Assembly: GCA_021797815.1 (NCBI GenBank)
Contig: JAJZYZ010000015.1
Coordinates: 1 to 45,272, forward strand
DNA from: Bacillota bacterium
GTDB lineage: Bacteria; Bacillota; Sulfobacillia; Sulfobacillales; JAIMBI01
DNA length: 45,272 nucleotides
Direction of reading: 5' to 3'
Shown here: piece by piece, positions 1-45,272 of the stretch
How the letters are laid out: the number at the start of each line of letters is the position of its first letter
Position numbering within the stretch: position 1 is the first letter of the stretch
The notes under the pieces: model-generated
What the model saw: only the letters and a program-made list of their open reading frames with translations
Told to the model about the DNA's origin: nothing
Databases searched by the model: none
Position numbers and translations under genes: made by a program

Positions 1-1
1 C

Positions 2-241
2 TGGAGCCGCTGGGACGGTGGACGGGTGCTCCACACGCTCCTACCGGGGATTGCCGGCCGTCCTGCGCTGTCGCTCACTAACGGGAACTGGAGCATCGTG
101 CCCCCTCAAACGGTCGACTGGGCGCTTGCGGCCGGGCTGACTAGCGCCGCTCTGGTCAGCATGCTCGTGACGGCCGGACCGATAACTTTCCGTCGAGCAC
201 GAACGCGGCAGACCCACGCGCAGGAACGGCCGTCGTCATAA
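2..241 (+). CDS. C-terminal fragment of a possible M50 (site-2 type) membrane protease
   Basis: The reading frame is open at the window edge, so the 5' part is missing; about 79 residues are visible. They begin with a DGGR motif in the context SRWDGGRVLHTLLPG, which resembles the (L)DGGR segment that supplies the aspartate zinc ligand in site-2 proteases. A hydrophobic helix follows (about WALAAGLTSAALVSMLV), then a basic, Arg-rich tail, as expected for the last membrane span and cytoplasmic end of such an enzyme. The HExxH half would lie outside the window. The family call rests on this one short motif. Another membrane protein is possible. Confidence 0.4.
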   Translation, partial: WSRWDGGRVLHTLLPGIAGRPALSLTNGNWSIVPPQTVDWALAAGLTSAALVSMLVTAGPITFRRARTRQTHAQERPSS

Positions 242-1052
242 TACTGAACCCGCAGAGCCCGGGATACGCCGAAGACACACCAGATCAACGCGAAGCCTTT
301 GACCCCGCTCAGCACGGAAACCTTGCGCCGCGTAAGGCCACCGGGGTCCTCGCGCTTCCCCCATCGCCCTGTACCACTCTCGGAGTTACATAATATCTCT
401 TATCAGACACACAAACCCAGTGAGCACAGCGCCGGGCCGCCCGGTGTGTCGCCTACCCCTTTAGTAAAGGAAGCCAACGTGAACGGTCCTGGGTTTTGGG
501 ATGACAAGGACGTTGCCTGTTTCGTCTCGGTCGCTGCTTGGGCGCTCGCTGCTAGTACAACCCGCGATGCTGACATTCACGACGGGTTTACGCTGATCCC
601 GTTATCTCGACCTTGGCTGGCGGTCCGCTTACCGACGCCTCGAGGCGCCTGACACACCTTCTCGCGAAGGCTCTGAGGCGTGTGGTGGCTGGCTGGCGGA
701 GACATATGGCGGGACGGTGCCGACAGATGGAAGCCATCGCTCGCGGCCGATCAAGCCGGTGCATGAATCCGCGCGTCGACCGAGCCGGATTTCAGCTATT
801 CATATGGCAATTATTGTCTGGCTGGTTAGGAGCGACGCCATGGGGACCCGGGACCCGCGCAGGACCGTCTCAGAGGACGGGAGCCCGACGGGCTTCACTG
901 TGGCTGGGCCTGGCCAGGAAGGCGAGTCAGGGGTCGGCTCCTGGTGTTCGTGCGTGCTTGCCCTGAGGCGCGCACCGTGGTCACCAGGACAAGGTCTTCC
1001 GCGCCTCTCGACTGCAACCGGCCGACGCGGGACGCTTAGGTCCCCCACCGTG
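242..1052. other. 811-bp stretch without a recognised gene
   Basis: No reading frame here has recognisable family features. The stretch contains an AT-richer patch around 383-400 that includes CATAAT/TAATAT. It also holds one short frame with a ribosome-binding-like sequence (listed separately at 479) and some small inverted repeats near 630-680, such as CCTTC-TCGC-GAAGG. It separates the protease fragment from the convergent N-acetyltransferase gene and may hold decayed coding sequence. I see no tRNA or known structured RNA. Confidence 0.4.
479..652 (+). CDS. possible small protein, 57 aa, unknown
   Basis: A GTG-started frame of 57 codons is preceded by AAAGGAAG about 5 nt upstream, which is a reasonable ribosome-binding site. 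CATAAT/TAATAT at 389-396 could be a -10 element, but no good -35 is visible. The predicted peptide has a mildly hydrophobic centre (about ACFVSVAAWALAA) and no family motif that I recognise. The frame can also be read further upstream without a clear start. It may be real or chance; the ribosome-binding site is the only positive sign. Confidence 0.15.
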   Translation: MNGPGFWDDKDVACFVSVAAWALAASTTRDADIHDGFTLIPLSRPWLAVRLPTPRGA

Positions 1053-1931
1053 TCACGCCCTGCCCTGCATCTCTCTATGCGGGGTCCCCGCGAGGACATC
1101 GACACCAAATTGGCGCAGGACCTCGACGGCTTCCCTCACGGGCAGGCGGGGCATCCCGTATTCGGACCGGAGCACGTCCTCGATCTCCGCAATGGTGCCG
1201 AGCTTCCGCTTCTCGACCCGCCCGTCCGCGTGGTGAATGGACAGAGACCGGTTGATGAGCGTGAGGATGCGGCGCCGTTCCGGTTGCCACATCTTGCAGC
1301 AGAGAATGGACGTAAACACTCGCCCGGGCGTATTGCTGAGGACGATCTCGCCGTCGACGGCCGCCAGGGTGACTGGATACTCGGGATTCATGATCCACCG
1401 CTCATGGCTCCCGCCCGTGTCCGTGTCCATATGGTACACGCTCGGATCGAGCGCGTCGGGATACAGATGTGCCCGCGAGCCGCAGACATCGAAATGTCCC
1501 TCGCCCACGATGTCTACCGGGGAGTCCGTCGGAATTCCGACGGCCACGTCCACATACAGCTGTCGTCCGTCCAGCCGGACGATGGTGCCGAGATGGCCGT
1601 TCTTCTCAGGCACCCGGCTCTCCCCCACCGCCACGTTGTAGCAGTCAAACCCCAGCATCGCGAGGAGGTTTCGAAAGTGACCATTGCCGCTGTGGCACAG
1701 GCCGCCGAAGTCGAGCGTGTGCATGTGTTCGGCATGCGTGGCCGCATCCGGGATGTACCAACCGTTGGCGGCATAGCGGCGAAAGTAATACATCTTGGAG
1801 ATATTCTCAAACGCCAGGGCCGAGAGACGCGCACGGATGAGCCGCGTCAGGTAGTCAAGGCTCGGCGCCTCCACGTTCATGCCAATACGGTCGAGATAAC
1901 GCTCCGTCCACGTGGGCATCACGGACTTCAT
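1053..1931 (-). CDS. arylamine N-acetyltransferase-like protein
   Basis: About 292 aa, normal for the NAT family, cytosolic enzymes that move an acetyl group from acetyl-CoA to arylamines or hydrazines through an active-site cysteine. The Cys-His-Asp triad can be placed. Cys79 lies in DFGGLCHSGNGH, His113 in NGHLGTIVRL and Asp128 in QLYVDVAVG, with the usual 15-residue His-Asp spacing. The sequence around the cysteine differs from the common RGGYCFE motif, so the substrate may not be a classical arylamine. I chose the ATG at 1931 because GGGGG lies 6 nt upstream; an in-frame ATG at 1937 sits directly against that G run. The gene stands alone and converges on the unassigned stretch downstream. 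The family call is fairly secure; the substrate is unknown. Confidence 0.75.
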   Translation of the reverse strand: MKSVMPTWTERYLDRIGMNVEAPSLDYLTRLIRARLSALAFENISKMYYFRRYAANGWYIPDAATHAEHMHTLDFGGLCHSGNGHFRNLLAMLGFDCYNVAVGESRVPEKNGHLGTIVRLDGRQLYVDVAVGIPTDSPVDIVGEGHFDVCGSRAHLYPDALDPSVYHMDTDTGGSHERWIMNPEYPVTLAAVDGEIVLSNTPGRVFTSILCCKMWQPERRRILTLINRSLSIHHADGRVEKRKLGTIAEIEDVLRSEYGMPRLPVREAVEVLRQFGVDVLAGTPHREMQGRA

Positions 1932-2056
1932 CGACATCCCCCGTCAAAAGCGCTGCGGCACCCTAAGTGTACCAGGCAGCCTCGGGAAACGTCGGTGAGG
2001 GCGCGGCCCCGCACGGTGGGCGTACCTAAGACGGCGCCAGGCGGCGACGCTATGCC

Positions 2057-2458
2057 TCAGCGGGTCTGAGGCGGATGCTGAGGGCGGTGCCGCTGACCCC
2101 AAAAACGGCGGATGAGAGCCCCGTCACTCTTCGACCACCATGGTCCCAGATTGAGCGTCGCGTTGGCCGCGACAATGACGATCGCCCAGGCCATGAGATG
2201 CATGTTGACGATACCGGCCAGCGACAGACCGCTTAACACGGCCGCGAACGCAAGTTCGGCCAGGGTGCCCGCCCACACTGTCTGCAGACGCCGACGGAGC
2301 GACAGGCCGGTGAGATCCAGCGAAACGCCGATGGCCACCCCGCGAAAGACGAGCCCGCGAAAGTGTCCCCCCAGGCCCACAGTGGTGACGATATGACCGA
2401 GTTCATGGGCCGCCAGGAGCGCCGCCGCCAGAATCAGCACTGTGAGCATCGAGCTCAT
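2057..2458 (-). CDS. minimal M50-type zinc metallopeptidase-like membrane protein
   Basis: 133 aa, much shorter than classical site-2 proteases. An N-terminal membrane helix contains AHELGHI, the HExxH zinc motif at residues 18-22. A central hydrophobic region is consistent with two more membrane spans. The C-terminal segment LNLGPWWSKSDGALI matches the place where M50 enzymes carry the N-x-x-P-x-x-x-x-DG signature with the third zinc ligand. Both catalytic halves are therefore present in a compact scaffold without PDZ or CBS domains. The start at 2458 is preceded by AGGAAGGGG. It lies between the N-acetyltransferase and the serine hydrolase, all on the minus strand. The substrate is unknown; stress signalling or peptide processing are inferences from the family. 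Confidence 0.65.
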   Translation of the reverse strand: MSSMLTVLILAAALLAAHELGHIVTTVGLGGHFRGLVFRGVAIGVSLDLTGLSLRRRLQTVWAGTLAELAFAAVLSGLSLAGIVNMHLMAWAIVIVAANATLNLGPWWSKSDGALIRRFWGQRHRPQHPPQTR

Positions 2459-2558
2459 CCCCTTCCTATTTTACGCTGGTTTTGCGACCCGAACCGTCTC
2501 CGGGCGAGCGCCCCATGGTTCTGAACCTGCCGTCTTGCGGCGGTGTCTGGAAGAGCCT

Positions 2559-3674
2559 TCAGGCCGCGTCTTGCCACGCCCTTCCCAGGAGCAGGGGGCC
2601 AAGAGTGCTCGCCGGGGCACCGGTCAGGTTCGACAGCAGTGCCACCGCGATGCCGTGGTCGGGCAACACCGCCATGTACGACGCCACCCCGCTCATGTCG
2701 CCGGTGTGGTACATGCGGCGCGCGCCGGCGTACCGGTCGAGATACCAGCCGAGACCATACCAGGGGCCCTCGGTCGATCCCTCCCCTATGAGGACGCGCG
2801 GTGTCTCCATACGACGCCGCCAACCCTCAGGCAACAGTGCCGCGCTGTCCGATCCCATTTCGATGAAAGCCCCAAGGTAGCGCGCCAGGTCCTCCGTTGT
2901 CGTGCGCAGGAATCCGTCCGCCAGCGTGGCCGGTCCCTGCGGCCACGCTGGAATCTCCACCGGGCGTCCGTCCCCGCCCATCTCAAAAAGCGCGGTCACC
3001 GGTCCGTCCGCCGCGTCCGGTACCGAGACGCGCGACCGCTTCATGAGCCGCGGCTCAAACACATGTTCGCGCAAGTACTCCTCGTAGCTCCGGCCGCTGA
3101 GGGCTTCAATCACATGGCCGATGAGCGCGTACCCTTCGTTGGAGTACTGAAAACGCTCCCCCGGCCGCCCAGCCGGTGCCAGCCTCTCCCGACGCATGGC
3201 CGCGATGAGATCGTCGACCGTCTCCATCGGCGGGCCGATAGGCCCCACCTCGGCCTGGTACCGCCTCTGCTGCGCCGCGGTGTAGGAATTCCACTTGGTG
3301 GCCAGGTTGAACGCCCTCGAGTATTCCGGAAGGCCGCTCGCGTGGGAGAGCAGGTGGCGAAGCCTCACCTGGTCCCCATTCGGGATGACGTGTGAAAAAT
3401 CCGGAAAGAAGTTGACGAGACGATCCTCGAGATCCACCCGCCCTGCGGCCGCCAGCTGCAAGAGAGCGGTGGCGGTGAACGTCTTGGTGAGGGACGCGAT
3501 GCCAAAAACGGTGTCTTCATCGACCGGTTCCACACCCTGTCCATCGCGCGATCCCCAGTTGAGAAATTCCACCAGGCCGTCCGGCCATCGAATCAGCCCT
3601 GCCATCCCGGGAATCTGGTGCCGGACCCGTTCCTTCTCAAGATGCTCGTACAGGCCCATCGTCGTCCGTGTCAT
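2559..3674 (-). CDS. serine hydrolase of the class C beta-lactamase / esterase family
   Basis: 371 aa without a signal peptide, so probably cytoplasmic. It carries the family's three active-site elements. S61-L-T-K64 is the nucleophile motif SxxK, Y177-S-N179 is YxN, and an HTG box (YHTGDMSG) near residue 318 stands in place of KTG. This family (Pfam Beta-lactamase, PF00144) includes esterases, D-aminopeptidases and penicillin-binding-like proteins, so substrate and resistance function cannot be inferred. The ATG at 3674 follows AAAGGTGG at about 10 nt. It diverges from ctaG; the 151-bp gap contains a TATAAT hexamer at 3788-3793 that could serve ctaG. The family is certain, the precise role open. 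Confidence 0.85.
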   Translation of the reverse strand: MTRTTMGLYEHLEKERVRHQIPGMAGLIRWPDGLVEFLNWGSRDGQGVEPVDEDTVFGIASLTKTFTATALLQLAAAGRVDLEDRLVNFFPDFSHVIPNGDQVRLRHLLSHASGLPEYSRAFNLATKWNSYTAAQQRRYQAEVGPIGPPMETVDDLIAAMRRERLAPAGRPGERFQYSNEGYALIGHVIEALSGRSYEEYLREHVFEPRLMKRSRVSVPDAADGPVTALFEMGGDGRPVEIPAWPQGPATLADGFLRTTTEDLARYLGAFIEMGSDSAALLPEGWRRRMETPRVLIGEGSTEGPWYGLGWYLDRYAGARRMYHTGDMSGVASYMAVLPDHGIAVALLSNLTGAPASTLGPLLLGRAWQDAA

Positions 3675-3825
3675 GCTCGCCGCTCCACCTTTCGGAATGC
3701 CGCACCCTTAGATCTCTTCGTGAACCTCGGTGGAAGTCTGTCTTTGTCGCCGGTTCCGGACCGCACCGCCGCCGGCCGATTCCGGGCTATAATAGCTCGA
3801 CGCGTCGAATCGGGGAGGCAGGGCG

Positions 3826-4737
3826 ATGTCGGGGATCGGGTGGATCACCCCCGGCGTACTGACGGGTGTCGCGGCCGCGGGCGTCCTTTATGCCTGGCTC
3901 ATGTGGGGACCGCCGCGTTCGGCCCGTCCGGATGACGAGGTGCCCACACGGGGCCAGGCCGTGTTTTTCTACGTAGCCCTGCTGGCCGCCTACGCGGCAC
4001 TGGGAAGCCCGATCGGCGTGCTGGCGATGAGCGTATCGTTCACGATGCACATGTTCCAGCATATGCTGGCGGGACTTGCTGTTCCCCCTTTTCTCATTCG
4101 GGGCATTCCTGCCTGGGCCTGGCGGCGGTTTTTTTCGAACCGTCTCGCGTCTGCCGTGTGGGCGCGCCTCACCCGGCCCGTCACGGCGATTCTCCTGTTC
4201 AACATCGTCTTTGGACTCATGGTGTATCCCGCCGTCGTGACGTCCATGGTTCACTCGATGGGCGCGATGCTGGGCTGGCATCTTCTCCTTATGGCGACGG
4301 GCGTCTTTATGTGGTGGCCGGTCGTCAGTCCCTCGGAGCAGTTCCCGCCCCTGCACCCGGGGCTGCAGATTCTCTACCTGTTCCTGGACGGCCTGCCCAT
4401 GATCCTGCCGCTTGCCCTCGTGACGCTGGATACGACCCCCCTGTACGCCGCCGCCTATGGCCATCGCGCCCTCTTATGGGGGCTCAGCCTCGACCGCGAC
4501 CAGCAGCTCGGCGGCATCTTGTGTCTGACCGTGGTCCACTTTACGTACGGCGGCATGGTCTATCCTCGGTACGGAGCCTGGGTGAGGCGAGAGCGCGCCC
4601 TGGACGCTTCCCTTGAACCTGCCCTGGTCCATCTCCCCCGACGGTCCGTGCCGGCGGTCCTCACCGATATCCAAACGCCGCCGCCCGCAGCCGCCAAGGT
4701 CGTCCCCTGGCCCGGACCGGTGCCGCCCGAAGGCTAG
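3826..4737 (+). CDS. ctaG: cytochrome c oxidase assembly factor CtaG (caa3 type)
   Basis: 303 aa polytopic membrane protein of the caa3_CtaG family, which is needed for assembly of heme-copper oxidases and is linked to copper insertion. About seven hydrophobic segments are visible. The histidine/methionine-rich motif FTMHMFQHMLAG near residue 70 is the family hallmark and plausibly binds copper. GGGAGG precedes the ATG, and TATAAT at 3788-3793 is a good -10, though I see no clear -35. No oxidase subunit genes are in the window, so ctaG is separated from its targets. The last 40 residues are a basic/proline-rich cytoplasmic tail. The gene is followed by the 9-bp repeat tract and the first selenoprotein gene. 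Confidence 0.9.
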   Translation: MSGIGWITPGVLTGVAAAGVLYAWLMWGPPRSARPDDEVPTRGQAVFFYVALLAAYAALGSPIGVLAMSVSFTMHMFQHMLAGLAVPPFLIRGIPAWAWRRFFSNRLASAVWARLTRPVTAILLFNIVFGLMVYPAVVTSMVHSMGAMLGWHLLLMATGVFMWWPVVSPSEQFPPLHPGLQILYLFLDGLPMILPLALVTLDTTPLYAAAYGHRALLWGLSLDRDQQLGGILCLTVVHFTYGGMVYPRYGAWVRRERALDASLEPALVHLPRRSVPAVLTDIQTPPPAAAKVVPWPGPVPPEG

Positions 4738-4802
4738 AGAACCGCTCACAAGCGTCGCGGCTCGTGTTACTGTCGAGGCAAGACCCGTCCCCTCGGGAGC
4801 GG

Positions 4803-4865
4803 TCGGTTAGGTCGGTTAGATCCGTCAGATCGGTCATAGCGGTCAGGTCGATTAGATCGGTTAGA
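4803..4865 (+). repeat. seven tandem copies of a degenerate 9-bp unit
   Basis: Seven consecutive 9-bp units fill this tract, with consensus TCGGTTAGA. They read TCGGTTAGG, TCGGTTAGA, TCCGTCAGA, TCGGTCATA, GCGGTCAGG, TCGATTAGA and TCGGTTAGA. The tract lies between the ctaG stop and the ribosome-binding site of the UGA-containing glutaredoxin gene. It could be read as a Ser-Val-Arg repeat in one frame, but nothing else supports translation. A protein-binding array, a slippage tract or a neutral repeat are all possible. Confidence 0.8.
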
Positions 4866-4899
4866 GTGAGAGCATGGCGACTCGAGGAGGCTTATGAAG

Positions 4900-5166
4900 A
4901 TGGCCGAGATTATCATTTACGGCACCCCCACCTGAAGCGACTGCATCGGGGCGAGAGAGTTTCTCTCCCAGCATGGACATCCCTTCACCTATCACGACGT
5001 CGTGGAAGACCCGGCGGCGAGGGAACGGGCCGTGGCGTTGAACGATGGTCGGTTCGGAAATCCCACCATCCTGGTGGATGGCACCATCGTGATGGCGGGC
5101 GGGGTATTCACTCCTGACATTTTCTCAGGAGTAGACGGCCTTCCCACCGAAATTCAAGAAGCGTAG
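4900..5166 (+). CDS. selenocysteine-containing glutaredoxin-like protein (UxxC), UGA at 4933-4935
   Basis: About 88 aa if the in-frame UGA is decoded as selenocysteine. The N-terminus reads MAEIIIYGTPT-U-SDCIGA. The beta-strand/TPT/CxxC layout is that of a glutaredoxin, with Sec12 replacing the nucleophilic cysteine and Cys15 resolving. Further on, GNPTILVDG supplies the cis-proline loop, and the helix-strand pattern continues to the end. The ATG at 4900 is preferred over 4894 because AGGAGG (4885-4890) is 9 nt away rather than 3. A hairpin directly after the UGA fits a bacterial SECIS (listed separately). Known biology: such proteins reduce disulfides or glutathione-like mixed disulfides, and selenium raises reactivity. 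A pseudogene or sequencing error is the alternative, but the neighbouring gene has a UGA at its catalytic position too. No sel genes are in the window. Confidence 0.82.
4950..4969 (+). promoter_or_regulatory. candidate SECIS hairpin of the glutaredoxin-like gene
   Basis: A perfect 6-bp stem (GAGAGA 4953-4958 with TCTCTC 4962-4967) closes a GUU triloop. Beyond a bulged C at 4952 the stem is extended by two G-C pairs (4950-4951 with 4968-4969). The loop G at 4959 is 24 nt after the last base of the UGA. Bacterial SECIS elements lie directly downstream of the UGA inside the coding region and carry a G near the start of a small apical loop, where SelB binds. This element meets those rules. Confidence 0.7.
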
Positions 5167-5181
5167 ACGACTCTCCCCGGG

Positions 5182-5210
5182 AAACGGCCCGCCAGCGGCG
5201 CGGGCCGTTT
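5182..5210 (+). terminator. strong hairpin between the two UGA-containing genes
   Basis: AAACGGCCCGC (5182-5192) pairs perfectly over 11 bp with GCGGGCCGTTT (5200-5210) around a 7-nt loop. The leading A run and trailing T run resemble an intrinsic terminator, but only three T follow in the stem and no further T run is seen. It could be a weak terminator, attenuator or RNA-stability element between the glutaredoxin-like and flavoprotein genes, giving partial read-through. Confidence 0.55.
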
Positions 5211-5275
5211 GTCGCGTTCGAAAGCGTCCCGGCGCCTGTGCAAATCCCGAATGCGCCATGAGGCATAATGAGCTC

Positions 5276-6628
5276 ATGAACAAAGAGCGGTTCGTGGTGG
5301 TCGGCGGTGACGCCGCGGGTATGACGGCCGCCTCCCAGGCCAGACGCCAGGCCCGTGAGCTGGAGATTGTGGTATTTGAACAGGGAGCCTACACGTCGTA
5401 TTCGTCGTGAGGCATTCCCTATCTAGTCGGCCAGTTGGTCGACGACACCGATGACCTGGTCGTCCGAACGCCCGAGGCTTTTCGTCGCGCGGGCATTGAT
5501 GCCCGCATCCGCCACCGCGTCAGCACCGTCGATTTGAGGCGCCGTGCAGTTGAGGTGGTCGACCTCGACGAGGGGCGGACCTACTGGGAACCGTATGACC
5601 ACCTCCTTCTGGCCACCGGCGCCCGTCCCGTGGTCCCCGAAGGAATTGATCCCGGTGTGGCCGGCGTGTACACCGTAAAGAGCCTCGACGATGCCCGTGC
5701 CATCAAGCTGGCGCTGCAGGCCGCCCCGGGCGCTTTTGTGGTGGTGGTGGGCGGCGGCTACATCGGGGTCGAGATGGCAGAGAACCTGCGAAGAACGGGC
5801 CGCTCGGTCACCGTGGTGGACCGGAACGCGACCCTGATGGCTCACCTCGACCCGGATATGAGCGCGCTTGTCACGGCGTCGGCCATCCGTCTTGGCATCA
5901 CCCTTGCGCTCGAGGAAGCCCTGATCAGTCTTGACGCGCCGGGGGGCGTGGTCCGTGGCGTCGAGACCGACCGGGCCCATCATCCAGCCCAAATTGTCAT
6001 ACTGGGCCTCGGGGTGCGGCCCGATGCGGCGCTCGCGGCGTCGGCCGGGGTGCCACTCGGCGCCGCCGGCGCCGTGCACGTGGACGAAGCCTGCCGCACC
6101 GGTGTCCCGGATGTCTTTGCGGCCGGCGACTGCGCGGACGCCTATGACCTGGTCGGCCGTCGACACGTGTACCAGCCGCTCGCCACGCATGCCAGCAAAC
6201 AAGGGCGCGTCGCGGGTCTCGCCATCGCAGGGCGGCCTGCCCGCTTTCCCGGAGTGACTGGCACCTCGGTGACCCAGATCGGCTCCTCCGATGTTTCACG
6301 CACGGGACTGGGGGAGCGTGAGATCCGCGCGCTCGGGCTCGACGCCGCCTCCGCGGCTATCTCCTCCACCACCCGTGTCGGCTATATGCCCGATTCTTCG
6401 TCGATAACGGTCAAGCTGTGGGGCGAGCGCGGCAGCGGCCGCCTGCTCGGCGGTCAGATCGTGGGGGGCGCGGGTGCCGGCAAACGCATCGACGTCATCG
6501 CCACCGCGCTCAGCGCCGCGATGACGGTCGAGGACCTCCTGGGCCTGGACCTCGCGTACTCCCCGGGCCTTTCCGACACCTGGGACCCCGTGCAGGTGGC
6601 CGCTCGGGTTCTCGTGCGCGATCTTTAA
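5276..6628 (+). CDS. selenocysteine-containing CoA-disulfide reductase-like flavoprotein, UGA at 5408-5410
   Basis: 450 aa including Sec45. The N-terminal FAD fold shows VVVGGDAAGMTAASQARR, then TSYSS-U-GIPYLVG. Family members (CoA-disulfide reductase, NADH oxidase, polysulfide reductase) carry a single redox cysteine exactly there (SxxxCG-P-Y). A second dinucleotide fold (VVVVGGGYIGVEMAENL) binds NAD(P)H, and VPDVFAAGDCAD is the second FAD motif. The C-terminal dimerisation domain ends with DLAYSPGLSDTWDPVQVAA, where the family has its conserved tyrosine. There is no rhodanese domain. The ATG at 5276 has CATAAT at 5264-5269 just upstream and only a weak ribosome-binding site; an in-frame ATG at 5258 is possible. 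A SECIS-like hairpin follows the UGA. Likely role: NAD(P)H-dependent reduction of a low-molecular-weight or protein disulfide, perhaps feeding the adjacent glutaredoxin-like protein (inference). Confidence 0.85.
5426..5443 (+). promoter_or_regulatory. candidate SECIS hairpin of the flavoprotein gene
   Basis: GTCGGCC (5426-5432) pairs with GGTCGAC (5437-5443): seven pairs including one G-U wobble, closing the loop AGUU. The loop G at 5434 is 24 nt after the last base of the UGA, the same distance as in the glutaredoxin-like gene, and both loops contain GUU. Its placement and loop fit bacterial SECIS rules. The conserved protein sequence around it (IPYLVGQLVDD) constrains the bases, so hairpin conservation would need a comparison. 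Confidence 0.7.
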
Positions 6629-6694
6629 GGCGGGGCGTGACGCCGTGTCCGACGGCTCCTTGCATACACGGATGCGCACGAAATGGGAGGGGTC

Positions 6695-8125
6695 ATGTAC
6701 ACACCTGAAGCTGAGAAGAGTGTCCGCCTCTTCTTGAAGTACGGCCTGGTGAGCGATCCGTGGCAGGCTGCCAGCCGCGGTCAGCCAACGCTGGATCCCT
6801 CCCTGGAAGCCACACTCAGCTCCGCGGTCGCGGAGATCTCCAAGGAGCCGATCGACCGTCTGGTGCTGGGTTCCTGGCCCATCACCCAGGCCCAGGTCGA
6901 GACTGGCATCCGTGAAGTGCTGTTGTCGTCGGCCTCGTTCGACGCCTATCTCGCGACCGGCAGGGCTTCTCTGACCGCGGCCAGCCTCAATGAGGCGGTT
7001 CGCCGCGTCCGCCTTTTGGTGCGCGACGGGGGCCTTGGCCGCCTCATGGTGGGGTATGGGTACACGGCCCTGGTGGAAAACCTGATGGCCGTGCGCCACT
7101 ACCGGACCATGCGGGAGGAAGATTTCGTATCCGGACGGCTCCACCGTCCGTGGGTCACGCGCACCCTCGAGTACGAGCTCGCGGCCGGCATGGCGCTTGG
7201 ACACTATGAGCTCATCCCGGGTCCGGAGGGGCGCCTCGTGAAGCTGACCCGCCGCGGCGCCCAGCTCTGGCGCGACGCGCAGGAGCTCTGGCGCGTCACC
7301 GGCTACGCCGACACGCGCCACCGCCTCTCCATGATGGCGGAATTTGCCAACCTGGCCGACCTCGACGAGCTGACCAACCTCATCCTGCCCGACTTCATGG
7401 ATCTGCGGCGCACCTTTGTCGAGTACTGCCGCATTCCTTCCGGAACGCGGCTTTTGGAGGTGGGGTCAGGGTCCGGGATGCTCACCTTTGATTCCGGACT
7501 TTACGAGACCCTGATGCCGTCTTCCCTCACCTGTCTCGACCCTTCGCCCGTCCTGACGGGACTGGCGGTGAAGAAGGCCGAACGTGCGCGGGCTCAGGAC
7601 GTCCGCTTTGTACGGGGGGTGGCCGAATCCCTTCCGTTCCCCGCCGAGAGCTTCGACCATGCCCTGGCCTTCGCCGTGATGCAGTACACCGATCGGGGCC
7701 AGGCCCTGCCCGAGCTCTACCGTGTGCTGCGGCCGGGAGGAAGCCTGGCTATCTCTGTGCCCCTTGACTTGCCGGCCCTGCACCAGGCCGCGATGCAGCG
7801 CTGGTTCAAACCGCTTCAGCGTCCTTCGTATGGCAGCTATGTCTTCGTCTCGCCGACCGACATTGCAGAGCACGCAGCCGCGGCCGGATTTCGCGTGCTG
7901 GACGTATCAGACATGACCACCTCGCTCGACTACTCGCGGCCCGAGCTCACCGTACGCATCATGATGCAGTTTCAGATCTATCAAGACACACTGTCCTCCC
8001 TCCCCTATCAGGCACGGCTCGATCTCCGCGACGACCTTGCCGGCCGCGGGCGCTACCTCCTGAGCCGCGGCGCCAAAGTACGCTTTCAGGCTCCCATGCA
8101 GTTCATCCGACTCCAAAAGCCGTGA
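6695..8125 (+). CDS. class I SAM-dependent methyltransferase with a large N-terminal domain
   Basis: 476 aa. The second half is a Methyltransf_11-type Rossmann domain. LLEVGSGSGMLTFD is the SAM-binding motif I, LPFPAESFDHALAFAVMQY is the post-motif acidic/aromatic strand, and VLRPGGSLAISVP is motif III. The first 240 residues are helical and not a recognised family. Their end (about VKLTRRGAQLW) looks like the wing of a winged-helix domain, as in O-methyltransferases with N-terminal dimerisation domains or as a DNA-binding unit. The ATG at 6695 is chosen because GGGAGGGG lies just before it; an in-frame ATG at 6683 overlaps that sequence. It follows the flavoprotein gene by 66 bp in the same direction. 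The substrate is unknown. Confidence 0.75.
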   Translation: MYTPEAEKSVRLFLKYGLVSDPWQAASRGQPTLDPSLEATLSSAVAEISKEPIDRLVLGSWPITQAQVETGIREVLLSSASFDAYLATGRASLTAASLNEAVRRVRLLVRDGGLGRLMVGYGYTALVENLMAVRHYRTMREEDFVSGRLHRPWVTRTLEYELAAGMALGHYELIPGPEGRLVKLTRRGAQLWRDAQELWRVTGYADTRHRLSMMAEFANLADLDELTNLILPDFMDLRRTFVEYCRIPSGTRLLEVGSGSGMLTFDSGLYETLMPSSLTCLDPSPVLTGLAVKKAERARAQDVRFVRGVAESLPFPAESFDHALAFAVMQYTDRGQALPELYRVLRPGGSLAISVPLDLPALHQAAMQRWFKPLQRPSYGSYVFVSPTDIAEHAAAAGFRVLDVSDMTTSLDYSRPELTVRIMMQFQIYQDTLSSLPYQARLDLRDDLAGRGRYLLSRGAKVRFQAPMQFIRLQKP

Positions 8126-8161
8126 CCTCTTTGACTGACCCCGGGGCCCGGTCGATTGATG

Positions 8162-8190
8162 TTGATTACACGTTTGTACGATTTTAGAAG
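8162..8190 (+). promoter_or_regulatory. candidate sigma-A promoter of the XRE regulator gene
   Basis: TTGATT (8162-8167), a 17-bp spacer and TAGAAG (8185-8190) give a plausible vegetative promoter about 65 bp ahead of the regulator start. It lies in an AT-rich pocket of an otherwise GC-rich sequence. Confidence 0.4.
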
Positions 8191-8207
8191 GAAACTGTAC
8201 GGTATTT

Positions 8208-8222
8208 GGGGAAGCTTTCCCC
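8208..8222 (+). repeat. inverted repeat downstream of the XRE promoter
   Basis: GGGGAA-GCT-TTCCCC forms a 6-bp inverted repeat with a 3-nt centre between the candidate promoter and the start codon. Its place just after the expected transcription start would suit an operator, possibly for the regulator itself, or a 5' mRNA hairpin. It has no T tract. Confidence 0.4.
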
Positions 8223-8253
8223 TACAGTCCCATCAACGCTCGGGGTGATTCCG

Positions 8254-9045
8254 ATGATTGGACCCCGCATCCGTCAGTTGCGTGAGCAGATCGCCATGAG
8301 CCAGGCGAACCTGGCCGACCGCATTCCCCTCTCGCAGAAGCAGGTGTCCCGTATCGAGCGCGATAGCTTCGTGCAGCTCCCTCGTCACACGCTCATCCGC
8401 ATCGCCGAGGTGCTGGGCCTTCCGCTGGCGACCGGTGAGGTGAACGCCTGGCTCGGCCAATGCGCGTACGCACCGCTGGTGCGGCCGGGTCTTCCTCTTC
8501 CGGACGGGCTCGCGAACTGGCTCGCCTGGGCCTCTTCGCTGCCGGTGGCCGTGCTGGACCCGTCGGGCCAGGTCCGCCATCACACCCGCGTCTTCGGCGA
8601 GCTGTGGACCCACGAGTGCCGCCGCTCCGGGAACCTCACGGTCTGGGCGCTGGAGCCGTCGTCCCCTCTTTGCGAACGCGACCGCCGCCGGCTGCTCGCG
8701 TGGCATTGGGGCCTCTTGCGGTACACACGCTCGGAGCCGTGGGTCGATGACGTGGAGCGGATGGTGGCCCGCTTCGGACCCGAGGCGCTGGCTCTTTGGA
8801 ACGGCGTCGAGCACGATGCGCTGCTGCCAAGCGATTTCTCCCAGAGCCCCTGGCACCTTCATGACGAGACGCTCGGCGAACTGTCGTTCCGGGTGGACAT
8901 CAGCCAGCCGGTGTGGCGGCCCGACCTACAGGTGCTGATCTTTCATCCTTTCGACGCCCGGACCCGCCTGTGGTGTGAGGAACACCTGACCCTGGCTTCC
9001 TCCGAGACCCTCTCTGCCACCCTCCCCTATCCGGCTTCCGGGTAG
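8254..9045 (+). CDS. XRE-family transcriptional regulator with MmyB-like C-terminal domain
   Basis: 263 aa. Residues about 3-60 form an HTH_XRE domain (RIRQLREQIAMSQANLADRI, then LSQKQVSRIERD). The remainder has the layout of the MmyB/MLTR ligand-binding domain that accompanies XRE heads. It shows an ERDRRRLLAWHW helix, a central VARFGPEALALWNGV helix, and WHLHDETLGELSFRVDIS leading to a VLIFHPFDARTR strand. Such regulators usually control a nearby oxidoreductase or transport gene and may bind a fatty acid or similar ligand (family knowledge). The ATG at 8254 is preferred because GGGGTGAT, a good ribosome-binding site, lies 5 nt upstream; the longer TTG-started frame is unlikely. It stands between the methyltransferase and the succinate dehydrogenase operon, both possible targets. 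Confidence 0.75.
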   Translation: MIGPRIRQLREQIAMSQANLADRIPLSQKQVSRIERDSFVQLPRHTLIRIAEVLGLPLATGEVNAWLGQCAYAPLVRPGLPLPDGLANWLAWASSLPVAVLDPSGQVRHHTRVFGELWTHECRRSGNLTVWALEPSSPLCERDRRRLLAWHWGLLRYTRSEPWVDDVERMVARFGPEALALWNGVEHDALLPSDFSQSPWHLHDETLGELSFRVDISQPVWRPDLQVLIFHPFDARTRLWCEEHLTLASSETLSATLPYPASG

Positions 9046-9188
9046 CCCCTCGGAGGGGCGGCGGCCTTTGAGGTCCCCCGAATCTCCACAAAGCGTTACA
9101 ATCTATTGCATGGCTAAATAGCGCCAAGCGGCTTCGGGCGCCCTCAGGGCGGCCGCACGGCCGAAATTTCCAAGACGGAGTGGTGCGC

Positions 9189-10865
9189 ATGATCTACAGG
9201 CACGATGTGTTGGTCGTGGGAGCCGGTCTGGCCGGCATGCGGGCAGCCATCGCGGCACAGCAGCACGGCGTCGACGTCGCCATCGTCTCCAAAGTTTATC
9301 CGGTCCGGTCTCATTCCAATGCCGCCCAGGGCGGCATCAATGCATCTTTGGGCGAAGGCGACACCTGGGAGTCGCACGCATACGACACCGTCAAAGGCAG
9401 CGACTACCTGGGAGACCAGGACGCGATTGAGATTCTCGCCAGAGAGGCTCCGCAGGCGGTTCTGGAACTGGAGCACTGGGGCGTCAACTTCAGCCGGGAC
9501 GAGACAGGCCACCTTGGCACCCGCAACTTTGGCGGGGCATCGCAGGCCCGCACGTACTTCGTGGCAGACATCACGGGTCAGGCCCTTCTGCAGATTATGT
9601 TTGAGCAGCTGGTGCACTCCGGGCTCAAGATGTACAACGAGTGGTTCGTGACGAGTCTGGTGCTGTCTGAGAACCGGGTCGTGGGCGTACTGGCCATCGA
9701 CATGCGCAGCGGACAGCTCCACGGGATAACGGCCAAGTCAGTCGTGATTGCGAGCGGCGGCATGGGCCGGGTGTTTGAGCCGTCCACGAACGCCCTTATC
9801 TGCACTGGGGACGGCATGGCTATCGCGTACCGGGCCGGGGCCCAGCTCATGGACATGGAGATGATGCAGTACCACCCCACCACGCTCAAGGGGTCCGGGG
9901 CTCTTTTGACCGAAGGGGCGCGGGGCGAGGGCGCCTATCTCCTGAACGCCGCTGGCGACCGGTTCATGAAAACCTCGGCGCCCAACAAGATGGAACTGGC
10001 GAGCCGCGACGTGGTCTCGCGGGCCGAGCAGACGGAAATCAACGAGGGCCGCGGCGTCGACGGCTGTGTCTTCCTGGACTGCCGGCACCTGGGCCGCGAC
10101 CTCATCATGACCAAGCTCGGACAGATTCACGAACTGGCCCTGGAACTGGCCGGGGTTGACATCGTGAAAGACCCCGTTCCGGTGCGGCCAGGTTTCCACT
10201 ACCCGATGGGCGGCATCAAGACCGATGTGTTCGGGGAAACGTCCGTACCGGGCCTGTACGCCGCCGGAGAGGCTGCCTGTGTCTCCATTCATGGCGGGAA
10301 CCGGCTCGGCGCCAACTCCCTGCTCGACACCGTCATCTATGGCCGTCGCGCGGGCGAGGCCGCCGCGGAAGCGGCCGCCAACCTTGCGGGCGAGGACGTG
10401 AGCGATTCGGCCGTGCGCGACGAGGAGCGCCGTATCCAGGATCTGGTCGACCGGCCCGACCGGGGTCAGTTTGCGGCCAAAGTTCGGTGGGACATGGGCA
10501 TCGGCATGGTGACCAACTGCGGAGTGTTCCGCGAGCAAAAGGGACTCGAGGCCTGCGGCGACCTTCTGCACGACCTGAAGGAGCGCTACACGCAGGTGCA
10601 CGTGGGCGACAAGGGACGCGTGTTCAACACCAATCTCCTGTCGGTGCTGGAGCTTCGCAACATGCTGGATCTGGCGGAGGCCGTGCAGGTTACCGCCCTC
10701 ACCCGGACAGAGAGCCGGGGGGCGCACACCCGCACCGACTACCCGGAGCGGGACGACGAGCACTGGCTGCGGCACATCCTTCTGGAGTACCGCGATGAGG
10801 GCCCCGCGGTCAGTTACCGGCCGGTCACGATTACCCAGTGGGAGCCGCAGGTTCGCACGTACTAG
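9189..10865 (+). CDS. sdhA: succinate dehydrogenase / fumarate reductase flavoprotein subunit
   Basis: 558 aa. It oxidises succinate to fumarate with FAD and passes electrons to the iron-sulfur subunit. Visible are the N-terminal FAD fold ([16 protein letters not shown]), the SHSNAAQGG motif in which His42 would bind FAD covalently, and [20 protein letters not shown] in the substrate domain. [20 protein letters not shown] forms the C-terminal FAD-binding part. The ATG at 9189 has GGAG 8 nt upstream; the GTG at 9180 overlaps that site. A TACAAT hexamer lies about 80 bp upstream, but I see no matching -35. It is first in the operon sdhA-sdhB-sdhE. Length and motifs are typical, and the partner subunits place it in the non-classical type E complex. 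Confidence 0.95.
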
Positions 10866-10903
10866 GCCTCCCCTTACCCTTTGCATTGAAGGCAGGTGCT
10901 TTC

Positions 10904-11890
10904 ATGGATATCAAGCTGAAGGTGCGGCGCCAGAATCCAGAGGCGGACGACAAGCCGTTCTGGAAAGACTACGCCGTCGAAGTGCCCGAGTACTACACGC
11001 TCCTCGACGCTCTCTTGAAAGTCCGCGAAGAGGTGGACGAGACCCTTGCGCTTCGCTGTTCGTGCCGCAGTCACATCTGCGGTTCGTGCGGCATGCGCGT
11101 TAACGGCCACGCGGCGCTGGCATGCAAGACCAAGCTGTCGGACATCGACCAGGGAGCCGTCACGGTGGAGCCGATGGGCAACATGCCCGTCATCCGGGAC
11201 CTGGTGGTGGATCTGGAGCCATTTTGGAACAAGCTCTACAGCATCAAGCCCTACCTGCAGCCGGCCACAGACCCGCCGGAGCGCGAGTATGTGGTGCCGA
11301 ACGACACCATGTTTCATCTCGATGGAGTCGTGAACTGCATCATGTGCGGCGCCTGTGTTTCGGACTGCGAGTCGCTGTCCGTGAACCCCATCTTCATCGG
11401 CCCCACGGCGCTTGCCAAAGAATACCGCTTCGTGGCCGACCCCCGCGACGCGGCCGACCGCGAACGGCTGACGCAGATGAACGGACCGGGCGGCGTGTGG
11501 GACTGCACCCACTGCTTCCAGTGCGTCGAGGTGTGCCCGAAAGACGTGGCGCCCATGGAGCGCATCATGGCCATGCGCCGGATGATGATGGACATGGGCA
11601 TGGAGCAGAACAACGGCGCCAAGCGGGCCAACGCCTTCATGGACCTGGTCGGCAGCTACGGGCGGCTCGACGAGACGCGGCTCCTCATGCGCAGTGTGTC
11701 CGGCTTGGGCGAGCTCATGAGCTTCTCCAAGGTGGGGCTGCGCGCGCTTTGGAAAGGCAAGCTGCCTCCCCTGCGGCCGCACCGGATCGCCGGTGCCCCG
11801 GCCGTGCGCCGGATTCTTGAGCGGGCCCGCAACCAGCGCCCGCGGCGCTTCAAGGTGCATCAGGCTCAGGAGGAGGGAGTGCGCGCATGA
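10904..11890 (+). CDS. sdhB: succinate dehydrogenase iron-sulfur subunit with a four-cysteine third cluster motif
   Basis: 328 aa, longer than the usual 240 because of a basic C-terminal extension. Cys54, Cys59, Cys62 and Cys74 (CRSHICGSCGMRVNG and ALAC) hold the [2Fe-2S] cluster. Cys145, 148, 151 and 155 (CIMCGACVSDC) hold a [4Fe-4S] cluster. The third motif, CTHCFQCVEVCPK (Cys201, 204, 207, 211), has an extra cysteine where the classical enzymes that bind [3Fe-4S] lack one. This is the mark of archaeal-type (type E) enzymes, in which a second [4Fe-4S] is expected. The ATG at 10904 follows GCAGGTG. The gene starts 38 bp after sdhA, and its stop overlaps the sdhE start as ATGA. There is no sign of membrane spans. 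Confidence 0.93.
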   Translation: MDIKLKVRRQNPEADDKPFWKDYAVEVPEYYTLLDALLKVREEVDETLALRCSCRSHICGSCGMRVNGHAALACKTKLSDIDQGAVTVEPMGNMPVIRDLVVDLEPFWNKLYSIKPYLQPATDPPEREYVVPNDTMFHLDGVVNCIMCGACVSDCESLSVNPIFIGPTALAKEYRFVADPRDAADRERLTQMNGPGGVWDCTHCFQCVEVCPKDVAPMERIMAMRRMMMDMGMEQNNGAKRANAFMDLVGSYGRLDETRLLMRSVSGLGELMSFSKVGLRALWKGKLPPLRPHRIAGAPAVRRILERARNQRPRRFKVHQAQEEGVRA

Positions 11891-12768
11891 AGTACGCGTT
11901 TTATCCGGGATGTGTCGCCAAAGGAGGCACGCCCGAGCTCTATCAGGCCATGACCGCGGTCGGTGAAAAGCTGGGACTGGAGCTCCATGAGCTGACGGGT
12001 GCCGCCTGCACGGGGGCGGGCGTCATTACGGAACGGGATCCCTTTGCCGGCGACGTGGTCAACAGCCGCACCTTTGCCATGGCAGAGCAGCTCGGCCTGC
12101 CCGTGATGACCATCTGCAGCACCTGCACGGGCGTCATGATGGGTGTGAAGGGCCGGGTGGACGCGCACGACGACTACCGGGAGCGGGTGAACCAGCTCCT
12201 GGCCGACGAAGACCTCCACTACAGCGGCCAGACCGATGTGAAGCACCTGTTGTGGGTGCTGGTGGAAGACCTCGGACTCGACAAGCTGAAGGCGATGGTC
12301 GTCAACCCGCTGCAGGGCATGCGTCTGGCGCCGTTTTACGGCTGCTATGTCGTCCGTCCGTCGAAGGACGTCGACCCCCTGCGCCTCGGCCGCATGGGCT
12401 ACCTGGAGAAAGTCATTGAGGCCCTCGGCGCCGAGCCTGTGGAGGAGTACCGCGGTAAGGACAAGTGCTGCGGCTTTCCCCTCCTCGAGACCAACCGCCG
12501 CGGCTCGCTGGCGCTCACTGGCAAGCGTCTCGCAGAGGCGCGGGACGCGGGCGCCGACGCCCTCGTGACCCCCTGCCCGCTCTGCCACCTAAACCTCGAC
12601 GGTCAGCAGCCCGAAACGCCCGAGGCCGGCCGGGTTGACGCCATGCCGGTCATGCACCTGCCCCAGGCCATCGGCCTGGCGATTGGCATCACCCCCGAGC
12701 GGCTCGGACTCCACCGGCACATCATCGACACCAAGAAGATCCTGGCCAAGGTCGCCGTGGCCGGCTAG
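11887..12768 (+). CDS. sdhE: CCG-domain subunit SdhE of type E succinate dehydrogenase (HdrB-like)
   Basis: 293 aa with two cysteine-rich CCG modules like heterodisulfide reductase subunit B. The C-terminal module is complete: Cys153, Cys194-Cys195 (KCCGFPLL) and Cys230/Cys233 (CPLC), the pattern that binds an unusual [4Fe-4S] cluster. The N-terminal module has Cys9, then Ala40-Cys41 where a CC pair is expected, then Cys77 and Cys80, so it may hold zinc or a different site. In type E enzymes this subunit replaces the haem-carrying membrane anchors and links the complex to the quinone pool. It is translationally coupled to sdhB. A companion SdhF is not found downstream, where an unrelated HIT gene follows. 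It should not be confused with the unrelated SdhE/SdhAF2 flavinylation factor. Confidence 0.88.
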   Translation: MKYAFYPGCVAKGGTPELYQAMTAVGEKLGLELHELTGAACTGAGVITERDPFAGDVVNSRTFAMAEQLGLPVMTICSTCTGVMMGVKGRVDAHDDYRERVNQLLADEDLHYSGQTDVKHLLWVLVEDLGLDKLKAMVVNPLQGMRLAPFYGCYVVRPSKDVDPLRLGRMGYLEKVIEALGAEPVEEYRGKDKCCGFPLLETNRRGSLALTGKRLAEARDAGADALVTPCPLCHLNLDGQQPETPEAGRVDAMPVMHLPQAIGLAIGITPERLGLHRHIIDTKKILAKVAVAG

Positions 12769-12787
12769 GCGCGACCGGAGCGCGCTC

Positions 12788-12821
12788 GAAACGCCCTGGC
12801 CGCGCAAGGCCGGGGCGTTTC
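12788..12821 (+). terminator. hairpin terminating the sdh operon
   Basis: GAAACGCCCTGGCC (12788-12801) pairs over 14 bp with GGCCGGGGCGTTTC (12808-12821), one of them a G-U pair, around the loop GCGCAA. It begins 20 bp after the sdhE stop. The T run is short and lies in the stem, so termination may be partial. Confidence 0.65.
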
Positions 12822-12892
12822 CTGCATGGAGCCGAAAGCGGTGTGGGGCGGCGGTGCCTGCCGCCCGTGGGCGCACCGAGACTGCAGGGGAA

Positions 12893-13405
12893 ATGTACGG
12901 CTGGGCTGGAAGGAGGACAATCATCAACCCCTATTCTCACGCGCCGCCGGATTACGCGTGTCCGTTCTGTCAGGTGGTGGCAGGCATCGATCGGCCGGGA
13001 TGGGGCACGCGCCAGAGCGACGTCGTGTACCGGAACTCCCTCGCGACGGCGTTCATCGCCGCCAAGTGGTGGCCCAACAATCCGGGGCATGTCCTGGTGG
13101 TGCCCAATCCGCACTTTGAGAATCTGTTCGACCTGCCCATGCAGTACGCCGCCTATATCCATGAAGCGGCGCAGGTGGTGGCACGCGCCATGAAAGCGGC
13201 GTACGGCTGCCAGGGCATCTCGACGCGCCAGCACAACGAACCGGCGGGACAGCAGGATGTCTTCCATTACCACCTCCATGTCTATCCCCGCTACCTTCAG
13301 GACGACCTCTATCTCACCACCGGATTGCCCGCGGCACCGGAAGACCGTGCGAGCGCCGGCGACCGGATCCGTCAGGCCATTGCGGCGGAAGGTGCGGGCC
13401 CCTGA
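12893..13405 (+). CDS. HIT-family nucleotide hydrolase/transferase
   Basis: 170 aa from the ATG used here. The histidine triad HYHLHVYPRY is near the C-terminus and is preceded by QHNEPAGQQDVFH, the usual catalytic loop. CPFCQVVAG near the N-terminus resembles the zinc-binding cysteines of HIT hydrolases. These enzymes cleave dinucleoside polyphosphates or AMP-lysine-type compounds. The start is uncertain. The ATG at 12893 has only AGGGGA at 2 nt, while a perfect AGGAGG at 12911-12916 points to an AUC codon (12920 or 12923) followed by NPYSHAPPDYACPFC. The mature protein may thus begin with INPYSH. It follows the sdh operon terminator and seems to be a separate unit. Confidence 0.85.
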   Translation: MYGWAGRRTIINPYSHAPPDYACPFCQVVAGIDRPGWGTRQSDVVYRNSLATAFIAAKWWPNNPGHVLVVPNPHFENLFDLPMQYAAYIHEAAQVVARAMKAAYGCQGISTRQHNEPAGQQDVFHYHLHVYPRYLQDDLYLTTGLPAAPEDRASAGDRIRQAIAAEGAGP

Positions 13406-13462
13406 CGCTCCGGGTTCGGAGATCTGGCCGCGCCGGCGGTTTCTCGAGGCCGCAAGTTGCGT

Positions 13463-13490
13463 TTGCCGGCTCCCGGGCCTAAACTATAGA
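13463..13490 (+). promoter_or_regulatory. candidate promoter of the A-type Fe-S carrier gene
   Basis: TTGCCG (13463-13468), a 16-bp spacer and TATAGA (13485-13490) form a sigma-A-like promoter about 70 bp ahead of the Fe-S carrier start. The AT-rich CTAAACTATAGATTGG stands out from its GC-rich surroundings. Confidence 0.5.
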
Positions 13491-13562
13491 TTGGTAAGCA
13501 TGATGGCGATCGGCTTGAGGCGACGGCGCGCGCCCGGCGTCGTGAAGATTAGGGAGGTCTTT

Positions 13563-13877
13563 ATGCAGCTTACGATTACACCCGCGGCCGAAAAGGCGTT
13601 CGGCAGCCTCGTCGACGAACGCGGTGCCGCGTATATCCGCGTGTGGGCCGGACAGGCCTGCGGCTGCGGCCGCATCGGATATCGCATGGCCGTCGAAGAG
13701 ACCCCGGCGGACGAGGACACACTGATTCCGGCCGGCACGCTGAACCTCGTTGTGGCTCCTGAATGCGGGCCGCACCTCGAGGGGGGCGTCATCGACTACA
13801 TTGATGAGCCGCTCCGGTCAGGCTTCACCATTGAGAATCCGAACGTACCCTCCGGATGCTCCTGCGGCGGGCACTGA
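13563..13877 (+). CDS. A-type iron-sulfur carrier protein (IscA/HesB-like)
   Basis: 104 aa. It belongs to the small carriers that hold Fe-S clusters and hand them to apoproteins. The three ligand cysteines fall at the canonical positions: Cys35 (in QACGCGRIGY, with Cys33 as an extra) and Cys99/Cys101 in the C-terminal SGCSCGGH. The ATG at 13563 is preceded by GGGAGG at 5 nt. A promoter upstream and an intrinsic terminator directly downstream make it a single-gene transcript. It lies near the iron-sulfur-rich sdh operon, which would be a natural client, but this is inference from position. The sequence departs from standard IscA in the central region, so an HesB-like or selenium/sulfur-related subfamily is possible. 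Confidence 0.8.
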   Translation: MQLTITPAAEKAFGSLVDERGAAYIRVWAGQACGCGRIGYRMAVEETPADEDTLIPAGTLNLVVAPECGPHLEGGVIDYIDEPLRSGFTIENPNVPSGCSCGGH

Positions 13878-13891
13878 GAGCGGAATCGGCG

Positions 13892-13918
13892 ACCGCCCTC
13901 CGCAAGGGGGGCGGTTTT
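13892..13918 (+). terminator. intrinsic terminator of the Fe-S carrier gene
   Basis: ACCGCCCTCC (13892-13901) pairs over 10 bp (one G-U) with GGGGGGCGGT (13906-13915) around a stable GCAA tetraloop, followed by TTTT. It lies 15 bp after the stop codon. Confidence 0.85.
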
Positions 13919-13943
13919 CCTATCGTGGGCTCGGGTGCGCCTG

Positions 13944-15170
13944 TCAGCCAGGGTGGGAGACGGTGGCCGCCTCGACCGGCGCCGGGGCAGGGAGAAGCGT
14001 CGCTCCGAGGAGTGAGCCCACCGCGCCAATTCCCATGATGACGACAGTCCAGTTGACGATGACGGAGAGACTGGGGCCGACCCAGATGGCCGCCATCCAG
14101 CTGAGGAACACGACCAGGCCGAAAAGCGTAATCCGCCGACGCCCGCGCGCGGCGCCGTAGTAGAGGGCAATCAGCAGGAGCCCCTGCCCCACCATCGCCA
14201 CGGTGTACGGCAGAAGTTCACCCGCCACCGGCAGGAATCGCACCCCGAGCGCTATCCGGATCACGAGCGGACCCCCGAGCGCGTACAGGCCGACTCCCAA
14301 AACCCCGAGTCCCACCATGCCGACAATCGAATATAGAAGGTAGCGGGTGCCTTCTGACGGCCGCCGCTGGGTGGAGCTCAGGAGGACCGTGCCAATAGAG
14401 CCGGCAAAGAACATAGGTGCCCGGCCGATAGTCGCAAGCCCCCCGTAGAAGCCGGCCGCGCGCGGAGGAAGGGCATGCTTGGCGGCCAGCACGTCGGCGC
14501 TCGTAAGGACCAGTGCCAGCATTCCCACCGCCCCGGCATTCCACAGCGCCCCGAAGGAGTTGAGACCGGTGGAGGCCGCGACCCGTACGGCCCGCCGGGC
14601 TCCGGTAAAGGACACGGCGATGTCGGTCAGACTTACGAGCGGTCCGACGATGACAAGACCCAGGAGGCCGAAAGATCCGAGATATACGATGGCGGCCCCC
14701 AGTGTGTAGCCGATGGCGTCCCAGGCAATCGCCACCGCCGCCCAGCCAAACCGTCCCGCCCACTGCAGGAGGCCGACATTGAGCCCATACGCGTAGGCGG
14801 GAATCACGGCCAGGGCGAAGATGACCAGAAGATCCGGCGGCAGGTTAAACAGCCTGGCGACGGGGATGCGAAGCCAGGCCAGGAGGCCGAAAACCCCGAC
14901 ACCGGCCAGGACGAACACGAGGTTCAGCCGGTTAAGCTGGCCGGGCCCGGTGCCCCGCCGGGTGTACACGAGCGCAATGACCGAAACCGGCACCTCGACC
15001 AGAAGCACCAGAGTCCCGAGCGCTGTCAGAACACCGTAGTGAATCGGGCCCAGCATACGGGCCACCACGACATGGTAGAGGACGTTGGCGACGCCGGCGG
15101 CCAGGGCGCCGGCGTTGAAAAGCGTGTTGTCCCGCCAGAAGTGCGGCTCGTTCCCGGCCCGGCTGTTCAT
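13944..15170 (-). CDS. polysaccharide flippase-like multi-span membrane protein
   Basis: About 408 aa with some 12 hydrophobic segments. The N-terminal part (FNAGALAAGVANVLYHVVVA, then RMLGPIHYGVL) is the usual opening of Wzx/MurJ-like lipid-linked oligosaccharide flippases of the MOP superfamily: a first helix, then the ARxLGPxxYG loop. The C-terminus is weakly conserved. The ATG at 15170 fits the family's usual start and has CGGAG close upstream; a longer frame to 15272 lacks a better signal. It converges on the Fe-S carrier gene and is separated from codY by about 650 bp of unassigned sequence. No glycan-assembly gene adjoins it, so the substrate is unknown. The GT4 gene at 27521 is on the same strand but far away. 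Confidence 0.65.
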   Translation of the reverse strand: MNSRAGNEPHFWRDNTLFNAGALAAGVANVLYHVVVARMLGPIHYGVLTALGTLVLLVEVPVSVIALVYTRRGTGPGQLNRLNLVFVLAGVGVFGLLAWLRIPVARLFNLPPDLLVIFALAVIPAYAYGLNVGLLQWAGRFGWAAVAIAWDAIGYTLGAAIVYLGSFGLLGLVIVGPLVSLTDIAVSFTGARRAVRVAASTGLNSFGALWNAGAVGMLALVLTSADVLAAKHALPPRAAGFYGGLATIGRAPMFFAGSIGTVLLSSTQRRPSEGTRYLLYSIVGMVGLGVLGVGLYALGGPLVIRIALGVRFLPVAGELLPYTVAMVGQGLLLIALYYGAARGRRRITLFGLVVFLSWMAAIWVGPSLSVIVNWTVVIMGIGAVGSLLGATLLPAPAPVEAATVSHPG

Positions 15171-15824
15171 GACTCCGAGGGTATCATGAGTGGACAGCTT
15201 GCGGCCGCGCGCCCCGCCTGTTCGCGCGGAGCGGTCCCCGGCCGGCGCTCTCGTGTCCGGCGCCGTCCTCACTCCGACCGCCAGCGAGCCAGACCCTCTG
15301 GCCCCCGATGCAGATCGGCCCTGGTGGCACGGTCATGCGGGTTAGTCCGGGGGGCTCGGGGGGCCGTCCCTCCACCCGACGACCCGCTCTCGTACGAGCG
15401 CCGGGGCGCCTCTAATCTCCTTCCTGCTCCCCGACGGGGTCTCCCGCTCCCGCGCGACCCTGCACACCCGGCCACCCAAGGAGCCAAAATCTCCTCCGTG
15501 GAGAACAGGTGTCAGGAGGCCATCAGGGAAGAGGCGCCAGTCCTTCACCTCGCTCGCGTGGATTGGAGCGTTCTCCGAGCCCTGCCCGCGACCGGGATTC
15601 CCCAGCCCGGTCGCGGTGGCGGTCCCCATCGCCGGGAGCATCCTGGCGCAACAGATGGAGGACCACCCCGGCACCGGAGGGTGGAGCCTGTGTGGACCGG
15701 CGGTCCCCCGGATGCGTTGCCGGGCAGATCTGTCCGCACGGTCAGCGGGCGTACCCCCGGCCTGACAGACCGCCGGGGGCCGACCGCACGTGGCGGCCGG
15801 CCCCCGGATGGGCGGTCCCGCCCC
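15171..15824. other. 654-bp GC-rich stretch without a recognised gene
   Basis: I find no reading frame on either strand with family features, and no known structured RNA. The RNase P, SRP, tmRNA and T-box core motifs were looked for by eye on both strands and not found. The sequence is very GC-rich with runs of C or G and many short inverted repeats, for example around 15560-15620 and 15740-15800. It lies downstream of codY and upstream of the flippase-like gene on the minus strand, so it should contain the codY terminator and the flippase promoter. A long leader RNA or a decayed gene are possible. Confidence 0.4.
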
Positions 15825-16610
15825 CTACTGCCTGAGCTTTTGGAGCTCGTCTAGGAGCCGGTCGTTTAATACCCGGATGTGCGTGCCCTTCATGCCCAGC
15901 GAGCGGGACTCGATGACCCCCGCGCTCTCGACCTTGCGGAGCGCGTTTACGATGACGGAACGGGTGATGCCGACACGGTCGGCAATCTTGGACGCGACCA
16001 CGAGGCCCTCCGTACCGTTCAGCTCGTCGAAGATGTGCTGAAGCGCCTCCAGCTCCGAGTAGGAAAGCGCGCCCACCGCCACCTCTACGGCAGCCTTGCC
16101 ACGCGCCTCTTCCTCCAGGGACTTCGAGCGCTCTCTCAGCATCTCCATGGCCACCACGGTGGCCCCGTACTCGGCCAGAACAAGATCCTGCTCATCGAAC
16201 TCGCGCCCGAAGCGCGAGACCACTAAGGTGCCGATGCGCTCTCCCGCCCCCATCAAGGGAATCAGCGTGGTGATCTTATTCTCGTAGATGCAGGGGCGGT
16301 CGCGGAAAAACACACACTGGCGTGCCACCTGCGAGACATTGGGGACCGTCTCCGCGATGCGCAGGAGTCCCTGATTGTAGGAGGCCGGGAACTCCCGATG
16401 CCCGAGAACCTCCTGGAGCATGATGCTGCATTCAAATGAGTCCAATAGGGCATAGCCAAGAACCCCACCCTGGCGCTCCACCACATAAACATTCGCCTCT
16501 ATGAGCTCCGACAGCATGCGGGCCATGGCGGTGAAGTCAACCGGCAGACCGGCGTTCGTCTGCAGGAGGCGGTTTAAGCGCCGCGTCCGCTCAAGCAGTT
16601 CTGTCAACAC
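15825..16610 (-). CDS. codY: GTP-sensing global transcriptional regulator CodY
   Basis: 261 aa, matching the usual 259. The N-terminus (LTELLERTRRLNRLLQTNAG) starts the GAF domain that senses branched-chain amino acids. The linker helix follows, and the C-terminal winged HTH shows VASKIADRVGITRSVIVNAL and then SLGMKGTHIRVLN. The GTG at 16610 has GAGAGG about 10 nt upstream. CodY represses nutrient-uptake and biosynthesis genes while GTP and isoleucine/valine are high. It is the last gene of the xerC-hslV-hslU-codY cluster, the same order as in Bacillus, with a 98-bp gap after hslU. Confidence 0.96.
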   Translation of the reverse strand: MLTELLERTRRLNRLLQTNAGLPVDFTAMARMLSELIEANVYVVERQGGVLGYALLDSFECSIMLQEVLGHREFPASYNQGLLRIAETVPNVSQVARQCVFFRDRPCIYENKITTLIPLMGAGERIGTLVVSRFGREFDEQDLVLAEYGATVVAMEMLRERSKSLEEEARGKAAVEVAVGALSYSELEALQHIFDELNGTEGLVVASKIADRVGITRSVIVNALRKVESAGVIESRSLGMKGTHIRVLNDRLLDELQKLRQ

Positions 16611-16708
16611 GCATCTCGTTCCTCTCCGGGCTACCTGTTCGCCAGAATTATAACACAATGGCGAGGGTGCTCGGAAACAATTCAGAGAAAGCGCGGGCCG
16701 GCAGACGC

Positions 16709-18127
16709 TTAGAGAATGTAACGGGTGAGATCGGCAGCTTCAGCCACACTCTTCAGGCGTTCATCCACATATTCGGGCGTGATGGTGATGGTCTGGTCGG
16801 GCAGGCTGGGGGCGTGAAAGTTGAGGTCATCCAGCACCCGCTCCAAAATGGTGTGGAGCCGCCGGGCGCCAATATTCTCCAACTCCCGGTTGACGTCGGC
16901 CGCATAGCGGGCCATGCTGCGCACCGCCTCGCCCGTGAACTCAACCTGGATGCCCTCCGTGCGGAGGAGCTCCCGGTACTGTTCCAACAGCGAGTGGTGG
17001 GGTTCCACCAGGATGCGCACGAAGTCGTCCTCGGTAAGCGGCTCCAGCTCCACCCGGATCGGAAAACGTCCCTGCAGCTCCGGGATGAGGTCCGAGGGCT
17101 TCGACACGTGAAAGGCGCCTGCCGCCACGAACAGCATGTGGTCGGTCTTGCAGGCCCCGTATTTCGTGATGACGGTGGACCCTTCCACGATCGGAAGGAT
17201 GTCGCGCTGCACGCCCTCGCGCGACACGTCGGGCCCCGCCCTGCTGCCCGTGTTGGCAATCTTGTCAAACTCGTCGATGAAGATGATGCCATGCTGCTCG
17301 GCTCGAAAGACCGCTTCCGCCTGGGCGGCATCGGTGTCGATGAGCTTTTGCACCTCTTCGTCGGACAGCACCTTGCGCGCTTCCCCCACCGTCATGCGGC
17401 GGCGCTTCGTGCGGCGCGGCAGGAGGCCGGACAACATCTCCCCGATGTTCATCTGCTGCTCGCCGGCTCCCCCCAAACCCATCATGCCGGTCGGGGTGGA
17501 CGTATCCTCCACCTCCACCTCCACCACCTCGTTCTCCATCTCCCGGCGCCGGATGCGCGCGAGAAAGTCGCCCCGCCGGCGCCGCCGCCCCTGAGCTTCC
17601 TCGGGGTTGGCCGGCGGCGTTTCGGGATGGGCGCCGCCAAACCACATCTCAAAGGGGTTGCCGCCGGCGGTGGGCGCCGGGGTCGGCTCCGGAACCAGCG
17701 CCGACGCTATCCGCTCCTCCGCCTGACGCTCGGCCCGATCCCGCACTCCCCTTCCTTTCTCCTCCCGCACCATCCTGAGACTCACCTCGACCAGATCCCG
17801 CACCATGCTCTCCACGTCACGCCCGACGTAGCCCACCTCCGTAAACTTGGTGGCCTCCACTTTCAGGAAGGGCGCCCGCACCAGGCGGGCCAGACGGCGT
17901 GCAATCTCGGTCTTCCCGACGCCTGTGGGGCCGATCATCAAGATGTTCTTGGGGAAAATGTCCTCTTGCAGGCTCGGCTCCAGCTGTGCCCGCCGCCAGC
18001 GGTGGCGCAATGCGATGGCAACGGCCCGTTTGGCGGCCTCCTGCCCTACGATGTAGCGGTCAAGCTCGCGCACAATCTCTTCCGGCGTCAGCGCCTCCGC
18101 GCCCTCGCTGCCGCGACCGTCAGGCAT
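16709..18127 (-). CDS. hslU: ATP-dependent protease ATPase subunit HslU (ClpY)
   Basis: 472 aa. It forms the hexameric AAA+ unfoldase that feeds HslV. Visible are the N-terminal [19 protein letters not shown], Walker A GPTGVGKT (residues 66-73), the intermediate domain with a charged variable insert (about 150-235, rich in Arg/Glu), Walker [12 protein letters not shown], sensor-type regions and the C-terminal LTRYIL, the tail that docks into HslV. The ATG at 18127 overlaps the hslV stop by 8 bp (ATGCCTGA), implying coupled translation and near-equal output. Confidence 0.97.
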
Positions 18128-18710
18128 TGCCCTCGACTCCTTTGCCCAGAACCTCCACCGTGAGGTGATGATTGGTATAAACGCAGATGTCGGCCGCAAT
18201 ATGGAGCGAGCGGCGCACGATGTCCTCGGGACCTGGCGGCGGCTCCACCGAGCGAAGCGCCCGCGCGGCCGCCAGCGCATAGGGACCGCCGGACCCCACC
18301 GCCGCTATCCCGTCATCCGGCTCAATCACCTCACCGGTTCCTGAGAGCACCAGCAGCGCGGTGGGGTCGGCCACCACCAGGAGCGCTTCCAGCCGTCCCA
18401 GCATGCGGTCCGTGCGCCACTGGCGCGAGAGCGCCACGGCGGCCCGCTGCAGCTGCCCCCGGGACTCCTCAAGCTCGCGTTCGAAGTGTTCAAACAGCGT
18501 GAGCGCGTCGGCCACGGCCCCCGCAAATCCGGCTAGCACGCGCCCGTGATACAGGCGGCGGACCTTCTTGGCACCGGCCTTCATGATCATGCTCTGGCCG
18601 ACGGTGACCTGCCCGTCGCCGCCCAGCACCGCCACGCCGTCTTGCAGCACTCCCAGCACGGTGGTTCCGTGAAAGCTTATCCGTTCAGGCTCGAGGGTGA
18701 GTGTGTGCAT
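18120..18710 (-). CDS. hslV: ATP-dependent protease proteolytic subunit HslV (ClpQ)
   Basis: 196 aa threonine-type peptidase. The catalytic segment is [15 protein letters not shown], where cleavage before Thr16 or Thr17 would expose the active N-terminus, and [24 protein letters not shown] follows, the standard proteasome-like strand and lysine region. The ATG at 18710 has GAGG 6 nt upstream but gives about 15 residues before the threonine, more than in E. coli (1) or Bacillus ClpQ (about 6), so a longer propeptide seems to be removed. The start overlaps the end of xerC by 26 bp, and the stop overlaps hslU. Confidence 0.95.
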
Positions 18711-19605
18711 AAACCGCCTCCAATCGCTCCAGGGTCACCTGGGTATAGATCTGGGTGGTGGACAGGCGGCTGTGACCGAGGAGTTCCTGCACCACCCGCA
18801 GGTCGGCCCCATTCTCCAGGAGATGGGTGGCAAACGTATGCCGGAACCAGTGGGGACTCACATGGTGATGAATGGCCGTGCGCCCCAAGACCGCGGCCAC
18901 AATCCGGCCCACGCTGCGCGACGACAGGCGGGTCCCGCGATAGTTCACGAACAGGGCCGGCTCGCCCCCACCCACAATCTTCTTGCGGCCATCGGCAAGC
19001 CATCGGCGGATCGCGTCGCGGGCCGGTGCCGCGAGCGGCACCATCCTCTCTTTGCCGCCCTTGCCCATCACCCGCACCAGCCGCTGCTCGAGGTCCACAT
19101 CGGTCAGATTGAGCCCGACCGCCTCCCCCGCCCGCACCCCGGCCGCATACAACAGCTCCAAAAGCGCGGTGTCACGAAGCCCGAGCGGTCCCGGCTCCGC
19201 CGCAGCGGAAAGCATCTCGTGCATCGCCGCTTCCGAGAGGGCATGGGGCAGTCCCGGACGGAACTTCGGAGCATGAAGCCGGTGCGCGGGATTGTCCGGG
19301 ATATAGCCCTCCCGGGCCATCCAGCGATAAAACCCGCGCACGGCGGCCACCTTCCGTGCGGCCGTGCGGTTCGACAGTCCCCGGCGGAGGAGACTCGCGG
19401 CAAAGCGCCGCAGGTCCTTGCTGGTGGCCCTCTCGGGATCTGGTATGAGCCTCAGGAGTTCAGACAGGTCCTGCCGGTAGGCGCGCGTAGTCGCCGCCGA
19501 GCCGGAACCGTGCAGGCGGACGGCCTTCAGATATTCTTCCACCCGGGGATGGTTCGTGTCCGTACAAGCGCCCCCTCCCGCGCTACTGGGCGACACGCTC
19601 CTCAT
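18685..19605 (-). CDS. xerC: tyrosine recombinase XerC/CodV
   Basis: 306 aa. It resolves chromosome dimers at dif sites. The N-terminal core-binding (SAM-like) domain spans residues about 20-105. The catalytic domain has Arg158 in [13 protein letters not shown], the HxxR box [12 protein letters not shown], the H/W-region GHSRLSTTQ, and the nucleophile Tyr in TQIYTQV. The ATG at 19605 lies inside the end of topA (23-bp overlap); an in-frame GTG at 19626 is also possible. The position between topA and hslV is that of codV in Bacillus. The trmFO (gid) gene usually found between topA and codV is absent here. Confidence 0.92.
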
Positions 19606-21670
19606 ACCCGCACCCTTCACGGACACAGGTCAAGGCCCCCCGCGGTCCCCGGCCTTTCTGGGCCAAAAACGCCCCGCAGCGGGGACAGGTCTTGTCACTC
19701 GGGGGATACCAGGTCACGAAATCGCACTCCGGGTACCCGCTGCAACCGTAAAATGTGCGGCCTTTGCGGCTCCGCCGCACGACCACCGGCCGCGCGCACT
19801 TCGGACACTCCGCGCCGGTCTTCTGCAGCAGGGGCCGGGTGTTCTGACACTCCGGATACCCGGAACAGGCCAGAAACCGCCCAAAGCGGCCGTGCTTGAT
19901 GACCATGGGCCGTCCGCAGCGATCGCACACCTCGTCGGTGCTCTCCTCCTCGATATGGACCGGGCCCGCCTCTTTCTCGGCGCGGGCCAGGTACGCGGAG
20001 AAGTCCTCGTAAAAAGTGCCGAGGAGGGCCCGCCACGACTCCTCCCCGTCCTCCACCCTGTCCAGATCCGCCTCCATGGCGGCCGTAAACTGAATGTCGA
20101 CAATGCGCGGGAAGAATTCCTTCAGCAGGTCGACTACGGCCCGTCCCAGTTCGGTCGGCACCAGCCGCCGCTCCTCCCGCCGCGCGTAGTCTCGCGCCAG
20201 CAGGGTCTCGATGGTGGGCGCATAGGTGCTGGGCCGGCCAATTCCGAGATCTTCCAGAATCTTGACCAGACTTGCCTCGGTATAGCGCGGCGGCGGCTCG
20301 GTGAAGTGCTGTTCGGGCTTCAGCTCTTCCAGGGTCAGGGGGTCCCCCGCTTTGACGGGCACCGTGAGCGGGTGGGCGCTGACGGCGTCATCGTCCGGCT
20401 CGTCATAAAGCGCCGTGAATCCGGGAAACTTGAGCTTCTGCATCCGGCTCCGGAAGGTATGGCGTCCGGCCGACACGTCAACCGTGACCGTGTCATAAAC
20501 GGCCGGGGCCATCTGACTCGCGACAAATCGCTCCCAGATAAGGCGGTAGAGCCGCAGCTGATCCCGGCTGAGCGAGCCCTTGAGGCTCTCTGGCGTCCGC
20601 CTCACCACGGTCGGCCGGATCGCCTCATGCGCGCCCTGCTGACCGGGACGACTCGGGGCGCGCCGACGCTCCCGGCTCTCATAGGCCGGGCCATACACCG
20701 CCTGGATGTACTGGCGGCCTTCCTCCTCCGCCGACTCCGCCACCCGGGTGGAGTCGGTGCGGATGTACGTAATGAGGCCGACCGTGCCCTCGCCGTGCAC
20801 TTCGAGTCCCTCGTAAAGCTGCTGGGCAATCTGCATGGCGCGCTTGACCGTGAGACCGAGCCGCTTGGACGCCTCCTGCTGCAGGGTTGAGGTGGTGAAG
20901 GGGAACGGCGCGTAACGGCGGCGCTCCCGCTCCTTCACATCCGCAATGCGGAAAGGCACCGACTCGAGGGCGTTCGGGCCCACCTCGGCCAGCACCGTCT
21001 CAAGTTCGGTGCCCGCAAGCCGCCCTCGCTCTCCCAGCGGCGACAGGTACTCGGCGGTGAGGGCGGTGCCCGCACTCGACAGGAGCGCGGTCAGGGTAAA
21101 GTACTCCTCGGCCACAAAGGCGTCGATCTCGGCCTGGCGCTCCACCAGAAGGCGCAGGGCGGTCGACTGCACGCGCCCCGCCGACAGTCCCGGGCGCACC
21201 TTGCGCCAAAGCCACGGCGACAACTGGTAGCCGACGATGCGGTCAAGAATCCGGCGCGCCTGCTGGGCGTCTACCAGCCCGTGCGAGAGCGGCCGCCAGT
21301 GCTTGATGGCCCGCGCCACGGCGTCCTTGGTGATCTCGTGAAACTCGATGCGCTTGACCTGCGTGTCCGACAGGCCCAAAACTTCGGCCAGGTGCCAGGA
21401 AATCGCCTCCCCCTCGCGGTCGGGGTCGGTGGCGAGATATACCTGCTCGCTCTTCTTGGCCGCTTCCCGGAGCTCCTTCACCACCTGGCCCTTGCCGCGG
21501 ATGGTGATGTACTTCGGCTGAAAGCCGTGTTCCACGTCCACCCCAAACTGGCTCTTGGGCAGATCGCGCACGTGCCCCATAGACGGCAGAACCTGATAGC
21601 GCTTACCGAGAAAACGGCTGATAGTGCGCGCCTTGGCGGGCGACTCCACAATGATAAGGGGCTTGGGCAA
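19583..21670 (-). CDS. topA: DNA topoisomerase I
   Basis: 695 aa type IA topoisomerase that relaxes negative supercoils. The Toprim domain opens with PLIIVESPAKA (Glu9) and has the metal motif TDPDREGE (Asp82, Asp84). The catalytic Tyr302 is in TYIRTDSTRV. At the C-terminus three zinc-ribbon modules (CDRCGRPM to CSGYPEC, CPKCARPV to CSGYPEC, CPRCGAFL to CVREGCG) bind single-stranded DNA. The start is a TTG at 21670: GGGAGG lies 8 nt upstream, and the protein then aligns exactly with the N-terminus of Bacillus TopA. A longer ATG frame to 21700 is less likely. It sits 30 bp after rnhB. Confidence 0.97.
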   Translation of the reverse strand: MPKPLIIVESPAKARTISRFLGKRYQVLPSMGHVRDLPKSQFGVDVEHGFQPKYITIRGKGQVVKELREAAKKSEQVYLATDPDREGEAISWHLAEVLGLSDTQVKRIEFHEITKDAVARAIKHWRPLSHGLVDAQQARRILDRIVGYQLSPWLWRKVRPGLSAGRVQSTALRLLVERQAEIDAFVAEEYFTLTALLSSAGTALTAEYLSPLGERGRLAGTELETVLAEVGPNALESVPFRIADVKERERRRYAPFPFTTSTLQQEASKRLGLTVKRAMQIAQQLYEGLEVHGEGTVGLITYIRTDSTRVAESAEEEGRQYIQAVYGPAYESRERRRAPSRPGQQGAHEAIRPTVVRRTPESLKGSLSRDQLRLYRLIWERFVASQMAPAVYDTVTVDVSAGRHTFRSRMQKLKFPGFTALYDEPDDDAVSAHPLTVPVKAGDPLTLEELKPEQHFTEPPPRYTEASLVKILEDLGIGRPSTYAPTIETLLARDYARREERRLVPTELGRAVVDLLKEFFPRIVDIQFTAAMEADLDRVEDGEESWRALLGTFYEDFSAYLARAEKEAGPVHIEEESTDEVCDRCGRPMVIKHGRFGRFLACSGYPECQNTRPLLQKTGAECPKCARPVVVRRSRKGRTFYGCSGYPECDFVTWYPPSDKTCPRCGAFLAQKGRGPRGALTCVREGCGYEERVAQ

Positions 21671-21699
21671 TCCTCCACCCTCCCAAATTGGTCGACTCA

Positions 21700-22347
21700 T
21701 TATAGCAGAGGGTTCGAAGCGTCACTCCCGGAGACGGTCGGCCCCTCGAGGTGCAGAAACGACAGGCGGTGTGCGGGAGTCGGTCCCGACCGCATGAGCG
21801 CCAGCCGATGCTCGACCGTTCCGTATCCTTTGTGGCGGGCAAACCCGTAGCCCGGATACACTTGGTCCAGCAAGGCCATGTACCGGTCGCGCAGCACCTT
21901 GGCCACCACCGAGGCGGCCGCGATCGACGCCGAGCGGGCGTCGCCATGAATGAGCGCCTCCACCGGCACCCCGGCTCGCAGCGGCACCGCGTCCACCAGA
22001 ATCCAGTCCGGTGGGGCCGGCAGGCGGGCGAGCGCCTGGAGCATGGCCATCCGTGTGGCTTCCAGGATATTGAGGCGCTCGATGGTTCGGGGGCCTGCCG
22101 CCCCTACCCCGATCTGGGCGCCGGCCGCCTGCAGTTCCCGGTAGAGGGCAATCCGACGGGCCGGCGGGACCACTTTGGAGTCGTCGAGCCCGTCCCACTC
22201 TCGATCTACCGGCAGAACCAGGGCGACCGCCACCACCGGTCCCGCGAGCGGTCCCCGCCCCACCTCATCGACGCCGGCCAGCAAGAGCCCGTCGCGCCAC
22301 GCCGCTCTCTCCCGCCGGTACAGATCGCGTTCCTCACATGCCGCCAT
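21700..22347 (-). CDS. rnhB: ribonuclease HII
   Basis: 215 aa. It removes RNA primers and single ribonucleotides from RNA-DNA hybrids. The catalytic Asp27-Glu28 lie in LAGVDEVGRGPLAGPVVA. Two further acidic ligands are placed at ILVDAVPL and, with the conserved HGDARSASIAAASVVAKV helix, in the second half (YPGYGFARHKGYGT). The ATG at 22347 overlaps the rbgA stop by 14 bp. The order lepB-rbgA-rnhB-topA follows the Firmicutes pattern, with the usual dprA missing. Confidence 0.95.
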   Translation of the reverse strand: MAACEERDLYRRERAAWRDGLLLAGVDEVGRGPLAGPVVAVALVLPVDREWDGLDDSKVVPPARRIALYRELQAAGAQIGVGAAGPRTIERLNILEATRMAMLQALARLPAPPDWILVDAVPLRAGVPVEALIHGDARSASIAAASVVAKVLRDRYMALLDQVYPGYGFARHKGYGTVEHRLALMRSGPTPAHRLSFLHLEGPTVSGSDASNPLL

Positions 22348-23095
22348 CGGGGAACTCCAGCGTCACCCGACCGAATTTACCGTTGCCAAAGTCGGTCAGC
22401 ACCGCCTCCGCCGCCCGCTGCAGATCCACATCACCGCCCCGGCTCAAAAGCTTCCGGGCACGAGCAAAATCTCCCAGCGGGTCCTCGCCCTCCCGCCCCA
22501 GCTCCCGCAGGAGCCGCACCGCCAGCTCCTCGGTCTCGCTGGAGGAGAACCCGACCACGCCCAGCACCTTGAGGCGCCAGTCGCGCCCCTGCGCCCGCGA
22601 CAGCACCCCCGGCAGGTCCAGCCATTCCCAGTCATGCCGCCGGATCCACTGCGGCCCCCGCGTCACGCCGGGACGGTTGCCCGTCCTGAGCTGGTGCCGG
22701 CCAATAAGACGATTCAAGAGGGTCGACTTCCCCAGGTTGGGCAGCCCCACCACCGCCACCCGCCGCGCGTAGGAACTGTAGGGGATGCCGGCCAGCGCCT
22801 CCAGGACCACCCGTTCCGACCCCGGCTCGGCCGCCGCCACCGCCACCGCCCGTTCCTGGTCGCCGGTCAGGGTCAGCAACCACATATCCGTGGCCTCCGG
22901 CTCAGCCAGATCGAGCTTGTTCAGGACGACGACCCGCGGGCAGTCGGGAACCCACCGCGCCAGGCCCTCAAAGCGGGTCAGCATGGGGGCGCGGGCGTCC
23001 ACCACCTCGATGAGGGCAGTCAGGTAAGGGCCAAGACGCTTGATGGTCTCGGCGGCATGGCCCATGTGGCCCGCACGCCAGTCTGAATTCGCCAT
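22334..23095 (-). CDS. rbgA: ribosome biogenesis GTPase RbgA (YlqF)
   Basis: 253 aa circularly permuted GTPase that acts late in 50S subunit assembly. The motifs occur in the permuted order: NKLDLAE (G4) near residue 60, then GLPNLGKST (G1), GNRPGVTRGPQW (G2) and DLPGV (G3). The C-terminal helical RNA-binding part contains the GRVTLEFPDGG end. Its start lies 4 bp after the lepB stop, so the two are co-translated. Confidence 0.94.
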   Translation of the reverse strand: MANSDWRAGHMGHAAETIKRLGPYLTALIEVVDARAPMLTRFEGLARWVPDCPRVVVLNKLDLAEPEATDMWLLTLTGDQERAVAVAAAEPGSERVVLEALAGIPYSSYARRVAVVGLPNLGKSTLLNRLIGRHQLRTGNRPGVTRGPQWIRRHDWEWLDLPGVLSRAQGRDWRLKVLGVVGFSSSETEELAVRLLRELGREGEDPLGDFARARKLLSRGGDVDLQRAAEAVLTDFGNGKFGRVTLEFPDGGM

Positions 23096-23099
23096 AAGC

Positions 23100-23624
23100 T
23101 CAGAGTCCCCGGAAGTGATTGAGCGGCCACCATACCACGAATGCCTCGCCCCGCAGCAGCGACTCGCTCAGAAAGCCAAAATAGCGGCTGTCGTAGCTGT
23201 CCGGTCTGTTGTCGCCCATGACAAACAGATAACCGGGGGGCACCTTCACTTGCCGGTAGTTCGACGAGGGATCTTTGTACTTGATGAACGGCTCCGGCTG
23301 GTAGTGCCCATTGATGTAGACATGCCCGGAATGGATAGCCACGGTCTCGCCGGGTACGGCGATAACCCGCTTAATCCAGTCCTGACTCGGGATGACGGGT
23401 GACCGAAACACCACGATCTCCCCCGGCTTCGGACTTTCGAAGTGGAAGATCATCTTGTTCACGAGAACCCGTTCTCCGTTTTGGAGCGTGGGCTCCATCG
23501 AGTACCCGGACACCTGATACGACTCCAGCACGAACGTGCGCACCAAAAGGGCCAGCACGAATGCCAGCGCAAGCGTTTCCAAAAACTCCAACCACGCCGG
23601 CGTCTGGCGTTTGCGGCGCCTCAT
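23100..23624 (-). CDS. lepB: signal peptidase I
   Basis: 174 aa, a short Gram-positive SipS-type enzyme with one N-terminal membrane helix (about residues 14-33). The catalytic Ser42 is in VSGYSMEPTLQNG, the general base Lys85 in DWIKRVIAVPGE, and the family box GDNRPDSYDSRYFG is near the C-terminus. It cleaves signal peptides on the outer face of the membrane. The ATG at 23624 follows a GGGG-rich site. It lies between rplS and rbgA, a typical Firmicutes position. Confidence 0.95.
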   Translation of the reverse strand: MRRRKRQTPAWLEFLETLALAFVLALLVRTFVLESYQVSGYSMEPTLQNGERVLVNKMIFHFESPKPGEIVVFRSPVIPSQDWIKRVIAVPGETVAIHSGHVYINGHYQPEPFIKYKDPSSNYRQVKVPPGYLFVMGDNRPDSYDSRYFGFLSESLLRGEAFVVWWPLNHFRGL

Positions 23625-23667
23625 GCGCCTTCACCCCCTGGGTTATCTCTCCCAAGCCGGCGAAGGA

Positions 23668-24009
23668 CTACACACGCTCCTTAATCCGGGCCGCCTTGCC
23701 ACGCAGATTCCGCAGGTAATACAACTTGGCCCGGCGCACCTTGCCGCGCCGCAGCACTTCAATCTTGTCGATCCGCGGCGAGTGAATCATGAACGTCCGC
23801 TCCACGCCGACACCGTAAGACACCCGGCGCACGGTCATGGTTTCGTGCGACGCCCCACCCTTGCGGGCGATGACAACACCTTCGAACGGCTGCACGCGTT
23901 CGCGCGTGCCTTCCCGGATGCGAACGTGCACCCGTATGGTGTCTCCCGGGCGAAAGCTCGGCACGTCATGACGCATCTGCTCTTCTTCGATCAACCGGAT
24001 CAGGTCCAC
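23668..24009 (-). CDS. rplS: 50S ribosomal protein L19
   Basis: 113 aa. Typical L19 segments are [38 protein letters not shown] and [25 protein letters not shown]. The GTG at 24009 is preferred: AAGGGAG lies 8 nt upstream and the product starts [11 protein letters not shown], as in other bacteria. The TTG at 24027 overlaps the ribosome-binding site. It is last in the rpsP-rimM-trmD-rplS group. Confidence 0.97.
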
Positions 24010-24086
24010 AGGGCAAACTCCCTTCAAACGGAGCCTAGTATAGCATGGGGCCCATCACCCCAGCAATTTGCATCCGGAATCTGTCT

Positions 24087-24803
24087 TCAGACTCCCTGAG
24101 ACTCGTCGGCGGCCATGCGTTGCCACCGCTCCGTACTCCTCCGGGCCGCCTGTTGGCGCCATTCTTTGATGCGCGCATGGTCGCCTGAAAGCAGCGCCTC
24201 CGGCACCGGAACCCCGCGGTAGCGCGGCGGACGCGTGTACTGCGGGCCCTCAACCAGCCGCTCGTCGCCGCTGAACGAATCATCACGGCTCCCGGATTCG
24301 GCTCCCAGCACCCCCGGCAGGAGACGTACGACCCCATCCACCAGTGCCATGGCCGGTATCTCGCCACCGGTCAGCACAAACGGCCCCAGGGACAACTCCT
24401 CGGCCTGCAGGATGTCGATGACACGCTCATCGATGCCCTCGTAGTGGCCCGCGACAATCACGAGATGACCCGCGCCGGCCAGTTCCTCCAGCCATCGCTG
24501 ACCGAGCGGCCGCCCACGCGCCGCCGTGATGAGTACCCGGGCCGGTCGGGGATCATGCGCCAGGCACCATTCCACCGCCTCCACCACCGGTTCCGGCCGC
24601 ATCAGCATGCCAACTCCGCCGCCGTAGGGATAGTCATCCGTGATGCGATGAACTCCTACCCCAAACGGACGCAGCGGCACGATCTGGATCTCCGCGATTC
24701 CCCGCTCCAGCGACCGGCGCACCATGCTTTCGGCAAACGGGCCCGAGAACATGTCCGGGAACAGCGTCACGATATCGATCCGCAGGGACGCCACGCCGCT
24801 CAC
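24087..24803 (-). CDS. trmD: tRNA (guanine-N1)-methyltransferase TrmD
   Basis: 238 aa SPOUT-class enzyme that methylates G37 of tRNAs to prevent frameshifting. Landmarks are RIDIVTLFPDMFSGPF, DYPYGGGVGMLMRPEP, the trefoil-knot SAM site VIVAGHYEGIDERVI and LSLGPFVLTGGEIPAM, and the C-terminal PQYTRPPRYRGVPVPE. The GTG at 24803 overlaps the rimM stop as GTGA with GGAG 5 nt upstream; a second GTG nine bases later is also possible. Confidence 0.97.
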   Translation of the reverse strand: MSGVASLRIDIVTLFPDMFSGPFAESMVRRSLERGIAEIQIVPLRPFGVGVHRITDDYPYGGGVGMLMRPEPVVEAVEWCLAHDPRPARVLITAARGRPLGQRWLEELAGAGHLVIVAGHYEGIDERVIDILQAEELSLGPFVLTGGEIPAMALVDGVVRLLPGVLGAESGSRDDSFSGDERLVEGPQYTRPPRYRGVPVPEALLSGDHARIKEWRQQAARRSTERWQRMAADESQGV

Positions 24804-25285
24804 ACCGGCTCCGGGTCGCCGAGGAGGGTGATCGTCCGGTCGGTGCCCACCTTCACCCACGCGCGCACAAACGGCACCCAGACCTCATGGTCTTGCTCCC
24901 CTACCACGAGCCAGTCGTGGGCAGGTCCCGGCTCGACTCGCACCACCGATCCGATTACCTGCCCGCCGGGTCCGATCACGGTTTCGCCGGCCAGCTCGTC
25001 CCAGTAGTAAACGCCGTCTTCAAGCGGCGCCAGGTCCTCGCCGGGCCGGTAGACGATCGCCCGGCGCAAGCCTTCGGCCGCATCGCGGCTGTCCACACCC
25101 TCCACCCTCAGTACGGGCCGGTTGGCGGCGATGCGCACCTCTACAACCGTCACCGGCTCCGCGCCCAGGCGATCGATGCGGACTCGGTGCAAGGCTTGCG
25201 GCCAGCCGCGCCACTGGTCGCTGTCGGGGACGATCTTGAGCCCCCCGTCGATGCCGTGGGCGCCCACCACCTGGCCGATACGCAC
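24800..25285 (-). CDS. rimM: ribosome maturation factor RimM
   Basis: 161 aa. It assists 30S head assembly near S19. The first strand IGQVVGAHGIDGGLKIVPDSD and the PRC-barrel region (DGVYYWDELAGETVIGPGGQVIG) define the family. The GTG start at 25285 has no convincing ribosome-binding site, and the conserved N-terminal strand may begin a few codons earlier: HPAWVRIGQVV is in frame, but only a CTG overlapping the rpsP stop is available there. The start is therefore uncertain. The KH-domain gene often found between rpsP and rimM is absent. Confidence 0.92.
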   Translation of the reverse strand: MRIGQVVGAHGIDGGLKIVPDSDQWRGWPQALHRVRIDRLGAEPVTVVEVRIAANRPVLRVEGVDSRDAAEGLRRAIVYRPGEDLAPLEDGVYYWDELAGETVIGPGGQVIGSVVRVEPGPAHDWLVVGEQDHEVWVPFVRAWVKVGTDRTITLLGDPEPV

Positions 25286-25308
25286 CCAGGCTGGGTGCTC
25301 ATGCCCGT

Positions 25309-25584
25309 TCAGGAAGACTTGCCCGCGCGCCTCTCGGCCAGAGCCTTCATGACACCTTCCTTGCGGAAGAGGCTCCTGACCGTCTCGGTCGGCTGCGCGC
25401 CGTTCGTAATCCAGTACAGCGCCCGCTCCAGGTTCACCTTAATGGTGGCCGGATCCGGAATCGGGTCATAGTATCCAATCTCCTCGATGAAACGGCCGTC
25501 GCGGGGCGCGCGGGCGTCGGCCACCACGATCCGGTAAAACGGGCGCTTCTTGGCCCCCATGCGCTTCAGACGAATCTTGACCAT
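25309..25584 (-). CDS. rpsP: 30S ribosomal protein S16
   Basis: 91 aa with the S16 signature [20 protein letters not shown] and [20 protein letters not shown], followed by [27 protein letters not shown] precedes the ATG by 7 nt. It is first in the ribosomal/tRNA-modification group after ffh. Confidence 0.98.
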
Positions 25585-25648
25585 CTACGAAGCCTCCTAC
25601 AATTTTCAGATTCTACCAGGGGACGGACGCCTGGGGCGGCCGTCGCCA

Positions 25649-27004
25649 TCATCGGGGCGGGGGCAGGAAGTCGGGCGGCAGACCGGGCATGCCCGGCGGC
25701 ATCCGCTGCCCACGCTTGCCCCCCCGCATCTGCCGCGCCAGCTTTCGCATATCCTCGTAGCTCTTCAAAACCCGGTTTACATCCTGCACGGTGGTCCCGC
25801 TGCCCCGGGCTATCCGGCGGCGCCGGCTGCCGTCGATGATCTGGGGCCGGCGGCGTTCGCGAAGGGTCATCGAGGACAGCACGGCTTCCACCCGCACCAG
25901 CGCGTGGTCATCCACCTGCCCCTTCAGTTTCTTCATCTGCCCGCCCATGCCCGGAATCAGATCCATCAGTTGCGAAAGCGGCCCCATTTTCTTCACCTGT
26001 CGAAGCGCGGTCAGGTAGTCGTCGAGGGTGAACTCGTTCCGATTCAGCCGTGCTCCCAGATCTGACCCCACACTCGCGTCCATACTGGCCTCGGCCCGCT
26101 CGATAAGGCCCAGCACGTCGCCCATCCCGAGGATGCGTCCCGCCATCCGATCCGGCTGGAACGGCTCGAGACCATCAAGCTTCTCGCTGACCCCCACCAT
26201 TTTGATGGGGAGGCCCGTCACCTGGCGGATAGACAGCGCCGCCCCTCCGCGGGCATCCCCGTCCAGCTTGGTCATGACGAGGCCGCTCAGCGCAAGCCGG
26301 GAGGAGAACGATTCGGCCACCGTCACGGCGTCCTGGCCCGTCATGGCGTCCACCACCAGGAGGGCCTCATCAGGCTTGTGTACCGCCACGATGCGTTCCA
26401 ACTCACCCATGAGCTCCTCGTCAACATGAAGACGTCCGGCCGTGTCGACGATGACAATGTCGGCGGCCAGCTGACGAGCGCGCCCGAGCGCAAGCCGGAA
26501 CAATTCCTCCGGACGGCGGTCAGCTTCGAAAAACACCGGCACGCCCGCCTGCTCTCCCAGCTGCCGCAGCTGCTCGACGGCCGCGGGCCGGTAGATGTCT
26601 GCCGCAACCAGGAGCGGGTGACGACCCTGGCGGTGAAACCAGCGTGCCAGCTTGGCCGCCGCCGTCGTCTTGCCGGCCCCTTGCAGGCCGACCAGCAAGA
26701 TCACGGTCGGCGGCTCGGACGAAAGGTGTATCGGCGCCTCCCCGCCCAGGAGCAGGACCAGATGATCGCGGACGACTCGGATGACGGCCTGCGCGGGCGT
26801 CAGGCTCTCGAGGACCTCGCTCCCGATGGCCTCGGGCTCCACCTCAGCGACAAACTTCCGCACCACCCGGAAGTTGACGTCGGCCTCCAAAAGCGCCATC
26901 CGCACATCACGCAGCGCGGCCCGCACGTCGTTTTCCGACAGCCGGCCCTTCTTCCGCAGCGGCGAAAACGCCTGCTGCAGTCGCTCGGTCAGGGATTCAA
27001 ACAT
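25649..27004 (-). CDS. ffh: signal recognition particle GTPase Ffh
   Basis: 451 aa. It binds signal sequences and 4.5S RNA and docks with FtsY. The N domain (MFESLTERLQQAF) and the G domain with GLQGAGKTT, DTAGRLH and TKLDGDARGG are present. The M domain ends in a methionine- and proline-rich tail (QRMPPGMPGLPPDFLPPPR). In the M domain the usual SGS signature reads RGSGTTVQDVN. The ATG at 27004 overlaps the ylxM stop by 8 bp. The pairing ylxM-ffh and proximity to rpsP are standard for Firmicutes. Confidence 0.97.
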   Translation of the reverse strand: MFESLTERLQQAFSPLRKKGRLSENDVRAALRDVRMALLEADVNFRVVRKFVAEVEPEAIGSEVLESLTPAQAVIRVVRDHLVLLLGGEAPIHLSSEPPTVILLVGLQGAGKTTAAAKLARWFHRQGRHPLLVAADIYRPAAVEQLRQLGEQAGVPVFFEADRRPEELFRLALGRARQLAADIVIVDTAGRLHVDEELMGELERIVAVHKPDEALLVVDAMTGQDAVTVAESFSSRLALSGLVMTKLDGDARGGAALSIRQVTGLPIKMVGVSEKLDGLEPFQPDRMAGRILGMGDVLGLIERAEASMDASVGSDLGARLNRNEFTLDDYLTALRQVKKMGPLSQLMDLIPGMGGQMKKLKGQVDDHALVRVEAVLSSMTLRERRRPQIIDGSRRRRIARGSGTTVQDVNRVLKSYEDMRKLARQMRGGKRGQRMPPGMPGLPPDFLPPPR

Positions 27005-27404
27005 CGGCGTCGGCTCCCTCACTCCGCATGATCGGCTCTGCCCGCGGGCCGCCGTCCTCCTGCCATCCGTCTTCAATCTGCCGCCAGCGGGCCAGAATGT
27101 CTCTCAGCGTCGCCGGTGATGCGCCCTCTTCCGTCAGGCTTCCAAGCTCCTGAAGCAAGGAAAGCCGCGCCCCCTGCCGGGCAACCAGGTGCAGACGCGC
27201 CTCCAGGCTCAGCAAGCGATGAGCCGCCTCTCCCACCAGCGCTCCGGCACGCGCCCGTGAGACGCCGAGGGCGCCGGCCGCCTCCGATAGCGACCAGTCC
27301 TCATCAAACACCAGCGCGCAGGCCTCGCGCTGGCGTTCAGTCAAGAGCGGACCGTACGCATCCAGCAAGGCCGCGCCGTAAATCGGGTCGAGGCCGCCCA
27401 CCAT
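26997..27404 (-). CDS. ylxM: UPF0122 HTH protein YlxM
   Basis: 135 aa. The N-terminal sigma-70 region 4-like helix-turn-helix reads YGPLLTERQREACALVFDED, followed by LSLSEAAGALGVSRARAGALV, which matches the YlxM/p13 family. Members are thought to modulate SRP function (known in streptococci). The ATG at 27404 is favoured, with AGGGG 9 nt upstream; a TTG at 27413 sits against the G run. A good promoter lies just upstream, and ffh overlaps its end. Confidence 0.92.
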   Translation of the reverse strand: MVGGLDPIYGAALLDAYGPLLTERQREACALVFDEDWSLSEAAGALGVSRARAGALVGEAAHRLLSLEARLHLVARQGARLSLLQELGSLTEEGASPATLRDILARWRQIEDGWQEDGGPRAEPIMRSEGADADV

Positions 27405-27436
27405 GCCTGTCAACCCCTATCTCTTGACACCCGGCC

Positions 27437-27465
27437 ATCTTACGGTCCGGCGCACCTCCCGTCAA
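27437..27465 (-). promoter_or_regulatory. promoter of ylxM-ffh
   Basis: On the minus strand TTGACG (27465-27460), exactly 17 bp and TAAGAT (27442-27437) form a near-consensus sigma-A promoter about 33 bp ahead of the ylxM start. It would let ylxM-ffh be transcribed independently of the riboswitch-controlled gene upstream. A GC-rich hairpin at 27471-27493 (GCGGCCCGG-GAGTG-CCGGGCCGC) lies just upstream and may end the glycosyltransferase transcript, though no U run follows it. Confidence 0.7.
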
Positions 27466-27520
27466 GCCACGCGGCCCGGGAGTGCCGGGCCGCCGCGATG
27501 GTCTTCTCCCCCGTCGGGTC

Positions 27521-28711
27521 TTACCGTCCGAGGCTGGCCGCCTGGGGCCCGGCCGCGCCGTCCAATTCGTCGTACAGGCGCAGAATCTCCCGCGCCATCC
27601 GATCCACCGTAAAGCAATCCCGTACCACCTCAAGGCCCCGCCGACCCAACCGGGCCGCCAGGCCGGGGTCTTTCCACAGGGTCAGGGCCTGCTCCAGCAT
27701 CGCCGCCACGTCATCCGGGGGCACCAGCACGCCCGTGTCATCGCTCCACATCACCTGCTCCAGAGCGGGAACCCGGGTGGCCACCACGGGAACCCCGGAG
27801 GCCAGCGACTCGATGGCGGCCAGTCCCAGCGTCTGCCGATGTCCGGGCACAACCGTACAGGTGGCGGCCGCATAATAGCCAGGCAGGCGGCGGTGCGGGA
27901 CGGGACCCGCCAACAGCGCCCGCGGACCGCCGAGCGTGTGAAACTCGGCGTCTGACGGTCCGGCCCCCACAACCAACAGCCGGCAGTCCTCCGGGATCTG
28001 CCCGGCCGCGTCGGCCTCCTGCCACGTCCGCAGAAACTGCCGCACGGGCTCATGGTTCTGCTCGCTCACCACCAGCAGGATGCCGCGGCGATTTAAATGC
28101 AGGCGCCGCAGGACCGGGCCCGGGTCTCGCGGGAAAAATACGGACGGATCCACGGCCGGAGGCACGACCCGCACCCGGGCCTCCGGTTGCAGGGCAATCA
28201 CCCGGTCGGCCATGTCGCTGTTGGACACGATCACCCGGTCGGCCTCCTTCAGTTGACGGCCGACCATGGCAGCCGGAATCGTGCCGTCCAAAGCTTCCGG
28301 CAGCACGAGCGGGGTATGCACCCACGGGATGCGGAGCGCGCGCGCCAGCGGTCCCGCCACCCCGGCCGAGATCCAATAATAGCTGTGCACCATGCGATAC
28401 CGCCGGGCACCCTCCTCCCGCACCCAGGCGAGCGCCTCGGCCGTGAGCGCTTCCAGGACCGCCGTCCATCCGGCGTCGTCCTGCACCCCGGCACTGGTTC
28501 GGAGGCGGATGATGCGGCCCATATGCCCGAGAACCGACCGCCGCGAATCGTTGGGGGCGGTCTGGGCCGTCAGCACATCCACGCCATAGCCGTGCGCCTG
28601 CAGGGCGCGCACCGTGTCCTGCACCAGCACCGCCTGTCCGCTGGCCGACGGCCGGTCCTGTGGCCGCAGGGGATCCGATCGCAGTGACACATGTAGCAGT
28701 CTGCGGTCCAT
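27521..28711 (-). CDS. GT4-family glycosyltransferase under c-di-AMP riboswitch control
   Basis: 396 aa GT-B enzyme. The N-terminal domain starts with an acceptor-side strand and a glycine-poor loop (SGQAVLVQDTVRALQAHGYG, then VDVLTAQTA), and MVHSYYWISAGVAGPLARAL, then IPWVHTPLVLPE, is typical of sucrose-phosphate-synthase-like GT4 proteins. The C-terminal nucleotide-sugar domain has VVPPAVDPSVFFP, LLVVGAGPS and the E-x7-E region TLGLAAIESLASGVPVVATR. AGGAGG precedes the ATG at 28711. Upstream are a promoter, a c-di-AMP riboswitch and a terminator, so expression should fall at high c-di-AMP. Riboswitches of this class typically control osmolyte, potassium and wall genes. The sugar product is unknown. 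Confidence 0.85.
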   Translation of the reverse strand: MDRRLLHVSLRSDPLRPQDRPSASGQAVLVQDTVRALQAHGYGVDVLTAQTAPNDSRRSVLGHMGRIIRLRTSAGVQDDAGWTAVLEALTAEALAWVREEGARRYRMVHSYYWISAGVAGPLARALRIPWVHTPLVLPEALDGTIPAAMVGRQLKEADRVIVSNSDMADRVIALQPEARVRVVPPAVDPSVFFPRDPGPVLRRLHLNRRGILLVVSEQNHEPVRQFLRTWQEADAAGQIPEDCRLLVVGAGPSDAEFHTLGGPRALLAGPVPHRRLPGYYAAATCTVVPGHRQTLGLAAIESLASGVPVVATRVPALEQVMWSDDTGVLVPPDDVAAMLEQALTLWKDPGLAARLGRRGLEVVRDCFTVDRMAREILRLYDELDGAAGPQAASLGR

Positions 28712-28732
28712 TTCGTGCCTCCTCGGAACAAG

Positions 28733-28763
28733 AAAAAATGTCCCACGCGTCGCGTGGGACATT
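28733..28763 (-). terminator. intrinsic terminator after the c-di-AMP riboswitch
   Basis: On the minus strand AATGTCCCACGCG (28763-28751) pairs with CGCGTGGGACATT (28749-28737) around a single base, a near-perfect 13-bp stem, followed by six U (28738-28733 as A on the plus strand). It lies between the riboswitch aptamer and the glycosyltransferase ribosome-binding site, the classical expression platform for an OFF switch. Confidence 0.93.
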
Positions 28764-28783
28764 CCAATAAACGCCCTGTGCCC

Positions 28784-28904
28784 CCACGCCGGCGAAGTTA
28801 GCTGACGGGTTCGGGTTGGGTCCCCGTCTCGCGGATTGCGAGATTCACCCCACAGAAACTGGGTCCTCCGCTCCCCGAGTGAATCGGGGATTTGGCAATA
28901 CAAG
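28784..28904 (-). ncRNA. c-di-AMP riboswitch (ydaO/yuaA class)
   Basis: The minus-strand RNA contains the class's conserved blocks in order. These are AATCCCCGATT near the 5' end, GCGGAGGACCCA, GGGGTGAATC, GGGACCCAACCCGAACCCG and the closing GTCAGCTAACTTCGCCGGCG. They match the ydaO consensus (GGGGGACCCA, GGGGUGAAUC, CCGAACCCG-CAGCUAACCUCG). A consensus promoter lies directly upstream and an intrinsic terminator directly downstream. Ligand binding in this class favours termination. The target here is a GT4 glycosyltransferase rather than the more usual hydrolase or potassium transporter. Confidence 0.95.
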
Positions 28905-28912
28905 GTGCCTAA

Positions 28913-28941
28913 ACTTTATCGGAACACCGTACCGCTGTCAA
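28913..28941 (-). promoter_or_regulatory. promoter of the riboswitch-glycosyltransferase transcript
   Basis: TTGACA (28941-28936, all six bases consensus), a 17-bp spacer and TAAAGT (28918-28913) on the minus strand. The -35 overlaps the ftsY stop codon. Transcription would begin about 7 nt downstream, at the 5' edge of the riboswitch. Confidence 0.85.
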
Positions 28942-29918
28942 CGGGCAGAACCTCGTCCCGGCCGCGTCGGCCCGCCCTCTTGCGACTCCCCCCCGGTCCA
29001 TGGCTCCCGGCCCAGGACGGCTCCCACGAAGTCGGCTCGCGAAAACGGCAGGAGATCCTCCGCGCGCTCCCCGAGCCCGATCCACCGCACCGGTATGCCG
29101 AGCTGCTGCTGAATGGCCAACACGACCCCGCCTTTGGCGGTACCGTCCAGTTTGGTCAGGATGATCCCGTCGGCTCCGGCGGCCTCCGCAAACTGACGGG
29201 CCTGCACCACGCCGTTCTGACCGGTGGTGGCGTCCACGACCAAAAGGGTTCGATGCGGTGCCCCCGGGCACTCGCGGCCCACCACCCGCACAATCTTTCC
29301 AAGCTCCTGCATGAGCGGGGTTTTGGTGTGAAGCCTGCCCGCCGTGTCGATCAAGACCAGGTCGGCACCGCGCCCGCGTCCGGCGACCACCGCATCGAAG
29401 GCCACGGCGGCCGGATCGGCGCCCGGCGCCTGCTGCACCAGCTCCGCACCCGATCGCCGGGCCCACACGGCCAGCTGCTCGTTCGCCGCGGCGCGAAATG
29501 TGTCGGCCGCTCCAATGAGCACCCGCCGGTGGTGCGCCCGGAAGCCGGCGGCGAGCTTGCCCACCGAGGTGGTCTTGCCGGCACCGTTCACGCCCAGCAC
29601 CAGCCAGACGTTCGGACGCTCGGGTGAGAGCGCCCACGGATCGGGGTCGTCCTCAGGCAGCAGGCGCATCATCTCTTCTTCTAACAGGCCCATGAGAGCC
29701 GCCTCGTCCACGGGCCGGTCGGCCTGCAGCCGTCGATGGGCCCGCTCCAGAATGCGTTCGACGGCTTCCGGGCCCAGGTCGGCCAGATAGAGCTGCTCCT
29801 CCAGTTCGTCCCAGAACTCGGCCGAGACGCTGCGCCCGATAAGCTGCCGCCAGCGCTGGCCCATCTGTTCGCGGGTACCGCGCAGTCCCTGCCAGAATCG
29901 GTTCAAGAATCCCGCCAT
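28938..29918 (-). CDS. ftsY: signal recognition particle receptor FtsY
   Basis: 326 aa, the compact form without the long acidic N-terminal domain of E. coli. It shows the N domain with LYLADLGPEAVERILERA, the G domain with GVNGAGKTTSVGKLA, AADTFRAAANEQL, DTAGRLHTKTPLM and TKLDGTAKGG, and the end GLGERAEDLLPFSRADFV. It docks SRP-ribosome complexes at the membrane with Ffh. The ATG at 29918 overlaps the smc stop (TGATG), with GGAGG about 10 nt upstream. The smc-ftsY pair is standard for Firmicutes. Confidence 0.97.
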   Translation of the reverse strand: MAGFLNRFWQGLRGTREQMGQRWRQLIGRSVSAEFWDELEEQLYLADLGPEAVERILERAHRRLQADRPVDEAALMGLLEEEMMRLLPEDDPDPWALSPERPNVWLVLGVNGAGKTTSVGKLAAGFRAHHRRVLIGAADTFRAAANEQLAVWARRSGAELVQQAPGADPAAVAFDAVVAGRGRGADLVLIDTAGRLHTKTPLMQELGKIVRVVGRECPGAPHRTLLVVDATTGQNGVVQARQFAEAAGADGIILTKLDGTAKGGVVLAIQQQLGIPVRWIGLGERAEDLLPFSRADFVGAVLGREPWTGGESQEGGPTRPGRGSAR

Positions 29919-32900
29919 CAAGAAGCGCCCTCCTCCCCCAGCCGTACCGACACGAGGCGGCTTACACCCTGTCCATCGGCCGTGAAGCCCCACAGGGCGT
30001 CCGCCTGCTCCATCGTTGGCTTATGATGGCTCACGACCAGATACTGGACCTGACGATGCCGCGCAATATGCTGGGCGAAGCGCCGTGCGTTCAACTCGTC
30101 GAGACTCGCCTCCACCTCGTCCAGCACGACCAGCGGGGCCGGACGGAGGCTGAGGAGCGCAAACAGCCACGACAGGGCGCCCAGCGCCTTCTCCCCTCCC
30201 GACAGGGACTGCAGGGATTGGGGTCGCTTGGCCGGCGGTTCGATCCAGAGCTCCAGTCCCGGATCCGGCTCCCCGGTCCACTCAAAGCGCGCGCTGCCCC
30301 CGCCGAACAGTTCCTGAACGGTGCGGCCGACCGCGTCTTCCAATTCGGCCGCCGTGGTTTGACGGCGGCTCTCCACCTCCCGGTCGATTTCCGTGATGGT
30401 CTCTTCGAGCTCCGCCACCGCCCGCTCGATGTCCTCACGGTGGTGCGCGAGAAACTGGCGGCGCTCGGCCAGGCGCTCCTCAAGGGCCAGGCTTCCCGCA
30501 TTCACCGGCCCCAGTTCCCCGAGGCCCGCCTCCACGCTGCGCAGGCGGGCACGGGCGGCGGCGATCTCCGTCTCGTCCAGCTCTTCCTGCCGGTCCCGCG
30601 TCTCCGTTGACGCATGGATGTGATCTCTCGGGTCAGCGTGTTCCGCCTGTTCCAGCTGCTCAAGTTGAAAGGCGACTCGCTGGCGGACGGCCGCGAAGTG
30701 CTCTCGCTGCCGTTCCCGCCGCCGAACCTCCCCCTCAAGTCCGCGCACCCGTTCGCGAAGATCGGCAAGCGCCCGCTCCCTTTCCTGCCGACGCCCCGCC
30801 AGTTCCTGATCCTGGTCCAGAAGCTTTCGCAGCTCGACCTCCTGCCGATCCCGCTCTTCCATGGCGACGCGGGCGCGCTCCGCCATCGCGGCCATTTCGA
30901 GTTCCACGGCTTCCCGCCGCCGGGCCATCTCGGCTCGGCGCGCGCGGAGCCGGTCCGCCTCGGCTGCCCGCCGCGTCATTTCGTCGCGGCGCCGGGTCCG
31001 GACGGTTTCAAGCTCCTCCAGACGTGCACGGTCGGCGGCATCGGCCTCGCGCAGCTCGCCAAGCCGCGCCTCCAGCTCTCGCGCTTGCCCTGCGAACACT
31101 GCCGCCTCGCCCTGGCGCCGCGACAGCTCCGCCTCCAGCTGGACCCGGGCCGGGTCATCCAGAACCACGCTCTCGCCGGCCAGCTCCCGCAGCGCCTCCA
31201 GCCGTGAGCGGAGCATGGCCACTCGCTCCCGGATCGGTTCCTCGGCAGCCTGGCTGGCCTCGATCCGGCCCAGTACCTCGGCCCTCTCCTGTTCAACCGC
31301 CGCCACGCGCTCGCGTGCTCCCTCGAGATGGCCCAGTTCCACCACCAGTTCCTGGGCCAGGCGGTCCATCTCCTGACGTCGCACCCAGACCGTACCCGCG
31401 CTCGCGGGCGACCCTCCTGTGATGGCGCCCCCGGGGTGGACTACCTGCCCGTCCAGCGTCACCAGCCGGTAGCGAAAGTTAATGAGTCGTCCTATGAGCA
31501 CGGCGTCGTCAAGCGTCTCCAGAACCAGGACGCGGCCGAGCGCGTGCTGTGCGGCCGCCTGAATCTGGGGCCGCACCCGCACCAGATCCATCGCCCAGCC
31601 GACCACCCCGTCCTGATGCACCAGGTCGCGGTCGTCCGCCGACGGCCGCCCCCCGCGGACGATATCAAGCGCCAGAAAAGTAGCCCGGCCGAGACCCCGG
31701 GTCTGGAGGTGGCGGACCGCCGCCCTGGCGTGATGCTCGGTCTCCGCGACGAGATTCTGAGCCGCGCCCCCGAGTGCCGCCTGAATCGCGACGGTGTAGC
31801 GGTCGTCGCTTTCCACGAGGGTGGCGAGTGTTCCGTGAATGCCCTGCAGGTGGCCTTCGGCCTGAGCGCGGAGTACCGCGCGCACGCCGGCCTGAAGGCC
31901 TTCGCCCTCCGCCTCCAGCTGGTTGAGCGCCCGGTGGCGCGCCTGCCGCTGCGCAAAATGCTGCTCCATGAGGCGGAGCTCCTCGCGCTGGCGTTCCTGG
32001 TAGACCCCGAGCTCGCGAAAGTGCTCACCGCGCTGGCGGCGGTCAGCCTCCAGCCGTTCGAGGTCTGCCTCCGCACCCGCCCTCTCCCGCTCGAGCGCCG
32101 TCAGCACCTCGGCCAGCGGCCGATCGGAGTCGGGCGCGAGTCGGGACAGCTGGGCCTGCACTCGACGACTCTCATCCAGCTGACGGCTCATGGCCCGAAC
32201 CTCTGCCTGTCGAGTCTCAAGTGTGGTACGCACGTCTCCGAGGGCGGCCTGCAGGCTTTCCATGAGCTGGCGGCGCTCGGCGCGCTCCGCCAGCACGCTC
32301 GCCTCTCGCGCCTCCCAGCCGGCTTCCTCGGTGTCGTCGGCGGACGCCGGTGCATCCTCCGCCATCGCCTCACCCAGCTGCTCTTCCAATTCGCGCCGCA
32401 GACGCTCCCCGCCCTCGCGCCGCACCTCCGCCTCCACGACATCCGCCTGCAGCTTCTGCACCCTCCGGCCCAGCTCATCGAGAACCCGGCGGCGTTGTTC
32501 GCCGTCTTGTCTCTCGGCGGCGGCCTCAAGCTCCAGATCCCCCTGGTGTTCCAAGGCCCCGGAAAGCTCGCCCATGACGGCCTCTGCCTGACGCGCCATC
32601 TCCGCCTCGCCCGTCTCGGCCGCGGCCAGCTCGCGACGGAGCCGGATCAGGTCTTGAACCCGGAGAAGCCCGGATAGTGCCTGCCGCTCACGGTCCAGTT
32701 CCACATATCGCCGCTCGAGGGCCGCCGCCTCCCGGTTGGTCTCGATCTCCTGCGCCACCTGGGTTTCGAGGTCGGCCGCCCGCGTAAGTTCTCCCAGCAC
32801 CTGCTGCAGGTGCTGCCGGGTCTCCCGGCGCCGCACCTTGTAGCGCGTGGTCCCGGCGGCCTCCTCCAACTGCTCCAGCCGATCCTGCGGCCTTTGGGTC

Positions 32901-33349
32901 AAAGTCGCCTCGACCCGGCCCTGTCCAATGATGGCGTAGGCCGCCCGGCCCAGACCACTGTCCAAAAAAAGGTCCGCCACGTCGCGAAGCCGCGCGGGAC
33001 GGCTGCCGACCAGATACTCGCTCTCGCCCTGGCGGTAGTAACGGCGCCCCACGCGCAGCACCTCCGGCCAGTTCGGCATGGCACCGTCGGTGTTGTCGAA
33101 TTCCAAGAATGCCTCCGCCATCTGGGCCGGCCGGCGACCCGGACCGCCGGCGTAGAGAAGATCTTCCCAGCGATCCGCTCGAAGTTCTTTCAGCCGCTGC
33201 TCCCCCAGCACCCAGCGGATGGCATCCACCACGTTGCTCTTGCCCCCGCCGTTCGGTCCGACCAGGACCGTGATGCCCGGCGCCAGTTCAATCGTCATCT
33301 CCCTGGCAAAAGACTTGAACCCGTACAGATCCACCCGGCGGAGATACAC
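29918..33349 (-). CDS. smc: chromosome partition protein Smc
   Basis: 1143 aa. It has an ATPase head, a long antiparallel coiled coil and a central hinge, and forms the condensin core with ScpA/ScpB. The N-terminal GPNGGGKSNVVDAIRW is Walker A (residues 31-38). Heptad-rich Glu/Arg/Gln coiled coil runs about 165-480 and 660-980. The hinge lies around GIHGTLATLVESDDRYTVAI, then QAALGGAAQN. The C-terminal LSGGEKALGALSWLFALL signature and LVVLDEVEASLDELN Walker B close the head. The GTG at 33349 has AGGAG 7 nt upstream. The gene diverges from the HTH gene at 33443. Confidence 0.97.
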   Translation of the reverse strand: MYLRRVDLYGFKSFAREMTIELAPGITVLVGPNGGGKSNVVDAIRWVLGEQRLKELRADRWEDLLYAGGPGRRPAQMAEAFLEFDNTDGAMPNWPEVLRVGRRYYRQGESEYLVGSRPARLRDVADLFLDSGLGRAAYAIIGQGRVEATLTQRPQDRLEQLEEAAGTTRYKVRRRETRQHLQQVLGELTRAADLETQVAQEIETNREAAALERRYVELDRERQALSGLLRVQDLIRLRRELAAAETGEAEMARQAEAVMGELSGALEHQGDLELEAAAERQDGEQRRRVLDELGRRVQKLQADVVEAEVRREGGERLRRELEEQLGEAMAEDAPASADDTEEAGWEAREASVLAERAERRQLMESLQAALGDVRTTLETRQAEVRAMSRQLDESRRVQAQLSRLAPDSDRPLAEVLTALERERAGAEADLERLEADRRQRGEHFRELGVYQERQREELRLMEQHFAQRQARHRALNQLEAEGEGLQAGVRAVLRAQAEGHLQGIHGTLATLVESDDRYTVAIQAALGGAAQNLVAETEHHARAAVRHLQTRGLGRATFLALDIVRGGRPSADDRDLVHQDGVVGWAMDLVRVRPQIQAAAQHALGRVLVLETLDDAVLIGRLINFRYRLVTLDGQVVHPGGAITGGSPASAGTVWVRRQEMDRLAQELVVELGHLEGARERVAAVEQERAEVLGRIEASQAAEEPIRERVAMLRSRLEALRELAGESVVLDDPARVQLEAELSRRQGEAAVFAGQARELEARLGELREADAADRARLEELETVRTRRRDEMTRRAAEADRLRARRAEMARRREAVELEMAAMAERARVAMEERDRQEVELRKLLDQDQELAGRRQERERALADLRERVRGLEGEVRRRERQREHFAAVRQRVAFQLEQLEQAEHADPRDHIHASTETRDRQEELDETEIAAARARLRSVEAGLGELGPVNAGSLALEERLAERRQFLAHHREDIERAVAELEETITEIDREVESRRQTTAAELEDAVGRTVQELFGGGSARFEWTGEPDPGLELWIEPPAKRPQSLQSLSGGEKALGALSWLFALLSLRPAPLVVLDEVEASLDELNARRFAQHIARHRQVQYLVVSHHKPTMEQADALWGFTADGQGVSRLVSVRLGEEGAS

Positions 33350-33442
33350 GGCGCCACTCCTCTTCGCGAAGACAGGAATCTTGGAGACGGGGGACGAATT
33401 GACTCAAATTATCCCGAATGCATATGAAGGAGCCCGACGGCC

Positions 33443-34039
33443 ATGAACACGGAGTCCGTGACGTATGATGTGCTGGATAAAATCGCGGAGCTTATTTTAC
33501 AAGACCCTTCCGTCAGTGTACGGGAACTCGCACGGCGTTTGGGATACGCGGAGGAGAAGACCATCTACTACTGGCTGTCCAAGCGCGGGTTCCATGGCAT
33601 CCGTCCCTTCAAGCGAGCGGTCCTTACCGGTCATTATCGCCACGGCCTCAACGGAAGCCAGGAGGGACCGCGGCGTCTCGGCCGGCTCCCGGTGGTCAGC
33701 CGTCTCTCGCGTGCGGGAGAGCCTTTCTTTACGGGGGCAACGCTCCCGGTGACCCTTGACCGCGGCCGGGGCCTATACGTTCTCGCCTATGACGGCCCGC
33801 CGGGCCGGGCCATCGCCCACGGCGACTTTCTGGTCGTGGGGCCTCTTGACCTTGAGGCCGCCGAAGTCGTGCTGGTACAGACAGAGGAGACGGGTCTGGC
33901 TGTCCGCCAGGTATTGCATCCGCAGTCGACCGCGACCCCGCTTCTCTTCGACTGGGCATCCTGCGCGCTCGACGAGCAGAGCGTTCCCCGCGGCAGTATT
34001 CTGCAGGTTCTCCGGGTGCTGAAACCGGCCATGGCTTGA
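33443..34039 (+). CDS. HTH protein with LexA/S24-like C-terminal domain lacking catalytic residues
   Basis: 198 aa. Residues about 8-62 form a helix-turn-helix (VSVRELARRLGYAEEKTIYY). Residues 82-160 follow the LexA/CI S24 strand pattern: LPVVSRLSRAGEPF at the usual cleavage-site region, YVLAYDGPPGRAIAHGDFLVV for the FxLxVxGDSM-GDxVxV segment, and GLAVRQVLHP for the strand carrying the catalytic lysine. The GDSM serine is replaced by Gly/Pro and the lysine by Arg155, so self-cleavage is not expected. AAGGAG precedes the ATG at 33443. It sits alone between smc and the PBP gene. The S24 assignment rests on pattern only; treat the function as unknown. Confidence 0.5.
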   Translation: MNTESVTYDVLDKIAELILQDPSVSVRELARRLGYAEEKTIYYWLSKRGFHGIRPFKRAVLTGHYRHGLNGSQEGPRRLGRLPVVSRLSRAGEPFFTGATLPVTLDRGRGLYVLAYDGPPGRAIAHGDFLVVGPLDLEAAEVVLVQTEETGLAVRQVLHPQSTATPLLFDWASCALDEQSVPRGSILQVLRVLKPAMA

Positions 34040-34073
34040 TGAGGATACGTTCATCGGGCGGCAAAAACGGCTA

Positions 34074-34082
34074 TGCTACAAT
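34074..34082 (+). promoter_or_regulatory. extended -10 promoter of the PBP gene
   Basis: TGC-TACAAT (34074-34082) matches an extended -10 element (TGnTATAAT, five of six in the hexamer) about 85 bp ahead of the PBP start. No good -35 is seen, as is common for extended -10 promoters. Confidence 0.5.
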
Positions 34083-34167
34083 GATGCCCGAATAGGCCCC
34101 CATCGAACGGCCGCGCCTCGGAGAACCGGTCGGCCAGGTCCGCCGTTATACCACTCGAGGTGATTAA

Positions 34168-36711
34168 GTGCGCTGTAAACGCTGCAGTTTCGACAACCCG
34201 CCCCGCACCCGGTTCTGCCGTCAATGCGGCGCCCGGCTCGCCGCTCCGGCGGCCAGCCCCAAGAAAGGTGCCCGCCCCGGGCGCCGTCAGATACGCTTGG
34301 GCCGGCTCGCGCTAGTCGCGTGCACAGCGGTGGTCATCGCGGCGGTGGTCGGCGTGAGCGTGAAGGTGCTGCACGCCTACGAAACCCTGCCGCCCGTGCC
34401 GGACATCATTTCTTTTCATCAGGATTCCACCGTTTACGACGTGAATGGCAACCCGATTTCTGTTCTCCACAGTTCGCAGAACCGGCTCGTGAGCCCGCTC
34501 AACAAGATTGCGCCGGTGATGCAGACCGCGCTGGTCGATACGGAAGATCACAGCTTCTATACGAACCCCGGCTTTGACCTCAAATCGATTGTCCGGGCCG
34601 CCCTCATCGACCTGAGGCACGGCAGCGCGGCCCAGGGTGCCAGCACCATCACCGAGCAGCTGGCCAAGCGGCTCTTCCTGACCGACAACGGCACCCTCAA
34701 CTACAAGCTGCAGGAGTTCATGCTGGGCCTCAAGCTTGCCCGTCGATACTCGAAGCACCAGATTCTGGACATGTACCTCAACACGGTTTACTTCGGCGAC
34801 GGCGCGTTTGGGGTGACGGCCGCGGCCAACGCCTATTTCGACGAGGCTCCGAGCCAGCTGACCCTGGCCCAGGCCTCCATCCTGGCGGGATTACCGCAGG
34901 CCCCATCGCTCTACGATCCGTATGTGAATCCGAAACTGGCCAAGGTGCGACAGCGCGAGGTGCTGGCCGAGATGGTCAAGTACGGCGCCATTACCAGCGC
35001 CCAGGCCCGACAGGCTTATCAGGCCCCGCTCAACCTGAAGCCGGGCACCCTCGCTTCGTCCAACAACTCCTATCCCTATCCCTGGTTCATGTACACCCTG
35101 CTCAGCCAGGTCCTGGCGCACCCCGGCCAGTACCACATCTCGAACGAACTGCTCTACCACGGCGGCCTCAAGATCTACACCACGCTCAATCCCACCGTTT
35201 ACAACATCGCGCAGAACGCCGTCACCTACTGGATGAATCACAACTTTCATGAGTACAACGTCCAGGGTTATCCCTGGTACCAGGCGGCGGCCGTAGTAAT
35301 GGACCCGCACAACGGCTACGTGTACGCCATCATCGGCGGCACCAATCCCAGCCAGGCCCTGGTCCGCGGCATCAACTATGCCTACCAGCCGCGCCAGACC
35401 GGTTCCTCCATCAAGCCGGTGCTCGACTATACGCCGGCGCTGGCCAAAGGGTACACGGAGCTGTCGGTCATCCAGGACCTGCCCAAACCGCAGTATCGCC
35501 GGCTGGTGAACGGCAAGCTCAGCTGGTGGCCCAGCAATGACGACGGCTACTACCGCGGGTATATCGATCTGCGGGATGCCCTCGCCATCTCCGACAACAA
35601 CGTGGCCGTGAAGCTTCTGGGCAAGATCGGGATCGGTTACGGGACCCAGTTTGCCAACCAGAAGTTCGGGCTTAACTTCACGAGCCAGGACATCGCCAAT
35701 TACGGCCTGGGTCTGGCCATCGGCGCCAAGCCGGTCGCCCCCATCCAGATGGCGCAGGCTTACGACACGCTCGCCAACGGGGGCACCCGCGTCGCGCCGG
35801 TCTTCATCACCAAGATTGTGGCACCCAACGGGCAGGTCCTCTACCAGAACCACACCAACGCCACTCCCGAATTCTCCCCGCAGGTCGCCTACATCATGAC
35901 CAACATCATGCAGAACGTGCTGGACGGCTCACCCCTTCCCGGCATTACCCGCCTGTCGCACGGCATTCCCCAGTACGCTACCGGGGCGGGGCTCTACCCC
36001 GGATTTCCCGCCGCCGGCAAGACCGGCACCAACAACAACTTCGCCGACGCCTGGTTCGACGGATTCACGCCTAATATAGAAGTCGTGACCTGGGAAGGCC
36101 GCCAGCAGGAAGACGCCCACGTTGCGCAGTACCTGGCCAGCGGTGCCCCGGCCTATGGTTCGAGCGCCGCCGGTCCCATCTGGCGACAGATTATCCAGCA
36201 GACCACCCAGGCCCTGCACCTCGGCACCCAGGGCTTCGCCGTCCCGCCTGGCATCGTCACCGCAAGCGCCAGCATCACCTCAGGCGAGCTTCCGGGCCCC
36301 TACACCCCATCGTGGGTCATCCAGCAGGCCCCGTTCATCCAAGGGACGGTCCCGACCCAGACCGGCAACTTGTGGATGCCGGTCCAGGTGGTCGCGGGCT
36401 CTCCGAAAGAGCTCTGGGCGCCCGGATGTGGTCAGCCGCTCACGGAAATCTTCTTGCGGCCGCCGTCGGCTTATCAGGCCAGCCTGGGCATGCCGATTCC
36501 GGCAGACAGCTACCTGTGGCCGCCGACTCAGACCTGCGTGCCCGGCTCCGGGTCCTCGAGCAGCTCCAGCTCCTCGTCTTCTACAAGCTCAAGCTCGTCC
36601 TCCTCTACGAGCTCATCCACGTCGCCCCCGTCTTCGTCTTCCTCCTCATCGTCTTCGTCGCCTTCCTCCTCGTCATCCTCGTCTTCGTCGCCAAGCCCGA
36701 GCCTCCCGTAA
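34168..36711 (+). CDS. class A penicillin-binding protein with N-terminal zinc ribbon and polyserine tail
   Basis: 847 aa bifunctional peptidoglycan synthase. Residues 3-21 are a zinc ribbon (CKRCSF and CRQCGA) on the cytoplasmic side, then a basic linker and a membrane helix (about 48-70). The GT51 transglycosylase domain has Glu126-Asp-His (EDHSFY), QGASTITEQLAKRLFL and RYSKHQILDMYLNTVYFG. The transpeptidase domain has Ser413-S-I-K416, SDNN and K618-T-G. A long linker precedes a C-terminal tail of about 55 residues that is almost only serine with some Thr and Pro (from about 792), outside the cell. The GTG at 34168 has GAGGTGA upstream. It is probably a PBP1A/PonA-type enzyme. The zinc ribbon and polyserine tail are not part of standard family members. 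Confidence 0.92.
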   Translation: MRCKRCSFDNPPRTRFCRQCGARLAAPAASPKKGARPGRRQIRLGRLALVACTAVVIAAVVGVSVKVLHAYETLPPVPDIISFHQDSTVYDVNGNPISVLHSSQNRLVSPLNKIAPVMQTALVDTEDHSFYTNPGFDLKSIVRAALIDLRHGSAAQGASTITEQLAKRLFLTDNGTLNYKLQEFMLGLKLARRYSKHQILDMYLNTVYFGDGAFGVTAAANAYFDEAPSQLTLAQASILAGLPQAPSLYDPYVNPKLAKVRQREVLAEMVKYGAITSAQARQAYQAPLNLKPGTLASSNNSYPYPWFMYTLLSQVLAHPGQYHISNELLYHGGLKIYTTLNPTVYNIAQNAVTYWMNHNFHEYNVQGYPWYQAAAVVMDPHNGYVYAIIGGTNPSQALVRGINYAYQPRQTGSSIKPVLDYTPALAKGYTELSVIQDLPKPQYRRLVNGKLSWWPSNDDGYYRGYIDLRDALAISDNNVAVKLLGKIGIGYGTQFANQKFGLNFTSQDIANYGLGLAIGAKPVAPIQMAQAYDTLANGGTRVAPVFITKIVAPNGQVLYQNHTNATPEFSPQVAYIMTNIMQNVLDGSPLPGITRLSHGIPQYATGAGLYPGFPAAGKTGTNNNFADAWFDGFTPNIEVVTWEGRQQEDAHVAQYLASGAPAYGSSAAGPIWRQIIQQTTQALHLGTQGFAVPPGIVTASASITSGELPGPYTPSWVIQQAPFIQGTVPTQTGNLWMPVQVVAGSPKELWAPGCGQPLTEIFLRPPSAYQASLGMPIPADSYLWPPTQTCVPGSGSSSSSSSSSSTSSSSSSSTSSSTSPPSSSSSSSSSSPSSSSSSSSSPSPSLP

Positions 36712-36729
36712 TGCCAGGTTCGGATAGAA

Positions 36730-36765
36730 GAAGACCGCCGGCTTTCCCAAGAGCCGGCGGTCTTC
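36730..36765. terminator. hairpin between convergent PBP and rnc genes
   Basis: GAAGACCGCCGGCT (36730-36743) pairs perfectly over 14 bp with AGCCGGCGGTCTTC (36752-36765) around an 8-nt loop. It lies 18 bp after the PBP stop and 12 bp before the rnc stop. Without a long T run on either side it may act as a bidirectional or weak terminator. Confidence 0.75.
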
Positions 36766-36777
36766 GGCACGCAGTCC

Positions 36778-37455
36778 TCAGCCCGTTTCGGGCCCGAGCG
36801 CTTCCAGAAGGGCGGCCGCCGCCTCCTGCTCGGCCGCCTTCTTGCTGCGCCCCCGGCCCTCGGCCGCGAGGGCCGGGCCGGCGCTGACTTTCACCGTAAA
36901 AGACTTTTCATGGTCCGGACCCGATGCGCTCAAGACCGTATAGACCGCTTCTTCCCCCGTCACCGCCAGGCGTTCGATCAGCTGGGACTTCGGGTCGCGC
37001 CGCGCGGCCCGGGTTTCGGGACTGTCCACAAGCTCGCCGAGCGCGGTGATAAGAAGGTCCGTCGCCGCGGACAGTCCGCCAGAGAGGAATGCGGCCCCCG
37101 CGACCGCCTCCATCGCGTCTGCCAGGAGTGACGGCTTGTGGCGGCCGCCGGTGCTCTGCTCGCCGCGGCCGAGCCGTAGGTGGTCCCCGAGATGGATCCG
37201 ACGCGCGGCCTCCGCGAGGCCCGGCTGCGACACCAGGCGGGCGCGCGCCCGCGTGAGACGCCCCTCATCCCAGTCTGGATGCCGGCGGTAGAGAAGCTCG
37301 GCGATGACAAGCCCCACCACCGCGTCGCCCAAAAACTCCAGCCGCTCGTTGAAGGGCCGCCCCGGATGCTCCGCGACGTACGATGAATGGGTCAGCGCCT
37401 CGCGCAGGAGGTCCGGATCCGACACCCATGTGCTAAGCGACAGGCTCATCGGCAT
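36778..37455 (-). CDS. rnc: ribonuclease III
   Basis: 225 aa. The nuclease domain carries the signature FNERLEFLGDAVVGLVIAEL and the second acidic pair in LLADAMEAVAGAAFL. The C-terminal dsRBD (DPKSQLIERLAVTGEEAVYT, then GRGRSKKAAEQEAAAALLEAL) binds double-stranded RNA. The start lies inside the end of fabF: ATG at 37455 or 37449, neither with a clear ribosome-binding site, so translational coupling is likely. It processes rRNA and mRNAs. The order fabF-rnc is common in Firmicutes, though rnc-smc contiguity is broken here by two plus-strand genes. Confidence 0.95.
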   Translation of the reverse strand: MPMSLSLSTWVSDPDLLREALTHSSYVAEHPGRPFNERLEFLGDAVVGLVIAELLYRRHPDWDEGRLTRARARLVSQPGLAEAARRIHLGDHLRLGRGEQSTGGRHKPSLLADAMEAVAGAAFLSGGLSAATDLLITALGELVDSPETRAARRDPKSQLIERLAVTGEEAVYTVLSASGPDHEKSFTVKVSAGPALAAEGRGRSKKAAEQEAAAALLEALGPETG

Positions 37456-38680
37456 GGGCCCGAAACGCCAGCGTGGCGTTGTGGCCTCCAAACCCGAACG
37501 CGTTGGTCAGTGCGGCCCGGATGGCACGGGGCTTTGGCGTGAGCGGCGTGAAGTCAAGGTCGAGACCGACGTCGGGGTGCTCAAGGTTGGCCGTGGGTGG
37601 AACGATTTGATGGCGCAGAGCCAGCACCGCGGCTATCGCACCCACCGCACCCGCGGCCCCCAGCAAATGACCGGTAACGGACTTGGTGGATGAGATGGAG
37701 AGCCGGTAGGCATGCGGGCCGAACACCTGCTTCAAGGCTTCCGCCTCGGACGCATCGCCAAGCTGCGTCGACGTCCCGTGCGCATTTACGTAGTCGATGT
37801 CTTCGGGGGCCATCCCGGCGTCAGCGAGAGCCCTCTCCATGGCCAGAACGGCGCCGAGGCCGTCGGGATGGGGCTCCACAATATGAAACGCGTCGGCCGA
37901 GCGTCCGAATCCCGCCAGCTCGGCATACACGAACGCGCCGCGCCGGAGCGCGTGTTCCCGCTCCTCCACGACCAGAAATCCCGCTCCCTCGCCCATCACG
38001 AACCCATCCCGGTCGCGGTCGAAAGGCCGCGACGCGTGCTCGTAGTCCTCGTTGCGGGTGGAGAGCGCACGCATGTTGCAGAAGCCGGCCAGGGCGACCG
38101 GCGTCAGCACCGCCTCGGCGCCTCCTGCCAGCACCACGTCCGCCTCGCCGCTTTCGATGGCGCGCAGGGCATCACCCAGCGCGTGGCCTGAAGAAGCACA
38201 GGCGGTGGTGCTGGTGACATTGGGACCGGTCAGGTGATAGCGGATAGCGAGGTGGCCGCCCAGGATGTTGCCAATCATCATGGGGATGAAATAAGGACTG
38301 ACCCGCGACGGGCCCCGTTCGTTCAACACCCCAAGCTGTTGGACGAGAGTGGTGATACCCCCAATTCCCGTCCCCACCATCACACCCGCGCGATCGGGCG
38401 TCACCTCGACCAGACCCGAATCCTCCCAGGCCATGACAGCCGCACCCACGCCCAGTTGGGTAAAACGATCCATGTGCCGCATTTCCTTGCGGTCGACGTA
38501 CAGGAGCGGATCGAAATCCGGCACGGTGGCGGCAAACCGTGTCGAAAACCCGCTCACGTCAAACTGGTCGATCGGATGCACGCCGCTCTTTGCGGCCAAA
38601 AGGCCCTTCCAAAAGGCGTCTCGTCCGATACCCACCGGGGTGACGGCACCCAGTCCGGTGATGACCGCCCGGCGGTTCAA
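37433..38680 (-). CDS. fabF: beta-ketoacyl-ACP synthase II
   Basis: 415 aa condensing enzyme for chain elongation. The active site has Cys161 in TSTTACASSGHALGDA, with the histidines in NAHGTSTQLGD and KSVTGHLLGAAGA. The TTG at 38680 is chosen because AAGGAGG lies 8 nt upstream and the product begins MNRRAVITGLGAVTP as in the family; a longer TTG frame overlaps that site. It follows acpP by 27 bp. Confidence 0.97.
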   Translation of the reverse strand: MNRRAVITGLGAVTPVGIGRDAFWKGLLAAKSGVHPIDQFDVSGFSTRFAATVPDFDPLLYVDRKEMRHMDRFTQLGVGAAVMAWEDSGLVEVTPDRAGVMVGTGIGGITTLVQQLGVLNERGPSRVSPYFIPMMIGNILGGHLAIRYHLTGPNVTSTTACASSGHALGDALRAIESGEADVVLAGGAEAVLTPVALAGFCNMRALSTRNEDYEHASRPFDRDRDGFVMGEGAGFLVVEEREHALRRGAFVYAELAGFGRSADAFHIVEPHPDGLGAVLAMERALADAGMAPEDIDYVNAHGTSTQLGDASEAEALKQVFGPHAYRLSISSTKSVTGHLLGAAGAVGAIAAVLALRHQIVPPTANLEHPDVGLDLDFTPLTPKPRAIRAALTNAFGFGGHNATLAFRAHADEPVA

Positions 38681-38707
38681 AGACCCTGCCTCCTTCGGCG
38701 CCAAAAC

Positions 38708-38950
38708 CTAAGCGTTCTCGCGGATGTAGTCGACGGCGTCTCCCACGGTGGAGATCTTCTCGGCTTCCTCATCCGGAATCTCGATCCCAAACTCTTCTTC
38801 TAGGGCCATGACCAGTTCCACGATGTCGAGGGAGTCTGCTCCCAGGTCCTCGATAAAGTGAGCCTGAGGAGTCACCTCGTCTTCCTCCACGCCCAATTGG
38901 TCCACGATAATCTCTTTCACCTTGTCAAACACCGCGTCCTTGTCAGCCAT
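38708..38950 (-). CDS. acpP: acyl carrier protein
   Basis: 80 aa acidic protein. Ser40 in [17 protein letters not shown] receives the 4'-phosphopantetheine arm. Two adjacent ATG codons (38953, 38950) are possible; the second has the better 7-nt distance to AGGGGG. It lies between fabG and fabF, the usual place. Confidence 0.98.
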
Positions 38951-38964
38951 CATCGTTCCCCCTG

Positions 38965-39705
38965 TTACTGCATAGCTAGGCCGCCGTCAACGACCAGAAC
39001 CTGGCCGGTGACGTAGTCGGCTTGAACCAGATACCACACTGCCTCGGCAATCTCCTCCGGCCGACCGACCCGTCCGAGCGGAATCTGCTGCAAGAGGGCC
39101 TCACCGGCCCGCTCACTAACCGTCCGCGAGAGATCTGTTTCCACAAGGCCCGGCGCAACCGCGTTGACCGTAATGCCCCGGGAGCCTACCTCCCGGGCCA
39201 AGGCACGCGTCATGCCGATGAGGCCGGCTTTGGCCGCCGAGTAGTTGGCCTGCCCCACGTTGCCCGTGATGCCCGCCACCGACGTGATGTTGACGATCCG
39301 TCCATAGCGTTGCCGGACCATGCCTCGCAGGGCCGCGCGGGTGCAGTGGAAGGCCCCGGACAGATCGGTGGCCAACACGTCATCCCACTCCTCGCGCTTC
39401 ATCCGCAGCATGAGGTTGTCCCGCGTGATGCCGGCATTGTTGATGAGCACCTGCAGCGACCCGAAATGCTCGGCGACCCGACGGACAAGCTCCTCGGCCT
39501 GAGCGGGGTCGCCGACATCAGCCTGAAACGCCTCCGCCTCGCCGCCTGCCGCTCGGATGGCCTCCACCACCGCCTGCGCCTGCGCCGCGTCCTGGCGGAA
39601 GTTTACCGCCACCGCCAGCCCGCCCTGTCCCAGCACCTGGGCGATCGCCCGCCCGATCCCGCGAGAAGCGCCCGTAACTAGCGCCACGCGTTGGCTGCCG
39701 CTCAT
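38965..39705 (-). CDS. fabG: 3-oxoacyl-ACP reductase
   Basis: 246 aa short-chain dehydrogenase that reduces the 3-oxoacyl-ACP with NADPH. The cofactor motif [12 protein letters not shown] is at residues 11-22, NNAG at 89-92, and the catalytic Ser142, Tyr155, Lys159 are in [11 protein letters not shown] and YSAAKAG. The ATG has GGAAGGAG 4 nt upstream. Confidence 0.97.
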
Positions 39706-39748
39706 GGTGCTCCTTCCCGGCCGGGCCCCGACCGCAAATGCGTCCTGA

Positions 39749-40684
39749 TTATAGCGTCTCGACTTTTACGAGTTCAAGCGCGCTCGGGAAGCTGTCTGGC
39801 TTCTCCACGGAGACCACCGCCGCCCCCCGGTGGATCTTCTTGATGAGCGCCTGCAGACTGCGGCCCGGGCCGATTTCGACAAAGCGCCCAACATCTGCGG
39901 CCAGCAGGGCATGCACCGCCTGCTCAAACAGCACGGGATGGGACACCTGCCGGACCAGGCGTGGAACGGCCTCCTCGCCGGTGGTGACCCAGTAGCCGTC
40001 GACGTTGGCGATAACGGGAAATCGTCCCCGTTGCCATCGGGCCTGGCCGAGCGCCTCTTCCAGGCGGACTTCGGCCGGCTGCAGGAGGCGGCTGTGAAAG
40101 GGGGCCGAAACCGGAAGCCGCACCACCCGGGCCCCGGCCACCCGCGCCAGCTCCTCCACTGCCTGCAGGCCCGCCACCTCGCCGGAGATGACCACCTGGC
40201 CGGGAGCGTTGTAGTTGGCCGGCTCCACCCAGCCCACGTCGCGCACGCTCTCGCACAGCTGCAGGACGGCGGCCGCATTGAGGCCCAAAAGCGCCGTCAT
40301 ACCCGCCTCACCGTCGGGCACCGCCTCCTGCATCGCGCGGCCCCGCACCCGCGCGATGCGGACCGCATCGGCAAAGGGCAAAAGCCCCGACGCCACCAGG
40401 GCCGAGTACTCGCCGAGCGAAAGCCCCAGTCCCGCGCGTGGGTCCGTCGGCGGTTTGAGCGAGCGCCAGACGGCGACGCTCACCGCCAGAATGGCCGGCT
40501 GCTGGATTTCCGTCATACGAAGCCGACCTTCGGGATCGTTCCACATCAGATCCGTGAGCTCGTAGCCCAGGGCCTCGTCAGCCTCCTGGAACACTTCTCG
40601 CGCCTCTGGATAGGTGTCGTGGACCTCGCGGCCCATCCCGACATACTGGGAGCCCTGCCCCGGGAAAAGTGCGGCCCAGCTCAT
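39749..40684 (-). CDS. fabD: malonyl-CoA:ACP transacylase
   Basis: 311 aa. FPGQGSQYVGMG (residues 7-18) forms the oxyanion loop. The nucleophile Ser89 is in GLSLGEYSAL, where most family members have GHSLGE, so the residue before the serine is Leu rather than His. A later VSAPFHSRLL segment carries the catalytic His. The start overlaps the degV stop as ATGA. It charges ACP with malonate for the downstream synthases. Confidence 0.95.
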   Translation of the reverse strand: MSWAALFPGQGSQYVGMGREVHDTYPEAREVFQEADEALGYELTDLMWNDPEGRLRMTEIQQPAILAVSVAVWRSLKPPTDPRAGLGLSLGEYSALVASGLLPFADAVRIARVRGRAMQEAVPDGEAGMTALLGLNAAAVLQLCESVRDVGWVEPANYNAPGQVVISGEVAGLQAVEELARVAGARVVRLPVSAPFHSRLLQPAEVRLEEALGQARWQRGRFPVIANVDGYWVTTGEEAVPRLVRQVSHPVLFEQAVHALLAADVGRFVEIGPGRSLQALIKKIHRGAAVVSVEKPDSFPSALELVKVETL

Positions 40685-41589
40685 GAACCGACAGCCCGCC
40701 GATCCGGGTCACCCTGCTCCCAGATGTCGAGGTCCTCGGGCCCCAGTGGCAAGACCACGAGGCCGAAGGCACCCGGCCCGGCGTGCACGCCAATCACGGG
40801 CCCGATGACGCCTTGACGCCACGACCGGACCGCGACCGAACGGCCCACCCGCTCCTGTACTTCGGCAATCAGATCGGGATCCACGCCCGGGCTTGTCATG
40901 AGCGCCGCGACGACGGTCTGACCGGCCACGCCGCTGTCCAGAAGCGCCGACACCAGTCCTGGCGCTACCTGCCGGGCTCCTCGCACCCGGCGCAGCGGGT
41001 GAACCGAACCGGCTGACAGGGTGAGCAGCGGCTTCACGTCCAGCATGCCCCCCACGAGCCGCGCCGCCTGGCCGATCCGGCCGCCGCGGGCCAGATACTC
41101 GAGGGTGCCGAGGCTGAAATACACGCGCAGCTGTCCGGCCAACCGCGCCGCACCGTCGGCTACGGCCGCCCCATCAAGCCCGCAGCGCGCCGCACGCGCC
41201 GCCCAGAGGGCCACGAGACCCGTTCCCAGGGATGCGCTCTTGGCGTCCACGACCCGGATGTCGCCGGGCACCATCCGGGCGGCGGCCTCCGCATTGCGAT
41301 ACGTGCCCGACAGGGCGCCCGACAGGTGAACGGACACGATGCCCGCAGCGCCCGCAGAGAGACAGGCCGCATACATGTCCGCGAACGCCTCCGGGCTCGG
41401 CGCGGCGGTGCGTGGAAGCTCCTGCGCCGTCTCTAGCCGCTTCCAGAACGCATCCGCCTCCAGGTCTACCTGGTCGAAGTAGGCCTCGCGGCCAAACTCC
41501 ACCGTGAGGGGCACCATCCGAATGGCTTCGGCCGTCAGCGCCTCCGGCGTGAGATCGGCCGCCGAGTCGGTCACCACCTGGATCGTCAT
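40681..41589 (-). CDS. DegV/FakB-type fatty-acid-binding protein
   Basis: 302 aa. IQVVTDSAADLTPE opens the DegV fold. SVHLSGALSGTYRNA is the conserved Ser-rich loop that grips the fatty-acid carboxylate in FakB proteins, and YFSLGTLEYLARGGRIGQAARLVGGMLDVKPLL is the classic family block. FakB presents fatty acids to the kinase FakA, giving acyl-phosphate, the compound that PlsX also makes. Here the gene is welded into the fab operon by ATGA overlaps with fabH and fabD. No FakA is visible in the window. The start at ATG 41589 rather than the GTG at 41598 fits that overlap. Confidence 0.92.
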   Translation of the reverse strand: MTIQVVTDSAADLTPEALTAEAIRMVPLTVEFGREAYFDQVDLEADAFWKRLETAQELPRTAAPSPEAFADMYAACLSAGAAGIVSVHLSGALSGTYRNAEAAARMVPGDIRVVDAKSASLGTGLVALWAARAARCGLDGAAVADGAARLAGQLRVYFSLGTLEYLARGGRIGQAARLVGGMLDVKPLLTLSAGSVHPLRRVRGARQVAPGLVSALLDSGVAGQTVVAALMTSPGVDPDLIAEVQERVGRSVAVRSWRQGVIGPVIGVHAGPGAFGLVVLPLGPEDLDIWEQGDPDRRAVGS

Positions 41590-42572
41590 CGACCCCACCT
41601 CACTGCCGTGGCCCCCCAGGTGAGGCCGGCTCCGAAAGCGGCCATGACGATGACCCGATCGTCGGCCGCGCGTCCGTCCAGCACGGCCTCCTCAAGGGCC
41701 AGCGGAATACTGGCCACCGACGTGTTTCCCAGCCGCTCGATATTGACCACCACCTGCTCCGGTGACAGGCCGAAACGCCGCGAGGCCGCGTCGATGATGC
41801 GGAGGTTGGCCTGATGGGGCACCAGCAGATCCATGTCCCCCGCACCAAGCTCGGCCCGGCGCAGCACGGCGTCGACCGCATCCGGAAGAGCCTTGACGGC
41901 GAAACGAAACACGTCGTTGCCGGACATCTTCAAAAAGTGCTGGCGGCGGGCAATCGACGCCGAGGAAGCGGGCATGGCCGATCCGCCCGCCGGCATCATG
42001 AGGAGCGGGCCGCCGGTTCCGTCCGCATTCAGGTACGAGGCCAGTACCCCCCGCGTCCCGCTCCCGGCGGTAAGCACAACCGCCCCGGCTCCATCACCGA
42101 ACAGCACGGCGGTGGACCGATCCTCCCAGTCCACAATGGAACTCAAGACATCGGTCCCCACCACCAGGACCCGTCCGGCGACGCCGGACTCGATGAGCGA
42201 TGCGCCGAGCGCCACCCCGTAAATGAAGCCGGTACACCCGGCCTGCACGTCGAAGGCCGCCGCCTGCACCCGGCCCAGCCGGTTCAAGATTCGCGTCGCC
42301 GTCGCGGGAAACACGGTATCGCCGGTGTTGGTCGCACAGATCACCCAGTCGAGGGCGTCGGCCTTAATCTCCGCGGCTTGAAGAGCCCGCCGGGAGGCTT
42401 CAGCGCCCATGCTGGAGGCGGTTTCGCCAGGCCCGGCCAGCCGTCGCTCCCGGATCCCGGTGCGCGAGACAATCCACTCATCGGTCGTGTCCATGAATCG
42501 TTCGAGGTCCTGGTTGGTCAGACGGGTCTCCGGCAGGTAGGTCCCGAGACCGGCCACCACGGCACGCCGCAT
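41586..42572 (-). CDS. fabH: beta-ketoacyl-ACP synthase III
   Basis: 328 aa initiating condensing enzyme that joins acyl-CoA to malonyl-ACP. Cys113 in DVQAGCTGFIYGVAL, His in VPHQANLRIID and Asn in LGNTSVASIP form the triad. In Firmicutes branched acyl-CoA primers are usual, but the sequence does not reveal the preference. The ATG at 42572 overlaps the plsX stop (TGATG), with GGAGG 7 nt upstream. Confidence 0.97.
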   Translation of the reverse strand: MRRAVVAGLGTYLPETRLTNQDLERFMDTTDEWIVSRTGIRERRLAGPGETASSMGAEASRRALQAAEIKADALDWVICATNTGDTVFPATATRILNRLGRVQAAAFDVQAGCTGFIYGVALGASLIESGVAGRVLVVGTDVLSSIVDWEDRSTAVLFGDGAGAVVLTAGSGTRGVLASYLNADGTGGPLLMMPAGGSAMPASSASIARRQHFLKMSGNDVFRFAVKALPDAVDAVLRRAELGAGDMDLLVPHQANLRIIDAASRRFGLSPEQVVVNIERLGNTSVASIPLALEEAVLDGRAADDRVIVMAAFGAGLTWGATAVRWGR

Positions 42573-43564
42573 CACGGCACCTCCCCCGCCGTCAGGCTCT
42601 CCGCTATGAGGGTCCCGACACGGCCCCGGGCCTGCTCCACCGCACGGTGGATGGCGTTCGCGAACGCCCTTGGACCACTGGCTCCGTGCGCCTTGATAAC
42701 GACGCCGTTGAGCCCCAGGAGCGGCACGCCGCCCACCTCCTCGTAGTCCATGTTGCGCCGCACCGTCATCAGGGCTGGCCGGGCCAGGAGGCCGCCCAGC
42801 CGCGCGCGCGTTCCGGACGACAGGGCCGTGCGGATCTGCCCCATCATTCCGAGCGCCGTGCCCTCAATGGCCTTCAGCACGATATTGCCCACAAACCCGT
42901 CACTGACGACCACATCCGCCACCCCGTCCAGAAGGTCACGGCCTTCCACGTTGCCGACGAAGTTCAACGCCTGCTGGTTCTGCAGCTCGTGGTAGGCGGT
43001 CCGGACGGCGGCCGGACCCTTATTGGCTTCCGACCCGATATTGAGCAGGGCCACACGGGGGGCGTTCCGTCCCAGCACCTGCTGGGCGTAGTGGGCGCCC
43101 ATCCAGGCGAACTGCAGGAGCTGCGGCGCACGCGCTTCGCTGTTCGCCCCCACGTCCAAGAGCAGAACGCCACGCCCGTCGCGGGTCGGCAGCACCGCGG
43201 TGAGGGCCGGGCGTTCCACCCCATCCAGTCGGCCGAGCAGCATGAGGCCGGCTGCCATCATGGCGCCCGTGTTGCCAGCCGAGACCAGTCCTCCCGCCTC
43301 CCCGGATTTCACCAGGGCGGCCGCCCGCACGAGACTCGCACGCGGTTTTCGACGCACCGCCGCCACCGGCGGTTCGTCAGGCGCGATCACGTCGGGCGCC
43401 TCCTCAAACCATACCCGCGGATGGCTGATCCGGCCGCGGAGCAGGTCCGCCGGACCCACCACCACCACTTCCAGGTCCGGGTCCTGCCCGACTGCCAGGC
43501 TGACTCCTCCCAATGGAGCATCCGGAGCACGATCGCCGCCCATCGCATCAAGGGCTATTCTCAT
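42572..43564 (-). CDS. plsX: phosphate acyltransferase PlsX
   Basis: 330 aa. It converts acyl-ACP to acyl-phosphate for phospholipid synthesis. MRIALDAMGGDRAPDAPLGG, GLVSAGNTGAMMAAGL, LLLDVGANSEARAPQLLQFA and VVVSDGFVGNIVLKAIEG are family blocks. The ATG at 43564 overlaps the fapR stop as ATGA. The fapR-plsX-fab order is the Bacillus arrangement. Confidence 0.97.
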   Translation of the reverse strand: MRIALDAMGGDRAPDAPLGGVSLAVGQDPDLEVVVVGPADLLRGRISHPRVWFEEAPDVIAPDEPPVAAVRRKPRASLVRAAALVKSGEAGGLVSAGNTGAMMAAGLMLLGRLDGVERPALTAVLPTRDGRGVLLLDVGANSEARAPQLLQFAWMGAHYAQQVLGRNAPRVALLNIGSEANKGPAAVRTAYHELQNQQALNFVGNVEGRDLLDGVADVVVSDGFVGNIVLKAIEGTALGMMGQIRTALSSGTRARLGGLLARPALMTVRRNMDYEEVGGVPLLGLNGVVIKAHGASGPRAFANAIHRAVEQARGRVGTLIAESLTAGEVP

Positions 43565-44142
43565 AGGCCGTCCGCCTCTCTTCCCCATGCGGGCAGGGCC
43601 ACGACCAGAAACTTGGCCCTGAACACCACATCCGCTCCCGCCTGGGTCTGCACCAGCACCACAAAACGATGCTGACGCCTGCGAATGATGTCGGCGGTGG
43701 CACATAGTCGCTCGCCCGCCACCACTGGCCGCTTGAATTTGCTGTTGACGAGTCCGGTCAGAACCACCTCCCCGTCAATAACCGCCAGCGCCAGGGAATC
43801 TGCCTGGGCAAAGATAAAGTGGCTCCGCACGATACCGGTGCGGGCAAAGGCCATGCTGCGATCCGTCTCCAACACCGAGACGGCACGCTGTCCGAGGTCC
43901 AGTTCGCGAAGTTCGCCGACCAGTTCCTGGGTTTCCAGTGCGCGCAGCTGCGACAGTGCGCGCTCCGCCAGCAGCCGACTCCTAAGCCGGACCTCCGGAA
44001 TTCCAAGGTTGGCGCGATCGAGGCGCACCGTCGGCACGCTGACCTGCAGCCGCCGCGCCAGCTCCTGATCGGTCAGGAACGGCTCCTGGCCGAGAAGCTG
44101 CCGGAGCGTGTCATGCCGGGTACGGCGTCGCGGATTGTACAT
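43561..44142 (-). CDS. fapR: fatty-acid and phospholipid biosynthesis regulator FapR
   Basis: 193 aa. The N-terminal DeoR-like HTH has DQELARRLQVSVPTVRLDRA and NLGIPEVRLR. The linker ERALSQLR leads to a hot-dog domain (GIVRSHFIFAQADSLALAVIDGE, then VVLTGLVNSKFKRPVVAGERL) that binds malonyl-CoA or malonyl-ACP. FapR represses the fab/plsX genes until malonyl-CoA rises. It lies first in that group, so it would be autoregulated. A palindrome just upstream is a possible operator. Confidence 0.95.
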   Translation of the reverse strand: MYNPRRRTRHDTLRQLLGQEPFLTDQELARRLQVSVPTVRLDRANLGIPEVRLRSRLLAERALSQLRALETQELVGELRELDLGQRAVSVLETDRSMAFARTGIVRSHFIFAQADSLALAVIDGEVVLTGLVNSKFKRPVVAGERLCATADIIRRRQHRFVVLVQTQAGADVVFRAKFLVVALPAWGREADGL

Positions 44143-44154
44143 GGCCCCGCCCTC

Positions 44155-44174
44155 TTATGATCACCTACTCATAA
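44155..44174 (-). promoter_or_regulatory. palindrome ahead of fapR, candidate FapR operator
   Basis: TTATGA-TCACCTAC-TCATAA is a perfect 6-bp inverted repeat with 8-bp spacer in the 63-bp gap between rpmF and fapR. Known FapR sites are AT-rich palindromes with TTAGTA-like arms. The arms here are similar, but the total length (20 bp) is greater than the 17 bp usually described. Confidence 0.4.
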
Positions 44175-44205
44175 ACTGTGGGCGAAAAGAAAACGCGAGG
44201 GCCAA

Positions 44206-44391
44206 TCAGGCCTCCGCGTCGTGATCGATGACCGTCCGCCCACCGTAAAATCCGCAGTGTGGGCACACGCGGTGGGGCATCCGCTCCTGGTGGCAGCGCG
44301 GACACGCGTTCAGCTGCGGCGCCGTCAGCACCCAGTGCGAACGCCGCTTGTTCTTCCGAGACTTTGAATGCTTTCGCTTGGGAACTGCCAT
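44206..44391 (-). CDS. rpmF: 50S ribosomal protein L32
   Basis: 61 aa. MAVPKRKHSKSRKNKRRSHW is the typical start, and the zinc ribbon CPRCHQERMPHRVCPHCGFYGG (two CxxC pairs) is complete. A cysteine-containing (C+) paralog is thus present. It lies between yceD and fapR as in most bacteria. Confidence 0.98.
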   Translation of the reverse strand: MAVPKRKHSKSRKNKRRSHWVLTAPQLNACPRCHQERMPHRVCPHCGFYGGRTVIDHDAEA

Positions 44392-44434
44392 GACCCTGTA
44401 GCCTCCTGCCTGCTACCTACTATACCTGGTGTTG

Positions 44435-44944
44435 CTAGTCTCGCTCATCATCACGACCCCTGAACCCGGCCAGCGCGCCCCAGCGGTCGTCAGTGGGAGC
44501 CTGGCACTCGCAGGTGCGCTCGTTCCAATCCGCTCCGCACTGGGGACAGAGGCCCCGGCAATCGGGCCGGCACAGGGGTGCCAGCGGTACCGCCAGCACC
44601 ATCTCGTCCGACACCCAGGCATCAAGCCGGATGATCTCGTTCTCGTACGCAAACCAGTCATCCTCGGGACCCGGCTGTTCTTCCCGGAACTGGGCCATAT
44701 CGGAAAACGTGACCGGCAGGTCCGCCAGACTGCCGCACCGCGCACAGACAATCTGCACCAGCGCCGAACCCTCCAGCTCCACCAGGAGCGAGGTTCCGGC
44801 ATTGCGTACACGACCGGACGTCTGGATGGGACCGCGCAACGGAAGCTCGAGACGGTCCTCCAAACCGGGAAGGCTCGCGGCGGCGACCGCAAACGGCTCC
44901 TCCCGTCCGACCCACTTTCTCACGTCATGGACGCCCAGTTCCAT
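44435..44944 (-). CDS. yceD: YceD/DUF177 family protein
   Basis: 169 aa from the ATG at 44944. DUF177 proteins are almost always beside rpmF and are linked to 23S rRNA or large-subunit assembly. Zinc-type cysteines appear in ALVQIVCARCGSLADLP and PLCRPDCRGLCPQCGADWN. The ATG at 44944 has GGAGGAG 9 nt upstream and lies downstream of a strong promoter; a longer frame would start within the -10 box. It is the first gene of the yceD-rpmF unit. Confidence 0.9.
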   Translation of the reverse strand: MELGVHDVRKWVGREEPFAVAAASLPGLEDRLELPLRGPIQTSGRVRNAGTSLLVELEGSALVQIVCARCGSLADLPVTFSDMAQFREEQPGPEDDWFAYENEIIRLDAWVSDEMVLAVPLAPLCRPDCRGLCPQCGADWNERTCECQAPTDDRWGALAGFRGRDDERD

Positions 44945-44960
44945 GTGCGCCGACTCCTCC

Positions 44961-44975
44961 GGCCAAACTTTGGCC
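44961..44975 (-). promoter_or_regulatory. perfect inverted repeat at the yceD transcription start
   Basis: GGCCAAA-C-TTTGGCC is a perfect 7-bp inverted repeat directly downstream of the -10 box, at the expected transcription start and just ahead of the ribosome-binding site. It may be an operator for a repressor or an mRNA hairpin. Confidence 0.5.
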
Positions 44976-45005
44976 ATTATGCGAAACCGCCGGCCGTTTT
45001 GTCAA
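44976..45005 (-). promoter_or_regulatory. strong promoter of yceD-rpmF
   Basis: On the minus strand TTGACA (45005-45000, full consensus), an 18-bp spacer and CATAAT (44981-44976, five of six). It lies about 32 bp before the yceD start and may also feed fapR-plsX-fab downstream by read-through. Confidence 0.85.
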
Positions 45006-45272
45006 CGGCAGGAAGCAGCGAGCGCCCCCGGCCCCGGGCACAAGGTGGGCGAGGTACTCCGGCGGCCCTGTCAACACCGCCGCGTCCATGAGGCCCCTGC
45101 CTCCCGCCCCGAGGGCCGGGGCAGCCACCCACGCCGTCCCCGTTCCGAAGCCAAGAGGCGCGAGAACAAGGAGAAGACCCCGGGGGAGAGCTGAGACGAC
45201 AGGTCGGGCCAGGTACGCTACTTCGGACACCGCACCTCGCCTCCCGTAAGCATCGGTCCCTTGACGGTTGCC

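Follow-up and report, generated by a model that had tools for sequence, protein, structure and literature searches.

Adjoining predicted selenoprotein genes for a glutaredoxin and a CoA-disulfide-reductase-like flavoprotein in a Bacillota bacterium

We find that two adjoining genes on the plus strand, one for a glutaredoxin and one for a flavoprotein resembling CoA-disulfide reductases, each carry a single in-frame TGA, and that both of these codons almost certainly encode selenocysteine (Sec). The genes lie in the window, by which we mean the whole stretch of 45,272 nt that was analyzed, from genome G000. A functional partnership of the two proteins is probable, though considerably less secure than the reading of the codons. 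The features are the following:

4900..5166, plus strand: Sec glutaredoxin gene, 88 aa, with a UxxC active site (PF00462 score)
4933..4935, plus strand: Sec UGA codon in the glutaredoxin gene (TGA shared with G001 and G003-G006)
4950..4969, plus strand: bSECIS hairpin of the glutaredoxin, 6-bp upper stem and GUU loop (fold, position, covariation)
5181..5212, plus strand: terminator-like hairpin in the intergenic gap, GC-rich and with TTT after it (conserved in window and congener)
5276..6628, plus strand: gene for a Sec CoA-disulfide-reductase-like FAD/NAD(P)H oxidoreductase, 450 aa (Pyr_redox_2 and Pyr_redox_dim)
5408..5410, plus strand: Sec UGA codon of the reductase (Sec45), at the single redox-active Cys position (alignment)
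5426..5443, plus strand: bSECIS hairpin of the reductase, 7-bp stem and AGUU loop (fold, position)

The two genes and their families

The glutaredoxin frame runs from an ATG at 4900, a start set from an AGGAGG and an ATG that are both conserved in congener G001, to a TAG at 5164-5166, and its TGA at 4933-4935 gives YGTPT-U-SDC. The reductase frame runs from an ATG at 5276 to a TAA at 6626-6628, with a TGA at 5408-5410 that gives SYSS-U-GIPY. Neither frame has any other internal stop, and the first-pass annotation was thus right in describing two neighboring plus-strand genes, otherwise open, with one UGA each at 4933 and 5408. A standard ORF list shows the reductase only as a 397-aa fragment from 5435; the locus is an example of two selenoprotein genes that are easily misannotated. 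The start of the reductase could instead be an upstream in-frame ATG at 5258. This ATG falls in a GCGCCATGRGGCATAAT block (5245-5278) directly 5′ of the assigned ATG, which is conserved in both congeners and for which a −10 element, a leader and the upstream start itself are possible readings. On the 5′ side of the glutaredoxin gene, an imperfect tandem array of short GGTTAGATC-like units occupies positions 4800-4870; the congener lacks this array.

The glutaredoxin scores 43.5 bits against PF00462 (gathering cut-off 22.9), which together with its UxxC motif places it in the glutaredoxin family. Its UGA occupies the position of the first catalytic Cys, which is Cys in the aligned homologues L028-L031. 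Like the members of the Uxx-star and UXX-star families it is a short glutaredoxin-like selenoprotein, but it falls below the curated cut-offs (NF041212, 42.2 vs 66; NF041114, 34.3 vs 72; NF041211, 21.3 vs 100). With the experimentally verified class of Sec glutaredoxins (UxxC; PMC13188914, Table 1) it shares the small fold, the Sec in first position and the retained resolving Cys; unlike these it is only weakly similar to solved redoxins and belongs to a family-specific clade in genera g1 and g3, where all six genomes in which it was found have the Sec form.

The reductase contains Pyr_redox_2 (183 bits) and Pyr_redox_dim (50 bits) domains (Pfam), one redox residue in an SxxxC/U motif and the C-terminal Tyr conserved across its relatives (Y370 and Y428 are invariant), as is found in the single-Cys CoA-disulfide-reductase-like superfamily. 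Its best NCBIfam models are CoA-disulfide reductases. Since the scores remain below the curated cut-offs (391 vs 458 bits for PRK09564, 388.5 vs 578.8 for TIGR03385), we treat CoA as a candidate substrate only. The Sec aligns with Cys in Cys-form orthologues (L085-L087 and others) and in the solved relatives, which are CoA-disulfide reductases, a CoA-persulfide reductase, an NADH peroxidase and NADH oxidases.

It was proposed earlier that selenoprotein forms of both families are already on record, and this agrees with Table 1 of PMC13188914, which lists the FAD-dependent oxidoreductase (CoA-disulfide reductase) with the motif UGxP as predicted with high confidence, beside the glutaredoxin. Fold family and Sec position are shared with that oxidoreductase, and UGIP fits its motif; the present gene differs in coming from a Bacillota-like order, in its adjoining Sec glutaredoxin and in the USxP of some relatives. 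With both families on record, what is new is the pairing, which is not named in the passages of PMC13188914 that were compared.

Evidence for selenocysteine

A bacterial selenoprotein was recognized by an in-frame UGA where homologues carry Cys, and both genes show this arrangement. Alignment of the homologues, with Sec in some and Cys in others for each gene, bears out the earlier placement of the UGAs at redox-active Cys positions. Both TGAs are identical in G001, and in both genes most codon differences past the UGA leave the amino acid unchanged, with post-TGA dN/dS of 0.091/0.955 (about 0.09) for the glutaredoxin and 0.141/0.936 (about 0.15) for the reductase; by this comparison of sequences the frames beyond both TGAs are under purifying selection. 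Synonymous sites are conserved directly after the TGA, where 13/14 codons of the glutaredoxin are identical compared with 27/62 (p=7e-4), and 11/14 compared with 165/391 in the reductase (p=0.007). The recurrence of the TGAs, the low dN/dS and the synonymous conservation argue against chance or decay, as the first-pass annotation had held, and also against error, and the hairpins kept in Sec forms (below) agree with this.

TGA is the commonest stop among the likely genes of the window, where it ends 18 of 34; the code has thus undergone no general reassignment. When the window was scanned for TGAs that bridge two coding-like segments, 10 candidates were returned, and in our own reading only those at 4933 and 5408 are real; the other eight bridged frames look like shadows on the strand opposite recognizable genes.

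Each UGA is followed by a hairpin with a G within the first two loop positions, in agreement with the bSECIS model given in PMC13188914. The GUU loop of the glutaredoxin hairpin starts 23 nt past the UGA (MFE -11.9), and the AGUU loop of the reductase hairpin lies 22 nt past it (MFE -12.6). Hairpins of the glutaredoxin type covary, with 96.9% of cells paired, six double changes and none of 500 shuffles as high; covariation is weak in the reductase hairpin, because that hairpin hardly varies. Every Sec form retains its hairpin (MFE -9.4 to -12.4), whereas both genes of three relatives that carry TGC have lost it (MFE about -2 to -4) although the protein is conserved, the loss on the glutaredoxin side being seen in Cys orthologues of a related fusion gene. 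We regard this loss in Cys orthologues as the strongest test of Sec coding. Judged by local folding energy alone, the hairpins near the UGAs do not stand out within these GC-rich genes; it was the comparative evidence that set them apart.

The earlier expectation that the genome would hold sel genes is borne out in part. selB is present (332 bits vs a cut-off of 242), and so is SelD (G000:C15:19166-20098, L008), which has an in-frame TGA of its own (SGUGCK) and is probably itself a selenoprotein; a complete absence of sel genes, which had been named as the outcome that would speak against Sec, is thus not what the genome presents. selA and tRNA-Sec were searched for in the G000 assembly and neither was found, a degenerate pattern scan for tRNA-Sec giving only apparent chance or unrelated matches. 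An Rfam model, used in place of that scan for the relatives, detected a strong tRNA-Sec in all six family relatives. Congener G001 has selA at C89:3467-4753 (minus strand), and G000 contig C126 starts, from its base 1, with DNA that matches G001 C89 from position 5597 onward, 844 nt upstream of where selA starts. In the congener, tRNA-Sec is found right at the end of contig C70; G000 contig C1 stops (at 39888) about 0.8 kb short of the matching position. As the congener has both genes and the G000 contigs end where they would lie, their absence is most simply explained by gaps in the assembly.

That the TGAs are sequencing errors, products of decay or stop codons read through without selenium is therefore very improbable. 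The missing selA and tRNA-Sec speak for such an explanation, but the assembly breaks where these genes lie, selB and SelD are present, the TGAs are shared by independent genomes, dN/dS is well below 1 past the TGA, and the bSECIS hairpins are limited to the UGA forms.

Two more glutaredoxin-like frames, each UXX-star-like and with one TGA, were noticed at G000:C27:575-754 and G000:C112:15035-15250; with these the genome would encode several selenoproteins.

Distribution of the pair in relatives

Across the order, a Sec- or Cys-type gene of the CoA-disulfide reductase kind adjoins a glutaredoxin domain in two architectures. One is that of the window; in the other, found in f3 genomes, the gene directly after the orthologous reductase encodes a fusion of about 261 aa that joins a pseudouridine-synthase-like domain (PF00849) to a glutaredoxin domain. 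The PF00849 domain of this fusion apparently lacks the catalytic Asp, having HRLM or similar in its place. The glutaredoxin domain carries UxxC in three fusion loci (L241, L245, L246) and CxxC in three others (L242, L243, L086). An identification of the fusion with HUGP/GUXX-star (NF045501) was rejected, as none of 101 genomes scored over the 325-bit cut-off and the domain is pseudouridine-synthase-like instead. The tree, limited by the shortness of the domain, gives no support to a descent of the g1 glutaredoxin from the glutaredoxin domain of the fusion.

The adjoining genes are Sec/Sec in five loci (G000, G001, G011, G029, G031) and Cys/Cys in three (G020, G030, G032), and mixed in none. 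In the tree the Cys reductases are nested inside a Sec clade (support 0.92-0.99), and the three Cys/Cys genomes still have selA; one or two concerted Sec-to-Cys changes are implied. Since related bacteria switch both genes to Cys together, we suggest that the pair works as a team. The matched states, with the bSECIS hairpin lost on both sides, amount to a natural experiment and suggest redox partners tuned together; we consider them good evidence that the two proteins are functional partners, though evidence of limited phylogenetic breadth.

The first-pass annotation had proposed a dedicated two-gene module. The matched neighbors support this in part, but in g3 relatives the glutaredoxin is present and a reductase of the same kind absent, and as these sister genera keep the one gene without the other, the glutaredoxin is not strictly dedicated. 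Several relatives have a Sec reductase without an adjoining glutaredoxin. Sec reductases also occur outside the order, in genomes labelled Deltaproteobacteria and Thermodesulfobacteriota, and the flanks of those in Deltaproteobacteria, up to about 4 kb, hold no such glutaredoxin. In genus g3 (G003, G004, G005, G006; L258-L261) the glutaredoxin gene lies about 7-10 kb from tRNA-Sec on one contig.

The two genes of the window are separated by a 109-nt gap that contains the terminator-like hairpin at 5181..5212. Its arms, AACGGCCCG...CGGGCCGTTT, are common to window and congener while the loop is changed, and a simple scan for T-run terminators did not call it. With such an element in the gap, the two genes, which share a strand, form at most a candidate operon.

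This hairpin, and the occurrence of each gene without the other in relatives, would fit an arrangement in which the reductase handles a persulfide, polysulfide or peroxide, with the glutaredoxin as an independent stress protein that is its neighbor by chance. The CoA-persulfide reductase, NADH peroxidase and NADH oxidase among the solved relatives point the same way. We nevertheless hold separate functions to be rather doubtful, given that a glutaredoxin domain adjoins the reductase repeatedly, in two architectures, and that the Sec/Cys states agree.

Proposed mechanism and known systems

In the single-Cys family, electrons pass from NAD(P)H to FAD and on to the one redox residue, and this in turn opens a small disulfide; the substrates of its known members are small disulfides, persulfides, peroxide or oxygen. 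The model that we favor, with moderate confidence, is that of an NAD(P)H-driven disulfide reductase for a low-molecular-weight thiol together with its redoxin. The UGAs of both genes would be decoded by SelB and tRNA-Sec by means of the hairpin just downstream. The reductase would act like the single-Cys CoA-disulfide and CoA-persulfide reductases, passing electrons from NAD(P)H through FAD to Sec45, which would then open a low-molecular-weight disulfide, with CoA disulfide or a CoA persulfide as the likeliest substrate. The glutaredoxin, with its UxxC motif, would be a thiol-dependent redoxin whose Sec attacks mixed disulfides on proteins, and it would be reset by a low-molecular-weight thiol that is itself kept reduced by the reductase. 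Together the two would form a selenium counterpart of the set of glutathione reductase, glutathione and glutaredoxin.

A direct relay, from NAD(P)H through FAD and the flavoprotein Sec to the glutaredoxin Sec without any small thiol, as the first-pass annotation had it, would resemble thioredoxin reductase and thioredoxin. The genes adjoin on the same strand, both encode Sec, and the Sec/Cys states match in relatives, all of which speaks for such a relay. But the family has one redox residue, its known members use small substrates, and neither a second Cys pair nor a C-terminal redox tail is evident in the reductase sequence. We therefore regard direct transfer as unlikely and prefer a small thiol between the proteins, since a single redox residue opens a small disulfide.

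That this thiol is CoA is a tentative guess. The fully specified version, in which a Sec CoA-disulfide reductase serves a CoA-using Sec glutaredoxin that removes mixed disulfides, with Sec and Cys exchanged together, is somewhat less probable still. If a CoA-disulfide reductase and its redoxin are indeed what the locus encodes, it would provide a concrete candidate for the 'CoAredoxins' that a review anticipates as working with CoA disulfide reductase (PMC10950700). The thioredoxin-like deCoAlating enzymes YtpP and TrxA of B. subtilis, considered with CoA disulfide reductase (PMC10136147), share the proposed logic of a thiol redoxin in a CoA system. Unlike the present pair, these are Cys enzymes and, as described in PMC10136147, are not linked by gene neighborhood, and the reaction proposed for them there ends in an intramolecular disulfide.

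Operons of selenoproteins are known as a kind, with grdA-grdB as an example, and PMC13188914 also cites the tandem use of Sec by Sec-Grx and Sec-MsrA. Like the present pair, each brings together two selenoproteins or their genes with a likely shared redox task.

Elsewhere in the window, a c-di-AMP riboswitch (RF00379, 78 bits) lies at 28772-28907 on the minus strand, at the upstream end of a frame extending to 27524.
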